A program made the position numbers and the translations under genes. The notes beneath the pieces are model-generated. The model was not told where the DNA came from and searched no databases. It saw only the letters and a list, made by a program, of their open reading frames with translations. From Vitis vinifera (lineage: Eukaryota; Streptophyta; Magnoliopsida; Vitales; Vitaceae), in NCBI RefSeq assembly GCF_030704535.1, contig NC_081822.1, forward strand, positions 36,460,001 through 36,524,000: a stretch of DNA of 64,000 nucleotides, in the 5' to 3' direction. Positions 1 through 64,000 of the stretch are shown in pieces. Numbering within the stretch: the first letter of the stretch is position 1; each line of letters begins with the position of its first letter.

Positions 1-1170
1 TGTTATTTAAACCATCATCTAATTTATAATCGTTATCATTCTAAAATTAAATGAACCAATATAACTAACCTTACAAATAATAATATAGGTATATGCTTAG
101 ACTTCTCGTCGTTGAAGGCACCAAAAAAGTAACAGTCACATTGTTTGATGCAGCTGAAAAGATTATTGGATGTCCTATAACTAAATTTATAACAAGTAAA
201 AAAAATGTATATATTTCTCCATTCAAATAAGAAGTATGAAAATTCTATCTTTAATTTGTAAGTTAATTTTTTTAAATATATATTTTACAGCATTGGATGA
301 GCAACAAATTTTACAAAGGATTGATTCATTGTTATGGAAAGTCATATATTTTCGTCAAAAGAATCAACCAAATCAGTGGTAGTGGTCAAACTTCAAGAAG
401 TTTCATTTTAGAAGAAGTTTATAATGAAGATGAGTTCAACAACTCAGCATTACCTCCAACAAAAAAAAAATTGAAGATTTAGCAAAAATAGTGTAATCTT
501 GTGAAACTTCTCTAAATTTAGACATATTTCTTTTATCTTCACATGATATGTAAACAATCTTATAATGTTTTCCTACATAATTTACAAACTTTTGCAAGAA
601 GACAACTAAGTTAGTTATTTCAAAGGATGCATCACAACAACGGTGAATTACAAAACATATAGATTATGACATAAATATGTTTGTTGTAGTTTTATATTGT
701 GACTATTTTTCTACAAGTATATCGTCTTACAATCATAGTAATGAATATCTATTTAAATAATTTATTTGAAATTCTAATAGACAACAATTTCGATTCAAAA
801 AACAAATATATGATATTTAAGATAGGTTTCATATCTAACTTAATTAATAAATTATAAAAAATATAAAAAATTTAAAGCAAGCTAAAACACCCTCTCATAT
901 TAAAATAATATATTATCTATTACTATAATCATATGCGATAATATATTTCATATATCTATATATCATTATTATTTATGAATTAATTAAATTATAGGTATCT
1001 TGTATAATTCTATATTTATTATTTTAATCACTGTTAAATTATTTACTAATACTTTAGATCAAATAAATTTAAATTTATTCACTAATTATCTTTTGAGACG
1101 TTATACATGTCCTTCCATTATTCATATATCAACACTCGTCACCCTACGTACATGAAGTGTTTAAACACTT
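1..1170 (+). mobile_element. Decayed Helitron-like remnant carrying an RPA-like coding region
   Basis: The stretch contains an RPA-type coding remnant (88-481). It is followed at 540-740 by sequence clearly related to 4970-5150, which leads into a Helitron 3' end at 5209. A further decayed match to that 3' end lies near 1100-1160, where a 'cgtcaccctacgtacat' stretch resembles 'gccacctacatacat' at 5163. The hairpin and CTAG are no longer recognisable here. Plant Helitrons often carry RPA-like genes, so I read this as an old Helitron fragment; the left end lies outside the window. Confidence 0.5.
88..481 (+). pseudogene. RPA1-like (Rep_fac-A C-terminal domain) fragment, two exons
   Basis: Exon 1 (about 88-200) reads YMLRLLVVEGTKKVTVTLFD followed by AAEKIIGCPIT. 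Exon 2 (about 291-481, preceded by an intron ending in ttttacag) reads KFYKGLIHCYGKSYIFV, then ISGSGQTSRSFILEEVY. The pattern of a beta-rich '..V.DGT....TLFD.....IG' block followed by '..GK.Y.F.......S..F.V..' is that of the OB-fold C-terminal domain of replication protein A large subunits and of Helitron-encoded RPA-like proteins. Only about 100 residues remain, without an N-terminal ssDNA-binding region. The zinc-ribbon cysteines are not visible. It is probably non-functional and part of an old Helitron. Confidence 0.5.
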
Positions 1171-1690
1171 TTTTTTTCCCAAAAAAAGCCTCATCATTTC
1201 TCTTATGTACAATTATATCCTATCATTATTACTATATGTAATTAATTCAGATATAAAACCGGTTTTGGGCATTATATTAAATTAAAAATATGATAATGTT
1301 AAAAAATTTATTTTAGGATATGAGCCATGAATGTTTTTTCTTTCTTACCTATCTATAATTTAAAAAATTTTAACAGCATATAAAACAAACTTTTAAGAGT
1401 TTGATTTTTTATATAAATCTTACTCGAATTATTTTTACTATATATAAAAAATTGAAGTAGTTGTTCACTTTTTTCTGTAGAATCATGTTCCCATCTTGCT
1501 TATATACGCTTACATCCTATAACTATTTTATTTGATTCATTCAACCTATATATTTCTTTTTCCAAATTAAATCTAATAATTTATTTAAATAATGTCTCTC
1601 TTAAAAGTGTTTAAATTAATATTAAAATATAATGAAATGATGCATTTTTTGAATTTTTTTTGTTTGATTTATTATGTTTTTTTTTTTTGT
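1170..1690. other. AT-rich spacer, no gene seen
   Basis: Highly AT-rich DNA with homopolymer runs. I see no open frame, RNA gene or clear repeat boundary. Confidence 0.5.
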
Positions 1691-1692
1691 AG

Positions 1693-2225
1693 ATGACTAC
1701 AAGAAAAGAATATTTAAACTATAAGATGAATCCAAGGCATACCATGATGGTACACATAAGTACAATGAATAATATGAGACTAGACCTTAAAACATGGGGT
1801 GCTCCACTTACTAATGAACTATCAATCGAATGCCTCAGCAATCTCTACCTGACCAATGGGGTTGTGCAAGATTTGACATGAGAGATAAAATAAAAGTTGG
1901 ATATGTGAATAACTTCTTTGATGTAGCTTGTGAGCTTGAATTGTTAGAGGATTGACATCTTTTGATGTCTACAAAACGAATTGTTGCGTTATCGATACAT
2001 CCAAATCTTCGTAGTGCAAGTCACATGGGTCATTGTTCACGAGAGAGAGGATTGTGGTTGGGAAAGATCGACCTTAGAGAAGTTCGAGAACAAATGGTGT
2101 TTTCTATTGGAGATCTTAGAGAGTACAAAGTGATAGAGTTCAAAATAATGACTTGTATTACAAATTTTTATAGTTTTATATGTTGTCATTTTAACCACAC
2201 AATGTTTAAACAATTGATAGTTTGA
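1693..2225 (+). pseudogene. Unidentified gene fragment, frameshifted
   Basis: Coding-like text runs through shifting frames. It goes from TRKEYLNYKMNPRHTMMVHI and LKTWGAPLTNELS to, in another frame, SLPDQWGCARFDMRDKIKV and NNFFDVACELELLED, then STKRIVALSIHPNLR, then RERGLWLGKIDLREVREQMV and FSIGDLREYKVIEFKI. The composition is unlike the surrounding AT-rich DNA and the segments read as one continuous protein broken by at least one frameshift and one stop (near 1949-1951). I do not recognise the family. It may be a captured fragment inside Helitron DNA, or part of a decayed gene that also includes the exon-like segments at 3203-4246. Confidence 0.4.
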
Positions 2226-2346
2226 AAATGAGATTTTTTATTTTATTTATTTTCTATGTTTTATTTATGTTATCTATCATTTACTCAAATAGGTTGAAAC
2301 AAAATAATTGATCAAACATTTTATCTTTAACATTATTTTAAATGTA

Positions 2347-3140
2347 GTTCATGTCATTGTTTTTAAAATCGGATCGGACCGATCGGTACCGCCGCCCGGA
2401 GGGCTTTCTGGTTCAGTTCTCCTTTTTGGACCGTCTACCAATTGGACCAGTCTCGAACCGATTAAACCAGTGACCTGGGCGAGCCGGGCGGTTCTTTAAG
2501 AACCAAACCGGTCAACTCCACCACTTCATTTTCTTTTTAGAAGCCCACATTTCCCTTGGCCCAATGTCCACTCCTATGATGAGTCTTCTTGGCAAAATTG
2601 CCAATTATATAATGAGCCCTATGGGCCGACCCAACAACCAATTTACTTGCAAGGGATGGAAAGACTTTCTTGAACCATAGACCTCTAGGTTTCCTAATAG
2701 GATATTATCCACTCTGCTACAACCCCCCTTACGTTGAAATTTAATAAGGAACAACTATATAGGTTCTTTTAAAAAATAATATAAATATATATATATATAT
2801 ATAATTACATGATACAATTTTTTTTTTCATTTTCAATATGTTTAATATTTAAATACGATTTTTACTATTTTCTTTTCATATTTAAATAATGTATATGTTT
2901 TGTTTAATAAATTAAAAATATTAATACATGTATATAAAAATGAATAAATAATATTACAAATATTATTAATTTTTAATTATATGTATTTAAAATTATTTTT
3001 AATTTTAATAAAATATAAATTATATATTTATGACGTTACCAGTTCGACTGCGGTTTGACTACCAATCCGACCAGTGAACCATGAACCGATAACTTTTTCG
3101 GTTCAATGTTCAGTCCGGTTCTGAAAGCATTGGTTCATAT
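2347..3140. mobile_element. Non-autonomous hAT-type element with 8-bp target duplication
   Basis: The element runs 2355-3132. The left end starts cattgtttttaaaatcgg and the reverse complement of the right end starts caatgctttcagaaccgg, giving imperfect terminal inverted repeats of the CA.TG..TTT..AAACCGG type. It is flanked by gttcatgt (2347-2354) and gttcatat (3133-3140), a 7/8 match, as expected of hAT transposition. The ends are rich in 'accggtt' motifs; the middle is AT-rich and lacks a transposase. A second member lies at 55278-56114. Confidence 0.65.
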
Positions 3141-3202
3141 AATAATAATTTTTTACATACTAATAATAATTATTGTTTCATTATATTTGTTTTGCTTAGT
3201 GT

Positions 3203-4246
3203 TATTACTCAGATATCGAAAATGATGAAGCATTCTGGTTGAAGAAATTATTTTCCGCTTATTTTAAACATATCAAGGTATTTATTTCTTAATAATATCT
3301 ATTTTTTTTATTATGTATTACTTTCATGCCTTCTAATTTATAATTAACGAACAAAATGTTAGTTTTAAATCTTATATTTTTAATTATTTTGGATAATTCA
3401 TCAATTCTTTATTACTATCATTAGATTAGTTTTTAAATAGAATAATTTTTTTAAAGTTATAAGTTACTTTAACAAGATTACTTATACATCTACACATATA
3501 TTTTTATTAAACTATTTTTCTTTTAAAATTTTCAAACTGCATGATATATTTTTTAATATTCAATAAAAAATTTTACAACAATAGTATTATCTTTCACAAT
3601 GTTGAAAATAATATGTTTTTGAGAATAAACTTTTATTTTATTCTATTTTTATTTAATTTTTAAATATTATTTCATGAAAATAATTATACACTAATAATTG
3701 AAAATCAAACATTTTAGAAAAGAACATGCACATGAATAACTAGATATTTGTGTATCAAACCCTACAAGTATAAATGTTTAAAAACCTAAGGGATTAAATA
3801 ATATATATATATATATATATCTGTATGTATGTATGTATGTATGTATTTATTTATTTATCTACGTTATCTACGTTTTAATTCTCAAAATCAAGAGATATAA
3901 AGTATTTGATACTAAATTATGTTGGAATTCTTATTATAATGTAATCTTTGAATTTATCTACTTAAGGCTCTCGCCATATCATCTATGTTCAACATCATAA
4001 ATTACAATCATCTTTCTATTTATTTATACTTCACTTCAATATTTCCAATTTCCAGATTGGTTTTCATGCAATAAAAGGATTATCATTAATGACTAATAAC
4101 AAGGTATTATATCTTACACATAATATTCAAATATTAATTTTTGAATTTATACTATAATTACTAACCTTAGTTGAAGCTACAACTTTATAGTCCAGAATAG
4201 GGTGCTACAGTCAAAGTTGATCTGCCAACTCATGGATGGTGGTAAA
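3203..4246 (+). other. Exon-like segments of unknown gene
   Basis: Three short open segments have plausible splice borders: SDIENDEAFWLKKLFSAY (about 3203-3277, followed by gtattt), IGFHAIKGLSLMTNNK (about 4056-4103, preceded by tttccag and followed by gtatta), and a stop-containing piece ending KVDLPTHGWW (about 4173-4246, preceded by tag). They might belong with the 1693-2225 fragment. I cannot assign a family, and chance is possible in such AT-rich DNA. Confidence 0.2.
3800..3859. repeat. Compound microsatellite (AT)n(GTAT)n(TTAT)n
   Basis: Three adjoining simple repeats, in order AT, GTAT and TTAT, are read directly. Confidence 0.9.
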
Positions 4247-4969
4247 AAACATTTTGACAAAACAAAATAAACAATGGTTTATTTTCTCAACTTATAAAAA
4301 TTAATTAATTTTTATCAGCATATCATTTATAATAACTCTAATTTCATTTTTTTTTTTACATTAATCAAGAATACAATTACTACATCTTTTTAATTTGATT
4401 TGACTATGGTACGTATCTCTTTATCGATAATATAACAATATTAATAAAATTACACATAAATTTATCTTTATACTATTTTTAGTTAGGTCAAACTTATCAA
4501 ACAAACTCATCAAAAAGACCATGAGATGTTAACTTTCTTAATAGGTATGCCCTATATATTATATATTTTTTTCCCAAATAAGTAAATTGAAATCTTACAA
4601 CCAAAACTTATCTTATTTTCAATCCATTTCAAGAAAAAGAAACATGAAAGAGAGAACATTAGTGAGGTAAGTATATGTTGGTATCATTACAAATGAATGT
4701 AACTTTCACAGTTTCCATTTTATAATAATAAAACTTATTTTTTTCAATGCAAATTATGCAGTTTTTTAAACATCGAGAGAAAAATGAACAAAAAAAAATC
4801 AAAAAATAATATAAGGTAATGTACCCTTACCTTATGTAGAAATATTTTGGCCATATATTTTTTTGAAACATCACTTTTCTATTTCAACTAATTCTTTTTA
4901 AATATGTGTAATTTTTTGTTTGAGTAAAAAAGAAAGGAATATATCCCAGACTATTGCAAAGACAAACAA

Positions 4970-5209
4970 GTAGTTAATCATCATAATTCTTCCAAACTTT
5001 TGTAAGGAAGACAACTAAGATAATTATTTCAAATTATAAATCTCAACAATGGTGGATTACAAAATGTATAGATTATGTCGCAAATATGTTTATACCAATT
5101 TTATATTCCATCTATTTTTCTACAAGTACAACATCATTCCATTAATTCCATATATTAACAATTGCCACCTACATACATCTTCACGTGCAACGCACATGCT
5201 TTCTACTAG
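4970..5209 (+). mobile_element. Helitron 3' end (hairpin and CTAG terminus)
   Basis: The sequence ends tcacgtgcaacgcacatgc then tttctactag (CTAG at 5206-5209) followed by T. A short stem (CACGTGC with one mismatch, loop AAC) lies 11 nt before the terminus, the standard Helitron 3' signature with insertion before T. The ~180 bp upstream reappear at 6676-6846 and, shortened, in each unit of the downstream array. Confidence 0.65.
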
Positions 5210-5310
5210 TAGCTCATAAAGAGGGAGAATAAGACCACTATAGAGATATGTTTGGGAGGGAAGAGATTCTCCTGCATGGCGATTGATTTAGAGAGAGGTG
5301 ATGAGTCTTG
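5210..5310 (+). repeat. Isolated copy of the array-unit start
   Basis: After the Helitron terminus, 'gagggagaataagaccacta' and 'agagattctcctgcatggcg' match the start of every array unit (for example 6850-6950). The match is lost at about 5310, so this is a partial unit outside the regular array. Confidence 0.6.
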
Positions 5311-5384
5311 AGGTGTAAGAAAAGAAAGAGAAAACTAGAGAAAGGAATGGGAAACCAGATTATCCTTGCTCTAAGATATATTTG

Positions 5385-6200
5385 TGCAATTTAAGGGGTA
5401 TTTTGTAATTAATAAGATTTAAAAGGGTATTTTTTATAAATAGTCATAATTTGAGTATTTTAAAATACTCGTATGTTTAGCAGTATTTTTTGAAAATAGT
5501 ACTCTTCAAATTATGAGTAATTGAAAAAGTACCATTTGAATCATGAGTAACTACAATAATACCATCCAATTTTTGAGTAGTTTTTGAAATATCCTAAAAA
5601 TATGAGTAATTGCACAAATATGTCTTAAATATTAAGTATTTACACGAAAATCCCTCAAGTTTCGACTATTTAAAAAAATACATTGAAAATGAGTATTTCA
5701 CAAATACCCTTAAATTATGAGCATTTAAAAAAATCCCAATAATATTCATTAATTATAAAAAATAATCAAATTATAAGTAATTACAAAAGTAGCCCCAATA
5801 ATATTAGTAATTACAAAATACCTTTTAAATTATGAGTAATTACATAAAGGTCCCTCAATTATTATTATTTACAAGATAACACTAAAATATGAGCAAATGC
5901 ATAAAACCATAAATTGGACAAATACACAAATACCCCTAAAAGTATTACTAATTGGACAAAAACATTTCAATTTATGAGTAATTACACACATAACCATAAA
6001 TTTATGAGTAATTACAAAAAAAACCCTCTAATTATGAATATTTACAAAAATACCCTTGAAATTATGAGTATTTTCAAGAAAATTACTTAAATTAATAGTG
6101 ATGCAAAAAACCCTCGAAATTACTCAAATTATGGATAATTACAAAAATACCCTTAAAATTATGAATAATTAAAAATCTTTTCAATTTTTGGTGTTTCCAT
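5385..6200. repeat. Degenerate ~30-bp minisatellite
   Basis: Repeated variants of 'aaattatgagtaattacaaa' followed by 'aataccctt' occur roughly every 28-32 bases with many substitutions and small indels. It contains no coding sequence. Confidence 0.7.
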
Positions 6201-6675
6201 AATTACCCTTTGAATTTGTGAGAAATTCTAAAACTACCATTCTATGTGCTGCACCTTCATCATTTCTCATCCTTCTCACTATGTGGCGCTATTCCATTGA
6301 CCCATTCCACCTTCTAATCTCAGCCATCCACCTTCATCAATGTAATGGCCCTTCCCATACACTTCAATGACAACCCATACCTACTTGTTTTATTGGTTCC
6401 TTATTTTAGCCGAACCACATTTAATCAATTTTTTTTCCTTTCTAATATCAAACCTACCCAACCTAAACCTAAAACTGAATCATTTTTTTTTTTAAATTTT
6501 CATAATATTTTGTTTGAAATTAATATTATCAAAATGAAAATGGGAATTTTAATATAATTCTTTTTAAATTCACTAAATTTACCAAAAAATCCATTTTAGG
6601 TATGAGTTATTATTTAAATAGTTTGATTTCTTTATATTATAAGTAATAACATCATTTTTTTTTTAGATTTTTATA
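6201..6675. other. Spacer between minisatellite and array
   Basis: There is a short open frame at 6345-6557 of low complexity with no recognisable family. Otherwise the stretch is AT-rich DNA leading into Helitron sequence at 6676. Confidence 0.4.
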
Positions 6676-6846
6676 CATCTCAACAATGGTGGATTACAAA
6701 ATGTATAGATTATGCTACAAATATGTTTATACCAATTTTATATTTCATCTATTTTTCTAGAAGTATAATGTCATTCCATTAATTTCATATATTAACAATC
6801 ATCATCTACATACATCTTCATGTGCAACGCACTTGCTTTATACTAG
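6676..6846 (+). mobile_element. Helitron 3' end heading the tandem array
   Basis: It matches 5040-5209: 'ctcaacaatggtggattac', 'aaaatgtatagattatg', then the terminus tttatactag (CTAG 6843-6846). This is the only array copy that extends leftward beyond 'caattttatat', so it marks the ancestral left flank of the duplication. Its hairpin is damaged (tgtgcaacgcactt). Confidence 0.6.
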
Positions 6847-8177
6847 TAGCTTTATGAGGGAGAATAGGACCACTGTAGAGGTATATGTTTGAGAGAGGAG
6901 GAGATTCTCCTACATGGCGACTGTTTTAAAGAGAGGGAATGAATCACTAAATTAGTTTGCATTATGGTGTTCATCTTTATATGGTGTTCCACATTATTTC
7001 TCAGTTGGGTGATTAAATACCCACTATCCCCAATTTCCTTAATATTGATTTTTTGGGTGTTAAATTAAACAGTGTTACTAGAGAAAACCTTCATTTGCTG
7101 GATGACTCTTTCTCCGTTTGTAGGGCACTTAATAGTGTTGACCTTAGTTGGGTGGTATGTATTTTCATTCTTAATGACTCAACCTTCAAGTTTAGTTTTG
7201 TCTTCATTATCTATCATTTCCTAGTGTTAGTTATTGATAGTTGATCTTTGCAAATTTTCAGAGGCCACTAGATGTTAAAGGGAATGAGTATGTAAGTGTC
7301 ACAATCTAGTGTTTAATGCGGGTCATACCCTTGAGGAACTTTTTCCTCATACCTGAAAACTACAACACTGCAATTCTCAACTCGTTCATCGATTTCGAGA
7401 ACTTACACGAAGGTATTGGCATGCATGGAATTGTAGAAAAAAGGTTTGTCCCTGTTAGGCCCTGATTATAATATTTTTTAATTATGGTTATGGAAATTTC
7501 AAATTCATAGTTTTCAAAATTTGCTTGTCTACAGTTAAGGTCATATACATTTCTAAATGCAGTTACCTAAGCAAGTAATAACCGATACAAGATGGGTGTA
7601 GAGTCTGACCCGATTGAATTTATGGCGTGGCTTCTTAATTCGCTTCATGTTGATCTAAGAACTTGATGATTATTTGAATGGCTTATAGTTTTTTTGAACA
7701 TGCTATTGGAGTGGCTTAAAGGGGTACAACATTGACTTAAATGCTGAGGCTTTAGGATTAAAAAAAAGGCAACTAGACTATCTAGTTTAGTCAATTGAGG
7801 AAAATATTATCCATTGTTTCCTTTATTTTTGTCTTGAAGTGTTGTGGATAGGGTCCCCTATGTCACCAGTCAGAGCTGCCCTGTGGGTGTCCGATCTTTT
7901 TGGACCAAGGGACATCGCATGCTCCTGTAAACCAAAATTCAATTCCAGATTATTATCCACTGCATAAAAGTAGACTCCTCTTAACAAAGATTATTTGCAC
8001 AGTTAAATCAACTACTAACCTAAATATACTTCTTGGCACTATCCCAAGCACCACCAATGTTGGAAGCATTGCAAAATATGATCGAAAATATATTTATATT
8101 GTTTATTGTTAGAAAACATGGACTTTCAGGAACATGAAATCAACGAATTTATTTTTTTTCATCCAGATCATGTATGT
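6733..8177 (+). repeat. Array unit 1
   Basis: 1445 bp. It is a subgroup A unit (with units 2 and 3) that keeps 'ttattg' in the intron after exon a, deleted in units 4-8. Its left flank is longer Helitron sequence. Confidence 0.8.
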
Positions 8178-9630
8178 CAATTTTATATTTCATCTATTTT
8201 TCTAGAAGTATAATGTCATTCCATTAATTTCATATATTACAATCGTCACCTACATACATCTCCACGTGCAACGCACGTGCTTTCTACTAGTAGCCTTATG
8301 AAGGAGAATGGGACCACTGCAAAGGGATATGTTTGGGAGGGGAGGAGATTCTCCTGCATGGCAACTATTTTAAAGAGAGGGAATGAGTCTCTAAATTAGT
8401 TTGCATTATGGTGTTCATCTTTATATGGTATTCCACATTATTTCTCAATTGGGTGATTAAATACCCACTATCCTCAATTTCCTTAATATTGATTTTTTAG
8501 GTGTTAAATTAAACAGTGTTACTAGAGAAAACCTTCATTTGTTGGATGACTCTTTCTCCATTTGTAGGGAACTTAATAGTGCTGACCTTAGTTGGGTGGT
8601 ATGTATTTTCATTCTTAATGACTCAACCTTCAAGTTTAGTTTTGTCTTCATTATCTATCATTTCCTAGTGTTAGTTATTGACAATTGATCTTTGCAAATT
8701 TTCAGAGGTCACTGGATGTTAGAGGGAATGAGTATGTAAGTGTCACAATCCAGTGTTTAATGCGGGTCATACCCTTGAGGAACTTTTTCCTCATACTTGA
8801 AAACTACAAACACTGCAATTCTCCACTCATTCATCGATTTCAAGAACTTACACGAAGGTATTGGCATCCATGGAACTGTAGGATAAAGGTTTGTCCATGT
8901 TAGGCCCTGATTATAATATTTTTTAATTATGGTTATGGAAATTACAAATTCATAGTTTTCAAAATATGCTTGTCTGCAGTTAAGGTCATATACATTTCTA
9001 AATGCAGTTACCTAAGCAAGTAATAACCGATACCAAATGGGTGTAGAGTCTGACCCAATTGAATTTATGACGTGGCTTCTTTATTCGCTTCATGTTGATC
9101 TAAGAACCTTGATGATTGTTTGAATGGCTTATAGTTTTTTTGAACATGCTATTGGAATGGCTTAAAGGCGTACAACACTGAGTTAAATGCTGAGGCTTTA
9201 GGATTAAAAAAAAAAAAAAAAAGCAACTGGACTATCTAGTTTAGTCAATTGAGGAAAATATTATCTATTGTTTCCCTTATTTTTGTCTTGAAGTGTCCAG
9301 GATAGGGTCCCCTGTGTCACCAGTCAGAGCTACCCTGTGGGTGTCCGATCTATTTGGACCAAGGGACATCGCATGCTCCTGTAAACCAAAAGTCAATTCC
9401 AGATTATTATCCACTGCATAAAAGTAGACTCCTCTTAACAGAGATTATTTGCATAGTTAAATCAACTACTAACCTAAATATACTTCTTGGCACTATCCCA
9501 AGCACCACCAATGTTGGAAGCACTACAAAATATGATCGAAAATATATTTATATTGTTTATTGTTAGAAAACATGGACTTTCAGGAACACGAAATCAACGA
9601 ATTTATTCTTTTCATCCAGATCGTGTATGT
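8178..9630 (+). repeat. Array unit 2
   Basis: 1453 bp, subgroup A. The Helitron hairpin is perfect (cacgtgcaacgcacgtg, near 8264-8280) with CTAG at 8287-8290. The A-run near 9208 is long. Confidence 0.8.
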
Positions 9631-11074
9631 CAATTTTATATTTCATCTATTTTTCTAGAAGTATAATGTCATTCCATTAATTTCATACATTACAATCATC
9701 ACCTACATACATCTCCACGTGCAACACACGTGCTTTCTTCTAGTAGCTTTATGAGGGAGAATGGGACCACTGCAAAGGGATATGTTTGGGAGGGGAGGAG
9801 ATTCTCCTGCATGACGATTGTTTTAGAGAGAGAATGAGTCACTAAATTATTTTGCATTATGGTGTTCATCTTTATATGGTGTTCCACATTATTTCTTAAT
9901 TGGGTGATTAAATACCCACTATCCCCAATTTCCTTAATATTGATTTTTTAGGTGTTAAATTAAACACCGTTACTAGAGAAAACCTTCATTTGCTGGATCA
10001 CTCTTTCTCCGTTTGTAGGGCACTTAATAGTACTGACCTTAGTTGGGTGGTATGTATTTTCATTCTTAATGACTCAACCTTCAAGTTTAGTTTTGTCTTC
10101 ATTATCTATCATTTCCTAGTGTTAGTTATTGACAGTTGATCTTTGCAAATTTTCAGAGGCCACTACATGTTAGAGGGAATGAGTGTGTAAGTGTCACAAT
10201 CTAGTGTTTAATGCGGGTCATACCCTTGAGGAACTTTTTCCTCATACCTGAAAACTACAAACACTGCAATTCTCAACTTGTTCATCGATTTTGAGAGCTT
10301 ACACGAAGGTATTAGCATGCATGGCACTGTAGCAAAAAGGTTTGTTCCTGTTAGGCCCTGATTATAATATTTTTTAATTATGGTTATGGAAATTTCAAAT
10401 TCATAGTTTTCAAAATTTGCTTGTCTACAGTTAAAGTCATATACATTTTTAAATGCAGTTACCAAAGCAAGTAATAACCGATACTAGATGGGTGTAGAGT
10501 CTGACCCGATTGAATTTATGGCGTGACTTCTTTATTCGCTTCATGTTGATATAAGAACTTGATGATTATTTGAATGACTTATAGTTTTTTTGAACATGCT
10601 ATTGGAATGGCTTAAAGGTGTACAACACTGACTTAATTGCTGAGGCTTTAGGATTAAAAAGAAAAAGACAATTGGACTATCTAGTTTTGTCAATTGAGGA
10701 AAATATTATCTGTTGTTTCCCCTATTTTTGTCTTGAAGTGTCCTGGATAGGGTCCCCTGTGTCACTTGTCAGAGTTGCCCTATGGGTGTCCGATCCTTTT
10801 GGACCAAGGGACATCGCGTTTCCTGTAAACCAAAAGTCAATTCCAAATTATTATCCATTGCATAAAAGTAGGCTCCTTTGAACAAAGATTATTTGCACAG
10901 TTAAATCAACTACTAACCTAAATATACTTCTTGGCACTATCCCAAGCACTACTAGTGTTGGAAGCACTGTAAAATATGATTAAAAATATATTTATATTGT
11001 TTATTGTTAGAAAACATGGACTTTCAGGAATAGGAAATCAATGAATTTGTTCCTTCCATTCAGATCGTGTATGT
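9631..11074 (+). repeat. Array unit 3
   Basis: 1444 bp, subgroup A. The hairpin has one mismatch (cacgtgcaacacacgtg). Confidence 0.8.
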
Positions 11075-12506
11075 CAATTTTATATTTCATCTATTTTTCT
11101 AGAAGTATAATGTCATTCCATTAATTTCATATATTACAATCGTCACCTACATACATCTCCACGTGCAACGCACGTGCTTTCTACTAGTAGCTTTATGAGG
11201 GAGAATGGGACCACTGAAGAGGGATATGTTTGGGAGGGGAGGAGATTCTCCTACATGGCGACTGTTTTAGAGAGAGAGAATGAGTCACTAAATTAGTTTG
11301 CATTATGGTGTTCCACATTATTTCTCAATTGGGTGATTAAATACCCACTATCCCCGATTTCCTTAATATTGATTTTTTGGGTGTGAAATTAAACAGTGTT
11401 ACTAGAGAAAACCATCATTTGCTAGATGACTCTTTCTCCGTTTGTAGGGCACTTAATAGTGCTGACCTTAGTTGGGTGGTATCCATTCTCATTCTTAATG
11501 ACTCAACCTTCAAGTTTAGTTTTGTCTTCATTATCTATCATTTCCTAGTGTTAGACAATTGATCTTTGCAAATTTTCAAAGGCCACTGGATGTTAGAGGG
11601 AATGAATATGTAAGTGTCACAATCCAGTGTTTCATGCGGGTCATACCCTTGAGGAACTTTTTCCTCATACTTGAAAACTACAAACACTGCAATTCTCCAC
11701 TCCTTCATCGATTTCGAGAACTTACATGAAGGTATTGGCATGCATGGAACTGTAGAAAAAAGGTCTATCCTTGTTTGGCCTTGATTATAATCTCTTTTAA
11801 TTATGGTTATGGAAATTTCAAATTCATAGTTTTCAAAATTTGCTTGTCTGCGGTTGAGGCCATAAGCATTTCTAAATGCAGTTACCTAAGCAAGTAATAA
11901 TCGATACCAGATGGGTGTAGAGTCTGACCCGATTGAATTTATGGCGTGGCTTCTTAATTCGCTTCATGTTGATCTAAGAACTTGATGATTATTTGAATGG
12001 CTTATAGTTTTTTTTGAACATGCTATTGGAATGGCTTAAAGGCGTACAACACTAACTTAATTGCTGAGGCTTTAGGATTAAAAAAAAAAAAAAAAAAGAC
12101 AATTGGACTATCTAGTTTTCTCAATTGAGGAAAATATTATCTGTTTTTCCCCCTATTTTTGTCTAGAAGTGTCCTAGATAAGGTCCCCTGTGTCACTTGT
12201 CAGAGCTGCCCTGTGGGTGTCCGATCCTTTTGGACCAAGGGACATTGCGTTCTTCTGTAAACCTGAAGTCAATTCTAGATTATTATCCACTGCACAAAAG
12301 TAGGCTCATTTGAACAGAGATTATTTGCACAGTTAAATCAACTACTAACCTAAATAAACTTCTTGGCACTATCCCAAGCACTACCACTGTTGGAAGCACT
12401 GCAAAATATGATTGAAAATATATTTATATTGTTTATTGTTAGAAAACATGGACTTTCAGGAACAGAAAATCAAGGAATTTATTCCTTCCATCCAGATCGT
12501 GTATGT
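11075..12506 (+). repeat. Array unit 4
   Basis: 1432 bp, the first subgroup B unit (intron deletion giving 'gtgttagacaattgatc'; 'ggtctatccttgtttggcc' after exon b). A ~17-bp deletion near 11305 removes 'catctttatatggtgtt'. Confidence 0.8.
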
Positions 12507-13950
12507 CAATTTTATATTTCATCTATTTTTCTAGAAGTATAATGTCATTCCATTAATTTCATATATTACAATCGTCACCTACATGCATCTCCACGTGCAA
12601 CGCAAGTGCTTTCTACTAGTAGCTTTATGAAGGAGAATGGGACCACTGCAGAGGGATATGTTTGGGAGAGGAGGAGATTCTCCTGCATGGCGACTGTTTT
12701 AGAGAGAGAATGAGTCTCTAAATTAGTTTGCATTATGGTGTTCATCTTTATATGGTGTTCCACATTATTTCTCAATTGGGTGATTAAATACCCACTATCC
12801 CCAATTTCCTTAATATTGATTTTTTGGGTGTGAAATTAAACAGTGTTACTAGAGAAAACCTTCATTTGCTAGATGACTCTTTCTCCGTTTGTAGGGCACT
12901 TAATAGTGCTGACCTTAGTTGGGTGGTATGCATTCTCATTCTTAATGACTCAACCTTCAAGTTTAGTTTTGTCTTCATTATCTATCATTTCCTAGTGTTA
13001 GACAATTGATCTTTGCAAATTTTCAAAGGCCACTGGATGTTAGAGGGAATGAGTATGTAAGTGTCACAATCCAGTGTTTAATGCGGGTCATACCCTTGAG
13101 GAACTTTTTCCTCATACTTGAAAACTACAAACACTGCAATTCTCCACTCCTTCATCGATTTCGAGAACTTACATGAAGGTATTGGCATGCATGGAACTGT
13201 AGAAAAAAGGTCTATCCTTGTTTGGCCTTGATTATAATCTCTTTTAATTATGGTTATGGAAATTTCAAATTCATAGTTTTCAAAATTTGCTTGTCTGCGG
13301 TTGAGGCCATAGGCATTTCTAAATGCAGTTACTTAAGCAAGTAATAACCGATACCAGATGGGTGTAGAGTCTGACCCGATTGAATTTATGGCGTGGCTTC
13401 TTAATTCGCTTCATGTTGATCTAATAACTTGATGATTATTTGAATGGCTTATAGTTTTTTTGAACATGCTATTGGAATGGCTTAAAGTCGTACAACACTA
13501 ACTTAATTGCTGAGGCTTTAGGATTAAAAAAAAAAAAAAAAGACAATTGGACTATCTAGTTTTGTCAATTGAGGAAAATATTATCTGTTTTTCCCCCTAT
13601 TTTTGTCTAGAAGTGTCCTGGATAAGGTCCCCTGTGTCACTTGTCAGAGCTGACCTGTGGGTGTCCGATCCTTTTGGACCAAGGGACATCGCGTTCTTCT
13701 GTAAACCCAAAGTCAATTCTAGATTATTATCCACTGCACAAAAGTAGGCTCCTTTGAACAGAGATTATTTGCACAGTTAAATCAACTACTAACCTAAATA
13801 AACTTCTTGGCACTATCCCAAGCACTACCACTGTTGGAAGCACTGCAAAATATGATTGAAAATATATTTATATTGTTTATTGTTAGAAAACATGGACTTT
13901 TAGGAACAGAAAATCAAGGAATTTATTCCTTCCATCCAGATCGTGTATGT
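12507..13950 (+). repeat. Array unit 5
   Basis: 1444 bp, subgroup B. It carries 'gcaagtg' in the hairpin arm and 'cccaaagtc' near its end, both shared with unit 7. Confidence 0.8.
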
Positions 13951-15394
13951 CAATTTTATATTTCATCTATTTTTCTAGAAGTATAATGTCATTCCATTAA
14001 TTTCATATATTACAATCGTCACCTACATGTATCTCCACGTGCAACGCACGTGCTTTCTACTAGTAGCTTTATGAAGGAGAATGGGACCACTGCAGAGGGA
14101 TATGTTTGGGAAAGGAGGAGATTCTCCTGCATGGCGACTGTTTTAGAGAGAGAGAATGAGTCTCTAAATTAGTTTGCATTATGGTGTTCATCTTTATATG
14201 GTGTTCCACATTATTTCTCAATTGGGTGATTAAATACCCACTATCCCCAATTTCCTTAATATTGATTTTTTGGGTGTGAAATTAAACAGTGTTACTAGAG
14301 AAAACCTTCATTTGCTAGATGACTTTTTCTCCATTTGTAGGGCACTTAATAGTGCTGACCTTAGTTGGGTGGTATGCATTCTCATTCTTAATGACTCAAC
14401 CTTCAAGTTTAGTTTTGTCTTCATTATCTATCATTTCCTAGTGTTAGACAATTGATCTTTGCAAATTTTCAAAGGCCACTGGATGTTAGAGGGAATGAGT
14501 ATGTAAGTGTCACAATCCAGTGTTTAATGCGGGTCATACCCTTGAGGAACTTTTTCCTCATACTTGAAAACTACAAACACTGCAATTCTCCACTCCTTCA
14601 TCGATTTCGAGAACTTACATGAAGGTATTGGCATGCATGGAATTGTAGAAAAAAGGTCTATCCTTGTTTGGCCTTGATTATAATCTCTTTTAATTATGGT
14701 TATGGAAATTTCAAATTCATAGTTTTCAAAATTTGCTTGTCTGCGGTTGAGGCCATAGGCATTTCTAAATGCAGTTACCTAAGCAAGTAATAACCGATAC
14801 CAGATGGGTGTAGAGTCTGACCCGATTGAATTTATGGCGTGGCTTCTTAATTCGCTTCATGTTGATCTAAGAACTTGATGATTATTTGAATGGCTTATAG
14901 TTTTTTTGAACATGCTATTGGAATGGCTTAAAGGCGTACAACACTAACTTAATTGCTGAGGCTTTAGGATTAAAAAAAAAAAAAAGACAATTCGACTATC
15001 TAGTTTTGTCAATTGAGGAAAATATTATCTGTTTTTCCCCCTATTTTTGTCTAGAAGTGTCCTGGATAAGGTCCCCTGTGTCACTTGTCAGAGCTGCCCT
15101 GTGGGTGTCCGATCCTTTTGGACCAAGGGACATCGCGTTCTTTTGTAAACCCGAAGTCAATTCTAGATTATTATCCACTGCACAAAAGTAGGCTCCTTTG
15201 AACAGAGATTATTTGCACAGTTAAATCAACTACTAACCTAAATAAACTTCTTGGCACTATCCCAAGCACTACCACTGTTGGAAGCACTGCAAAATATGAT
15301 TGAAAATATATTTATATTGTTTATTGTTAGAAAACATGGACTTTCAGGAACAGAAAATCAAGGAATTTATTCCTTCCATCCAGATCGTGTATGT
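13951..15394 (+). repeat. Array unit 6
   Basis: 1444 bp, subgroup B. The hairpin is perfect and 'cccgaagtc' lies near its end, both shared with unit 8. Confidence 0.8.
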
Positions 15395-16840
15395 CAATTT
15401 TATATTTCATCTATTTTTCTAGAAGTATAATGTCATTCCATTAATTTCATATATTACAATCGTCACCTACATGCATCTCCACGTGCAACGCAAGTGCTTT
15501 CTACTAGTAGCTTTATGAAGGAGAATGGGACCACTGCAGAGGGATATGTTTGGCAGAGGAGGAGATTCTCCTGCATGACGACTGTTTTAGAGAGAGAGAA
15601 TGAGTCTCTAAATTAGTTTGCATTATGGTGTTCATCTTTATATGGTGTTCCACATTATTTCTCAATTGGGTGATTAAATACCCACTATCCCCAATTTCTT
15701 AATATTGATTTTTTGGGTGTGAAATTAAACAGTGTTACTAGAGAAAACCTTCATTTGCTAGATGACTCTTTCTCCGTTTGTAGGGCACTTAATAGTGCTG
15801 ACCTTAGTTGGGTGGTATGCATTCTCATTCTTAATGACTCAACCTTCAAGTTTAGTTTTGTCTTCATTATCTATCATTTCCTAGTGTTAGACAATTGATC
15901 TTTGCAAATTTTCAAAGGCCACTGGATGTTAGAGGGAATGAGTATGTAAGTGTCACAATCCAGTGTTTAATGCGGGTCATACCCTTGAGGAACTTTTTCC
16001 TCATACTTGAAAACTACAAACATTGCAATTCTCCACTCCTTCATCGATTTCGAGAACTTACATGAAGGTATTGGCATGCATGGAACTGTAGAAAAAAGGT
16101 CTATCCTTGTTTGGCCTTGATTATAATCTCTTTTAATTATGGTTATGGAAATTTCAAATTCATAGTTTTCAAAATTTGCTTGTCTGCGGTTGAGGTCATA
16201 GACATTTCTAAATGCAGTTACCTAAGCAAGTAATAACCGATACCAGATGGGTGTAGAGTCTGACCCGATTGAATTTATGGCGTGGCTTCTTAATTCGCTT
16301 CATGTTGATCTAAGAACTTGATGATTATTTGAATGGCTTATAGTTTTTTTGAACATGCTATTGGAATGGCTTAAAGGCGTACAACACTAACTTAATTGCT
16401 GAGGCTTTAGGATTAAAAAGAAAAAAAAAAAGACAATTCGACTATCTAGTTTTGTCAATTGAGGAAAATATTATCTGTTTTTCCCCCTATTTTTTTCTAG
16501 AAGTGTCCTGGATAAGGTCCCCTGTGTCACTTGTCAGAGCTGCCCTGTGGGTGTCCGATCCTTTTGGACCAAGGGACATCGCGTTCTTCTGTAAACCCAA
16601 AGTCAATTCTAGATTATTATCCACTGCACAAAAGTAGGCTCCTTTGAACAGAGATTATTTGCACAGTTAAATCAACTACTAACCTAAATAAACTTCTTGG
16701 CACTATCCCAAGCACTACCACTGTTGGAAGCACTGCAAAATATGATTGAAAATATATTTATATTGTTTATTGTTAGAAAACATGGACTTTCAGGAACAGA
16801 AAATCAAGGAATTTATTCCTTCCATCCAGATCGTGTATGT
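15395..16840 (+). repeat. Array unit 7
   Basis: 1446 bp, subgroup B. It shares the 'gcaagtg' arm and 'cccaaagtc' with unit 5. Confidence 0.8.
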
Positions 16841-18266
16841 CAATTTTATATTTCATCTATTTTTCTAGAAGTATAATGTCATTCCATTAATTTCATATAT
16901 TACAATCGTCACCTACATGCATCTCCACGTGCAACGCACGTGCTTTCTACTAGTAGCTTTATGAAGGAGAATGGGACCACTGCAGAGGGATATGTTTGGG
17001 AGAGGAGGAGATTCTCCTGCATGGCGACTGTTTTAGAGAGAGAGAATGAGTCTCTAAATTAGTTTGCATTATGGTGTTCATCTTTATATGGTGTTCCACA
17101 TTATTTCTCAATTGGGTGATTAAATACCCACTATCCCCAATTTCCTTAATATTGATTTTTTGGGTGTGAAATTAAACAGTGTTACTAGAGAAAACCTTCA
17201 TTTGCTAGATGACTCTTTCTCCGTTTGTAGGGCACTTAATAGTGCTGACCTTAGTTGGGTGGTATGCATTCTCATTCTTAATGACTCAACCTTCAAGTTT
17301 AGTTTTGTCTTCATTATCTATCATTTCCTAGTGTTAGACAATTGATCTTTGCAAATTTTCAAAGGCCACTGGATGTTAGAGGGAATGAGTATGTAAGTGT
17401 CACAATCCAGTGTTTAATGCGGGTCATACCCTTGAGGAACTTTTTCCTCATACTTGAAAACTACAAACACTGCAATTCTCCACTCCTTCATCGATTTCGA
17501 GAACTTACATGAAGGTATTGGCATGCATGGAACTGTAGAAAAAAGGTCTATCCTTGTTTGGCTTTTAATTATGGTTATGGAAATTTCAAATTCATAGTTT
17601 TCAAAATTTGCTTGTCTGCGGTTGAGGCCATAGGCATTTCTAAATGCAGTTACCTAAGCAAGTAATAACCGATACCAAATGGGTGTAGAGTCTGGCCTGA
17701 TTGAATTTATGGCATGGCTTGTTAATTCCCTTCATGCTGATCTAAGAACTCGATGATTATTTGAATGGCTTATAGTTTTTTTGAACATGCTATTGGAATG
17801 GCTTAAAGGTGTACAACACTAACTTAATTGTTGAGGCTTCAGGATTAAAAAAAAAAAAAAAAAAGACAACTGGACTATTTAGTTTTGTCCATTGAGGAAA
17901 ATATATTTTCCTCTATTTTTGTCTATAAGTGTCCTGGATAGGGTCTCCTGTGTCCCTTGTCAAAGCTGCCATGTGGGTGTCCGATCCTTTTGGACCAAGG
18001 GACATTGCGTTCTCCTATAAACCCGAAGTCAATTCCATATTATTATCCACTACATAAAAATAGGCTCATTTGAACAGAGATTATTTGCACAATTAAATCA
18101 ACTGCTAACCTAAATATACTTCTTGGCACTATCCCAAGCACTACCAGTGTTGGAAACACTGCAAAATATGATCGAAAATATATTTATATTGTTTATTGTT
18201 AGAAAACATGGACTTTTAGGAACAGGAAATCAATGAATTTATTTCTTCCATCCAGATTGTGTATGT
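16841..18266 (+). repeat. Array unit 8 (terminal)
   Basis: 1426 bp, subgroup B. A ~16-bp deletion near 17561 lies after exon b. The right border falls where other units switch to 'caattttatat'; here the sequence is 'taattgtatag' and continues into unrelated DNA, so this unit keeps the ancestral right flank. Confidence 0.8.
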
Positions 18267-18274
18267 TAATTGTA

Positions 18275-18430
18275 TAGTATTGTAGTTAGTATTTTTCTGG
18301 GTTATAGTATAATTATAGGGAATTGATTGGATTCTCTAGTTTCCTATTTTTAGTCTAGAAGGTAGTGTATAAATTGTACTCAATTTTCTTTTCTAAAAAT
18401 AAAATAAAAATTATAATTTCCAACTTTCAT
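18275..18430 (+). repeat. Possible copia LTR remnant
   Basis: 'gtagttagtatttttctggg', 'ggattctctagtttcc' and 'gtagtgtataaattgtactc' look like the 3' half of a plant copia LTR. They are followed at ~18431 by tggtagaacc, which could be a damaged initiator-Met primer-binding site. No second LTR was found. Confidence 0.25.
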
Positions 18431-19215
18431 GGTAGAACCTCCTTTGACTTTTTCACAGCCTTAATCGTTGTCTTTTTTGTGGGAATTCATTTCCCCCGGT
18501 TAAAAATTGTGAAAGATGTGTTTTCACACACACCTTTGAAAAAATCACAAAGTAAGTACCCAAGTTTGGATAATCCAAATTTAATACATTTATCTACACA
18601 AAGTAAACTGTTTGAATATAGAACATTGTCTTTTAAGGTGATTATATTTTTCCACTTTTGGGAAATTTATGTCAACAATATTTCTTCCAATCATTTACTT
18701 TCCTAGCTCTAATAGGTCTCCATTCTACTTGATTAAACTTTGGCTTGAACCAGTTGTTTACTGAAATAAGACAGTAGAAAATATCTTACCAGTAATGAAA
18801 AGATCTCTGAATGATTTGTTTCGTATGCTATTTCTTCTTGGAATGAGGTTCTTATTTCTTTTATATGTCATGAGATTGGAAATGTTGTCTCTCATTTTTA
18901 TTCTGCTTGATCCCATGTTTTTCTTTGGTTTAGCTTTGTTCAAAGTAAAGTCCTACCAACATGTTTTCCATACCTTCCGTCCATATATGTATGGATTCAT
19001 TTTATTATAATAATTTGGCATTTGGGTTATCCATGGATTCTTGTAATGAAGTATATTACTTATTGCTATTATTTTGTTTTTTTTTAATATATGCGAAAAA
19101 TGTTATACTCTAAAAGGAAAAAAAAAAAACTAACTATGATTGAAAGAATTGGGTATGCTTTTTTGTTTTGAGTAGTATGTAGCAACCCGTTTTGTACTTC
19201 TGATGAATTTTTTTT
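18431..19215. other. Spacer without recognisable gene
   Basis: Two open frames (18365-18706 and 18795-19010, both +) are AT-rich and hydrophobic, with no family resemblance. I treat them as chance. Confidence 0.4.
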
Positions 19216-19219
19216 ATGC

Positions 19220-19492
19220 AGTGAAGATAGTGAAAGCAAGGAAGATGATGAAATTATGGATGTTGATGTTGCTACCTGAAGGATAGCGATATGAGTTTGA
19301 GGGACTTTAGAATACCATTTTCGGCAATGAAATTGTCTTTTGACTTGTGATGCTAGAATAACATTTGTTTTTCTTTATTTTTTTTGGACAAGATGATGAC
19401 TTTGAAGAGCTTGAGGATATGACTATAACAGTAGAGAATTCAGTCATTGTTTGTGCACATAATGCGGATGATCTCAATCATCTTGAGACTTG
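19220..19492 (+). pseudogene. PWP1: PWP1-like WD-repeat protein fragment
   Basis: Two acidic coding-like segments are present. The first, after ttatgcag at 19221, reads SEDSESKEDDEIMDVDVAT then a stop (19220-19282). The second (19390-19492) reads DDDFEELEDMTITVENSV and IVCAHNADDLNHLE. In PWP1 (periodic tryptophan protein 1, nucleolar, ribosome biogenesis) an acidic region with a 'MDVD' block precedes an 'EELEDMTI.PTDSVIVCA..EDDVSHLEV' segment before the WD repeats. Stops and frame changes separate the pieces and no WD repeats follow, so this is a dead fragment. The assignment rests on memory of the family. Confidence 0.5.
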
Positions 19493-19940
19493 AGGCATGA
19501 AATAGTTGGCTAGAGTCTACATGCTTTAATAACTCTCCCACATTCCTCTCCCTCTCTTCCCCCATTATATATTGCCCCTCATTGGTTACTTAAATATCGG
19601 CGCAAGCAGGTTGGTGATTCAAACATATATGTTCATCATGATATCATAATTCCAACATTTCCTCTTTTCATATGGCTTGATTGCCCACTTAAAGGTGAAG
19701 AAAAACGTGTCTTATTGCACTTCTTGGTTGAAATTTGAAATTTGTGCATGCGGGCACATGTTGAAATTAATATGTAATATTCACCCTTCAATTACGTGTA
19801 TATTTATTCAAAATCTAAGATCGATTTCTTTTTATCTTATTAGGCAATTCAACTGTATATTTTAAGCTTGGTATCAACACAAAAAAAAAAAAAAAAAAAA
19901 AAAAAACCAATTACTTTCAACTTAATTGCCTTATCTGTTT
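19493..19940. other. Spacer, possible decayed LTR, with long A-run
   Basis: No gene is seen. A ~27-base A run occurs at 19880-19906. The primer-binding-site-like sequence at 19942 implies that the preceding bases are the end of an LTR, but no boundaries are recognisable. Confidence 0.35.
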
Positions 19941-19941
19941 A

Positions 19942-20779
19942 TGGTATTAGAGCCCTAAGCTCCATTCTCATCTTGTCTAAACTCTCAACCATGGCTGAAT
20001 CAAATGAAGTCACGGTTATGTCTAACAATGCAAATTCTTCTTCAAGCCATTTCTTTTCATAAGTTATCTCGATCAACATAACCATTCTCATTCCTTAAAA
20101 ACTATTGAAATGAGGAAACTATTCAATGTGGAACTTGCAAATGACGAATTTCTTCCTTAAATATGATCTCATGGGATTTGTGGATGGAAACTATCCATGC
20201 CTACCAATTGATGATCTAAAGTATAAAAATTAGATTCATCAGGATCAACTACTACTCCTTGCAATCCAAATGGTTGTTATTAGACTAGTGGGGTCACTCG
20301 TGTCACAGTGCAAAAGTGCTTAGGAGGCTTGGAACAAACTCAAAACTACTTATGCCAACAAATCCAATACTTGGATGGTTGGTCTCATTGATTCTCTCAC
20401 TAAGGTTAGTTAAGAAGGAAAAAACATTTTTGAATTCATGTAGTCCATTAAAATCATTATTGATGATCTTGCTATGATTGGGCATAATTTGAGTGATGAA
20501 GAAATCATGGTTCACATGCTTTAATGGTCTCACTAATGGCTACAAAGAGCTTAAAGGTGCTTTACATGCCAAAAAGTCACCCATCTTGTTTAAAGAATTA
20601 GTCTGGAGGCTTTAGACTATGAAACAAGTCTTAAGAGCCCAAATCCAACAAAAGTTGATGCCCTCATCACAACTTGATATTCGCACAAACAACACAATTA
20701 AAAAAAAAAAAACAAAAACAACATTGTCAATACCTCTCAAAACATACCAAACTATAAAGAAAACAACAATGGCTACAAT
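19942..20779 (+). mobile_element. Ty1/copia gag remnant with primer-binding site
   Basis: tggtattagagc (19942-19953) is one base from the initiator-Met tRNA primer-binding site tggtatcagagc. Downstream, broken frames give a copia gag (UBN2-like) pattern: FLKYDLMGFVDGNYPC, then AWNKLKTTYANKSNTWMVGL, IDDLAMIGHNLSDEEIM and LTNGYKELKGALHAKKSP. Multiple stops break it. The sequence is cut off at 20780 by a TRIM element. It differs in style from the pol remnant after 21640, so it may be a separate insertion. Confidence 0.6.
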
Positions 20780-21176
20780 TGTGACACTTTACATCGGATA
20801 GGGGGGAAAGTTCCTATCACTATATAAGTATGGATTTCTCTTAACCTTGGTAACGCGTTTTAAAGCCGTGAGGGCCCCTTTGGGTCCAAAGCGGACAATA
20901 TCTACATGGTTGGGAACGGGTCGTTACAAATGGTATCAGAGCTGATCTTCGACCTCGGTGTGGGGGTTTGTTTGGCCCTGCAAACCCGTTGGACACAACG
21001 AGGACGTTGTGTCTGCATGGGGGGATGTTTGTGACATCCCACATTGGATAGAGGGGAAAGTTCCTAGCGCTATATAAGTATGGACTCCTCGTAACCCTGT
21101 AAACGCGTTTTAAAGCTGTGAGGGGCCCCTTGGGCCCAAAGCGAACAATATTTACATGGTTAGGTGCGGTAATGCA
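20780..21176 (+). mobile_element. TRIM retroelement, + orientation, 3' LTR truncated
   Basis: LTR 1 runs 20780-20928 (tgtgacactttacatcgga ... cgttaca). The primer-binding site tggtatcagagc (20931-20942) follows, then a ~100-bp non-coding interior and a purine-rich tract (gcatggggggatg). LTR 2 starts at 21030 (tgtgacatcccacattgg) and breaks off near 21176. LTRs of ~150 bp with no coding capacity are the hallmark of terminal-repeat retrotransposons in miniature. The LTR carries an 'atataagtatgga' TATA-like stretch. Confidence 0.75.
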
Positions 21177-21318
21177 GATTTTGTAAAATGAAATAATTTT
21201 CTTTTATATTGTATTTTGAAAAGTATAAAAATGTTATTTTTACTCCCATGCATGGATCAAACATATATTTTGTATGAAAAATATGTTTGAACATTTTCTT
21301 TGCTTATGAAAAACGATT
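21177..21318. other. Spacer between inverted TRIM copies
   Basis: About 140 bp of AT-rich DNA unrelated to the TRIM lies between two oppositely oriented copies. Confidence 0.5.
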
Positions 21319-21619
21319 TGTAACGACTCGTTCCCAACCGCGTAGATATTGTCCACTTTGAACCCAAAGGGGCCTCACGGCTTTAAAACACGATTATAGT
21401 GTTACGAGGAGTCCATACTTATATAACGTTAGAAACTTTCCCCCTATCTGATGTGGGATGTCACAAACACTCCCCTATGCAGACACAACGTCCTCGTTGT
21501 GTCCCATGGGATTGCGGAGCCAAACAGACGAACATCCCTACAGGACCAAACAAACCCTCACACCGAGGTCGAAGATCGAATCTGATACCATTTGTAACGA
21601 CCGGTTCCCAACCATGTAG
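21319..21619 (-). mobile_element. TRIM retroelement, - orientation, 5' LTR truncated
   Basis: Read on the minus strand, a partial LTR (21593-21619) is followed by tggtatcaga (complement of 21581-21590), the interior, the purine tract, and a full LTR (21319-21465, tgtgacatcccacatc ... cgttaca). It is the same family as 20780-21176, in inverted orientation. Confidence 0.75.
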
Positions 21620-21639
21620 AACTCTCCTCCTTCCCCATT

Positions 21640-23750
21640 CGCCTCTCTCTCATATAAACCAATATGAACTAGAAGTTCAAAGGATCATTCATTTGTAAAA
21701 TCTTGCAAATCAATTACCAGATGCATCATTGATACAAAGAAAATGACAAAGTCATATATCCAGACAACAAATACTCCAACATGGATTGATGTCCCTGTAT
21801 GATAGTTAACAAATAAATCCAAGATATGTGTGAAGCATGGTAGGCCTGTCAGCTCAAATGATGTAACTCCCCAGAAGAAGAGAACTCAAGAAAAACTTGA
21901 CAATCTAAAATAGACCATCAAAATGATTGATCAGTTTAAAATTGATAAATCTATAACCCCAGAAGAAGTACAAATAATGCAGAAAGCCTCTAAAAAGGCA
22001 CATGTAACTAAAAATTGTGAGATCTCAGTAAGTTATGTACACACGGGAGAAAAATGGGACTGAAATAATATTGTTATTAACAATATTTTTGCTTTCCAAG
22101 TGGCCTCCGATATCATAAGAAATTATGAAGATCCTTAACCATGAAATGTGGAATAATGACGACATAGAAATGATTGGCCAAAATGGAAAGAAGCCATGTA
22201 GGCAGAGTTAAACTCATTAACAACATGAGAAGTTTTTGGACCTGTAGTCCAAACACCTGAAGATGTAAAACCTGTTGGGTACAAATGGGTATTTGTACGA
22301 AAACACAATGAGAATAATGAGATCATAAGATATAAAACGCGATTAGTACCACAAGGTTTCTTGCAAAGACCTGATATTAACTACAAGGAAACATATTTTC
22401 TAGTCATGGACACAATCACATTTCGTTTATTGACTAGTTTGGTAGTCTCAGAAGGACTAGATATGCGTCTCATGGATGTTATTACAACATATTTATACAG
22501 ATCTATGGATAATGATATATTCATGAAAATCCCTGAAGGATTTAAATTGCCTGAAGCAAACAGTATAAAGCCTCGTAGCATGTACTCAATCAAGTTACAA
22601 CGATCCTTGTATGGATTAAAGCAATCGGGATGCATGTGGTACAATCACCTTAGTGAATACTTGATAAAAGAAGAGTATGTGAATAACCCTATATGCCTAT
22701 GCATCTTTATTAAGAAATCAGAAATTGGAATTGCAATTATTACAGTGTATGTTGATGACTTAAATCTTGTTGGAACTCTTGAAGAGCTCACAATAACAAC
22801 AAATTACTTGAAAAAGGAATTTGAGATGAAAAATCTTGGAAAAACAAAATTTTGTCTCGGCCTACAGATCAATCATTTTCCAAATGGAGTTTTAGTACAA
22901 TCAACATACATTAAGAAAGTTTTGAAGCGTTTTTATATAGATAAAACACATCCTTTAAGTTTTCCATGGTTGTCCGATCACTTGATGTGAAAAAAACTCA
23001 TTTCGTCTTTGCGAAAAATATGAAGAATTACTCAGTCTTGAAGTACCATATCTTAGTGTTATTGGTGCACTTATGTATCTTGCCAATTGTACACGTCCAG
23101 ACATTGCTTTTTCTGTCAATTTATTAGCAAAATACAATTTCGCTCCAACTCGAAGACTTTGGAATGGTATCAAACATATATTGTGTTATCTTCGCGGAAC
23201 TACTGATATGGGTCTATTTTATTCAATGGAATCAAAGCAACAATTGTTTGGATATGCAAATGTAGGATATATTTCAGATCCACATAAAGGTAGGTCACAA
23301 ACAGGGTATGTGTTTAATTGCAATGATACTGTTATTTCATGAAGATCTGTTAAATAATGATCACACCATCAAATCATTCAAAAATACTACCAGTTCATGA
23401 AACAAGTCATGAATGTATATGGCTAAGATCTATGATCCATTATATTCGGGAATCATGTGGACTCTTCTCTATCAAAGGTGACCTGATAATATTATTTGAA
23501 GATAATATTGCATGCATGCACAGATAGCAGGGGGTTATATTAAAGGAGATAGAACTAAACATATTTCACCAAAATTCTTTTATACACATGAACTCTAAAA
23601 GAGTGGTGAAATTGATGTGCAACAAATACGCTCAAGTGATAATCTAGCAAATTTATTCACAAAATCATTGTCAACCTTAACATTCAAGAAGTTAATACAC
23701 AAGATTGGAATGCGTCAACTAAAGGATATCGACATGAGGGGAAGTATGCA
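21640..23750 (+). mobile_element. Ty1/copia pol remnant (reverse transcriptase and RNase H)
   Basis: Degenerate pol text runs from 21680 (PDAFIDTKKMTKSYIQT). Reverse transcriptase follows: EVFGPVVQTPEDVKPVGYKW at 22210-22290; an open frame 22361-22990 with LQRSLYGLKQSG and YVDDLNLVG, the copia catalytic YVDD at about 22750. RNase H follows (GYVFNCNDT, then KHISPKFFYTHEL, IRSSDNLANLFTKSL). Stops and frameshifts break every domain. The catalytic box and the order RT-RNase H at the 3' end are copia, not gypsy or pararetroviral. The polypurine-like gaggggaagt at about 23737 precedes the LTR. Confidence 0.85.
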
Positions 23751-23760
23751 TATAAAAGGG

Positions 23761-24338
23761 TGTTAGTGTATTGTACTTTTTTTCCCTTCATTCAGATTTT
23801 GTCCTACTGGGTTTTACTGACAAGGTTTTTAACGAGATAGTCCTAACATACCAAAAGCAACTTAAAGAATTATAAGAATATTATACTTTTTTCCTTCACT
23901 AGGTTTTTCCCATAGGGTTTTTTTTACTAACAAGGTTTTAATGAAACATATTCATCAATGTGGTGGACATCCGTGTTATAACTGAAGTAATGAATACCAC
24001 CACATTAATTATAATAAATGTTAATTAAATATTATATATGACTTCCATTAATACTCATTAATGGAAACCATTAATGTTATTTATGAGTTCCATTAATATT
24101 CATTAATGGGAATATTAATGGAAACCATTTGGAAAGCGGGTTTCCTATCCTCTATGATATGAACTTCTAAGCAAGAAAGAAATTTCTTACTTTCTCTCAT
24201 TCTCTCTGTCTTTCATTCTCTCAACCTTCTCAATTCTCTTTTATGATTTCTTCTTCCCTATTATATATTATTATCAAAGTAATATATAATTTATCTATAT
24301 TACTTTATTTGCATTGCATTTATCCTTGTTTTACAACA
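23761..24338 (+). repeat. 3' LTR of the copia pol remnant
   Basis: It starts tgttagtgta just after the purine tract and ends ttacaaca (TG..CA). It contains 'ccattaatgggaatattaatgg'-type short inverted repeats and pyrimidine-rich 3' sequence. No matching 5' LTR was recognised upstream. Confidence 0.55.
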
Positions 24339-24339
24339 C

Positions 24340-25890
24340 AATTTTTTTTTTTTGGCTCAAATTAAAAAGAAAAAAAGAAAAAAAAAATGGTTTATGTTTT
24401 TAAATCAAATTGAACCAACCAAAATGAAGTAAATTGAATTAAATTTATTAAACCAAACCAAATTAATTAGATCAATTTCTCATTAAGTTTAATTAATTTA
24501 GCCTTGATGCATGAAAACCATTTAAATCAGCTTAGTTTGATTTAAATCAAACTAATTGAACAATGTATATATTAGACATAGTGTAATAAGCTTTAAGAAA
24601 ATTTGCAACATTTTTTATGATATTGAAAAACCATTTTTGAATATGCAAAAATTAATTTTCTAATTCAAAAAATATTTTTGATTGAAAGTATTTTTCTTTT
24701 AAAGAATTTGTTTTGAAAACATGTTGGCTTTAAAATAAATTATATTCCTAAAAACAACCATTTCTTATATTTTAGTTTTCAAATAAAATAAAATTTTATT
24801 AATTTATATTTTAAAAAACCATACTAAAAACTTACGCTATGCATGATAATTATTTTTTAAAACAATTTTTCATTATTTCTAACAAAAAAAAAAACATATT
24901 TGATAACCAGAAAATATAACAAGTTTTTTATTATTAAAAAAAAATATATGAGATCTATTTGATAACTATTTTTGAAAACAATCTATTTCTAAAAAAAATA
25001 CGTTTAATAATAAAAAACTATTTTTTGTTTTTAAATAAAGTGTTTTGGGAATATCTTTTAATTGTTTTTAGAGGGTTATTTTAAAAAACAATTATAGAAA
25101 TATGTAAGATATTTAAAAATAAAACATTAGATATAAAAATTATTTTTAAAACATTAAAAACAAGTTTAAAACATTTTAAGTTCTGAAACATGTTTTTTAT
25201 TTTTTACAAAATATTATTGTTTTGAAAAATTATTTTTTAGAAACAATTATCAAATATGGTCATAATATTTCAACAATCTTCTAATTGTTATAAGTTATTT
25301 TCATTTTTTTGTAATTATTTTAAAAAATAATTATACATTATATAAATGTTATTTTTAGAACACATACCATTCCTCGAAAACTTTTTTTTTATTTTTTATT
25401 TATTGTTATGAAACTAATTTTCCTAATTTTTTGTTTTGAAAATAAGGAAAAGTGTATTTAAAAACAAAAAATAATTTTTATCAATATCACTTTATTTTTC
25501 AGAACAACAAGTGAAAACAATTGAAAGCATTTAAAAATACCATTCCTCGAAAACTTTTTTATTTTTTATTTTTTATTTATTGTTATGAAACTAATTTTCC
25601 TAATTTTTTGTTTTGAAAATAAGGAAAAGTGTATTTAAAAACAGTTGTCACTTGTTATACAGGGTCACTTTCCCTTAACGAAAATTCTATCTTTTGAAAA
25701 TTGTTATAGAAAAAGTTGTCTAAAAACATAAATTACGTAAGGGTTATGATTTCCATTACGCAATCTATACATCATGATTCATGTAATGCATTTTTTGACT
25801 TTTAGCTAGCCAAAGCAGGGCCCATTTCAGTTAAACTTTCAGTTGTCCAGTTACAAACTCGGAGCTCAAAGCGCCGTAGCAGTTCTGAAG
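24340..25890. other. AT-rich spacer upstream of the PPR gene
   Basis: No gene is seen. It has runs of 'aaacaattatcaaatatggtc'-like sequence similar to 57590-58030 (probably a dispersed repeat) and a ~100-bp tandem duplication (25368-25460 and 25539-25640). Confidence 0.5.
25368..25643 (+). repeat. ~100-bp direct duplication
   Basis: 'accattcctcgaaaactttt' through 'ggaaaagtgtatttaaaaac' occurs twice almost identically, about 165 bp apart start to start. Confidence 0.8.
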
Positions 25891-25901
25891 AACTCAAGAA
25901 C

Positions 25902-27491
25902 ATGGCTCCTCCCCAAAATCAACTCAATCTGAACAACTCTGTCCTAGCCCTCCTTGAAAGATGCATTCATCTCAATCATCTCAAGCAGCTCCAAGCCTTT
26001 CTCATCACTCTCGGCCATGCCCAGACTCATTTCTACGCCTTCAAGCTCCTCCGCTTCTGCACTCTAGCCCTCTCCAATCTCTCCTACGCTCGCTTCATCT
26101 TCGACCACGTCGAATCCCCCAATGTCTACCTCTACACTGCAATGATCACTGCTTATGCTTCTCATTCTGATCACACTTCAGCCCTTCTTTTGTACCGCAA
26201 CATGGTTCGTCGCCGTCGGCCTTGGCCCAACCATTTTATCTACCCTCATGTCTTGAAGTCGTGCACCCAGGTCGTGGGGCCGGGGAGTGCGAGAATGGTG
26301 CATTGTCAGGTGCTGAGGTCGGGTTTTGAACAATACCCAGTTGTGCAAACAGCTCTTCTTGATGCCTACTTGAGGTTTTGGTCTGATGTGGAAAGTGCGC
26401 GTCTCTTGTTTGATGAAATGACTGAGAGGAATGTTGTGTCTTGGACAGCTATGATTTCTGGGTACACGAGGCTTGGACAGATTGGGAATGCTGTATTGTT
26501 GTTTGAGGAAATGCCCGAGAGGGATGTGCCGTCTTGGAACGCTTTGATTGCTGGTTACACACAGAATGGGTTGTTCATGGAGGCGTTATCACTTTTCAGG
26601 AGAATGATTGCCGTTGAGGCGGGAGCTTGGGGTCAAGGAAATAGGCCAAATCAGGTTACTGCTGTGTGCTCACTCTCAGCTTGTGGTCACACTGGTATGC
26701 TCCGGCTTGGTAAATGGATACATGGTTATGTTTACAGAAATGGGCTTGGTTTGGATTCATTTGTATCTAATGCTCTGGTGGATATGTATGGGAAATGTGG
26801 ATGTTTGAAAGAGGCAAGAAGGGTTTTTGATAGGACATTGGAGAGAAGCTTGACATCATGGAATTCCATGATCAATTGTCTCGCCCTCCATGGGCAAAGT
26901 CAGAATGCAATAAGTGTGTTTGAGGAGATGATGACATGTGGAAGTGGTGTAAAACCTGATGAAGTTACATTTATTGGCTTGTTGAATGCCTGTACCCATG
27001 GGGGTTTGGTTGAAAAAGGTTGGCTTTATTTTGAGCTGATGACTCAAAATTATGGGATAGAACCTCAGATTGAGCATTATGGTTGCTTGGTAGATCTTCT
27101 TGGTCGTGCAGGTCAGTTTGAAGAAGCTATGGAGGTTGTAAGGGGAATGAGAATTGAACCTGATGAGGTTATTTGGGGCTCTTTGCTTAATGGATGTAAG
27201 ATTCATGGCCACACAGATTTGGCTGAATTTTCCATTAAAAAATTGATTGATATGGATCCAAATAATGGTGGTTATGGTATAATGTTGGCAAATATATATG
27301 GGGAGCTAGGCAAGTGGGATGAGGTTCGGAAGGTTCGGAAGGTGTTGAAGGAGCAGAATGCCCACAAGACCCCTGGTTGCAGTTGGATTGAAATTGACAA
27401 CCAAGTTCATCAATTCTATTCTGTTGATAAAACACATCCTAGAACGGAGGAGATATACAATACATTGGAGAGTCTGATTAGTCTGTACTAG
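25902..27491 (+). CDS. Pentatricopeptide repeat protein, PLS class, E-type (At1g33350-like)
   Basis: Single-exon gene of 529 residues. PPR proteins bind organellar RNA one base per repeat and act in editing, splicing or stability; PLS-E proteins are usually editing factors. The N-terminus (HLNHLKQLQAFLITLGHAQT, then HFYAFKLLRFCTLA) is the usual start of PLS proteins, and the repeats are tandem 31-36-residue units with the signatures NVVSWTAMISGYTR, DVPSWNALIAGYTQNG and SNALVDMYGKCG. The C-terminus has E/E+ motifs (GYGIMLANIYGELGKWDEV, TPGCSWIEIDNQVHQF, then HPRTEEIYNTLESL) but no DYW deaminase domain. The overall text resembles Arabidopsis At1g33350. The ATG is the first in frame after an upstream AT-rich promoter. 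The last ~95 codons are duplicated at 39883-40165. Confidence 0.93.
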   Translation: MAPPQNQLNLNNSVLALLERCIHLNHLKQLQAFLITLGHAQTHFYAFKLLRFCTLALSNLSYARFIFDHVESPNVYLYTAMITAYASHSDHTSALLLYRNMVRRRRPWPNHFIYPHVLKSCTQVVGPGSARMVHCQVLRSGFEQYPVVQTALLDAYLRFWSDVESARLLFDEMTERNVVSWTAMISGYTRLGQIGNAVLLFEEMPERDVPSWNALIAGYTQNGLFMEALSLFRRMIAVEAGAWGQGNRPNQVTAVCSLSACGHTGMLRLGKWIHGYVYRNGLGLDSFVSNALVDMYGKCGCLKEARRVFDRTLERSLTSWNSMINCLALHGQSQNAISVFEEMMTCGSGVKPDEVTFIGLLNACTHGGLVEKGWLYFELMTQNYGIEPQIEHYGCLVDLLGRAGQFEEAMEVVRGMRIEPDEVIWGSLLNGCKIHGHTDLAEFSIKKLIDMDPNNGGYGIMLANIYGELGKWDEVRKVRKVLKEQNAHKTPGCSWIEIDNQVHQFYSVDKTHPRTEEIYNTLESLISLY

Positions 27492-29598
27492 CTTAGAGGT
27501 GCTGGGGTTTTTCCCACAATTATAAAAACGGTTTAAAAAATAAAATTTTGAGTTTACAGGAGTTCAAATTTGATTCCTAATTCTCAAACTACATGTTTCA
27601 CATGCCTACAGCACTATTCTGCTTTGGAGGGTAACCCTCTCAAGTCCTTATGGAAGTGGTTGATGAGGGGCCAAGGTTTTCTTTCTTATTCTATTTTTCA
27701 TGTTTAAACTTCTTCTTGAACAAGAGAAAAGAGTTGAGGGATGAAGGATTAAAGCGGTGCTGAAGCCAGGTCTGCTGTGGCTCTAAATCCACAATGCTTG
27801 TTTTTGCATCATTCCTGCTCATTCTTGGGGCTTTTGCTACCATCGTATTCGGTAAGAATCTTCTGACTCTTCTTGTTTTTGTTACCCCATTTGGTGACAT
27901 TGCCTCCTCTTTCTATCCAAGAGTTGGCATCTCATTTCCTTGAATCATCTGTTGTCATTCAATGAAGAAAACTTTATGTTATCTATTTATTTTGACATTG
28001 TGGAGATTTATTGGAGTTGTTGGTTTTATCCCTTAAAAAATTTAAGAGTTTTTCATGTAAATCTGAGTTTGCTTTCTTCTTTTTTTTTTTTTAGTCATCT
28101 TGGCTTTTATTATTGATGTTTTATTGTCATTATCACTTCTGGACTTCTATTTGACTCCACAAGAAGACGGTAAAGATATAGGAGCTTCCTAATCCCCTAT
28201 CTTACTCCTCATCCTCTCTTTTGATTCATGCAGTGAACTCCAGTTTGAAGCCAAAGATGAGTTTGGAATGGTTGAAACTGGGTTCATCAATTAAGCTCTT
28301 TATAGCCATTCTCCACAAGGAATTTGATGGAGGAAGGTGAGAGTATGTGGCAGACAAGTAAGTCTGGGTTTCTCAGGTACAGCTCTAAGCTCTCAATTCC
28401 CATTTGTGTGAGTTCTTAAATTATTTTCAAAGTTTCTATGCTTGTTGATCTCATCTTTTCATCTGTTCATCTGATCATCTTTCTTTCTATATTATTTCCC
28501 AATTTCCTGGTATGACTAGATGTCTGTATTGTATTTCTCTCTCTATATAAAAAAAGATTAAGTGGTAATAATCTGGAACCAACAAATAATAATGTATCAG
28601 TTTGATATTTTTTTCTCTCAAGAATTCCAACTCTCTCTCCCTCCCTCCCCTGGCATATGTGTGTAGGGTTTTGGAATTCAGTTGTCATATTAAACTTCAA
28701 ATTTGTCTTAGTTTCTTTTCTGTACAACTCAATCAACTGGGTTGCAAGTCTGTTGAGGAATCTGCCTTTGTTATATGCATTCATGTTTGCTTAAACTTTT
28801 GGTGCTGAGTTGGATGGGGGAGAGAGGAGAAGAATCTTAATGTGATCAAACTTTTGAATAAGAAAACTGTTGGATTTTGAGTTTGTTCTTACTGTGATTA
28901 AACTTTCAAATGAGAAAACTGTTGGATTTTGAGTTTGTAGAGTGGGAGAATTTGGTGTTTATCATTTAATGATGTAACCTTAAAACCCATTTCTTAGAAA
29001 TTCTTCCTTCACACATCCAACCTTCAAGCTAATTTGGTCTACAATGATATTGAATAGTTTCTCTTCTTCATCTAGTGGGGAAAATCGTTCCTGTGTGATT
29101 CTTTTTTCTGGGTCCATGCAACATCCATTACAAAATATTTCTTAGTTAAGATACAGGTTCAGTGTTAAAGAAATACAGGGAAAATTATCTTTCCATTTTC
29201 TCTCCATGGTGCTCCTCCCTCCTTCTGTTCATATTTCTACTAACATCTTCAACCCCAATAATGAAAGATCTTATCAATTGGTCATCAGGATAGAAGTTAA
29301 AAGAGGGTATTGGATCTCTTCGTTATATGGAAATCAGATATCTTATGTCTGGAGTCATTCTCTTCACTTTTTCTTTTGCTAGTATTTCCTATCCTATTTA
29401 TTTCATCTTGGTTTTATGAACCTGAGGCTCCTATTAAGATTGAGGGAAAGCATCCACGTTTGTTACACCATCATTTTGGTGTCTATGAATCAAGGATGAG
29501 ATTATAATTTTCTAAGATGGCAAATTTTTTGTTACATTCAACTACAATGCTAAGCTTCTGACTATGAGAGATCAGTGCAGGGATGGATCATGTTGACC
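27492..29598. other. Non-coding part of duplication copy A
   Basis: No gene is supported. A short signal-peptide-like frame (MLVFASFLLILGAFATIVFG at ~27794, followed by gtaagaat) is damaged in copy B. Microsatellite-like CT runs occur near 28620. Confidence 0.4.
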
Positions 29599-29838
29599 TC
29601 ACTTCTCAACCTCCTCAACCCCCTGGGCTGGATTGACCCCATGAACTGCACACCAAAGAAGATGATGATTTTCTAATTGTTTGCATGTCAACATTTTCTG
29701 TGACCTTAAATTCTGATAGTTGAGCATCAATGAACACATCATATCAGTCAGTACTAGTTCTTTGGGTCTGTCATCCGACTGGTTGCCACCACCCTGCGCA
29801 ACCACAGCAGAAATAAGCTTTTCAATATCATCTGTAAT
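29599..29838 (-). pseudogene. Unidentified terminal exon fragment
   Basis: On the minus strand, after acceptor ctgcag, an open frame of about 80 codons reads ITDDIEKLISAVVAQGGGN, SDDRPKELVLTDMMCSLMLN and YQNLRSQKMLTCKQLEN before a stop. The same exon appears twice in copy B with substitutions and a premature stop (LRSQKMLEG then stop). The amino-acid texture looks genuinely coding, but I do not recognise the protein and no upstream exons are visible. Confidence 0.4.
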
Positions 29839-30149
29839 CTGCAGGTTCTTTCAGAAAACAAGCAGTTTCTGAAGGTTTTGTCAACTGCATGCAAAAGACT
29901 GGTTATGAGGTATCCTCTTTTCACTCTTTTTTTTTTCAGTCTATTTGGTTGTGGAGATCCATATGTAGAATATTCTCATGCAAGAGAATTTTGTGGAAAG
30001 ACAAAATAATATACAACTTCATGTTTACATTAACCGCCTTGGCAAAACACACTTTCACTCATCTGAGTCACGAGGAAGATCAAACCAAAAACTTATTCTC
30101 AGAGACAAAACAGAGCTTTCACACAGACAGCGTCTCTAAGCTCAAATCA

Positions 30150-30235
30150 AAGTTCTTGTTTGGATGTTTCACCCTTAAGCTAGGGGTTCTCTTCCTCATC
30201 TTCCTCCAGTAATGCTGACCACCTTGGGACTCTTG
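30150..30235 (-). pseudogene. Truncated 3' end of an ER sHSP gene
   Basis: Minus-strand sequence matches the last ~28 codons of the sHSP at 42713-43273: KSPKVVSIT, then a frameshift and stop after GG. The homology stops at ~30235, so the alpha-crystallin domain, signal peptide and promoter are absent. Confidence 0.75.
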
Positions 30236-30329
30236 AATAAAAGCAAATGTTTGTGAATCCACAAAAATATTCTTCAATTTTTGAAACAATGGCCTACATG
30301 AGTTCTACATAAAATCAATTATCAAATTA

Positions 30330-30500
30330 TGAAATTAAAATTTAATCATTAAAGTGAAAGCCAAAAGTAAAGGAACCGGAGAAAAAAAGTGGTGAGTCAA
30401 ATTTAATGTTTTAATGATCATAAAAATTTAAAAACCTAAATATAAAAGGAAATTATTTAAAAATTCATATATTTTCAAAATTTTCATTATTTATGGTTTT
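30330..30500. repeat. Dispersed repeat, copy 1 (with 35150-35345)
   Basis: 'taatcattaaagtgaaagcc' through 'attcatatattttcaaaatt' recurs in the same orientation at 35157-35310, with the F-box gene between the two. Confidence 0.7.
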
Positions 30501-30683
30501 GTCAGAAATAGAAAAAAGAGAAAAATCATTTCTTTATTGTCGCAAATTTTTTATATAAATTAACAAAAAAATATATTAATAGCTTGTTTATATTTTATTT
30601 TAAAATCATAGCAGTATGAAGAAAAAAATATAGAAAAACAAATGATTGGCAAAATAAATTATAAAACAATATAACCAATGTTT

Positions 30684-31991
30684 TTAATGAATTCTTCCGT
30701 TGAAGAAACGACAAGCATAAACAAATATATGACAATAATGGACATCTTCTTCTTTACAGCGTTGGATAGATTTTAAGTGAGCAGGGCACGGCGAAAACCA
30801 AAATGAGCACAACATCAGCCTGCGTGGCTGCATCATCTTGCGAGAATATGGATAAATTGGTGTAATAGTCCCATCAAGTAAACTGAAGACTCCCACATCG
30901 TATCGGTCGTCAGGTAAAGAATAGAATTCATGGTAATGTTCGCAAAAATATATAGAATTTGGCTGACAACTCGGAAAATCAGATGCAACGACAGAAATGG
31001 AATGATTATCTCCCAAAAATAAGGCAACATCGCCCAAGCTCTTAACCTCCGTCCATCTGGGATTCCCCAAAGAATATATTAACTTATAAATCACAAATCC
31101 CACCGTGGTCCTATCATCGTCGACGACCTTTATAACCCGGAAAAGATGTCCTTGAGGTGATTCTACTAAATATGTCTTATCCCTGTTAGTCCAGTGGAGT
31201 GTATCGGGTGGAGTAACCCTCTCCACTTTTAAAGTGCCACTCACATCACAGGATAAAAGCTGACCCTGTTGTTCTAATACATAGAATAACCCATCCTTAT
31301 AAACAATATCCTTTAAATTCCATGACTCTCTATCAATAAATATGGAGTCAGAATCAGTAGTCGTAAAAAAATTTAAATCATCACAATGATTTTTGTCAAT
31401 ATAACTCCAATGTGTATCACCAGATTTGATGAATGCTAGCCTATTTTGAGAACCATATATTACCATGAGTACATACTCATTCGGGTTCTCATCAGGATCG
31501 ACAGACAATACACATCTAAAAGGGATAAGGGCATGAAGTAAATAGTTGGAACCTGTTTCAAATACTAATCTTTGGAGGACAGGAAGATGAATGAATTTTC
31601 GAGAGTGTGGGTTGACGAGGATTACCTTAAAAGATGGATCAACCACAATCAACCAGCCATGAGAAGATCCCCGACACCTTGCTTCAGGTAGGCGTAAATA
31701 AAACTTGCAGCCACCTTTTTGTGTGACGTCATATAATAAAGCAGACCTCTCCCTGCTAGAATCTGAGGTAGGAACCATGAGCAATGGGAGCTGTTGGTGG
31801 TCAGAACAATGACGTTTATGGTTAGCTCGCACTTGCTCAAGTTTTTCACAAGATGCATTTCGCCATTCTGTACAAACCGCATTGAAACTCATACAGTCCG
31901 CCACAAACTCTAATTTATCTAAAATCGAATGGAAAACTTCCATGGGAAGTGATGCCCAATCTAAACTTGAATTCGAGGACAAAGCCGCCAT
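30684..31991 (-). CDS. F-box protein with KIB1-4 (DUF295) beta-propeller
   Basis: Single-exon gene of 435 residues. The N-terminal F-box (about residues 10-50: DWASLPMEVFHSILDKLEF, then CMSFNAVCTEWRNAS) would bind SKP1 in an SCF ubiquitin ligase; the rest is a DUF295/KIB1-4 beta-propeller that would select the substrate. Propeller signatures include the 'GSSHGWLIVVDPSFKVILVN' blade with 'PHSRKFIHLP', 'DIVYKDGLFYVLEQQGQLL' and the C-terminal PNSIYF block. Length and intronless structure are usual for this fast-evolving family. The ATG is the first after a TATA box about 100 bp upstream. The substrate is unknown. Confidence 0.88.
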   Translation of the reverse strand: MAALSSNSSLDWASLPMEVFHSILDKLEFVADCMSFNAVCTEWRNASCEKLEQVRANHKRHCSDHQQLPLLMVPTSDSSRERSALLYDVTQKGGCKFYLRLPEARCRGSSHGWLIVVDPSFKVILVNPHSRKFIHLPVLQRLVFETGSNYLLHALIPFRCVLSVDPDENPNEYVLMVIYGSQNRLAFIKSGDTHWSYIDKNHCDDLNFFTTTDSDSIFIDRESWNLKDIVYKDGLFYVLEQQGQLLSCDVSGTLKVERVTPPDTLHWTNRDKTYLVESPQGHLFRVIKVVDDDRTTVGFVIYKLIYSLGNPRWTEVKSLGDVALFLGDNHSISVVASDFPSCQPNSIYFCEHYHEFYSLPDDRYDVGVFSLLDGTITPIYPYSRKMMQPRRLMLCSFWFSPCPAHLKSIQRCKEEDVHYCHIFVYACRFFNGRIH

Positions 31992-32091
31992 TATAATGTA
32001 TACTATAGTACTAGTTGTGAGGTAATCTTCCGGGCAGAAGAAGATGATCCAAAAGAATTGGGTTTTTTAACATATGAGCAAAATCTAACGC

Positions 32092-32099
32092 ATATATAG
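32092..32099 (-). promoter_or_regulatory. Probable TATA box of the F-box gene
   Basis: 'catatatagg' on the plus strand (TATATA on both strands) lies about 100 bp upstream of the ATG at 31991, leaving room for a 60-75-nt leader. Confidence 0.45.
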
Positions 32100-32213
32100 G
32101 AATGAAGGGCAAAACCCTACTAGTTGTAATCCTACTAAGTTTGGAATGAAGGACAAAGCCCAATTCCTAATCCTATTAGGTTTAGGATAAAGGAGTAAAC
32201 CCTAATTCCAATC
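32100..32213 (-). repeat. Three ~43-bp tandem repeats in the F-box promoter
   Basis: Copies start at 32100, 32144 and 32186 with 'gaatgaaggrcaaarccc' then 'taatcctattaggtttrg'. They lie immediately upstream of the TATA box. Confidence 0.65.
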
Positions 32214-32221
32214 CATGGTGT

Positions 32222-32829
32222 ACTTAAGAATTTAGGAAAATAAAAAACAAAAATGGAAATTAAATTTTTTCCCCTTAAAAAATTATTGATTTAATTTTAA
32301 AATATTAAAAGATAATAATGATAATAATGATAATTACCAATTCAACTCAAATTTAAAATTAAATAAATAATATATCACACTTAATTTATTTGTTTCCTTT
32401 TTATTGTATCTTTATCCGCTTGTTTATTGGTTTAGAAGATAAAATGATTTTTTGAATTATATTTAAATAAAAGGTTATCTATATATATTATTTTTTTATA
32501 AAAAAATTAAATAATATATTCATATACTTAATATTTTATTGCCATATTTTTTAAAACCTTCCAATTTTTTTTTTCATATTTCTTTAATATATACTATTTT
32601 TTTAATTAAAAAATGGATTATTTATTTGCAAAATTAGATAATTTATTCTTTCTATCTACATTACACACACCGATGACACTTTCTCAATATATACATAGCA
32701 CGGAAAAAATTGGAACACAAAATCTACAAAGATGTTACTTGAAAAAAGAGGAACACAAAATCTACAAAGATGTTACTTGAAAAAAGAATATGAAATTATA
32801 AGAACCAGCAACCAATTGGTAGTTATCGG
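32222..32829. other. AT-rich spacer
   Basis: No gene is seen. A perfect ~41-bp tandem duplication ('ggaacacaaaatctacaaag' ...) occurs at about 32711-32788. Confidence 0.5.
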
Positions 32830-33927
32830 CAAGGATTGAAATATCGGTTTTTACGGGTATATCTCGGAAATATCGGAGAAATATCAGTGGATATTTTTTC
32901 ACAAATATCGATAGAGTGAAAATTATTTAAAATTAATAGGAATGCTTGAAAAAACTTCAAAAAATGATAAAATAAGTAAAAATACATATTTTAAAGTTAT
33001 CTTGTAAGTGTAATTGACATATATATAATTAAGAAGAAAAATATCATAAACAAAGATATATTGGTAAAAGAGATCGATGTGATTTCATTATATTGTTAGA
33101 TGAAGATGACCCAATTTGTTGAAGATAATATTTATTTAAAAAAATTTTAAATACTTTTATTAAAACATATTTTATTATATTTTAAATGAAAATTAAATTA
33201 ATTCATATGAATATTTTATTTGAGATTTAATTTTTAAAATTTTATTAAAAATATATAATAACAATAACTTTTTTTTAATTAATATTAATTTATTTAATAA
33301 TCAAAATAAAATTATATGGATAGAGGAAAATTGTTCTCATGATTTGTTTTTTTTTTTTTTTACCTCTACTAAATCTAAAAATTAAAAGGGCCACCCACTT
33401 CTGAAGTTGCCCTCCAGCCGAGAGAATTCCCCTTTTCTGAAGTTGCCCTCCAGCCGAGAGAGTTCCTAAAAAAGACCTATCTTCCTCTGCGACTCTCAAT
33501 CCTCGCAGGTACTAATCTAATCACGTTGATATTATTTTTTTTGCAACCCCCGTTTGATTCCCAAGAAAATCCATCCCCCATTCGATTTCCGGGAAAATTC
33601 ATCCTCGTTTGATTTCCGAGAAAATCCATTCAAAACCCCCAAAGAAAACCAAAAAATTTGCTTTTCTTTTGCTCCCTGTGTTTTCTGGATCTGTTTTAAG
33701 GGTCTCTTTGCTGTTGTGCCATTGGATTTAAATTTCACGAACCCTAAATCCACGATTTTTGAGCCAGATTTTGTATCTTGTACGCGGGCTGGACTGGTAG
33801 GAAATATCGGGAAATTTTTCGAAAAATCGGTAAAAATACCGAAATATCGGCGATATTTTCGGCGATTTTTTAAATTCTCCTCCGGTTGCTCCGCGCGTCA
33901 GATCCACATGCGATTTTTCAATCCCTG
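32830..33927. mobile_element. Non-autonomous element rich in 'atatcgg' motifs
   Basis: The left end caaggattgaaatatcgg is matched by the reverse complement of the right end, cagggattgaaaaatcg, giving ~17-bp imperfect terminal inverted repeats of hAT-like form (CA.GG). Both ends carry many 'aaatatcgg' words. The GC-richer interior (33380-33800) has 32-bp and ~25-bp tandem repeats and looks like a captured 5' UTR (see findings). I could not find a convincing 8-bp target duplication, so the boundaries are approximate. Confidence 0.5.
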
Positions 33928-35740
33928 ATGACAACCGACAATATCGGTATTTATCGAATTGGGAAAAATCTCGCAAAAAATCTGGAAATATCCGTTGAAG
34001 GATTTTCCCCAAATTTTTATCCTTGGTTTTTTCTAGTGAAGTTATAGAAATTTTTAGTATTTTTCTATATTTGTTGAAAATTATAATTTTTTTTAATATA
34101 ATCTAAAACATTTTTTTTAATGTTTTTTTAGTAATTTTCTTGTTTAATTGTATATATTGTGGTAGTCGATCAATATCTAAAATTATATAATTTTTTGAAT
34201 AATAATAAGTAGTACTAATCATATTACAATTTATATAAATGGTGAATATGATACATTATTTAATTACCTTGTCATGCTTTTGATAAAATTTCTTGATTCC
34301 CTCGTCACTTAGATCCCACTAGGTTTTAGAGTTTGAGTTTGATTAGAAATGTCGTCGAAGGGTAAGACCTCTTTTTCGATGGAGAAAAAAAAAAAGATTG
34401 AATTGTATGATTATTTCAAGGCTATTACACATTATAAAAGAAACACTATTTTTTTCTTAATTTTTATATATAAGTTTTCATTTTTAGAAAAAACAAAAAA
34501 AAAAAAAACTATATACAAATGAACTCTAAGATAATGGTTTTTGTCATCTACAATTAAACGAGAAGACTTGTTGGAGTGCGATATATATCTATATATGAAA
34601 TTTTCATTTTTAATGATAAAATTGAAAATTTTCATTTTTGATGATAAAAGTAATGGCATATGTTCCATTAGTTTCAATAATTATAAAATATTCGCATTTT
34701 TATGAGGAAAAAATAATAATAATTTTGAAGTAATTTTGAAAACTCAAAAAAATAATAAAAGAAAAAAAAAATCTATGGTACCCAATTGATATTTATTCAA
34801 CTTTTAGTCCAGCATAAATTATAAATTAGTGTACAACCATTAAAAAAATGATTATTGGCATTTTCTTAGCTATTTGAGGTGGGAGTATCTCTATTTGAAA
34901 TATTTTTAATGAAAATGTTTTTTAAGTATTTTTTTTTAAATATACTATAAATAATTTTTCAAGTTTTAAAAATATTTCTTAAATTTTATCAAATACTTTT
35001 TTTTTTCCTAAAGCATTTTTTAGGTAGGCTAACAGTGTTTTTTAAAAACATGGCCAACTTTAAGTCAATATCAAATATGTCTCTCATCATCTTAATATCA
35101 AATATGTCTCTCATCATCTTGCAACCTTTCTATTTAAATTTGCATAAAATTAAAATTTGATCATTAAAGTGAAAGCCAAAAAGCAAAGAAACTAGGAGAA
35201 AAAGAGTAGTGAACCAAATTTAAATTTAACGCTTTAATGATCATAAAAATTTAAAAACCTAAACATAAAAAGAAATTATTTAAAAATTCATATATTTTCA
35301 AAATTTTCATTATTTATGGCTTTGTCATAAATATAAAAAAGAGAATTTAAAAAAATTTAACAACCTATTTGAGTTTGTGATAACAAAATTGTTTTTAAAA
35401 ATTAATGTCACTCTTTGATTATTGTTGTTGAAAAACAATTTTTTAAAATAAAATAATAAGTTTAATAACTTTAAAAAATAATATTAGCAATTATTAATTT
35501 TAAATTATTATTTATTTTAATAAAATAAATCTATTTTTATGATATTTATAAAATATATAATTTCTGATTTTATTAAAATATTATTATTCATATTTTATTA
35601 AAAATTTAAAAATGATATTTTTAATAAAACTTGAATAAAATTTATTTTATATGATATAAATTAAATTTATAATTTTCTTTTTAAAAAATCAAAATAAAAA
35701 ATTATTTTTAAAAAACAACTTTTAAAAAAAAAATTATAAT
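33928..35740. other. AT-rich spacer, no gene
   Basis: Long AT-rich DNA. More 'aatatcgg' text at 33930-33990 suggests a neighbouring fragment of the element above. A 26-bp tandem duplication ('aatatcaaatatgtctctca') lies at 35071-35122. Confidence 0.5.
35150..35345. repeat. Dispersed repeat, copy 2
   Basis: Same-orientation match to 30330-30500. Confidence 0.7.
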
Positions 35741-35746
35741 AAAGAC

Positions 35747-35969
35747 TATTACTGGTTTCAAGATTCACAATAGCAAAAAAATTGCTCAGTTTTCATCCTT
35801 GAACTGTGTAAACTAACAAAGTACAAAAAGGAGGTATATATATAAGTTGAACTTTCTCCTAACCAACTATACAGCTCAATATATCTAAAAATGTAAAAAA
35901 CAAAAACACAAAGGGTAATTTCTTATGTAAGGACCGAGTTATTAGAAAGAATACCTTGCTACTCTAATA
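35747..35969 (-). repeat. 3' LTR of the deleted copia element
   Basis: It matches 38295-38545 except for a ~20-bp gap near its start and scattered substitutions. Its ends are tatta..taata. Confidence 0.8.
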
Positions 35970-36118
35970 CTCTGTCTCAAGGTGGATAATGAATATCATG
36001 AATTCCCATCTTGTGAAAAAGAAACTTGAACTAGTTTGGAAAAAGTGGCTTGGTTAGAAGATCTGCAATCTGGTTTTGAGAAGAGACATGGAGTGAGATA
36101 ATCTGCTTGTATTTTTTC

Positions 36119-38239
36119 TCAGACAAGATGACAATCTATCTCAATGTGCTTGGTCCGCTTGTGAAACACCAGATTGGTTGCAATGTGGAGGGCTGCTTCA
36201 TTATCACAGTATAAAATTTCTGGTTGCTTGTGTTCAATGCTAAAGTCTCGAAGAAGAGATAATAACCACACAAGTTCACAAGTCACATTTGCCATTGCTC
36301 TATATTCGACTTCAGCTGATGATCGAGGTACTGTATTTTGCTTCTTAGATTTCCATGAAACCAGAGAGTTCCCAAGAAAGATACAAAATCCACTAATAGA
36401 TCGTCTTGAATCCTTACAAGCTACCAAATCTGCATCAGCAAAGGCTTTGAGTTGAGTTGTTGAAGAGGAAGGAAAGTAGAGACTCCATCCAAATGATCCT
36501 TTGATATATTGCAGAACTTGATAAGCAACTTGAAGATATCAGGCCTAGTGTTTGTGAGGTAAAGAAGCTTACCAATCAGTCGTCTATGCACTCTTGGGTC
36601 TTCAAGCAATTCCCCATCGTCTTGTGAAAGCCTAACAAGAGAGGGGTGTCCTAAACAACTATGCCAAAGCTGATGATTAGACTTTGTGGCATTATTACAA
36701 GTAGCTGAGAGGCGAGAAAACATAGGGAAAAGGTTGGCAGGATCCAAGATATAGAGATTTTCGAAGCAGCTACCCATCCCAATCATCTTCTCTTGCATAC
36801 GGTCTTGAATAAGACAAGATTCAGAGAGAAAGTGTACTGAGCAGTGGTGAAATTGGGTGAGAGCACTAATGGAAAAAAGATTGAATCGAAATTGAAGTAC
36901 ATATAAAACATCATCAACAACAAGACCAGTAAACAACTCAATAGACCCAATTCGAGTGATAGGAACAAAGTGACCATTCGGTAGAGTGACATTAGAATTC
37001 CTTGAAAGAAGAGAGGTTTTAAACAAGTGCAGGGAAATGCACACGTGATGTGTAGCACCAGTGTCAAGTACCCAGGAATTGGGAGGAATCGAATTATGAG
37101 AAAATGAAGATGAAAAATAATATTTACCAAGGAAATTTGAGCCTGAAGAGGCTCCCTGCTCTTGTGATTCTAAAGTGACAGTCGTGCTTCGATGTAGTTG
37201 TGAACTCAGCAAAGCGATAAGTTGTTGACATTGGTTGGAGGCAAGAGCACCCAATGTTGCATCTGATGAAGCAGAACCTATATTGTCGGATACAACAAAA
37301 GTGATTTGATGGGCTTGAGCTTCACCCATTGAATTCTTCGATCGGGGCTTGTATCTAGGGGGATACCCATGAGGCTCGTAGCACTTGTCGATTGTATGTC
37401 CTTGAAGACCACAATGGACACACTGAGGATGCTCTCACTTTCTTTTAGAAGGAACACTACTAGTATGAGCATTTGCTGAAGCTGAATTGGAATCACCCAG
37501 AACTAGAGGATTCCCAAAAGATGAGAATCCATAATTGATATTCCGTTGTCGGTTCTCTTGAATCACAAGTGCAAAAACTTTCGTAAGAAGTGGAGGAGCT
37601 TCTATCATCAAAATTTGACCCCTGGTCTGTGCATAAGAATCATTTAACCCCATTAAAAATTGGATTACATATTCTTATTGTTGATAATCTGACCAAGCTT
37701 GCATTCCACCACAATGACAAACAGGTAGGGGTTGAAAATTCTTAAGCTCTTCCCAAAGGATCTTGAATCGTGTATAATAAGCATTAATATTGAGAGCTCC
37801 TTGCTGCAACATAATAAGTTGCTTCTTAAGTTGGAAGATGCGAGGGGCATTACTCTGGCAGAAACGGTCACATAGATCTGTCCAGATCTCATGGGCACTA
37901 CCGATGTACATGATGCTCTCTGCAATTTCTTTGGAAACAAAATTCAAGAGCCAAGAAATTACCATGCTATTGCAGCGGTTCCAGGCATTGAAGAGAAGGT
38001 CATTGAACGCAGACCGAGAAATGCAACCATCGACGAATCCCACCTTATTCTTCGCCGTCAACAATCATCATAGCTCTACTCCTAGTATTGTAATTGCTTC
38101 TAGATAAATGGTGTGAAACGAGGATGAGCCTAGGATGATCTCCAATGTGGAGATAAAATGGATTGTTAGAATCCTCCATTGGCGATGGGTCTGAGGAACC
38201 AACTACGGCATGGGCATACGACTGGTTGCCCCGAGCCAT
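36119..38239 (-). pseudogene. copia gag-pol remnant: gag, zinc knuckle, protease, RNase H
   Basis: On the minus strand: gag (38239-37675, with frame changes) reads FNDLLFNAWNRCNSMVISWL and SAHEIWTDLCDRF, the copia UBN2 pattern. A CX2CX4HX4C knuckle (CVHCGLQGHTIDKC) lies near 37385-37425. A retropepsin-like LDTGATHHVC lies near 37055. The pre-integrase stretch QLWHSCLGHPSLVRLSQ lies near 36630. After an abrupt join, DPRVHRRLIGKLLYLTNTRP and RNase H follow, with AEVEYRAMANVTCELVWL and a CDNEAALHIA block, in 36427-36119. The jump from pre-integrase to post-RT sequence shows an internal deletion of integrase and RT. Confidence 0.8.
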
Positions 38240-38294
38240 TAGGTGAAGAAGAAGATGGAAACAGAGGCGAGCAAAAGGGAAAGCTCTGATACTA

Positions 38295-38545
38295 TATTAT
38301 TGGTTTCAATTAGAAAATGAGAAAGAAAATGAAGATTCACAATAGCATAAAAATTGCTCTATTTTTCATTCTTGAACTATGTAAAACAACAAAGTACAAA
38401 AAGGAGCTATATATATCAGTTCTGAGACTTTCTCTTAACCAACTATACAGCTCAGCATATCTAAAATTGTGAAAAACAAAAACACAAAGGGTAATTTCTT
38501 ATGTAAGGACCGAGTTATTACAAAGAATACCCTGCTACTCTAATA
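38295..38545 (-). repeat. 5' LTR of the deleted copia element
   Basis: The leader and primer-binding site lie to its left on the plus strand, so it is the 5' LTR in minus orientation. Its ends are tatta..taata. Confidence 0.8.
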
Positions 38546-38550
38546 AAGAC

Positions 38551-39540
38551 TGTGACTTTGAATAATGTATTGCACCTTAAGAATGTCCCCACTAGCATAT
38601 CTCTATTGAGACATCTAATATACCTCTAATGTATTTTCATTATTTATAATTATTTTTAAAAAATGAAAATGATGCAAGTAAATTTAAAAATTTATACAAT
38701 TTCTTAAAATTTTAACCAACAGTAAATATAAAAATTATTTATGTTTATAAAATTAAATTAATAAAAAAATATTTAATTTTTAAAATTAAATTTCAAACAT
38801 GTTTTTTATTTTATTAACTCAATCAAACATGTTTTTTTATTTTTGAGAATAAAAAATGTTTTCCATAATTTAGTTTCCAAAAACAATTTTAAAAAAATAA
38901 AATAAAATAAAAAAGGTTTTTAAAATTAAAACTCATTGCAAAGTTTTCAACCCAAAACAAAAGAACAATTAGAATTCATCGTAAAGTTTTCAATTCAAGA
39001 CATTAACCAATTTAAAACTCATTGCAGTCAGGAGATCAGTTATTGCGCACAAAACTGATTGAATCAAATCATAACTAAGATAACCCATGGGTTGAAACTA
39101 CTTGCCCTTCGTCATCATCAACTTCTTTTCTCTCTCCTTGCTTCTCCCCTAGAGAAAGAACACGAAGATGACTTTAGTTGTTCCATTAAGTATTATCTCT
39201 AATCATGAAAAAGGAAAAAAGAAGGCTCCCAACAATATCCATGAAAAAAATATATATATAAAAATGCTCAATTAATTACATATATGCCTACTAATAATTC
39301 GAGCCCAAAAGTAGGACAAATAACGTACTTGGAACATTCACCACTACCAGTCGATGTTTTGTGCGCTAATCTCCCTCTGTGGTCATATTCAAATGAAGAG
39401 AGTATCAATAACAGTTAAAATAGATGAGAAATGGTAGCAGTTTAGTTACAACTTACAACAGGTAAGTAGTTTTAGTATAAGTAAAGCTCTTCATGGCAGC
39501 TTGGTGTTAGTGTGCAGTGAAGTGATTTCAAATAAAACAC
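38551..39540. other. AT-rich spacer
   Basis: No gene or recognisable repeat. The segment 39340-39365 may be the start of a short 3' exon of the fragment at 39541-39882. Confidence 0.45.
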
Positions 39541-39882
39541 TCACATGACAGCTTGGGAGAAGACAAGCAAAGGGAATTCTTCATTTTTGCATTTAATATC
39601 GGTGAAGTCATAAACTTGACGCCTCAAATATCTAACTGATAATGCTGCTTGTGACGGGGCTACCTTTTCCGATTCTACTTGAAAAACAAAGACATAGAGA
39701 GCGAAACCGTTGTCGCCTACGTAAGGCACCAGCCCACACATATACTCCCCCTGCTCCCTTGTTTCAGCCAGAATTGCATCACTCCCTAATAGAAAGCCAG
39801 GAATTTGCGGTCCAGTTTTTGAAGAATCAAACTCTAAAGAGTAGCCATCCTTCTGCTCAGGCCCATCCATGATAGCCCACAC
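39541..39882 (-). pseudogene. Unidentified gene exon cut at the duplication breakpoint
   Basis: A minus-strand open frame of 113 codons reads GPEQKDGYSLEFDSSKTGPQ, IPGFLLGSDAILAETREQGE and FALYVFVFQVESEKV. It ends with CAAGCTGTCAT then gtgagtg, a good splice donor. A downstream acceptor (ccacag at ~39375) keeps the frame open into GRLAHKTSTGSGECSKYV. The 5' side stops exactly where the PPR duplicate begins (39883), so the gene is truncated. I do not recognise the family. Confidence 0.4.
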
Positions 39883-40165
39883 AGATTTGGCTGAATTTTC
39901 TGTTCAAAAAATGATTGATATGGATCCAAATAATGGTGGTTATGGTCTAATGTTGGCAAATATATGGGGGTTTAGGCAAGTGGGATGAGGTTCAGAAGGT
40001 TCGGAAGGTGTTGAAGGAGCAGAATGCTCGCAAGACCCCTGGTTGCAGTTGGGTTGAAATTGACAACCAAGTTCATCAGTTTCATTCTGTTGATAAAACA
40101 CATCCTAGAACAGAGGAGATATACAATACATTGGAGAGTCTCATTAGTTTTGTTCTAGCTTACAG
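39883..40165 (+). pseudogene. Truncated 3' end of the PPR gene (duplicate)
   Basis: It matches codons ~437-529 of the PPR gene (HTDLAEFS, IDMDPNNGGYG, TPGCSWVEIDNQVHQF, HPRTEEIYNTLESLIS). A frameshift at 'atatgggggtttaggcaag' breaks it (the intact gene has 'atatatggggagctaggc'). It has no start or upstream repeats. Confidence 0.85.
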
Positions 40166-40199
40166 GTGTGGGGGTTTCTCCTGCAATCATTAAAATGAG

Positions 40200-41925
40200 C
40201 AGTTTAAAAAGATAAATTTTTGAGTTTGCAGGAGTTCAAATTTGATCCCTAATTCTCAAACTAAATGTTTCACATGCCGGCAGCATGGTTATAATAGCTA
40301 AACTCTATTCTGACTTGGTGGGCAAGCCCTTCAATTCCTCATGGTATGCTGAAGCCAAGTCTGCTGTGGCTCCAAATCCACAATGCTGGTTTTTACATCA
40401 TTCCTGGTAAGAATCTTCTGACTCTTCTTGTTTTTATTACCCCATTTGGTGACATACCCTGCCCTTTCTATCCAAGAGTTGGCATCTCATTTCCTTGAAT
40501 CCTCGTGTCATTCAATGAAGAAAACTTTATGTTATCTATTCATTTTGACATTGTGGAGATTGATTGGAGTTTTGTCATTATCACTTCCGGACTTCTATTT
40601 GACTCAACAAGAAGATAGTAAAGATATAGGAGCTTCCTAATCCCCTAATTTTACTCCTCATCCTGGTCTTTTAATTCATACAGTGAACTCGGGTTTGAAG
40701 CAAAGATGAGTTCGGAATGGTTGAAATGGGGTTCATCAATTTAGCTATATAGCCATTCTCCACAAGGAATTTGATGGAGGAAGGTGAGAGTATGTGGCAG
40801 ACAAGTAAAGTCCGGGTTTCTCAGGTACAGCTCTAAGCTCTCAAGTCCCATTTGTGGGAGTTCTTAAATTATTTTCAAGTTTCTATGCTTGTTGATCTCA
40901 TCTGTTCATCTTTCTTTTCATATTATTTCCCGATTTCCTAGTATGATTAGATGTCTGTATTGTGTTTCTCTATAAAAAAAAAAAAAAAATGATTGAAGTG
41001 GTAATAATCTAGAACCAACATGTCATAATGTATCAGTTTGATATATATAATGTGTGTAGGGTTTTGGAATTCAGGTGTCATATTGAACTTCAAATTTGTC
41101 CTAGTTTCTTTACGGATACAACTCAATTAACTGGGTTGTGAGTCTGTTGAGGAAATCTTGTCTTTGTTATATACATTCATGTTTGCTTAGACTTTTGGTG
41201 CTGGGTTGGGTGGGGGAGAGGAGAAGAATCTTAATGTGATTAAACTTCTGAATAAGAAAACTGTTGGATTTTGAGTTTGTAGGGTGTGGGAGAATTTGAT
41301 AGTTATCATCTTAAAACCCATTTCGTAGAAATTCTTCCTTCATACATCCAACCTTCAAGCTAATTTGGTCTCCAATGATATTGAATGGTTTCTCTTCTTC
41401 ATCTAGTGGATAAAATTGTTCCTGCGTGATTCTTTTTTCTGGGACCATGCAACAGCCATTACTAAATATTTCTTAGGTAAGATAGGGGCTCAATGTTAAA
41501 GTAATATATGGAAAATTTTCTCTCCATTCTCTCTCCATGGATATCCTTCCCCTTGCTGTTCAGATTTCTGCTGACATCTTCAACCTGAATAATGAAAGAT
41601 CTTATTAATTAGTCATCAGGATAGAAGTTGAAAGAGGGTTGGTTCTCTCCTTTATATGGAAATCAGATGTCCCATGCCTGGAGTCAATCTCTTCACTTTT
41701 TCTTTTGCTAGTATTTCCTATCCTGTTTATTTCATCTTGTTTTTATGAACCCGAGGTTCCTATTAAGTTTGAGGGAAAGCATCATTGTTTTATTGTACCA
41801 TCATTTTGGTGTCTATGAATCAAAGACGAGATTATAATTTTCTAAGACAGCAAATTGTTTGTTACATTCAACAACAATGCCAAGCTTCTGACTATTGAGA
41901 GATCAGTGCAGGGGCGGATCATGTT
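40200..41925. other. Non-coding part of duplication copy B
   Basis: No gene; it aligns with 27530-29590 of copy A. Confidence 0.5.
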
Positions 41926-42391
41926 GACCTCACTTCTCAACCCCCTGGGCGGGATTACTCCATGAACTGCACACCACAGAAGAAGATGATGTTCTAATTA
42001 TTAGCCTTCCAACATTTTCTGTGACCTTAAATTCTGATAGTTGAGCATCAATGAACACATCTTATCAGTCAGTACTGGTTCTTTGGATCTGTCATCCGAC
42101 CAGTCACCACCACACAGTGCGACCAGACCAGAAATAAGCTGTTCAATATCATCTGCAAGACCTCACTTCTCAACCCCCTGGGTGGGATTACTCCATGAAC
42201 TGCACACCATAGAAGAAGATGATGTTCTAATTATTAGCCTTCCAACATTTTCCGTGACCTTAAATTCTGATAGTTGAGCATCAATGAACACATCTTATCA
42301 GTCAGTACTGGTTCTTTGGATCTGTCATCCGACCAGTCACCACCACCCTGTGCGACCAGACCAGAAATAAGCTGTTCAATATCATCTGCAA
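41926..42391. repeat. 233-bp tandem duplication inside copy B
   Basis: 'gacctcacttctcaaccccc' starts at 41926 and again at 42159 and the two copies are almost identical. Copy A has this segment once (29595-29850). Both carry the antisense exon-like sequence described at 29599-29838. Confidence 0.85.
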
Positions 42392-42712
42392 TCTGTAGAT
42401 TCTTTCAGAAAACAAGCAGTTTCAGAACGTCTTGTTAACTTCGTGCATAGGACTGGTTATGAAGTATCCCTGTTCTCAATTTTTTTTTTTTTCAGTCTAC
42501 TTGGTTGTGGAGATGCACGTATATAATATTCTCATGGAACAGAATTTTGTGGAAAGACGAAATAACATATCACAACTTCATGTTTACATTAACTGCCTTG
42601 GGAAAACACACCTTGACTCATCATAGTCACAACTCACAGGGAAGATCAAACTATAAACTTATTCTCAGAGACAAAACAAAGCTTTTCACCAGACAGCCTC
42701 TCTCAGGTCAAG

Positions 42713-43273
42713 TCAAAGTTCCTGTTTGGAGGTTTCACTTTTGAGCTTGGGGTTCTCTTCCTCATCTCCTCCAGCAATGCTGACCACCTTGGGACCCTTG
42801 ATCCGATCAGACGACAAGTTGGGCAAAGACAAGGTGAGCACCCCATTCTCAAGCTTGGCCTTAACACCCTCCAAGTCTACATTATTAGGCAGCCTGAACT
42901 GCCTCCAGAACTTGCCATAGGACCTCTCCATCCGGTGCCAGTGGTCACCTTTCTTCTCCTCTTCCTTCTTCCTCTCCCCGCTCACCCTCAGCACTCTTTG
43001 GCTCTCGTCCACCTCTATCTTCACCTCCTCCTTCCTCAGACCCGGGATGTCCATCATGATAACATGTCCCTCAGGTGTCTCCTTCCAGTCCACCCTGGCT
43101 GGAGAGGGGGCTAGGTCCGCATCCCTGTCGAGGCCCAAGGGGATCTGCTCCAGAACTCGGAATGGATCTGGGAAACGGTCCGACCAGATGTCCAACAGGG
43201 ACCCCTGGGTCGACCCAGCTGCAAGGAAGAACACAAGCAATAGCAGCAAAGAAGAAACAAGAGAGTGTTTCAT
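42713..43273 (-). CDS. Endoplasmic-reticulum small heat-shock protein (HSP22-class)
   Basis: Intronless gene of 186 residues. It acts as an ATP-independent holdase chaperone in the ER lumen under heat stress. An N-terminal signal peptide (residues 1-24: [24 protein letters not shown]) is followed by an alpha-crystallin domain (about 57-155: [40 protein letters not shown], then the [10 protein letters not shown] block) and an acidic tail ending KQEL, an ER-retrieval signal of the K/HDEL type. The length fits ER-class sHSPs (~180-195). The start is the first ATG, followed by the hydrophobic core. The promoter has a TATA box and a heat-shock element at 43333-43365. A truncated duplicate of its 3' end lies at 30150-30235. 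Confidence 0.93.
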
Positions 43274-43332
43274 TTTGGATATTGATGTTGATGTTGATGT
43301 TGTATTGATCTGGTGTGTATTGATGTCGTTTA

Positions 43333-43341
43333 CTTATAAAG
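43333..43341 (-). promoter_or_regulatory. TATA box of the sHSP gene
   Basis: 'cttataaag' on the plus strand (CTTTATAAG on minus) lies 60-68 bp upstream of the ATG at 43273, giving a leader of about 35 nt. Confidence 0.65.
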
Positions 43342-43352
43342 GCGGGGGTGGG

Positions 43353-43365
43353 TTCTTGAAAGTTC
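43353..43365 (-). promoter_or_regulatory. Heat-shock element, three perfect units
   Basis: ttcttgaaagttc reads TTCnnGAAnnTTC (minus strand GAAnnTTCnnGAA), a perfect three-unit HSF-binding site about 12 bp upstream of the TATA box. A further GAA..TTC cluster lies at about 43401-43422 on the minus strand (GGAATCTTCTTCC). Confidence 0.75.
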
Positions 43366-43419
43366 TGGTACATGGAAGAATGGATAGGAATGGAAATGGG
43401 AAGAAGATTCCAGGGGTTC

Positions 43420-43880
43420 TGAGATGGATCTATGCAATATGATGAGGTGGAAAGAGCAGCTGGCTTACATTAGAATGATGTTCCTGCAGGTTCCAGAGGC
43501 TTCTTTTACATGGCTACTACCCTCACTTCCAGCTTCTTGCGTGATGCCGCCTGGGGCCATGACTGGGCTGAGTCACCCAATTTCATACCAGTCGGGTCAG
43601 CCCAATCATGTTTCTGTCCCTGCTTAGCTTGGTCCATTAAGATCAATTCTGACTGGGCCAAACCCATATTGGGGATCTGAAGATGACCTACTTTAAGGAA
43701 TAGGCCCAATATTGGTTTGATATTTTAATCTGAGCCCGGGTCCCAAGTATTGAAACCCAAAAAACATCTTGTGTGAGATGCAAACCATTGTAAGAAGTGA
43801 AAGTTTTGGCATGTCAATCGTCAAGCAACTGAAAAGCATCATCAGTCGCGTAGTGTTAGATATGCAACTTGAATCCTATC
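43420..43880. other. Upstream region of the sHSP gene
   Basis: No gene is supported; open frames at 43424-43709 on both strands are short and unrelated to known families. GC content is higher than in most spacers here. Confidence 0.4.
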
Positions 43881-45233
43881 TTGATTCTAGGATTTTTCAT
43901 AAGTACAGTAATTGAAAAAAATTATTCTTAAATTATTATAGTAAAAAAAATTATTACAAATATATGATAGTTTTTGCTACCTAGGAGAGAGGGTGAACGG
44001 GTAAATTTTTTTTTTAACCAAAATAATCCTTTCAAAAGAAGATTTTATTTCCATTTAAAAAAAAAAAATTGAAAAGGGAAATCATCTCTTGAAGAGACGA
44101 TTTTCCCATTTTAAAAAAAAAATTAAAAGGGAAATCGTCTCTTGAAGAGAGATTTCCCATTAAAAATTTTTAATATTTTTGTTAAAAAATTCCAAATTAA
44201 AAAAAAAAAAAATCCTCAAGGGAAATCTTAGAAAAAAAAAATTTCTTTAATAATTTGGGATTTTAAAAAAAAAATATTAATTTTTTAATGAGAAATCGTC
44301 TCTTGAAGAGACTATTTCCCTTTTGGAAATTTTTTTTTTTTTTAATTTGGGATTTTTTTAAAAAAATATTAATTTTTTTTAATGGAAATCGTCTCTTGGG
44401 AATTTTTTTTAATTTCGGATTTTTTTTAATGGGAAATCGTCTTTTCAAGAGACGAATTCCCTTTTGGAATTTTTTTTTTTAATAATTTGGGATTTTTAAA
44501 AAAAAAATATTAACCTTTTTTTAAAAAAAAATATTAATTTTTTTTAATGGAAAATCATGTCTTGAAGAGACGATTTCCCTTTTGGATTTTTTTTTTATAA
44601 TTTGGGATTTTTTTTTTAAAAAATATTTATTTTTTTTTAAAAAAATATTTATTTTTTTTAAGAGACGATTTCCCTTTTGAAATTTTTATTTTATATTTTT
44701 TTTTTATAATTTGGGATTTTTTAAACAAAAAATATTAATTTTTTTAATGATTTTTTTTTCTTAATAATTTGGGATTTTTTTAAAAAAAAATATTAATTTT
44801 TTTAATGGGAAATCGTCTCTTGTCTCTTCAAGAGACAATTTCCCTTTTGAAATTTTTTTTTATTAAATTAGTTTCCAATTTTTTTTAATATTAATTTTTT
44901 CTAGGATTTTTTTTTAAAAAATTATTTTTTATAATATTAATTTTTAAAAAAATTTCAAAAGGGAAATCGTCTCTTGACGATTTCCCTTTTGAATTTTTAT
45001 TTTTATTTTTAAATGGGAATATCGTCTATTTAAGAGACGATTTCCCCTTTTGATTTTTTTTTTTTAAATGGAAATAAAATCGTCTTTTGAAAAGACGATT
45101 TTGGTTAAAAAAAAAATTATATGTTCACTCTCTCTCTTAGATAGCAAAAAATATCATATATTTATAATAATTTCTTCAATTACAATAATTTAAGAATAAT
45201 TTTTTTAAATTACTGAAAAGTCCCTTGATTCAA
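43881..45233. mobile_element. Mutator-like (MULE) non-autonomous element with palindrome array
   Basis: The element is 43890-45224 (1335 bp). It is flanked by ttgattcta (43881-43889) and ttgattcaa (45225-45233), an 8/9-base match of the 9-bp size typical of Mutator. Terminal inverted repeats are ~210 bp with small indels: the left runs from ggatttttca.. through 'tatatgatagtttttgctac' and 'gagagggtgaac', and the right complement runs gggacttttcagtaatt.. through 'tatatgatattttttgctat' and 'gagagagtgaac'. The interior is a series of hairpin-forming palindromes built from GGGAAATCGTCTCTT and its complement, separated by T- and A-rich runs. There is no coding capacity. Confidence 0.75.
44024..45103. 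repeat. Array of ~31-bp palindromes
   Basis: Full or near-full palindromes are at 44076-44107, 44129-44158, 44290-44330, 44431-44463, 44549-44579, 44807-44844, 44961-44986, 45015-45046 and 45070-45103 (mirrored by 44024-44052). Half units are at 44383-44400 and 44660-44674. Left arm GGGAAATCGTCTCTT, right arm AAGAGACGATTTCCC. Spacers share 'aatttgggattttttt' and 'aaaaatattaatttttt'. Confidence 0.85.
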
Positions 45234-47830
45234 TATGTTTGTATCTCATTCAATGACCCAAATTTCACTGTACACTTTATATGACTCATATCCAAACTTA
45301 ATTAACTAGTTCGATACCATAGATTTTTTTCCTACCACCTAAGGCATTGAGAACCATAGGGTTGTCCTTTTCTGCCTATAATTAAACTACGTGGGCAGCC
45401 TCTGACAGCCCGGCAGCTTAACCCAGGAACAAAATAGTCATTTTACACATCAAAACTGAAAACCCGATTCCTAAATGACTCAAACAAGGCAATGCAGTCC
45501 GCTGCCAGGGATCCTAATAAGAGTAAGGTATAATGCAAACTCTCTCCAAATATATCAAGAACTCTCTCAAGACATTAAATACATAATAAACTAGCCGTAT
45601 TAAGTTTATTAGTCATTCACAAATGGGGAATTCTGTTGCACTAAAGTAACGAGTGCTGAAAAATCATCTCAAATATCACATACATGATGCATGATACATC
45701 CAAGTAGTTTTATGGGCATAAACAGTGATGGTGATCAAGCGTGAGCTCCAGAAGTCTCAAGAGCACTGCAAGCAGGACATGTTTTGGCAGGGAGTAAAGC
45801 ATCAAGGATAAGCACCAAGAGGGGGGATGGGGGGTTTTTGAATGTCATTCATTTCCCACGCCCCAAACAATGAAGAAAAACTCTAGAGGATGGGGCTCAT
45901 GGGTTTCACCCCTCACTCCAAAACTTGTGAATGGTCCCACCATTAGCCTCTCTGGTCCCTCTCCCACTGTCAGTCCTAGTGGTGCCACTTGCCCTAGTTA
46001 TGGGTATGGAGGAGATAAATGCATGGCAACCTTCGATTCTTCTAGGTTTCTCCCACCAATCCTTTAAACTCCTCTTCCAGGCTCCAACCCATGAGAGTAC
46101 AGGCAGCTTGTGATCTTGTTGAGTTTATAAATTGACATGACAATGAATTTTTTTTAAAAAAAAATTTTTGTATAATATATAACTTATATTTCTTTTCGAA
46201 GCCATCACTCATTTTTAGTTAAATGACTACCTAGTGCAGAATCATCTTCTCTTTTGATGTATGTTGTGCACTTAACCTTCAGAATGAGCCAAAAGAGATA
46301 GATCGCCATATACATTAATAGATGTAACAATGACCTTTTTTTTTTTTTTTTGAGAGAGAGAGAAATGGATTTCCTTTTCTGGGTTGTCCACAAGCTGTAT
46401 GCTGACCAGTGAGTGGCTGCCACCTCAGGTTTCCAGTCCATGTCACGCTATAAAATTCTCCATTTCTGTGCATATGCGACTTGTCCAAGATGGAAGTTGG
46501 ACCAACTTGTCAGCTGACACCCCATCACTTACCATAAGAAAGAGATGCTTCTGGACTGGAGTATGTCCTTGGCCTGTTGTGAAGATAGAGAAGCTTTCCA
46601 TTTATTGTCAGATTCGCAGCTACAGTCCATAATGTTTTTGATTCCTTCTGTTTATTGTTTACCTACCCTTCTCCCCAGAAATATCTTAATCAATTACCCT
46701 ACACAACTTGACCCCTCCCAAGCATTCTCATAAAACATTGCATTTGTGCTATCAAGCTAAGTAAAAACTCGATGAAAGTATTTTGCCCCTATATCAGCAC
46801 CAGCACAACCTCAGGATGACCAGCAAATGGAGAATGTTGGGGTATGATAATATCGCTCTTAAGCTTAGGAATGGGATATTGGAATGATAATGATGTCAAA
46901 TGTCATAAAATGCTTGATTTACCCTTATTTAATATCAATTGGTTTTCAAATGAGATTATTGGATTGATATCAGAATCAAGGGTCATGGGTTTAAGTCATA
47001 GGGAGCCTTATGTTAGGGGAGGGATTCTTGGAGCTCTCTAGAGCTATGATAAGATAATCAAAACCCAATCTAAGACGATGCATAGCTGGCATTCAAATTG
47101 GTGTGGGAGTCAACTTGTCATGTAATGAGGGCAACATGCATGAATCTCTAGCCTTTTCTTTCTTGAAGTCATAAAAGCATTGGCCTATTGACAGAAGGAA
47201 AGCAAACCATGACTTAAAAAGGCATTGTAGGACTTGATGTGTAAGACTAAATAGCAAAAGCAATTTATGATAAGCTAGCATTGAGATCATCTGAGTGCCA
47301 CAACAGCAGGAAAGAAAAAGGAGGAAAGTAAAACAGGAAGATACAGGATTCATCCTAAACCAAAATTTTAGTAGTTATTATACCAGAACTTAAGTTTAAT
47401 TCTTTGAATACAGATATATAATGAAGTTCCATGCAGCCTATTCTGCAACTTACCCCAGCTTCACTAGTGGGAAACTTGGAGTTTATAACTAATGGTTGAG
47501 ACTTATGGGTAGATGCTGAGTAATTGGGAACGTTTCATAATAAATAAGGGGCCATTTGGAATCCCTAAAGGAATGTCTTAACCATATAGGACAAACTGGT
47601 TAAATCAATGATGTTTTGCTCTTCATACCGACACATGGGACCACAGTGGCACCATAATTTCTTGTGAGATCAACTGATCATTCTGGGACCACCGTACATC
47701 ATTCCTTGACAATGTTACCAACTTAATCCTTTTCCTTTCCCACCTCATGTGAAAATGAAACGAGTCCTTTTGGTCGTTGATCCATATGGAAATCCTTCCA
47801 AAATCTTATACCTCATTTATAAAGAGAGGA
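45234..47830. other. Intergenic region between sHSP-side MULE and BBX gene
   Basis: No supported gene. Several open frames of 60-86 codons (45870-46113, 46205-46632, 47093-47353) show no family features. A T-run (46336-46350) followed by a GA repeat occurs near 46350. Confidence 0.45.
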
Positions 47831-47835
47831 GGGGT

Positions 47836-47843
47836 TATATATA
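47836..47843 (+). promoter_or_regulatory. Probable TATA box of the BBX gene
   Basis: 'ttatatataga' lies ~180 bp upstream of the ATG at 48020, so a leader of about 150 nt is implied. It is the best TATA match in the near upstream region. Confidence 0.4.
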
Positions 47844-48019
47844 GAGATCCATGCAAGCTATTATTCTAAGGACTCCTTTGTAGGAGGATATAAAAGACAC
47901 GATAAATCTCCAACATCTACAGGCTTAATATATTCCAGAAAGGAAAGAAGTGGAAGCACAAATTGAGAGATTCAAACCTCAGTTTTAGATCCAGCAGAAG
48001 AATAAGAGAAGAACCTGAG

Positions 48020-50029
48020 ATGAAGATACCGTGTGATATATGTGGGAATGTGGAGGCTGAGGTTCTATGTAGTGCTGATGAGGCAGTACTCTGTTGGGGA
48101 TGCGATGAAAGGGTGCACACAGCTAACAAGCTGTCCCAGAAGCATCAACGTGTCCCTCTTCTCAAACACCCACCCTCCACTTCATCTTCTCAGCTGCCTC
48201 CTTGTGATATCTGCCAGGTAGATCTGCTCTCTCCATTCCCAACACCTCTTTTCAGCTTTCTCTGTGTCTTGAGCTCTCTCTGTATGCACATTTCTGATAA
48301 ATGATTTGTTAGCTATAGACTAATGAGCAAAGATCTCTTTTCAATACTATAAACTTCTGTATTCATGCACGGGGAAGTAGGTATGAATTATTTTAATGCT
48401 ATGATGAGTAATTGCTCCAGAAATCCTGATAAGTAGTACAAGTTACAAGTCATGGATGAGTATCGATTTCCTAGAATAAGAAATGGGGGAATTTGAGCCA
48501 TGATCAAAATACGCCAACTAGGATTGAATCAAGTAAACAAAATACTGTAACATTGTTTTGTTCACATGTCTACCCATTCCCTTTACAAAAGCTTCTGATT
48601 CTGTGTCAAATGCTGTTGTTGCAGCTCCATCTACATGAGAAAACACTCTTTTTCATTTCCCATGACATCGGCTCTTTTCTTTCCACCCTTTTCTTGTTTT
48701 TCATTTCAATATGATGGCCCACACTCGAATCTTAAATATAAGGCTTTCCTGTGTTTTGTTTCTGATGAAGAGTATAACACTAATGAAATGATTTCACTGC
48801 AAGTGTTCCAAATAAATGGACTTGGAAAGTGCTGGAGTGATAGAAGTATTCTTGGGATCCAGATTAAGAATAAAGGAAAAAGTGATGAGTTGCTAGAACT
48901 CCCAAGGACCAGCAAAACTCTCTCCTTTTTTACACCACTAATGTTCACACATTTCCATTGAGATGAAGAAATGCCTTTGATTCATTGGCTTGTCAACTGA
49001 ACTAAGCAATTATGCTCATGGATTGACATACAAGGGAAATTTTCAAATTGAGAGATAAGTGGTCACGTGCATTTTAACATAAAGCATGGATGAAAATCAA
49101 TGCAAAAAGACCTAACTTGGACCAATCTGATAATGTTCTTTCAGTTATTTGATCAAAGTAGGGATGTCAACAAGGTGATCACTGTCAACTTCAGGGGAAG
49201 AGGTTTGGGATTTGCCTAATTCTAGCTAAGTCAGAGCGCCTTGGAACTTTCAAGCCTTGGTTTGGGGAAAGTTTATCTTTCACTTTGTTGGTCCAAACCT
49301 ATATACTTACAAATATCTAAACACATGCAAAGTGTTCTTACAAGCTAGCTCACACTAGTAACCAGCTGTCTCCTGCTCCTATTGGATAAAATAGCATTTG
49401 GGATCTGGTAAGCCCCAGCTTCCTATAGTTGGATCTAACAAGGTACCACCGCCTAACCAGAAACTCCTTGGATGAAAATGCCCTTGCCTTCTATATGAGT
49501 ATTACTCTTGTTATACTTGACATGGTTCTCTATTCTTGTCTTCCCTTCTGAGTAAACTACAATGAACATTTACCAAGTGGTGAATAGGGTTGGTGCATTG
49601 TAAATGCAGGAGAAAAGCGGGTATTTTTTCTGCCTGGAGGACAGGGCATTACTCTGCAAGAACTGTGATGTTTCAACTCATTCAACAAACTCTTACGTGT
49701 CGTCACACCGACGTTTTGTCATATCAGGAATCAAAGTTGCTCTTCAATCCGTAACTAACAACTACAGAACTGGCTGCAACAGCAGAACCTACCCTCTCGA
49801 TATGCCAAACTCAAATAGTTCTTCAGTCAACTTCCCAATGGATAGGGAGAAGAAGCCAGAAATGACCACAGAAGTTGCATCCACATCCTCAGACATGGTA
49901 GCCATGTTCTCAGGTGAAATCCATTTGGCAACTGGACCTGAATGGACATTAGATGAAATCCTTGGGAGCAATGATTTTGACTATTATGAGTTTTCGGACA
50001 TGGGGCAATCCAGGATTAGCAGCCAATGA
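48020..50029 (+). CDS. B-box zinc-finger protein, two B-boxes (BBX20-25 group)
   Basis: Two exons, 48020-48217 and 49610-50029, joined in phase 0 (CDICQ | EKSGYF), give 205 residues. It is a nuclear transcriptional regulator of the light-signalling BBX family. B-box 1 zinc ligands: C5, C8, C17, D20, C25, C28, H33, H42. B-box 2: C62, C65, C74, D77, C82, C85, H90, H99, followed by RRFVISGIKVAL as in BBX20-23. No CCT domain follows. The tail has a serine-rich stretch and an acidic end (PEWTLDEILGSNDFDYYEF). Donor is CAG|gtagat, acceptor aatgcag|GAG, and the intron is 1392 bp. The intron splits B-box 2 after its first cysteine pair. Confidence 0.92.
48218..49609 (+). other. Intron of the BBX gene
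   Basis: gt..ag intron of 1392 bp without recognisable insertions. The open frame at 48635-48961 inside it looks like chance. Confidence 0.8.
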
Positions 50030-50990
50030 AAATTTTAAGCCCTCAACGCCTGCAGCTATTACAGATTTATTGCTCAAATCAGATGCATTTTATCTGTTTT
50101 TATAATGTGCTATACTTTCAGTTCTATGTTTATTTCTGATATTTTGATCAATTGTACAGAAATCTTGATTTCATCTGTACTTTCCTATAGGAAGATTGTT
50201 TCACAATTCTAACTTTATCTATTTAAGAAGAAAAGGTCCTGAAAGCATAGAATAAAACAATCAAACAGTCTCCAAGGACTGGAGAATGGGAAGCTATAAA
50301 TTGTTTTGACATCTCCCTCTCATATCTCACTATGCCCAGCTACAACTACTTGCTATTGAAGCTAAAAACTAACATAATAACGTGGAATTAATGTCTATAA
50401 ATGATAACAAGAGAGATATCAAGGGTTTTGAAGTATAGATATTGAGAGAGATCTCAACAATTCCTCAACCATGATTTCCATCTAGAAAAGTGAGGGAAAT
50501 TCATATTTAAACATGGGAATTTTAAATGAGACTTTCGAACATGCCTTATTCGAGGTCAATTACATAAATGAAATAAAGACATGAATGTGAGCAGTGAGCC
50601 CATGCAGAACAAGGGATAATAACATACAATTCCACATTAAAATATCATATAACATGTAAGTTTTCAAAGAAGCCAAAACTAGCCACTGAAAAGGGCAGGA
50701 TAATTAAAATGCGCCTTTGATATGCAATTATCATTGATATTGTCACAATGTTGCTAAACAAATTTAATAACTAGAGCGATATCAAAATATCTCAGTATGA
50801 CCTTGATATCTCTGCACCTCACTGAAGAAACTGCAAATTTGAAACTTCCTAGCCACAAAGCAATTGGAGTCACCTGTGTCCTTCTGAAGACCATGGCTGG
50901 CCTCTGCAACACTCATCACACAAACAACATATTTTACAACACCAAAATCCCAGTGGTGGCATCTGAACAGAAGGAAAAAATGGAGAGTTT
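50030..50990. other. Spacer between BBX 3' end and MMT pseudogene
   Basis: No gene is seen. Convergent 3' ends: BBX on plus, MMT remnant on minus. Confidence 0.5.
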
Positions 50991-50996
50991 TCTAAT

Positions 50997-53797
50997 TAGA
51001 GAGTAAGCTTTCTTGAATTTGACAATGTGATGCAATGCTTGTTCAAATTCCATGTCTCCTAAAGAAATATGAATTGCCAATAGCCTGGAATTCCAGTCCA
51101 CAAGCCACTGTTAATGCACAAAATCGTGGCCCTAAGAATGGCCTCCCTGATGTTAGAGTCATCTAGCTTGGTTTTGTAATTATCTGAATCACTAGGTCCA
51201 TCTCTGTTTTCTGACAGTCCCTGTAGCTTCACAGTTTTGCCTAGATATCACAGGTGAAAAACAAGGAAAAAAAAGATGTTCATACTCCAATATCTTAAAC
51301 AGCATCACATGAATCATTTGTAATTTGGCTGCACACTGACACTTGGAGAAACAAATCAGTAGAAGCTGTACATAAATAGATGGAGAATAAACAGTAAGAG
51401 AGACTTGAACTCGAGATCTTACTTTATCATATGGCTCTAATACCGTGTTAAGCTACCAACTCTCCTAAGTTAGTAGTCTAACAGTTAATACAAGAAATCA
51501 AATTATTCTAGTGCTGTATGCATGGTTAAACTCAAGACAGCATTAAATTTAACATGAGACAGCTTTAGAATAAGACATTATCCATGACCGTGGGGATTGT
51601 TTGAAGTATCAGGGTGTTTCTAGGTGTCTCAATGGTTTGATCCCCAAATCTTAGGATACTAGTGAACAAAAAAATAATCATGTATTTAAAATATGATTTT
51701 AGCATCTTCTTCCTTTAGATAATAAATTCTATATCCATCCACGATATCCTAAATGCATTACTCCAAATATGTTCTATCTAGCTATTGGCCCACAGATGTA
51801 ATGCAAATGCACCATAATTGGATTGATGAAGATGAGAGCTCAATTTTCTATTTTCAATGGAGGACAACTTTGGATCATCATCAAGTTTTTCGAATTGAGT
51901 TAGCCTGACTTTAGTTAGAATTCAGGATTAGAAACAAGGAACATGATAAGCACAAAGTAATGTGGAAAATAAAATTTTTTCTTGAAGATTCCACAACAGT
52001 GGCAATCTTACCTCCTCTAAGCACCAAGATCTGTTTCCAAGAACTCTCTTCTGTTCTGCAACAGCCTCTAATAAGCTCCCATCTTTCTGCTTTCTCAGGC
52101 CTAACAACTTCTTCATTGCATATCTAACAGTACTATGTATCTTGTTTAATCCTAGGGCAGTTTAGAATGCATCAACTTAATAAGGCTCATTAAGTTGAAA
52201 GGATGAACTAGTAACTGCCTCAAAACAAGCCATTCCCATAAGCACAACCATTGGTTTGAACCATTCAATCAAATCTATCATCAAACCTGATTGTGGTAGG
52301 GCCTCTGTAACTACAAGGCCATCTCACAAGGCTTGCCAGTTGTCTCCTGCGGTAAATTGATTACTTTCACAGTTATTTGTCCATGCATGTTAAACAAAGG
52401 AAAAAACAAACATTATGCAAGTAAAATCATTCAACATTGTAATGTCAACAATGTCCGGTTCCCAGTAAAAAGCAGTAGATCTCAGTGACTGTTGGGAAAA
52501 GAAAAAAAAAAAATTCTATTCAATATCATGGATTTTCCGAGAACTCAAAATGCTTTAATATTGATGTTCAATTACATTTGAATACAAGGAATTAAAAGAA
52601 ATAATCCTAAATGTCAAAATGTTGATAAGCATATCGATTATACACTGATACATTTGATTCATTTATGACAGCTCTATTCCACGATTTCTACAATAAGAAA
52701 GCAGATTGGATTCATGAACTACACTCTATCAAGCAACCTTTCATTCTCATTATCATAGATAAGTTGCCCATTCTCATGATCTCATCTATGGCATTTAAAT
52801 ACAGATTTATTCTTGCCACTTTTATTGCTCTCAGATTGATATCAAGGACACAAACCTGTAAAGAATTGCTAAATTAAACCCCTGTTTGGTAAGAAAAACA
52901 TGAAATGAATTTATGGCTTCTGCAAAACCAGAAATCAGCCTCAACCCACTGATAAATGGATTAAGCTCAGTTAAGGGAAACCTCTGTTTTTTTCAGGTTC
53001 ACCAAGTGAACAAGAAGACTATGAGTTGAAATCTAAGTAAACAGTCAAGTTTTGTGACCTTGAGAGGAGACCGCTTGTCAGATGGGGCAATCGATATCCA
53101 ACCATTTCCACAACCAACTCAGAAACAGTCTTGTCCTTGGAGATGGAATCAGGGTGCCTGTTCAAACCTTCATAGAAAGTGAAGGACCAGTCTTCTGTCT
53201 TCTGGTATAAAAATGCTGGGATCACCATCATTGTCAACTTCTTCCTCCTCCTCTCGTCATATTCTACTCAAACAAAAAAGACAAACCCATCATGTTTGGT
53301 TGCCTAGAAATTGCAGAAAAACAGAAATCTAAGCTTCCCATTTGACTCAAACATTGAAGCTCTTAGTTGATGGCCATGGTATTTCAATACCCAGGTTCCT
53401 CTTGCCAGTTGGTTCAATGGATGTGGTAGTAAACATCACATGCAACACATTTAGTAATCAGAATGAACTACACAAGAGTGAGGAAATCTTTCCATTTTTC
53501 ACTACAGGGCAAGCAAACACAATGTTGAAATTTGAAATATGATTAGTGTACAGGAAACAAATACTGATGGTGGAGGGAAAGTTGAGAGAAGGAAGAAGAA
53601 TCGGAATGAGAGTGGAAGTGATTCTGAAGATCGGACAAGAAGACAGAGCTTGGGTTGTGGTGGTGGGATCTTCCTACTTCTCCAACAGAGATTTGAATGC
53701 ATTGTAAGCTGAATCGCGGGAAGAAATCTTCAATTGCAAGCCACCCCTTTTGGGAGTCCATTGCTTTCTCAGTCCGGCCGGCGGCAGCGGCCGCCAT
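50997..53797 (-). pseudogene. MMT1: Methionine S-methyltransferase pseudogene, middle deleted
   Basis: MMT transfers a methyl from S-adenosyl-Met to Met, making S-methylmethionine; the intact enzyme has ~1080 residues. On the minus strand only both ends are left. Exon 1 (53797 to ~53548): MAAAAAGRTEKAMDS, then frameshifted DSAYNAFKSLLEK, a stop, then FLSDLQNHF. Exon 2 (53263-53059): KKLTMMVIP, EDWSFTFYEGLNRHPDSISK, and the AdoMet-binding motif GCGNGWISIA one frame off. Exon 3 (52855 to ~52668): VLDINLRAIKVARINLYLNA, then HESNLLSYCRNRGIE out of frame. C-terminal exons: ~52165-52012 (HSTVRYAMKKLLGLRKQKDG, LLEAVAEQKRVL) and 51240 to ~50997 (LDDSNIREAILRA, INSGLWTGIPGYWQF). The central ~700 residues, including the aminotransferase-like region, are absent. 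Splice borders survive; several indels and stops kill it. Confidence 0.88.
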
Positions 53798-53819
53798 GAG
53801 AGGATGATGGCGTGCGCCG

Positions 53820-55270
53820 CGCGGTAGAGGTGGGCCCGCCTTCACCTGGTCCCTACACGTGAATTTGGCATGCCAAATTTGGAGGCTTATTTCGCTATCC
53901 AAAGTCAAGTTGTAGTTTTTCTTGTTCTTTTCTTTTTGTTTATTTATTTACTTCCATTGTTTTTTTTTTTTTTTTTAATCCAACCATAATCTTGTTCTTT
54001 AATTAGGATTCACCAAAAGCAAAAATTGCAATTATTTAGGAGGACCTCTTTCTCACCTCATGGGCCATTCAATGGGTTAAAGAAATCACTCACATTGCAT
54101 CATTTAAATCCCTATCCTCTATTAAATTCATTAAGTTTTACTATTAAGTAATTGCTTTGTCACTAAATTATATTTCAAAAGTAATTTTATTAAAACTAAA
54201 GTTAATTATGATATTTTAGAGATTTTAGTTAAATAAAAATATATTTCCTATATCATATTTGAGAAAAAGTAAAAGTCTCTTATTTCTAGGAGTAAATCAT
54301 AAGTGTGAAACTCATGATTTAGAGTTCTATTTAAACACTCCAAAAAAATCAAAAATAAAAAGTTTAGTTGTTATCTAATAACTAAGTAGATTAGAAAGAA
54401 ATACCACTAAAAATAAATAAATATCTTGATATATTGATATTAAGATCCAATAAGGAAAATTTTGCTTAAGTAAACCTCTTATAGATTTTCTTAGACCATG
54501 GAAAAATTCCTTATCCAATACTTCAGATAGTGGAATTAGTGTTTTGATAACCTTCTAATTGTTCTATATTAAATTTTATATTTAGACCGGAAAATGTGAA
54601 GTAAAGAAAATAAAAAGGAAAAATAGAATAAAAGGAATCAGAAAGGAAAATAAAAATTGGACTTTAAGTCAACAAATTATTTTTATATCATACTTCAAAC
54701 TCTTTTAATTTATTTAGCTCTTCTACATAAATATTAAATAATTTAAAATACATGCGTTTCTAACTAATTTTAATTATGTTTGACTTTCTTTCATATTAAA
54801 ACAAAATATAAAAAAGATCATTTTCTTTAATATTTTTTTTGTTTTTCTAGTATTTTTTTTAGAATCAAACATAACCTTAAACTTTTTAAGTAATTACACT
54901 ATAATAATCTCCCAAACAATGAATTAACTTTTCTTATATAGATATTAGGTACTTTAATCTAATGAGCCCTCACAACTTAAAAAAAGAAATTATATAATTG
55001 AGAAAAGTTCATGAGAAGTGATCCATGGGATTGCAAGACAAGTTAAGATACTTATTCAAGTTTCTAAAGTTTGTAAAATATTGACTTTAATACCATTTAT
55101 AATGATCTATTATCTCTTCTATTGATCTTGTTTTGTTATGGACTAAAATCCCATGCTTTAAAATATATGTTTATGTTAACATTGCTTAGTAACTGCAATG
55201 CTATAATAATCTATGTTATAATGAATATATATAGACATTGCGAAATCAATTAGGATTAATACTTAAAGCC
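53820..55270. other. AT-rich spacer
   Basis: No gene is seen. It has a T-run near 53960 and otherwise unremarkable intergenic DNA. Confidence 0.5.
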
Positions 55271-55277
55271 TATTTGA

Positions 55278-56114
55278 CAATGATTTTTAATAATTTAAAA
55301 ACCGGACCAACAGGTCGAGTTGAACTAATGAACAATCGGGTGGTTCATTTTATTTTATTTTATTTGAAGCCAAAAAAACCTTTTTTTCTTAAGCCAAAAA
55401 AAAGTTTTGATGCCTTAAATCCATGAGGAGCTCATCAAACCCATTTGTCATCAAACTCAATTAGTTTTTAGTTTTGCAAGTTAATGATTCTTGCATGCCT
55501 TTTATACCCCCACAATCCCTACAAATTTTGATCCATTTATGAGATTAGTTAGTGAGAAGAAAGAAAGGTCACAACCGTAAAAATTGAAGTTTAATCATTA
55601 AGTTATGAAACTTCTTCATTATATTATATTTTCAAATCAAAATAAATAACAAAATTAATATTTTTTTTTCAATTTTTTATTGCATAAAACCCTATCACAT
55701 TCATTTTTATACAATGTAATTCAAAAAATAATATAAATTAATTAATATAATAATTTCAAATAATAAAATACAAAAATATGCAAAAAAAAAAAAATATTAT
55801 AATTTTTTTCATTTTAAATATATATTTATATTTAAATATTATATATGTTATATTTAATAAAATTAAAAATATTAATATATTTATATTTCTCTTCATCATT
55901 TAATTTGATATGCCAAATATAAAAATGAAATATTATTAAATTTTTTAATTATATATAATTTTAATTTCTTATAATTATTTAAAATTTTATATAATATATA
56001 AATTATTATTTATGATGTCACCGGTTCAAGCGCGGTATGACTACTGGTTCAACCATTGAACCATAATCTGGTAACTTTTTCGATTCAATCACCGGTCTGA
56101 TTTTGAAAACATTA
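55278..56114. mobile_element. Second hAT-type non-autonomous element (family of 2355-3132)
   Basis: The left end caatgatttttaataattt runs into aaaaaccggacc; the reverse complement of the right end is taatgttttcaaaatcagac. Interior blocks match the first copy: 'gatgtcaccggttcaagcgc' against 'gacgttaccagttcgactgc', then 'ggtaactttttcgattcaat' against 'gataactttttcggttcaat'. No clear 8-bp duplication flanks it. Confidence 0.55.
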
Positions 56115-56598
56115 ATGATTTTATACTCCACTTCTAATTTTTTTAACACTTTAATTTTTTTTAAAAAAAGGTTGTTAATTTCTAAAATCAATGTCAAATA
56201 AGTTGTTACTCAACTTTTAAAGTTTGTGAAAAATCTATTTTAGTATTGTTAATAACAATGTAATCCTCCTCCGTTGATGTTGTTTGTTGAATGAAAATTT
56301 CATGCTTTAAGAAGGAGGCTTTTGAGAAAAAGGGACAAGAGTAAACCTGAAATCTATCACCATCGGAAAATTAGAGGTCAGTATGTCCCGCCTAAGGGAA
56401 AGATAATGACAAAACTAAACGGACCCCTCATGAACCTTTAACCACCCACTTCACATGAGTGACCATTGTGCGTGGCCAACTTCAACTCAATCCCATAAAT
56501 TTTGAGCTACCCTCCTCCCATATTAGGTCTATCTATTCATTAATTAATGAAACGCATATAACTTCCCATCTCTATGAGAAAGCTAATGTGAAGAAAAG
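56115..56598. other. Upstream region of the K+ channel gene
   Basis: No gene or clear core promoter motif identified. Confidence 0.4.
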
Positions 56599-59500
56599 AT
56601 GGGGAGGAGGAGACCAGAAGAATATGAGCTGAATGAGGTGGAAGATACCATCACAGGCTCTGTTGGGAGCAGAATGCGTCTGGTTTCCAGCGAGCTTGGA
56701 CTCAGGAAGACTGCTTCCACCCTCTGCGCTCGTGGAGGCTTTGTCATCGATCCTAGATCAAGGTTCGTACTCGATCGATATCTTCTCTTCTTGCTCTACA
56801 CTTTTATGCAGTACAGTAGTGCCATTTTCATTAATGTAACAGTACCATCCATGGAACTTGAGCTAGTTAGCTGATGAACCCATTGATAGAGATGGAGTTT
56901 TTAGATATGTTCAATGAAGTTTACTGGATTATGGGTTTGTTGATGAAGGAAAGAAGCATAGATGGGAAGGGATAAGAGTAATTTAGATTGTTTATGAACT
57001 GCAGATTGTGCTATGATCTATAGAGAAGAGGCCAATACACACTATATTTAGAAGAAGGTAGCCACAAAACTTTGGATTATGGTTAATTCCTTTCCAAATC
57101 CATAAGAATGTCACTTTAGGCGTGGTCTGATATGGATTTCCATTTTCATTTTTTAACCATCCAACTGACCAAGATATGGACAAAACAGTTTCTTAACTAA
57201 AGGAGTTGTAATATATCCAAAAATGGTGTGACACGTAGACTATTTGTGTAAGGGCAAACTTTAATGCCACATAAAACTATATAAGGTTTTAATGTGATTT
57301 GCTCAGTAAAATCTACACCCTCAGATGAAAAAATCAATCCACCATATCATAAAAAATAATATAACAATCTTAAGGATAGAAGGAGAAAAAAAAAACCATT
57401 TGTTAGGTTTACCATTTTATGTTTCTTTCATTCTTGCCCATCTTTATTTTGTAACTCTTATCGTGATCTATAATATCTAATAATTTTTCATACAATATTA
57501 AATCTTTACGGATGTTTTTAGGATTTAACACACTATTCAACAAAAATGATATAAAAACTAATGTGTGATTGACAATTATTATTCAAAACAATTTTTTTTT
57601 GCCATCCAAAGTAAAAAATAGGTCGAATACATGTTTAAAAATTAAAAAATAAAAAATGATATTCCGTTGTTAAAAATAAAAAAGAAGATTATGTTTGAGA
57701 AGTGTTTTTAAAAATAATTCTTGAAAAATAATATTTTAGAATCATTTAAAAATATATATTTTTTAATGTCTAAAAATTTTAAAAAAATTTAACATGTTTT
57801 CTGTATTTTTAAAAATAAATTTTATATACAATGTTTTTTTATTCATTCTCTATATTTGTATAATTATTTTTAAAAATAATTTAAAAATATGAAAATATGA
57901 AAACAATTAAAAGATTTTTTTTTTTTAAATATCATGTTTTTTGTTTAGAATAGAAAATGTTGTTATTTTCTTTCTTGGAGTATGATTTTTTATTTTTTAT
58001 TTTAAAAAAAACAATTATCAAATATGACAGAGAATTATCAACTAATTTAGTGTTCAAGGGCTCATTGAGATGTTTGCTTTCCCATTCTAAGTGAATCACT
58101 CATTAATTAATATTCTCCCATTTGCAGATTCTGCAACTGTTGGCAGCAGATCATTTTCTTATGGTCCATATTCTCATCCTTCTTCACACCCTTGGAGTTT
58201 TGCTTCTTCAGAGGCCTGCCAGACCATCTAGTCAGTCTTGAAAGCGCACAGATCATCTTCCTAGTTGATGTGGTCCTCCAGTTCTTCGTCGCCTACAAAG
58301 ACCTTCATTCCTACAACATGGTGTATAACAGAAAAAGCATTGCCATACGGTGAGTATTGTTTTTATAATATTTCACATGGAACAGGAGAAAAAAGTTTTT
58401 GAAAGTATATGCTTATATACTCCTAATCTTATAGACACATGCATTTTAAAGTCTTAAGGATTCCTTGGATTCAGAATGAAAATATCTACATGGTTAGGAG
58501 CATATCTTTACAATTCTACAAATGTCAGACTTAAAATCATGGACTTGGGTACTAATTGAAGACAATTGTGCTTGTGGGCGTCACATGCAGCTATGCAAAG
58601 GGCAGTTTCTTGGTGGATTTTCTGGGGTGTGTGCCATGGGATGCCATCTACAAGGCCTCAGGGAGAAGGGAAGTGATGAGATATATGATTTGGATCAGAC
58701 TGTATCGAGCAAGAAAGGTGGCACAGTTCTTCAAGAGAATGGAGAAGGATGTGAGGATCAATTACCTGTTCACTAGGATAGTGAAGCTGATAACAGTGGA
58801 GCTGTACTGCACACACACGGCTGCCTGCATCTTCTACTACTTGGCCACCACATTGCCACCTGCAGAAGAGGGGTATACATGGATTGGAAGCTTAACTATG
58901 GGAGATTACAAGTATATCAATTTCAGAGAGATTGATTTTTGGACCAGATATATCACTTCACTCTACTTTGCAATTGTCACCATGGCCACAGTTGGTAAGT
59001 TGTCTCTCTCCCTAGTTTCATTACCCAACTTAATTGCAAGCTCACGAGGTGGGAAAAAAAATCAAGGCTTTGGCCATGGTACCAAGATAAAAAGTTACCA
59101 CCAATTAGGTATTTTATGTGCACTTGATCCTATCTCAGTCTTATTGCTTTGGGTTTGTGTTATATTATTTTGCATGTTGCACGTGGTCTCGTTACTTTAT
59201 ATTTGTTCTCTTTACTTTATATCTAATCTTATTATTTTGAACTATAATTTCAATTCTTGGAACCTTAACCCCATATATTTATACCTTTAAGGGTCCAAAT
59301 TTTATCATACACTTTCAAACTGTATTGAAAGTTCAGTATGGTAGCAAATCGATACTATAGGTGGTTTTTTTTTTTTTTTTAAATTATTATTACTTAATTT
59401 GAAAACTCATTTAAGCCTTGATTCTTTCGAGAAGTCAAAACTCTATTTCAAGGAAGAGAGTTTTTGGATGTATTTGGGTAATTTTAGGTTTCAAAAAGAG

Positions 59501-62500
59501 TTTAGAAAAATGCTATGTTTCCTATTTAGCATATAAGATGCAATTAGGACTTATTGAAGTACATAATAAAATTTGGATTGTTGGGTAAATGGTACAAACC
59601 TAGGGGATCCAAGTACAAAGATTGAGACCAAAAGAAGAAATAAAGTGATATGATCATTTTCAAGCATATCACATTTTGTAATTAGTTTACATTGTTGGAT
59701 AGGGTTTTAAAAAAATATATATGTTTTTTTAGCATTGTGAATAGCTGAAGAGTTTTAACACTAGAAGCATGATAATATTATTCATAATATTATTTGAATT
59801 AATTAATTACAAGAGTTAAAATAATCCTAAAATTATGAATTTAACTCTTTTCATATTTTTATTATTTCAAGTATTTAAATATAAGGTTTAAAAAAAAAGG
59901 TTTTTTTTAAAGAATATTTTTGTCAAAATGAGACAAAAAAACAAATGGAGGGTTATATTTCAAAAAATGGGTATTGAATCACCCTTTTAATCAAATATCC
60001 CTTATCATTTTATGTTTGGTTTTACTACGATAATACTAAAAAAAAAAAATCAAATATAATCAAAATTAGTTAAAAATTCATCTATTTTTAAATTATTTAG
60101 TCTTTACAAAAAAAAAGCGTTAATTAAATAAAATAAGTTTAAAATAATATATAAAAATAGTTTCTTTCTTTTAAATTTATTTAATATTTTTCTTTATTTT
60201 ATTTCCTTTGACCTTTCCTCTCTATTTCAATTATTTCATATTTTTCCTCAAATTTATTTTCAAGAATCAAACAAAGCCTTAAAATTTCCTTTTTAGATTA
60301 AAATGAAAGATAATTCATAACTAAAATAAAAATAATTCATATGATATTAATTCCTTTTAAAAATTATATTTTGTTTTTTCTTGGGCTATAACTAAAATAA
60401 AAGATAATTGGATAATTAAATCAGGTTGTAGACTCCAATTTGATTGGCTTTTGCTCAATATATTTGGATAGTTTTATTGAAGAAAAAAAAACTTCATTTG
60501 GTAATTAGTTTTTAATAATTTGCCCTAGAATGGATTTTGAGAATAAATTTAAATTGTTTTGATATTTTTTTTTTGAGAGTATTTTGACAAACAAGTGATG
60601 AATAGACAAAATAACTATTGTATTGCACGTTATTACACACTATAGAATAAGGAGAGATTAATTTCTAAATAAAATTTTCTTCTTAAAAAAATAAAAATGA
60701 AAACCATTTTTAAAAACTATTCCAAAAAATAATTATTTGTGAAAATGCCTCTCTTTTTTTTTTTTTTAATATATATATATATATATTGTTTTTTATTAAT
60801 TTGAATACTTGGTATTTAGTTGGCTCCCCGGGGAAGGAGAGAGGCGGTTAGAGCTTTTAGAAATCTCCTTTAGTCCTTTTTAACAGCTCTTTTTAGGGTT
60901 TCTAATAAATTGCTTCATATACAGATACGCCAACGGCTCTTTTTAGGTTTTGTTTTGTTAATTGATTCAGATAGAGATACAGAAGAAACATGAGGTTTGA
61001 TCTATGGCCATTTTCGAAATTGCTTTTGGAAGCAAGAAAAGTAGTTTCAAAATGCTGTGTTTTAAGCCATAAACATGGTTTCCCGTTTTGGCAATTCGTC
61101 AAGAAGAAGAGGTAATCTCAATGTTGTGCTGCTTTATTTTCTTTTCTTAGCAACCAAACAACGTTATTGCTTTGTGGTGCTGCTTGACATTGTAGATTCA
61201 TACGGGGATTGCTTGGTTTGTTATAATTTAATGGTGAGCTAAAATTTTTGAAGAATAAGAAAACCATTATGATTTGATCAGTCAATCTATTGATATTGAA
61301 AGACTGAACGGTTCTTCAGATGTATCGTTTCTGAGGTTGTTGCTTTTTTAGCTCTTGAAATTTTGTTATTGATGATCTGTAAATTATTGAATTTCGGGTT
61401 TGAACTTTTGCCTCCTTGATCTGAAACTTGCCAGTGTAAACATTTGGAGACATGTTTGCCTAGATTTTGATTTGATGTACTTTTCATGAAAGTTTTTGTA
61501 ATTAATTAGATGGTAATATTTGTAAAGCTTTAAGAACTTGGGATTGTTCTACCTTTTAAGCATTTTTTGTGTGTGCAGGTTATGGGGATATTCATGCAGT
61601 TAACTTGAGGGAAATGATATTTATTATGATTTTTGTCTCTTTTGACATGATTCTTGGGGCATATTTGATTGGTAATATGACAGCTCTGACTGTCAAAGGC
61701 TCCAAGACAGAGAGATTTCGGGATAAAATGACTGATCTTATAAAATATATGAATCAGAACAAGCTCAATAAAGATATTAGGTCACAGATAAAAGATCATC
61801 TGAGTCTACAGTATGAGAATACCTATACTAAAGCTAGTGTTCTTGATGATATTCCCATAGCTCTCCGATCAAAGGTAATTATCTTGCTCCTTAATGATAT
61901 TCCATCTTTCCACATAATTTGCCTGCCTATTCTGAGTCATGCTTTACTTGGTTTGCTTCCTCTTTTCTAGGCCTTTTTAATTTACTCCTTTCTTTTTCCT
62001 ATCAACAAAAAAAAAAAAAAAAAAATAAAAAACCCTCCTGAATCTTGCTTCTAAGCTATTTGAATGATGTTAGAATGGTGAGACCAAGAGAGAGAAGAGA
62101 GAGACAAAGAATAAAATATAAGAACGGAGCATAAACTCCATGTTAAATGCTGATCATTGAACTGGATCATAATATCTATTGTGGGCTACTAAAAGCTTTA
62201 GACACATATCCCTAGTTTCTCTCTTAATCTAACCTACAAACATGATTTGTTTCCTTGTCGCTATATCTTGCTCAAAATTACAAGGCACTTCAATGAGTTT
62301 CATATACATGGAATGCATGATTATTTATTATTGATAGCCTGATTTCCCTTAGAATTTTTCATGTGCATCTCAGTAATAATCCTTATTTCCTATGGCTATA
62401 AGAGAGATCTACAATATTTCATTCCAAAAACAGTATGTGCCTGAAGTTCTATCTTTCTCTTTTGCATTTATAGAGCTACAATGCTCTAATTTTTTTTTAT

Positions 62501-63534
62501 GTTCCCTTCAAGCATAGTTTGGAACCCTTGGGTTCCAAAGAGGGTCAGCTTTTTTTGCTTGGGAAGCTATTTGGAGGAGAATTCTGACTATGGATCAACT
62601 AAAAAGGAGGGGTGGGTTAGCTTTTACTGACCAGGTTCTTTTTGTGTAAAGTGGAAGAAGAATCAACAAATCATTTGCTTATTCATTGTACCAAGGCAGC
62701 CATGATTTGGCACCTTATTTTTGCTCTTTTTGGTGTTTAGTGGGTTATGCCCAATTCTATCAAGGAAATCATCCTTAGTTGGCACGGCTTCTTTGTTGGG
62801 AAGAAAAGAAAAAATGCATGGAATGCAACCCCTTTATGTTTATTTTGGACATTATGGAAGGAGAGAAATAGAAGAGCCTTTGAAGATACCGAACTAGCGG
62901 ATCAAACTATTTTACGGTCTTTTCTATACATGTTTTGGATTGGCTTAAGGTGCAAGTAGATTGTAGATTGTGGTCCATATTCGATTTCATTGATTAGTTG
63001 GGATGTAAGGGGGTGACTTTTTGCTTTCCATTTTCTTTTTGGCCTTGTTGCCTTGTATACATCTTGTATACTTTCAGGTGTAGTTCTTTAGGCTTTCTTA
63101 ATACAATTGCTTACTTATATAAAAAAAAAATGAATTTGAAAATCCATGAGATTAAACTTTCAGCGATTTCTCTTCCTGTTTATTTGGTAGGCAAATTGAA
63201 ATTAATTAATAAAGAGCCTAAAAGGGGAGCAAACCTAGAAGGGGGAGCAAATCTAGCAATTTCTCTTCATTGCGAAATCTTCTAGTTCGTATTTAACTTT
63301 TTTTTGGAAAATGTTTCCTTGCTATTCAGATGTGATGTCATGGTAGATGGTTAGCTTTATAAGATAAACACATTTTATAAGGATTATGTTCCAAAAATTC
63401 TCATTAGCTAATTGGTTTTAATATTGGCACAGATTTCTGAGAATTTATATATCGAGATGGTCCAGAAAGTTCCGCTTTTCAAAGGATGTTGTGATGAGTT
63501 CTTAAAGCAGATAGTATGTCCAATGTCACACTCT

Positions 63535-63575
<41 letters not shown>

Positions 63576-63714
63576 ATATTTGGTGGTTTCTAATGATATG
63601 TAACAAAAAATGCAGGTTATGAAGCTGAATGAAGAATTTTTTCTTCCTGGTGAAGTGATCCTTGAACAAAGCAGTGCTGTGGATCAAGTTTATATTGTAT
63701 CTCATGGACGTCTG
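56599..63714 (+). CDS. SKOR: SKOR/GORK-type outward-rectifying Shaker K+ channel (5' part, six exons)
   Basis: Exons 56599-56762, 58128-58349, 58591-58994, 61579-61874, 63433-63513 and 63616-63714 give 422 codons with all phases consistent; the gene runs on past the window. It is a plasma-membrane channel releasing K+ on depolarisation (xylem loading or stomatal closure). S1 lies around residues 61-78 (WSIFSSFFTPLEFCFFRG), S2 at 90-110, S3 at 131-148 (FLVDFLGCVPWDAIYKASG) and the voltage sensor S4 at 155-175 (RYMIWIRLYRARKV). The pore filter TVGYGD is at 262-267, split by intron 3. S6 (FVSFDMILGAYLIGNMTAL) has the DM-x-x-G pattern of outward rectifiers. Exons 4-6 form the C-linker and start of the cyclic-nucleotide-binding-like domain (VQKVPLFKGC, then FFLPGEVILEQ). 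The ankyrin and KHA domains would lie downstream. Confidence 0.93.
56763..58127 (+). other. Intron 1 of the K+ channel gene
   Basis: 1365 bp (AG|gttcg ... tttgcag|A). The part 57590-58030 resembles AT-rich text at 24600-25260 ('aaacaattatcaaatatg'), probably a dispersed repeat. Confidence 0.75.
58995..61578 (+). other. Intron 3 of the K+ channel gene
   Basis: 2584 bp (G|gtaagt ... gtgcag|GT), AT-rich, with an AT microsatellite near 60770-60786. It interrupts the selectivity-filter codon for the first Gly of GYGD. Confidence 0.8.
62521..63130 (+). mobile_element. 5'-truncated LINE (zf-RVT region) in intron 4
   Basis: Frame-broken text reads WNPWVPKRVSFFAWEAIWR, LTMDQLKRRG, then 62747-62959 LSWHGFFVGKKRKNAW and CLFWTLWKERNRRAFEDTEL. 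This is the zf-RVT domain after the reverse transcriptase of plant L1-type LINEs. The 3' tail is 'ggctttcttaatacaattgc' then an A-run at 63121-63130. Sense orientation relative to the host gene. Confidence 0.75.
63536..63571. repeat. (AT)n microsatellite in intron 5
   Basis: About 17 AT units between exons 5 and 6 of the K+ channel gene. Confidence 0.9.
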
Positions 63715-64000
63715 GTAGTGATGTATTCACTTTCTTGAAGTTCATTCTGTTTATGAAAATAAACTTCCTATCATCCTATGTTTGATTACTCGGATGATTG
63801 GAATGAAATGAGGATCACTTAAATGAATCCTGATTGAACATCTTACAACTGATAATAAGGAAGTGAAACTTCTTCCTTTCCCAATATATATTGTCAAATA
63901 GAAAATTAGACTAAAGGTCCCTAACAAAAATTGTGCACAACCCTCCAATACGCTGAAGTATCTGCAGAGAGCAAAAGCCATTGAAAAAACACTAAAACCA

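Follow-up and report, generated by a model that had tools for sequence, protein, structure and literature searches.

The window analysed here, a 64,000-nucleotide stretch of the Vitis genome (C18:36460001-36524000), contains a segment whose interior repeats one palindrome many times over, and the locus raises the questions of what kind of element this segment is, how its array arose, and whether the palindromes serve the element. The segment, at positions 43890-45223, is a 1334-bp non-autonomous Mutator-like element (MULE) with a G+C content of 19% (computed on 43890-45224), and the longest stop-to-stop frame overlapping it has 71 residues. Its termini, GGATTTTTCA...TGAAAAGTCC, are common to family members and are flanked by a 10-bp target-site duplication, CTTGATTCTA on the left (43880-43889) and CTTGATTCAA on the right (45224-45233), identical at 9 of 10 positions. 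The first-pass annotation had read this duplication as 9 bp, a reading that was dropped because 10 bp fits the family, other members of which also carry 10-bp duplications. The same annotation gave the inverted ends as ~210 bp; inverted ends are real, but their extent differs. The outer parts of the terminal repeats (43890-44060, plus strand; 45050-45223, minus strand) are ~88% alike over 155-164 bp, and a composite inverted repeat (43906-44345, plus strand, against 44780-45215, minus strand) continues at 75.7% over 461 columns, so that the ends are composite and longer than the outer repeats, with similarity reaching ~440 bp per side.

Members of the Mutator superfamily typically have terminal inverted repeats of 100-500 bp and target-site duplications of 9-11 bp. 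The hallmarks of a MULE found here are long terminal inverted repeats, a 10-bp duplication and a MURA-type transposase in the family, the window copy itself being without one. Composite terminal repeats and internal repeats varying in number, the hallmarks of Foldback elements, were found as well. In comparison with Pack-MULEs, which carry captured host gene fragments, the window element has short frames and an interior to which an array block of the family itself corresponds, and terminal-repeat queries matched the window element only at its ends and through the palindromes, which does not reproduce the feature of MULEs with tandem terminal repeats. Two further BLAST matches to the terminal repeat (35673-35738 and 57705-57751) are A/T-rich, contain no palindrome and were dropped. 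The element lies near an sHSP gene of the Hsp20 family (42713-43273, minus strand), upstream of which a perfect heat-shock element, TTCTTGAAAGTTC (43353-43365), and a TATA-like stretch are located within 43340-43365. The element starts 524 bp beyond this heat-shock element, in agreement with its earlier placement ~500 bp upstream of the sHSP promoter. Next after its own cluster, the sHSP matches Vitis vinifera entries at 97% and 95%, which places the host in Vitis, probably V. vinifera. Elsewhere in the window, 22361-22990 is a Copia-type reverse transcriptase remnant (RVT_2, 7.4e-34).

In order to count palindrome arms, the 15-base arm GGGAAATCGTCTCTT was aligned by dynamic programming, allowing up to 3 edits. 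This detected 17 arms in the element versus 4 in the other 62,500 bases examined, and simulated elements (60 second-order Markov runs) contained a mean of 0.47 and a maximum of 3. On reading, nine full or nearly full palindromes were recognised: P2 (44076-44107), P3 (44129-44158, right arm with a 1-bp deletion), P5 (44290-44320), P7 (44431-44461), P8 (44549-44579), P11 (44807-44844, extra central bases), P12 (44961-44986, central deletion), P13 (45015-45047) and P14 (45076-45102). To these are added three halves, P4 (44219-44234), P6 (44384-44402, right arm lost) and P9 (44660-44674, left arm lost), and the decayed P1 (44032-44050). P1 lies in the left terminal repeat, and P14, a perfect variant palindrome AAAATCGTCTTTTGAAAAGACGATTTT, in the right one, bearing out the earlier remark that even the terminal repeats contain the palindrome. 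When a length of exactly 31 bp and no more than 4 mismatches in either arm were required, six palindromes were found in the window element. The palindromes are housed in degenerate tandem units, those detected by Tandem Repeats Finder having periods of 53 to 109 bp. The interior is an array in which copies of a 31-bp palindrome have decayed, and the initial description of a MULE-type element filled with such an array holds, with 17 arms against at most 3 in simulations and nine full or nearly full copies. Frames of the palindrome used as protein queries gave no match at E 10, and searches of viral contigs, prokaryote genomes and plasmids gave none either, as expected for a plant element.

The family was sought in a grape genome of 495.6 Mb (21 contigs) by two routes. 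The 15-base arm occurs at 295 exact places, and its reversed control at 0. From the first 100 of these places (contigs C1-C5), 20 stretches were fetched, mostly chosen for clusters; as the choice implies, the 10-base arm core was present in 20/20, 2 to 19 times each. Matches to the terminal repeat were found at both ends of 13 of the 20, one of them (L045) matching on its right side only by the inner part. L045 also contains, at 3868-4691, a non-array stretch with what looks by eye like a retroelement-like frame, captured or nested inside a family member. Target-site duplications were scored in 13 elements, namely the window element and 12 arm-chosen ones (excluding L045), with ends fixed after the flanks had been seen. 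A 10-bp duplication with 9 or 10 positions equal was found in 9/13 (window, L032, L034, L035, L037, L038, L039, L042 and L044), the probability for a random pair of 10-mers to match at no more than 1 mismatch being 0.00076, and no such duplication was found in the remaining L033, L036, L043 and L049. Since L037 and L038 share both flank and duplication, they represent one insertion that was later duplicated, giving 8/12 independent insertions. On C2 the two (L037:2532-4415 and L038:2800-5208) are separated by ~25 kb and reflect a segmental duplication that postdates the insertion. A further right terminus in L038 adjoins the same flank, which looks like a doubling of the array end.

Arm statistics from arm-chosen loci are biased by the choice, and elements chosen by their terminal repeats are the fairer sample. 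The second route was independent of the arm, using as query 43890-44060, which includes the decayed P1 and contains no 31-bp palindrome. At least 40 genome matches were obtained (40 of 383 candidates scored), up to 90% identical besides the query itself, and outside the window 9 pairs could be recognised as close two-ended elements, of which 8 were fetched. All 8 contain exact-length palindromes, 6-11 each, so that the palindrome is found with these terminal repeats elsewhere in the genome, and the absence that would have refuted the first-pass annotation does not hold. A 10-bp duplication with at most 1 mismatch was present in 5/8 (L055, L056, L057 and L060 at 10/10, L054 at 9/10), and L058 has a 9/9 match at 9 bp; among these 8, L053 gave no 10-bp match, and the right end of L059 could not be placed and no duplication was seen. 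Over 17 elements of the family that were listed, the number of exact-length palindromes ranges from 3 to 25. The window element is thus a non-autonomous member of a Vitis Mutator-like family with long terminal inverted repeats and non-coding arrays of the 31-bp palindrome, and the target duplication of this family is 10 bp at many copies. On C5, family members flank an R2R3-MYB-like gene (L051:33-3353, 5413-7562 and 7633-8935; MYB by eye from the frames). Two of these insertions have duplications of 8/10 and of 10/10, the latter in a TA-rich repeat, and capture of the gene was ruled out, the insertions on each side being separate.

These duplications also bear on the superfamily. The flanks of the window element have an exact 8-bp string, CTTGATTC, in common, so that from the window alone an 8-bp duplication, and with it a non-MULE superfamily with long inverted repeats such as a hAT-like one, could be read. 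However, other members have 10-bp duplications, the terminal repeats exceed 150 bp, and a relative that shares these termini carries the gene for a MuDR transposase; hAT identity was dropped on the family duplications and this transposase, and any such affiliation is highly improbable.

The relative in question, a 13,129-bp element on C5 (6246803-6259931), carries 25 palindromes in three blocks, and both its ends match the left terminus of the window element (85.4% over 178 columns and 82.4% over 131). Its minus strand encodes a 620-residue frame with PF10551 (2.8e-18), PF03108 and PF00872, a MuDR-type (MURA) transposase, and its plus strand a frame with PF10536 (plant mobile domain, PMD) that faces the transposase, the middle palindrome block being situated between the two convergent genes. 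One stop splits the transposase frame from a preceding 226-residue frame. No target duplication was found for the C5 element, which may therefore be rearranged; taken with the stop, this leaves both the intactness and the simplicity of the copy in doubt. The best match of the window's interior array (44242-44864, plus strand) is the C5 intergenic block, at 75.9% over 664 columns, and the window's left terminus agrees with a C5 end at 83.6% over 219 columns. When eleven other elements were set against C5, their matches likewise fell in its end regions and middle block, with few or none elsewhere; the exceptions are short matches of L049 and L051a in the PMD half, and of L034, L044 and L049 near the 5′ side of the transposase.

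The C5 transposase has at least 74 matches in the genome (71 of 1132 candidates scored), at least 10 of which, among the candidates scored, are full-length at 88% or more, and two of those ten have stop-free 860-residue frames (C9:1848369 and C7:150030). The surroundings of 4 of the 10 were inspected directly, and those of 2 more by exact-arm positions. An array predicted directly past the transposase 3′ end was found, with 9 palindromes on C9, 9 on C7 and 3 on C13, giving a block at this position in 4/4 elements inspected (C5, C9, C7 and C13). Stretches further out contain 14 and 15 palindromes (C9), 17 and 1 (C7) and 3 (C13, left end), the single palindrome on C7 being in L065, on the transposase 5′ side. 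Element termini were present in the fetched stretches at C13 (left) and C7 (right), and neither at C9. Two transposase matches on C3 have exact arms ~2.1 and 0.8 kb beyond the 3′ end. Six distant full-length matches (68-76%; C1-C4), at C2:17136950, C3:816456, C3:10483787, C3:11199612, C3:16987966 and C4:11446771, have no exact AAATCG-type arm nearby. A PMD gene predicted beyond the C9 array was also found, facing the transposase and 97% identical to that of C5 (PF10536, 3.6e-55), and the order of transposase, array and PMD gene is therefore seen in both copies inspected for it (C5 and C9). PF10536 and PF03108 occur jointly in two annotated Vitis proteins, P0131 and P0157, in keeping with this gene neighbourhood; the models probably join the PMD gene of such an element to its transposase.

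From these comparisons, the window element is very probably a gene-less member of a Vitis MULE family with palindrome arrays, derived from gene-bearing relatives. Its ancestor would have been a transposase-bearing element that lost both genes and kept its terminal repeats and array, and the family transposase would have inserted the present copy in trans, leaving the 10-bp duplication. The array had at first been regarded as an oddity with no counterpart in a standard MULE; it is genuine, but the same blocks occur in the non-coding DNA of the transposase-bearing relatives.

Two types of arm, GGGAAATCG and GGGAACTCG, are separated by A or C at position 6. Three stretches, L061 and L063 (C9) and L066 (C7), hold their 14, 15 and 17 palindromes within 2.5-3 kb, all of AACTCG type and often in steps of 90-120 bp. 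Substitutions were counted in 190 palindromes from 23 loci against the nearer of the two types, the limit of 4 mismatches per arm lowering all rates. C>T and G>A changes make up 286 of the 463 arm substitutions and also affect cytosines that are not in CG. A/T positions differ at 33/2923 (1.1%) and G/C positions at 430/2777 (15.5%); in the 8 terminal-repeat-chosen elements the rates are 1.09% of 920 and 10.8% of 970, respectively. By comparison, 35 terminal ends differ from a single consensus at 11% of A/T and 29% of G/C positions, and from two group consensuses at 7.9% and 24%. At seven of the eight arm A/T positions, 27/2660 differ (7/882 in the terminal-repeat-chosen elements). If position 6 is counted as a change, the arm A/T rate becomes 4.9% in arm-chosen and 9.7% in terminal-repeat-chosen elements, near the 11% of the terminal repeats. 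Seven arm A/T positions are thus steadier than the ends that define the element, and the eighth has switched between two states, mostly in both arms. In a group whose termini, one or both, agree with the consensus at 68-72%, the arm consensus equals that of the others, but these loci were picked by that arm. The C/G arm positions decay in a manner consistent with methylated DNA, which is also expected of an ordinary C-to-T bias, and the steadiness of the arms could instead reflect homogenisation between arrays.

The two types also allow changes within arrays to be followed. In 16 loci with both types, the type switches inside a palindrome in 25/166 cases and between palindromes, over spacers no longer than 130 bases, in 9/95, and in hybrid palindromes the neighbour-facing arms agree in 25/29. 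Given that a spacer exceeds the palindrome centre several times in length, the palindromes hold more than their share of switch points. This pattern is suggestive of units that run from one palindrome centre to the next, with exchange taking place there, although several switches are common to related elements by descent and the independent events are fewer than the counts. In the stretches from C9 and C7, 47/65 palindromes have no mismatch among their inner 13 pairs, versus 72/239 in L031-L060 (without L046), and the window copy contains halves, a central deletion and central insertions. Recombination or slippage that breaks within the palindromes probably alters array length, and the copies would then decay mainly by C-to-T change, consistent with cytosine methylation. 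Slippage between palindromes, put forward by the first-pass annotation as a route of expansion, stays plausible, as does recombination.

Such a process might be all there is to the arrays. They could be a functionless by-product, in which palindromes extrude, break at the tip and recombine, and a palindrome once caught multiplies and then decays, a possibility of some weight to which we give less than an even chance. The halves, central deletion and central insertions of the window copy speak for it, as do the switches inside palindromes and the agreement of neighbour-facing arms in hybrids. It accounts less readily for the seven of eight A/T positions that stay within ~1% while the terminal repeats drift, or for a block past the transposase 3′ end at all four elements inspected, and because many switches are shared by descent its independent events number fewer than those counted.

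The palindromes might alternatively act through RNA, transcripts of the arrays forming dsRNA that feeds 21-24-nt small RNAs and so silences the family. The whole element is predicted to be a long foldback (MFE -477 kcal/mol), in which, for either strand, the ends pair into a single long duplex; none of 20 shuffles folds as well as the inner array (z -7.6), and a lone palindrome forms a stable hairpin (-22 kcal/mol). The excess of C>T or G>A among arm substitutions (286/463) is expected of heavy methylation, and of ordinary C-to-T bias too. Weak matches of Rfam miRNA models to hairpin pairs in the element (best E 0.00025) point in the same direction, but none of the 22 Rfam matches in 42500-46500 attained its gathering score (best 35.3 bits versus a cut-off of 111). 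In whole-array folds, few palindromes pair with themselves (0/6 in the window, 1/11 and 3/9 on C7, 2/9 on C9), because copies pair with one another. The chain of hairpins expected of a transcript in the first-pass annotation is accordingly rejected as the predicted fold of the whole RNA, the minimum-energy structure being mainly one long terminal-repeat duplex with cross-pairing of palindromes; local or co-transcriptional hairpins may still form. Compensation between arms was rejected as proof of RNA structure, since changes beyond position 6 are mostly one-sided, with small excesses at positions 1-3 and 13. The terminal repeats alone would yield double-stranded RNA, so that palindromes are not needed for it. 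With no exact palindrome of the window copy pairing with itself in the predicted fold and arm changes mostly uncompensated, an action through RNA is unlikely.

The reading towards which we lean, tentatively and by analogy with other MULEs, is that the array offers many copies of a dyad-symmetric docking site to a protein encoded by the family, either MURA or PMD. Docking may aid recognition of the element or counter its silencing, and short elements that keep the array would then stay visible to the machinery. Binding of the MURA transposase and binding of the PMD protein are equal candidates. Known systems were compared through the available parts of the papers cited here, chiefly their main texts. 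The closest analogue for an array serving as a binding platform appears to be VANC21, which is described as binding a 9-base motif that recurs in the non-coding tandem repeats of VANDAL21, with loss of methylation as the consequence (PMC5735166, PMC10398659). In the accounts available of VANDAL21 and VANDAL6 of Arabidopsis, the non-coding blocks are likewise fast-changing, motif-bearing tandem repeats, with motif types that vary from one subgroup to another. The present family thus shares with VANDAL/VANC the placing of motif arrays in non-coding DNA, here towards the ends and between the genes. The VANDAL motifs, however, are given as 8-9 bases, with the word 'palindrome' absent from the main texts of both papers; their terminal repeats are described as degenerate, whereas the long ones of the present family are recognisable at both ends; and the second gene found here is a PMD gene.

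Other MULEs resemble the family in part, as far as the available text of each paper describes them. Among Mutator/Foldback elements, Muta1 and related Aedes MULEs (PMC5225508) and Tm1 of Meloidogyne (PMC3169594) have terminal repeats with variable short tandem repeats, and non-coding derivatives that share their termini; their repeats are ~9-15 bp, lie within the terminal repeats and go with duplications of 8-9 bp. Muta1 is described with a 10-bp terminal palindromic motif and no array (PMC5225508), and Tm1-HH with a histone hairpin motif and no array (PMC3169594), and subterminal repeats of the Muta1 type offer a structural parallel for transposase binding (PMC5225508). MULEs with tandem terminal repeats (PMC3310237) are similar in the repetition of their ends and in the slippage proposed for it, but they repeat the terminal repeat itself, whereas the present family repeats an internal palindrome and its spacer. 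Tetris of Drosophila virilis (PMC4079207) is foldback-like with tandem repeats in its terminal repeats; its units are 220 bp and are not called palindromes in the main text, and autonomous copies are reported as not found. In grapevine, the Mutator families Mutavine-1 to -18 (PMC2528002) are Vitis MULEs with long terminal repeats and transposase, as is the present family. According to the available text, Mutavine duplications were always 9 nt when found, compared with 10 here, and the terms 'palindrom', 'hairpin' and 'foldback' are absent from its main text. The parent family may be a Mutavine, Mutavine-2 (11 kb, TIR 180) and Mutavine-18 (16.2 kb, TIR 230-263) being considered by size only, and it may be catalogued in Repbase under a MuDR name. 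Five arm strings had no occurrence in the main texts of the literature searched, and no palindrome-array MULE family was seen among the papers listed for MULEs with palindromes, hairpins, foldback structure, grapevine or PMD.

One specific form of the docking reading concerns the PMD protein. In the parts available to us, the MAIL1/MAIN paper suggests, as speculation, that MULEs with a captured PMD gene may use it against silencing, and it names no DNA target for this idea (PMC5418596). That the arrays are the cis-targets of the PMD protein, making up a second MULE system, of independent origin, for anti-silencing or self-recognition, is rather improbable on present evidence; if true, such a PMD system would be built on a dyad-symmetric motif and would act in trans on gene-less copies like that in the window. 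The slow-changing palindrome block that two Vitis copies have between their convergent PMD and transposase genes is also retained by gene-less copies, which provides a concrete candidate motif. The 295 exact arm places within one genome, moreover, are natural replicates for the growth and decay of palindrome arrays in a plant nucleus.
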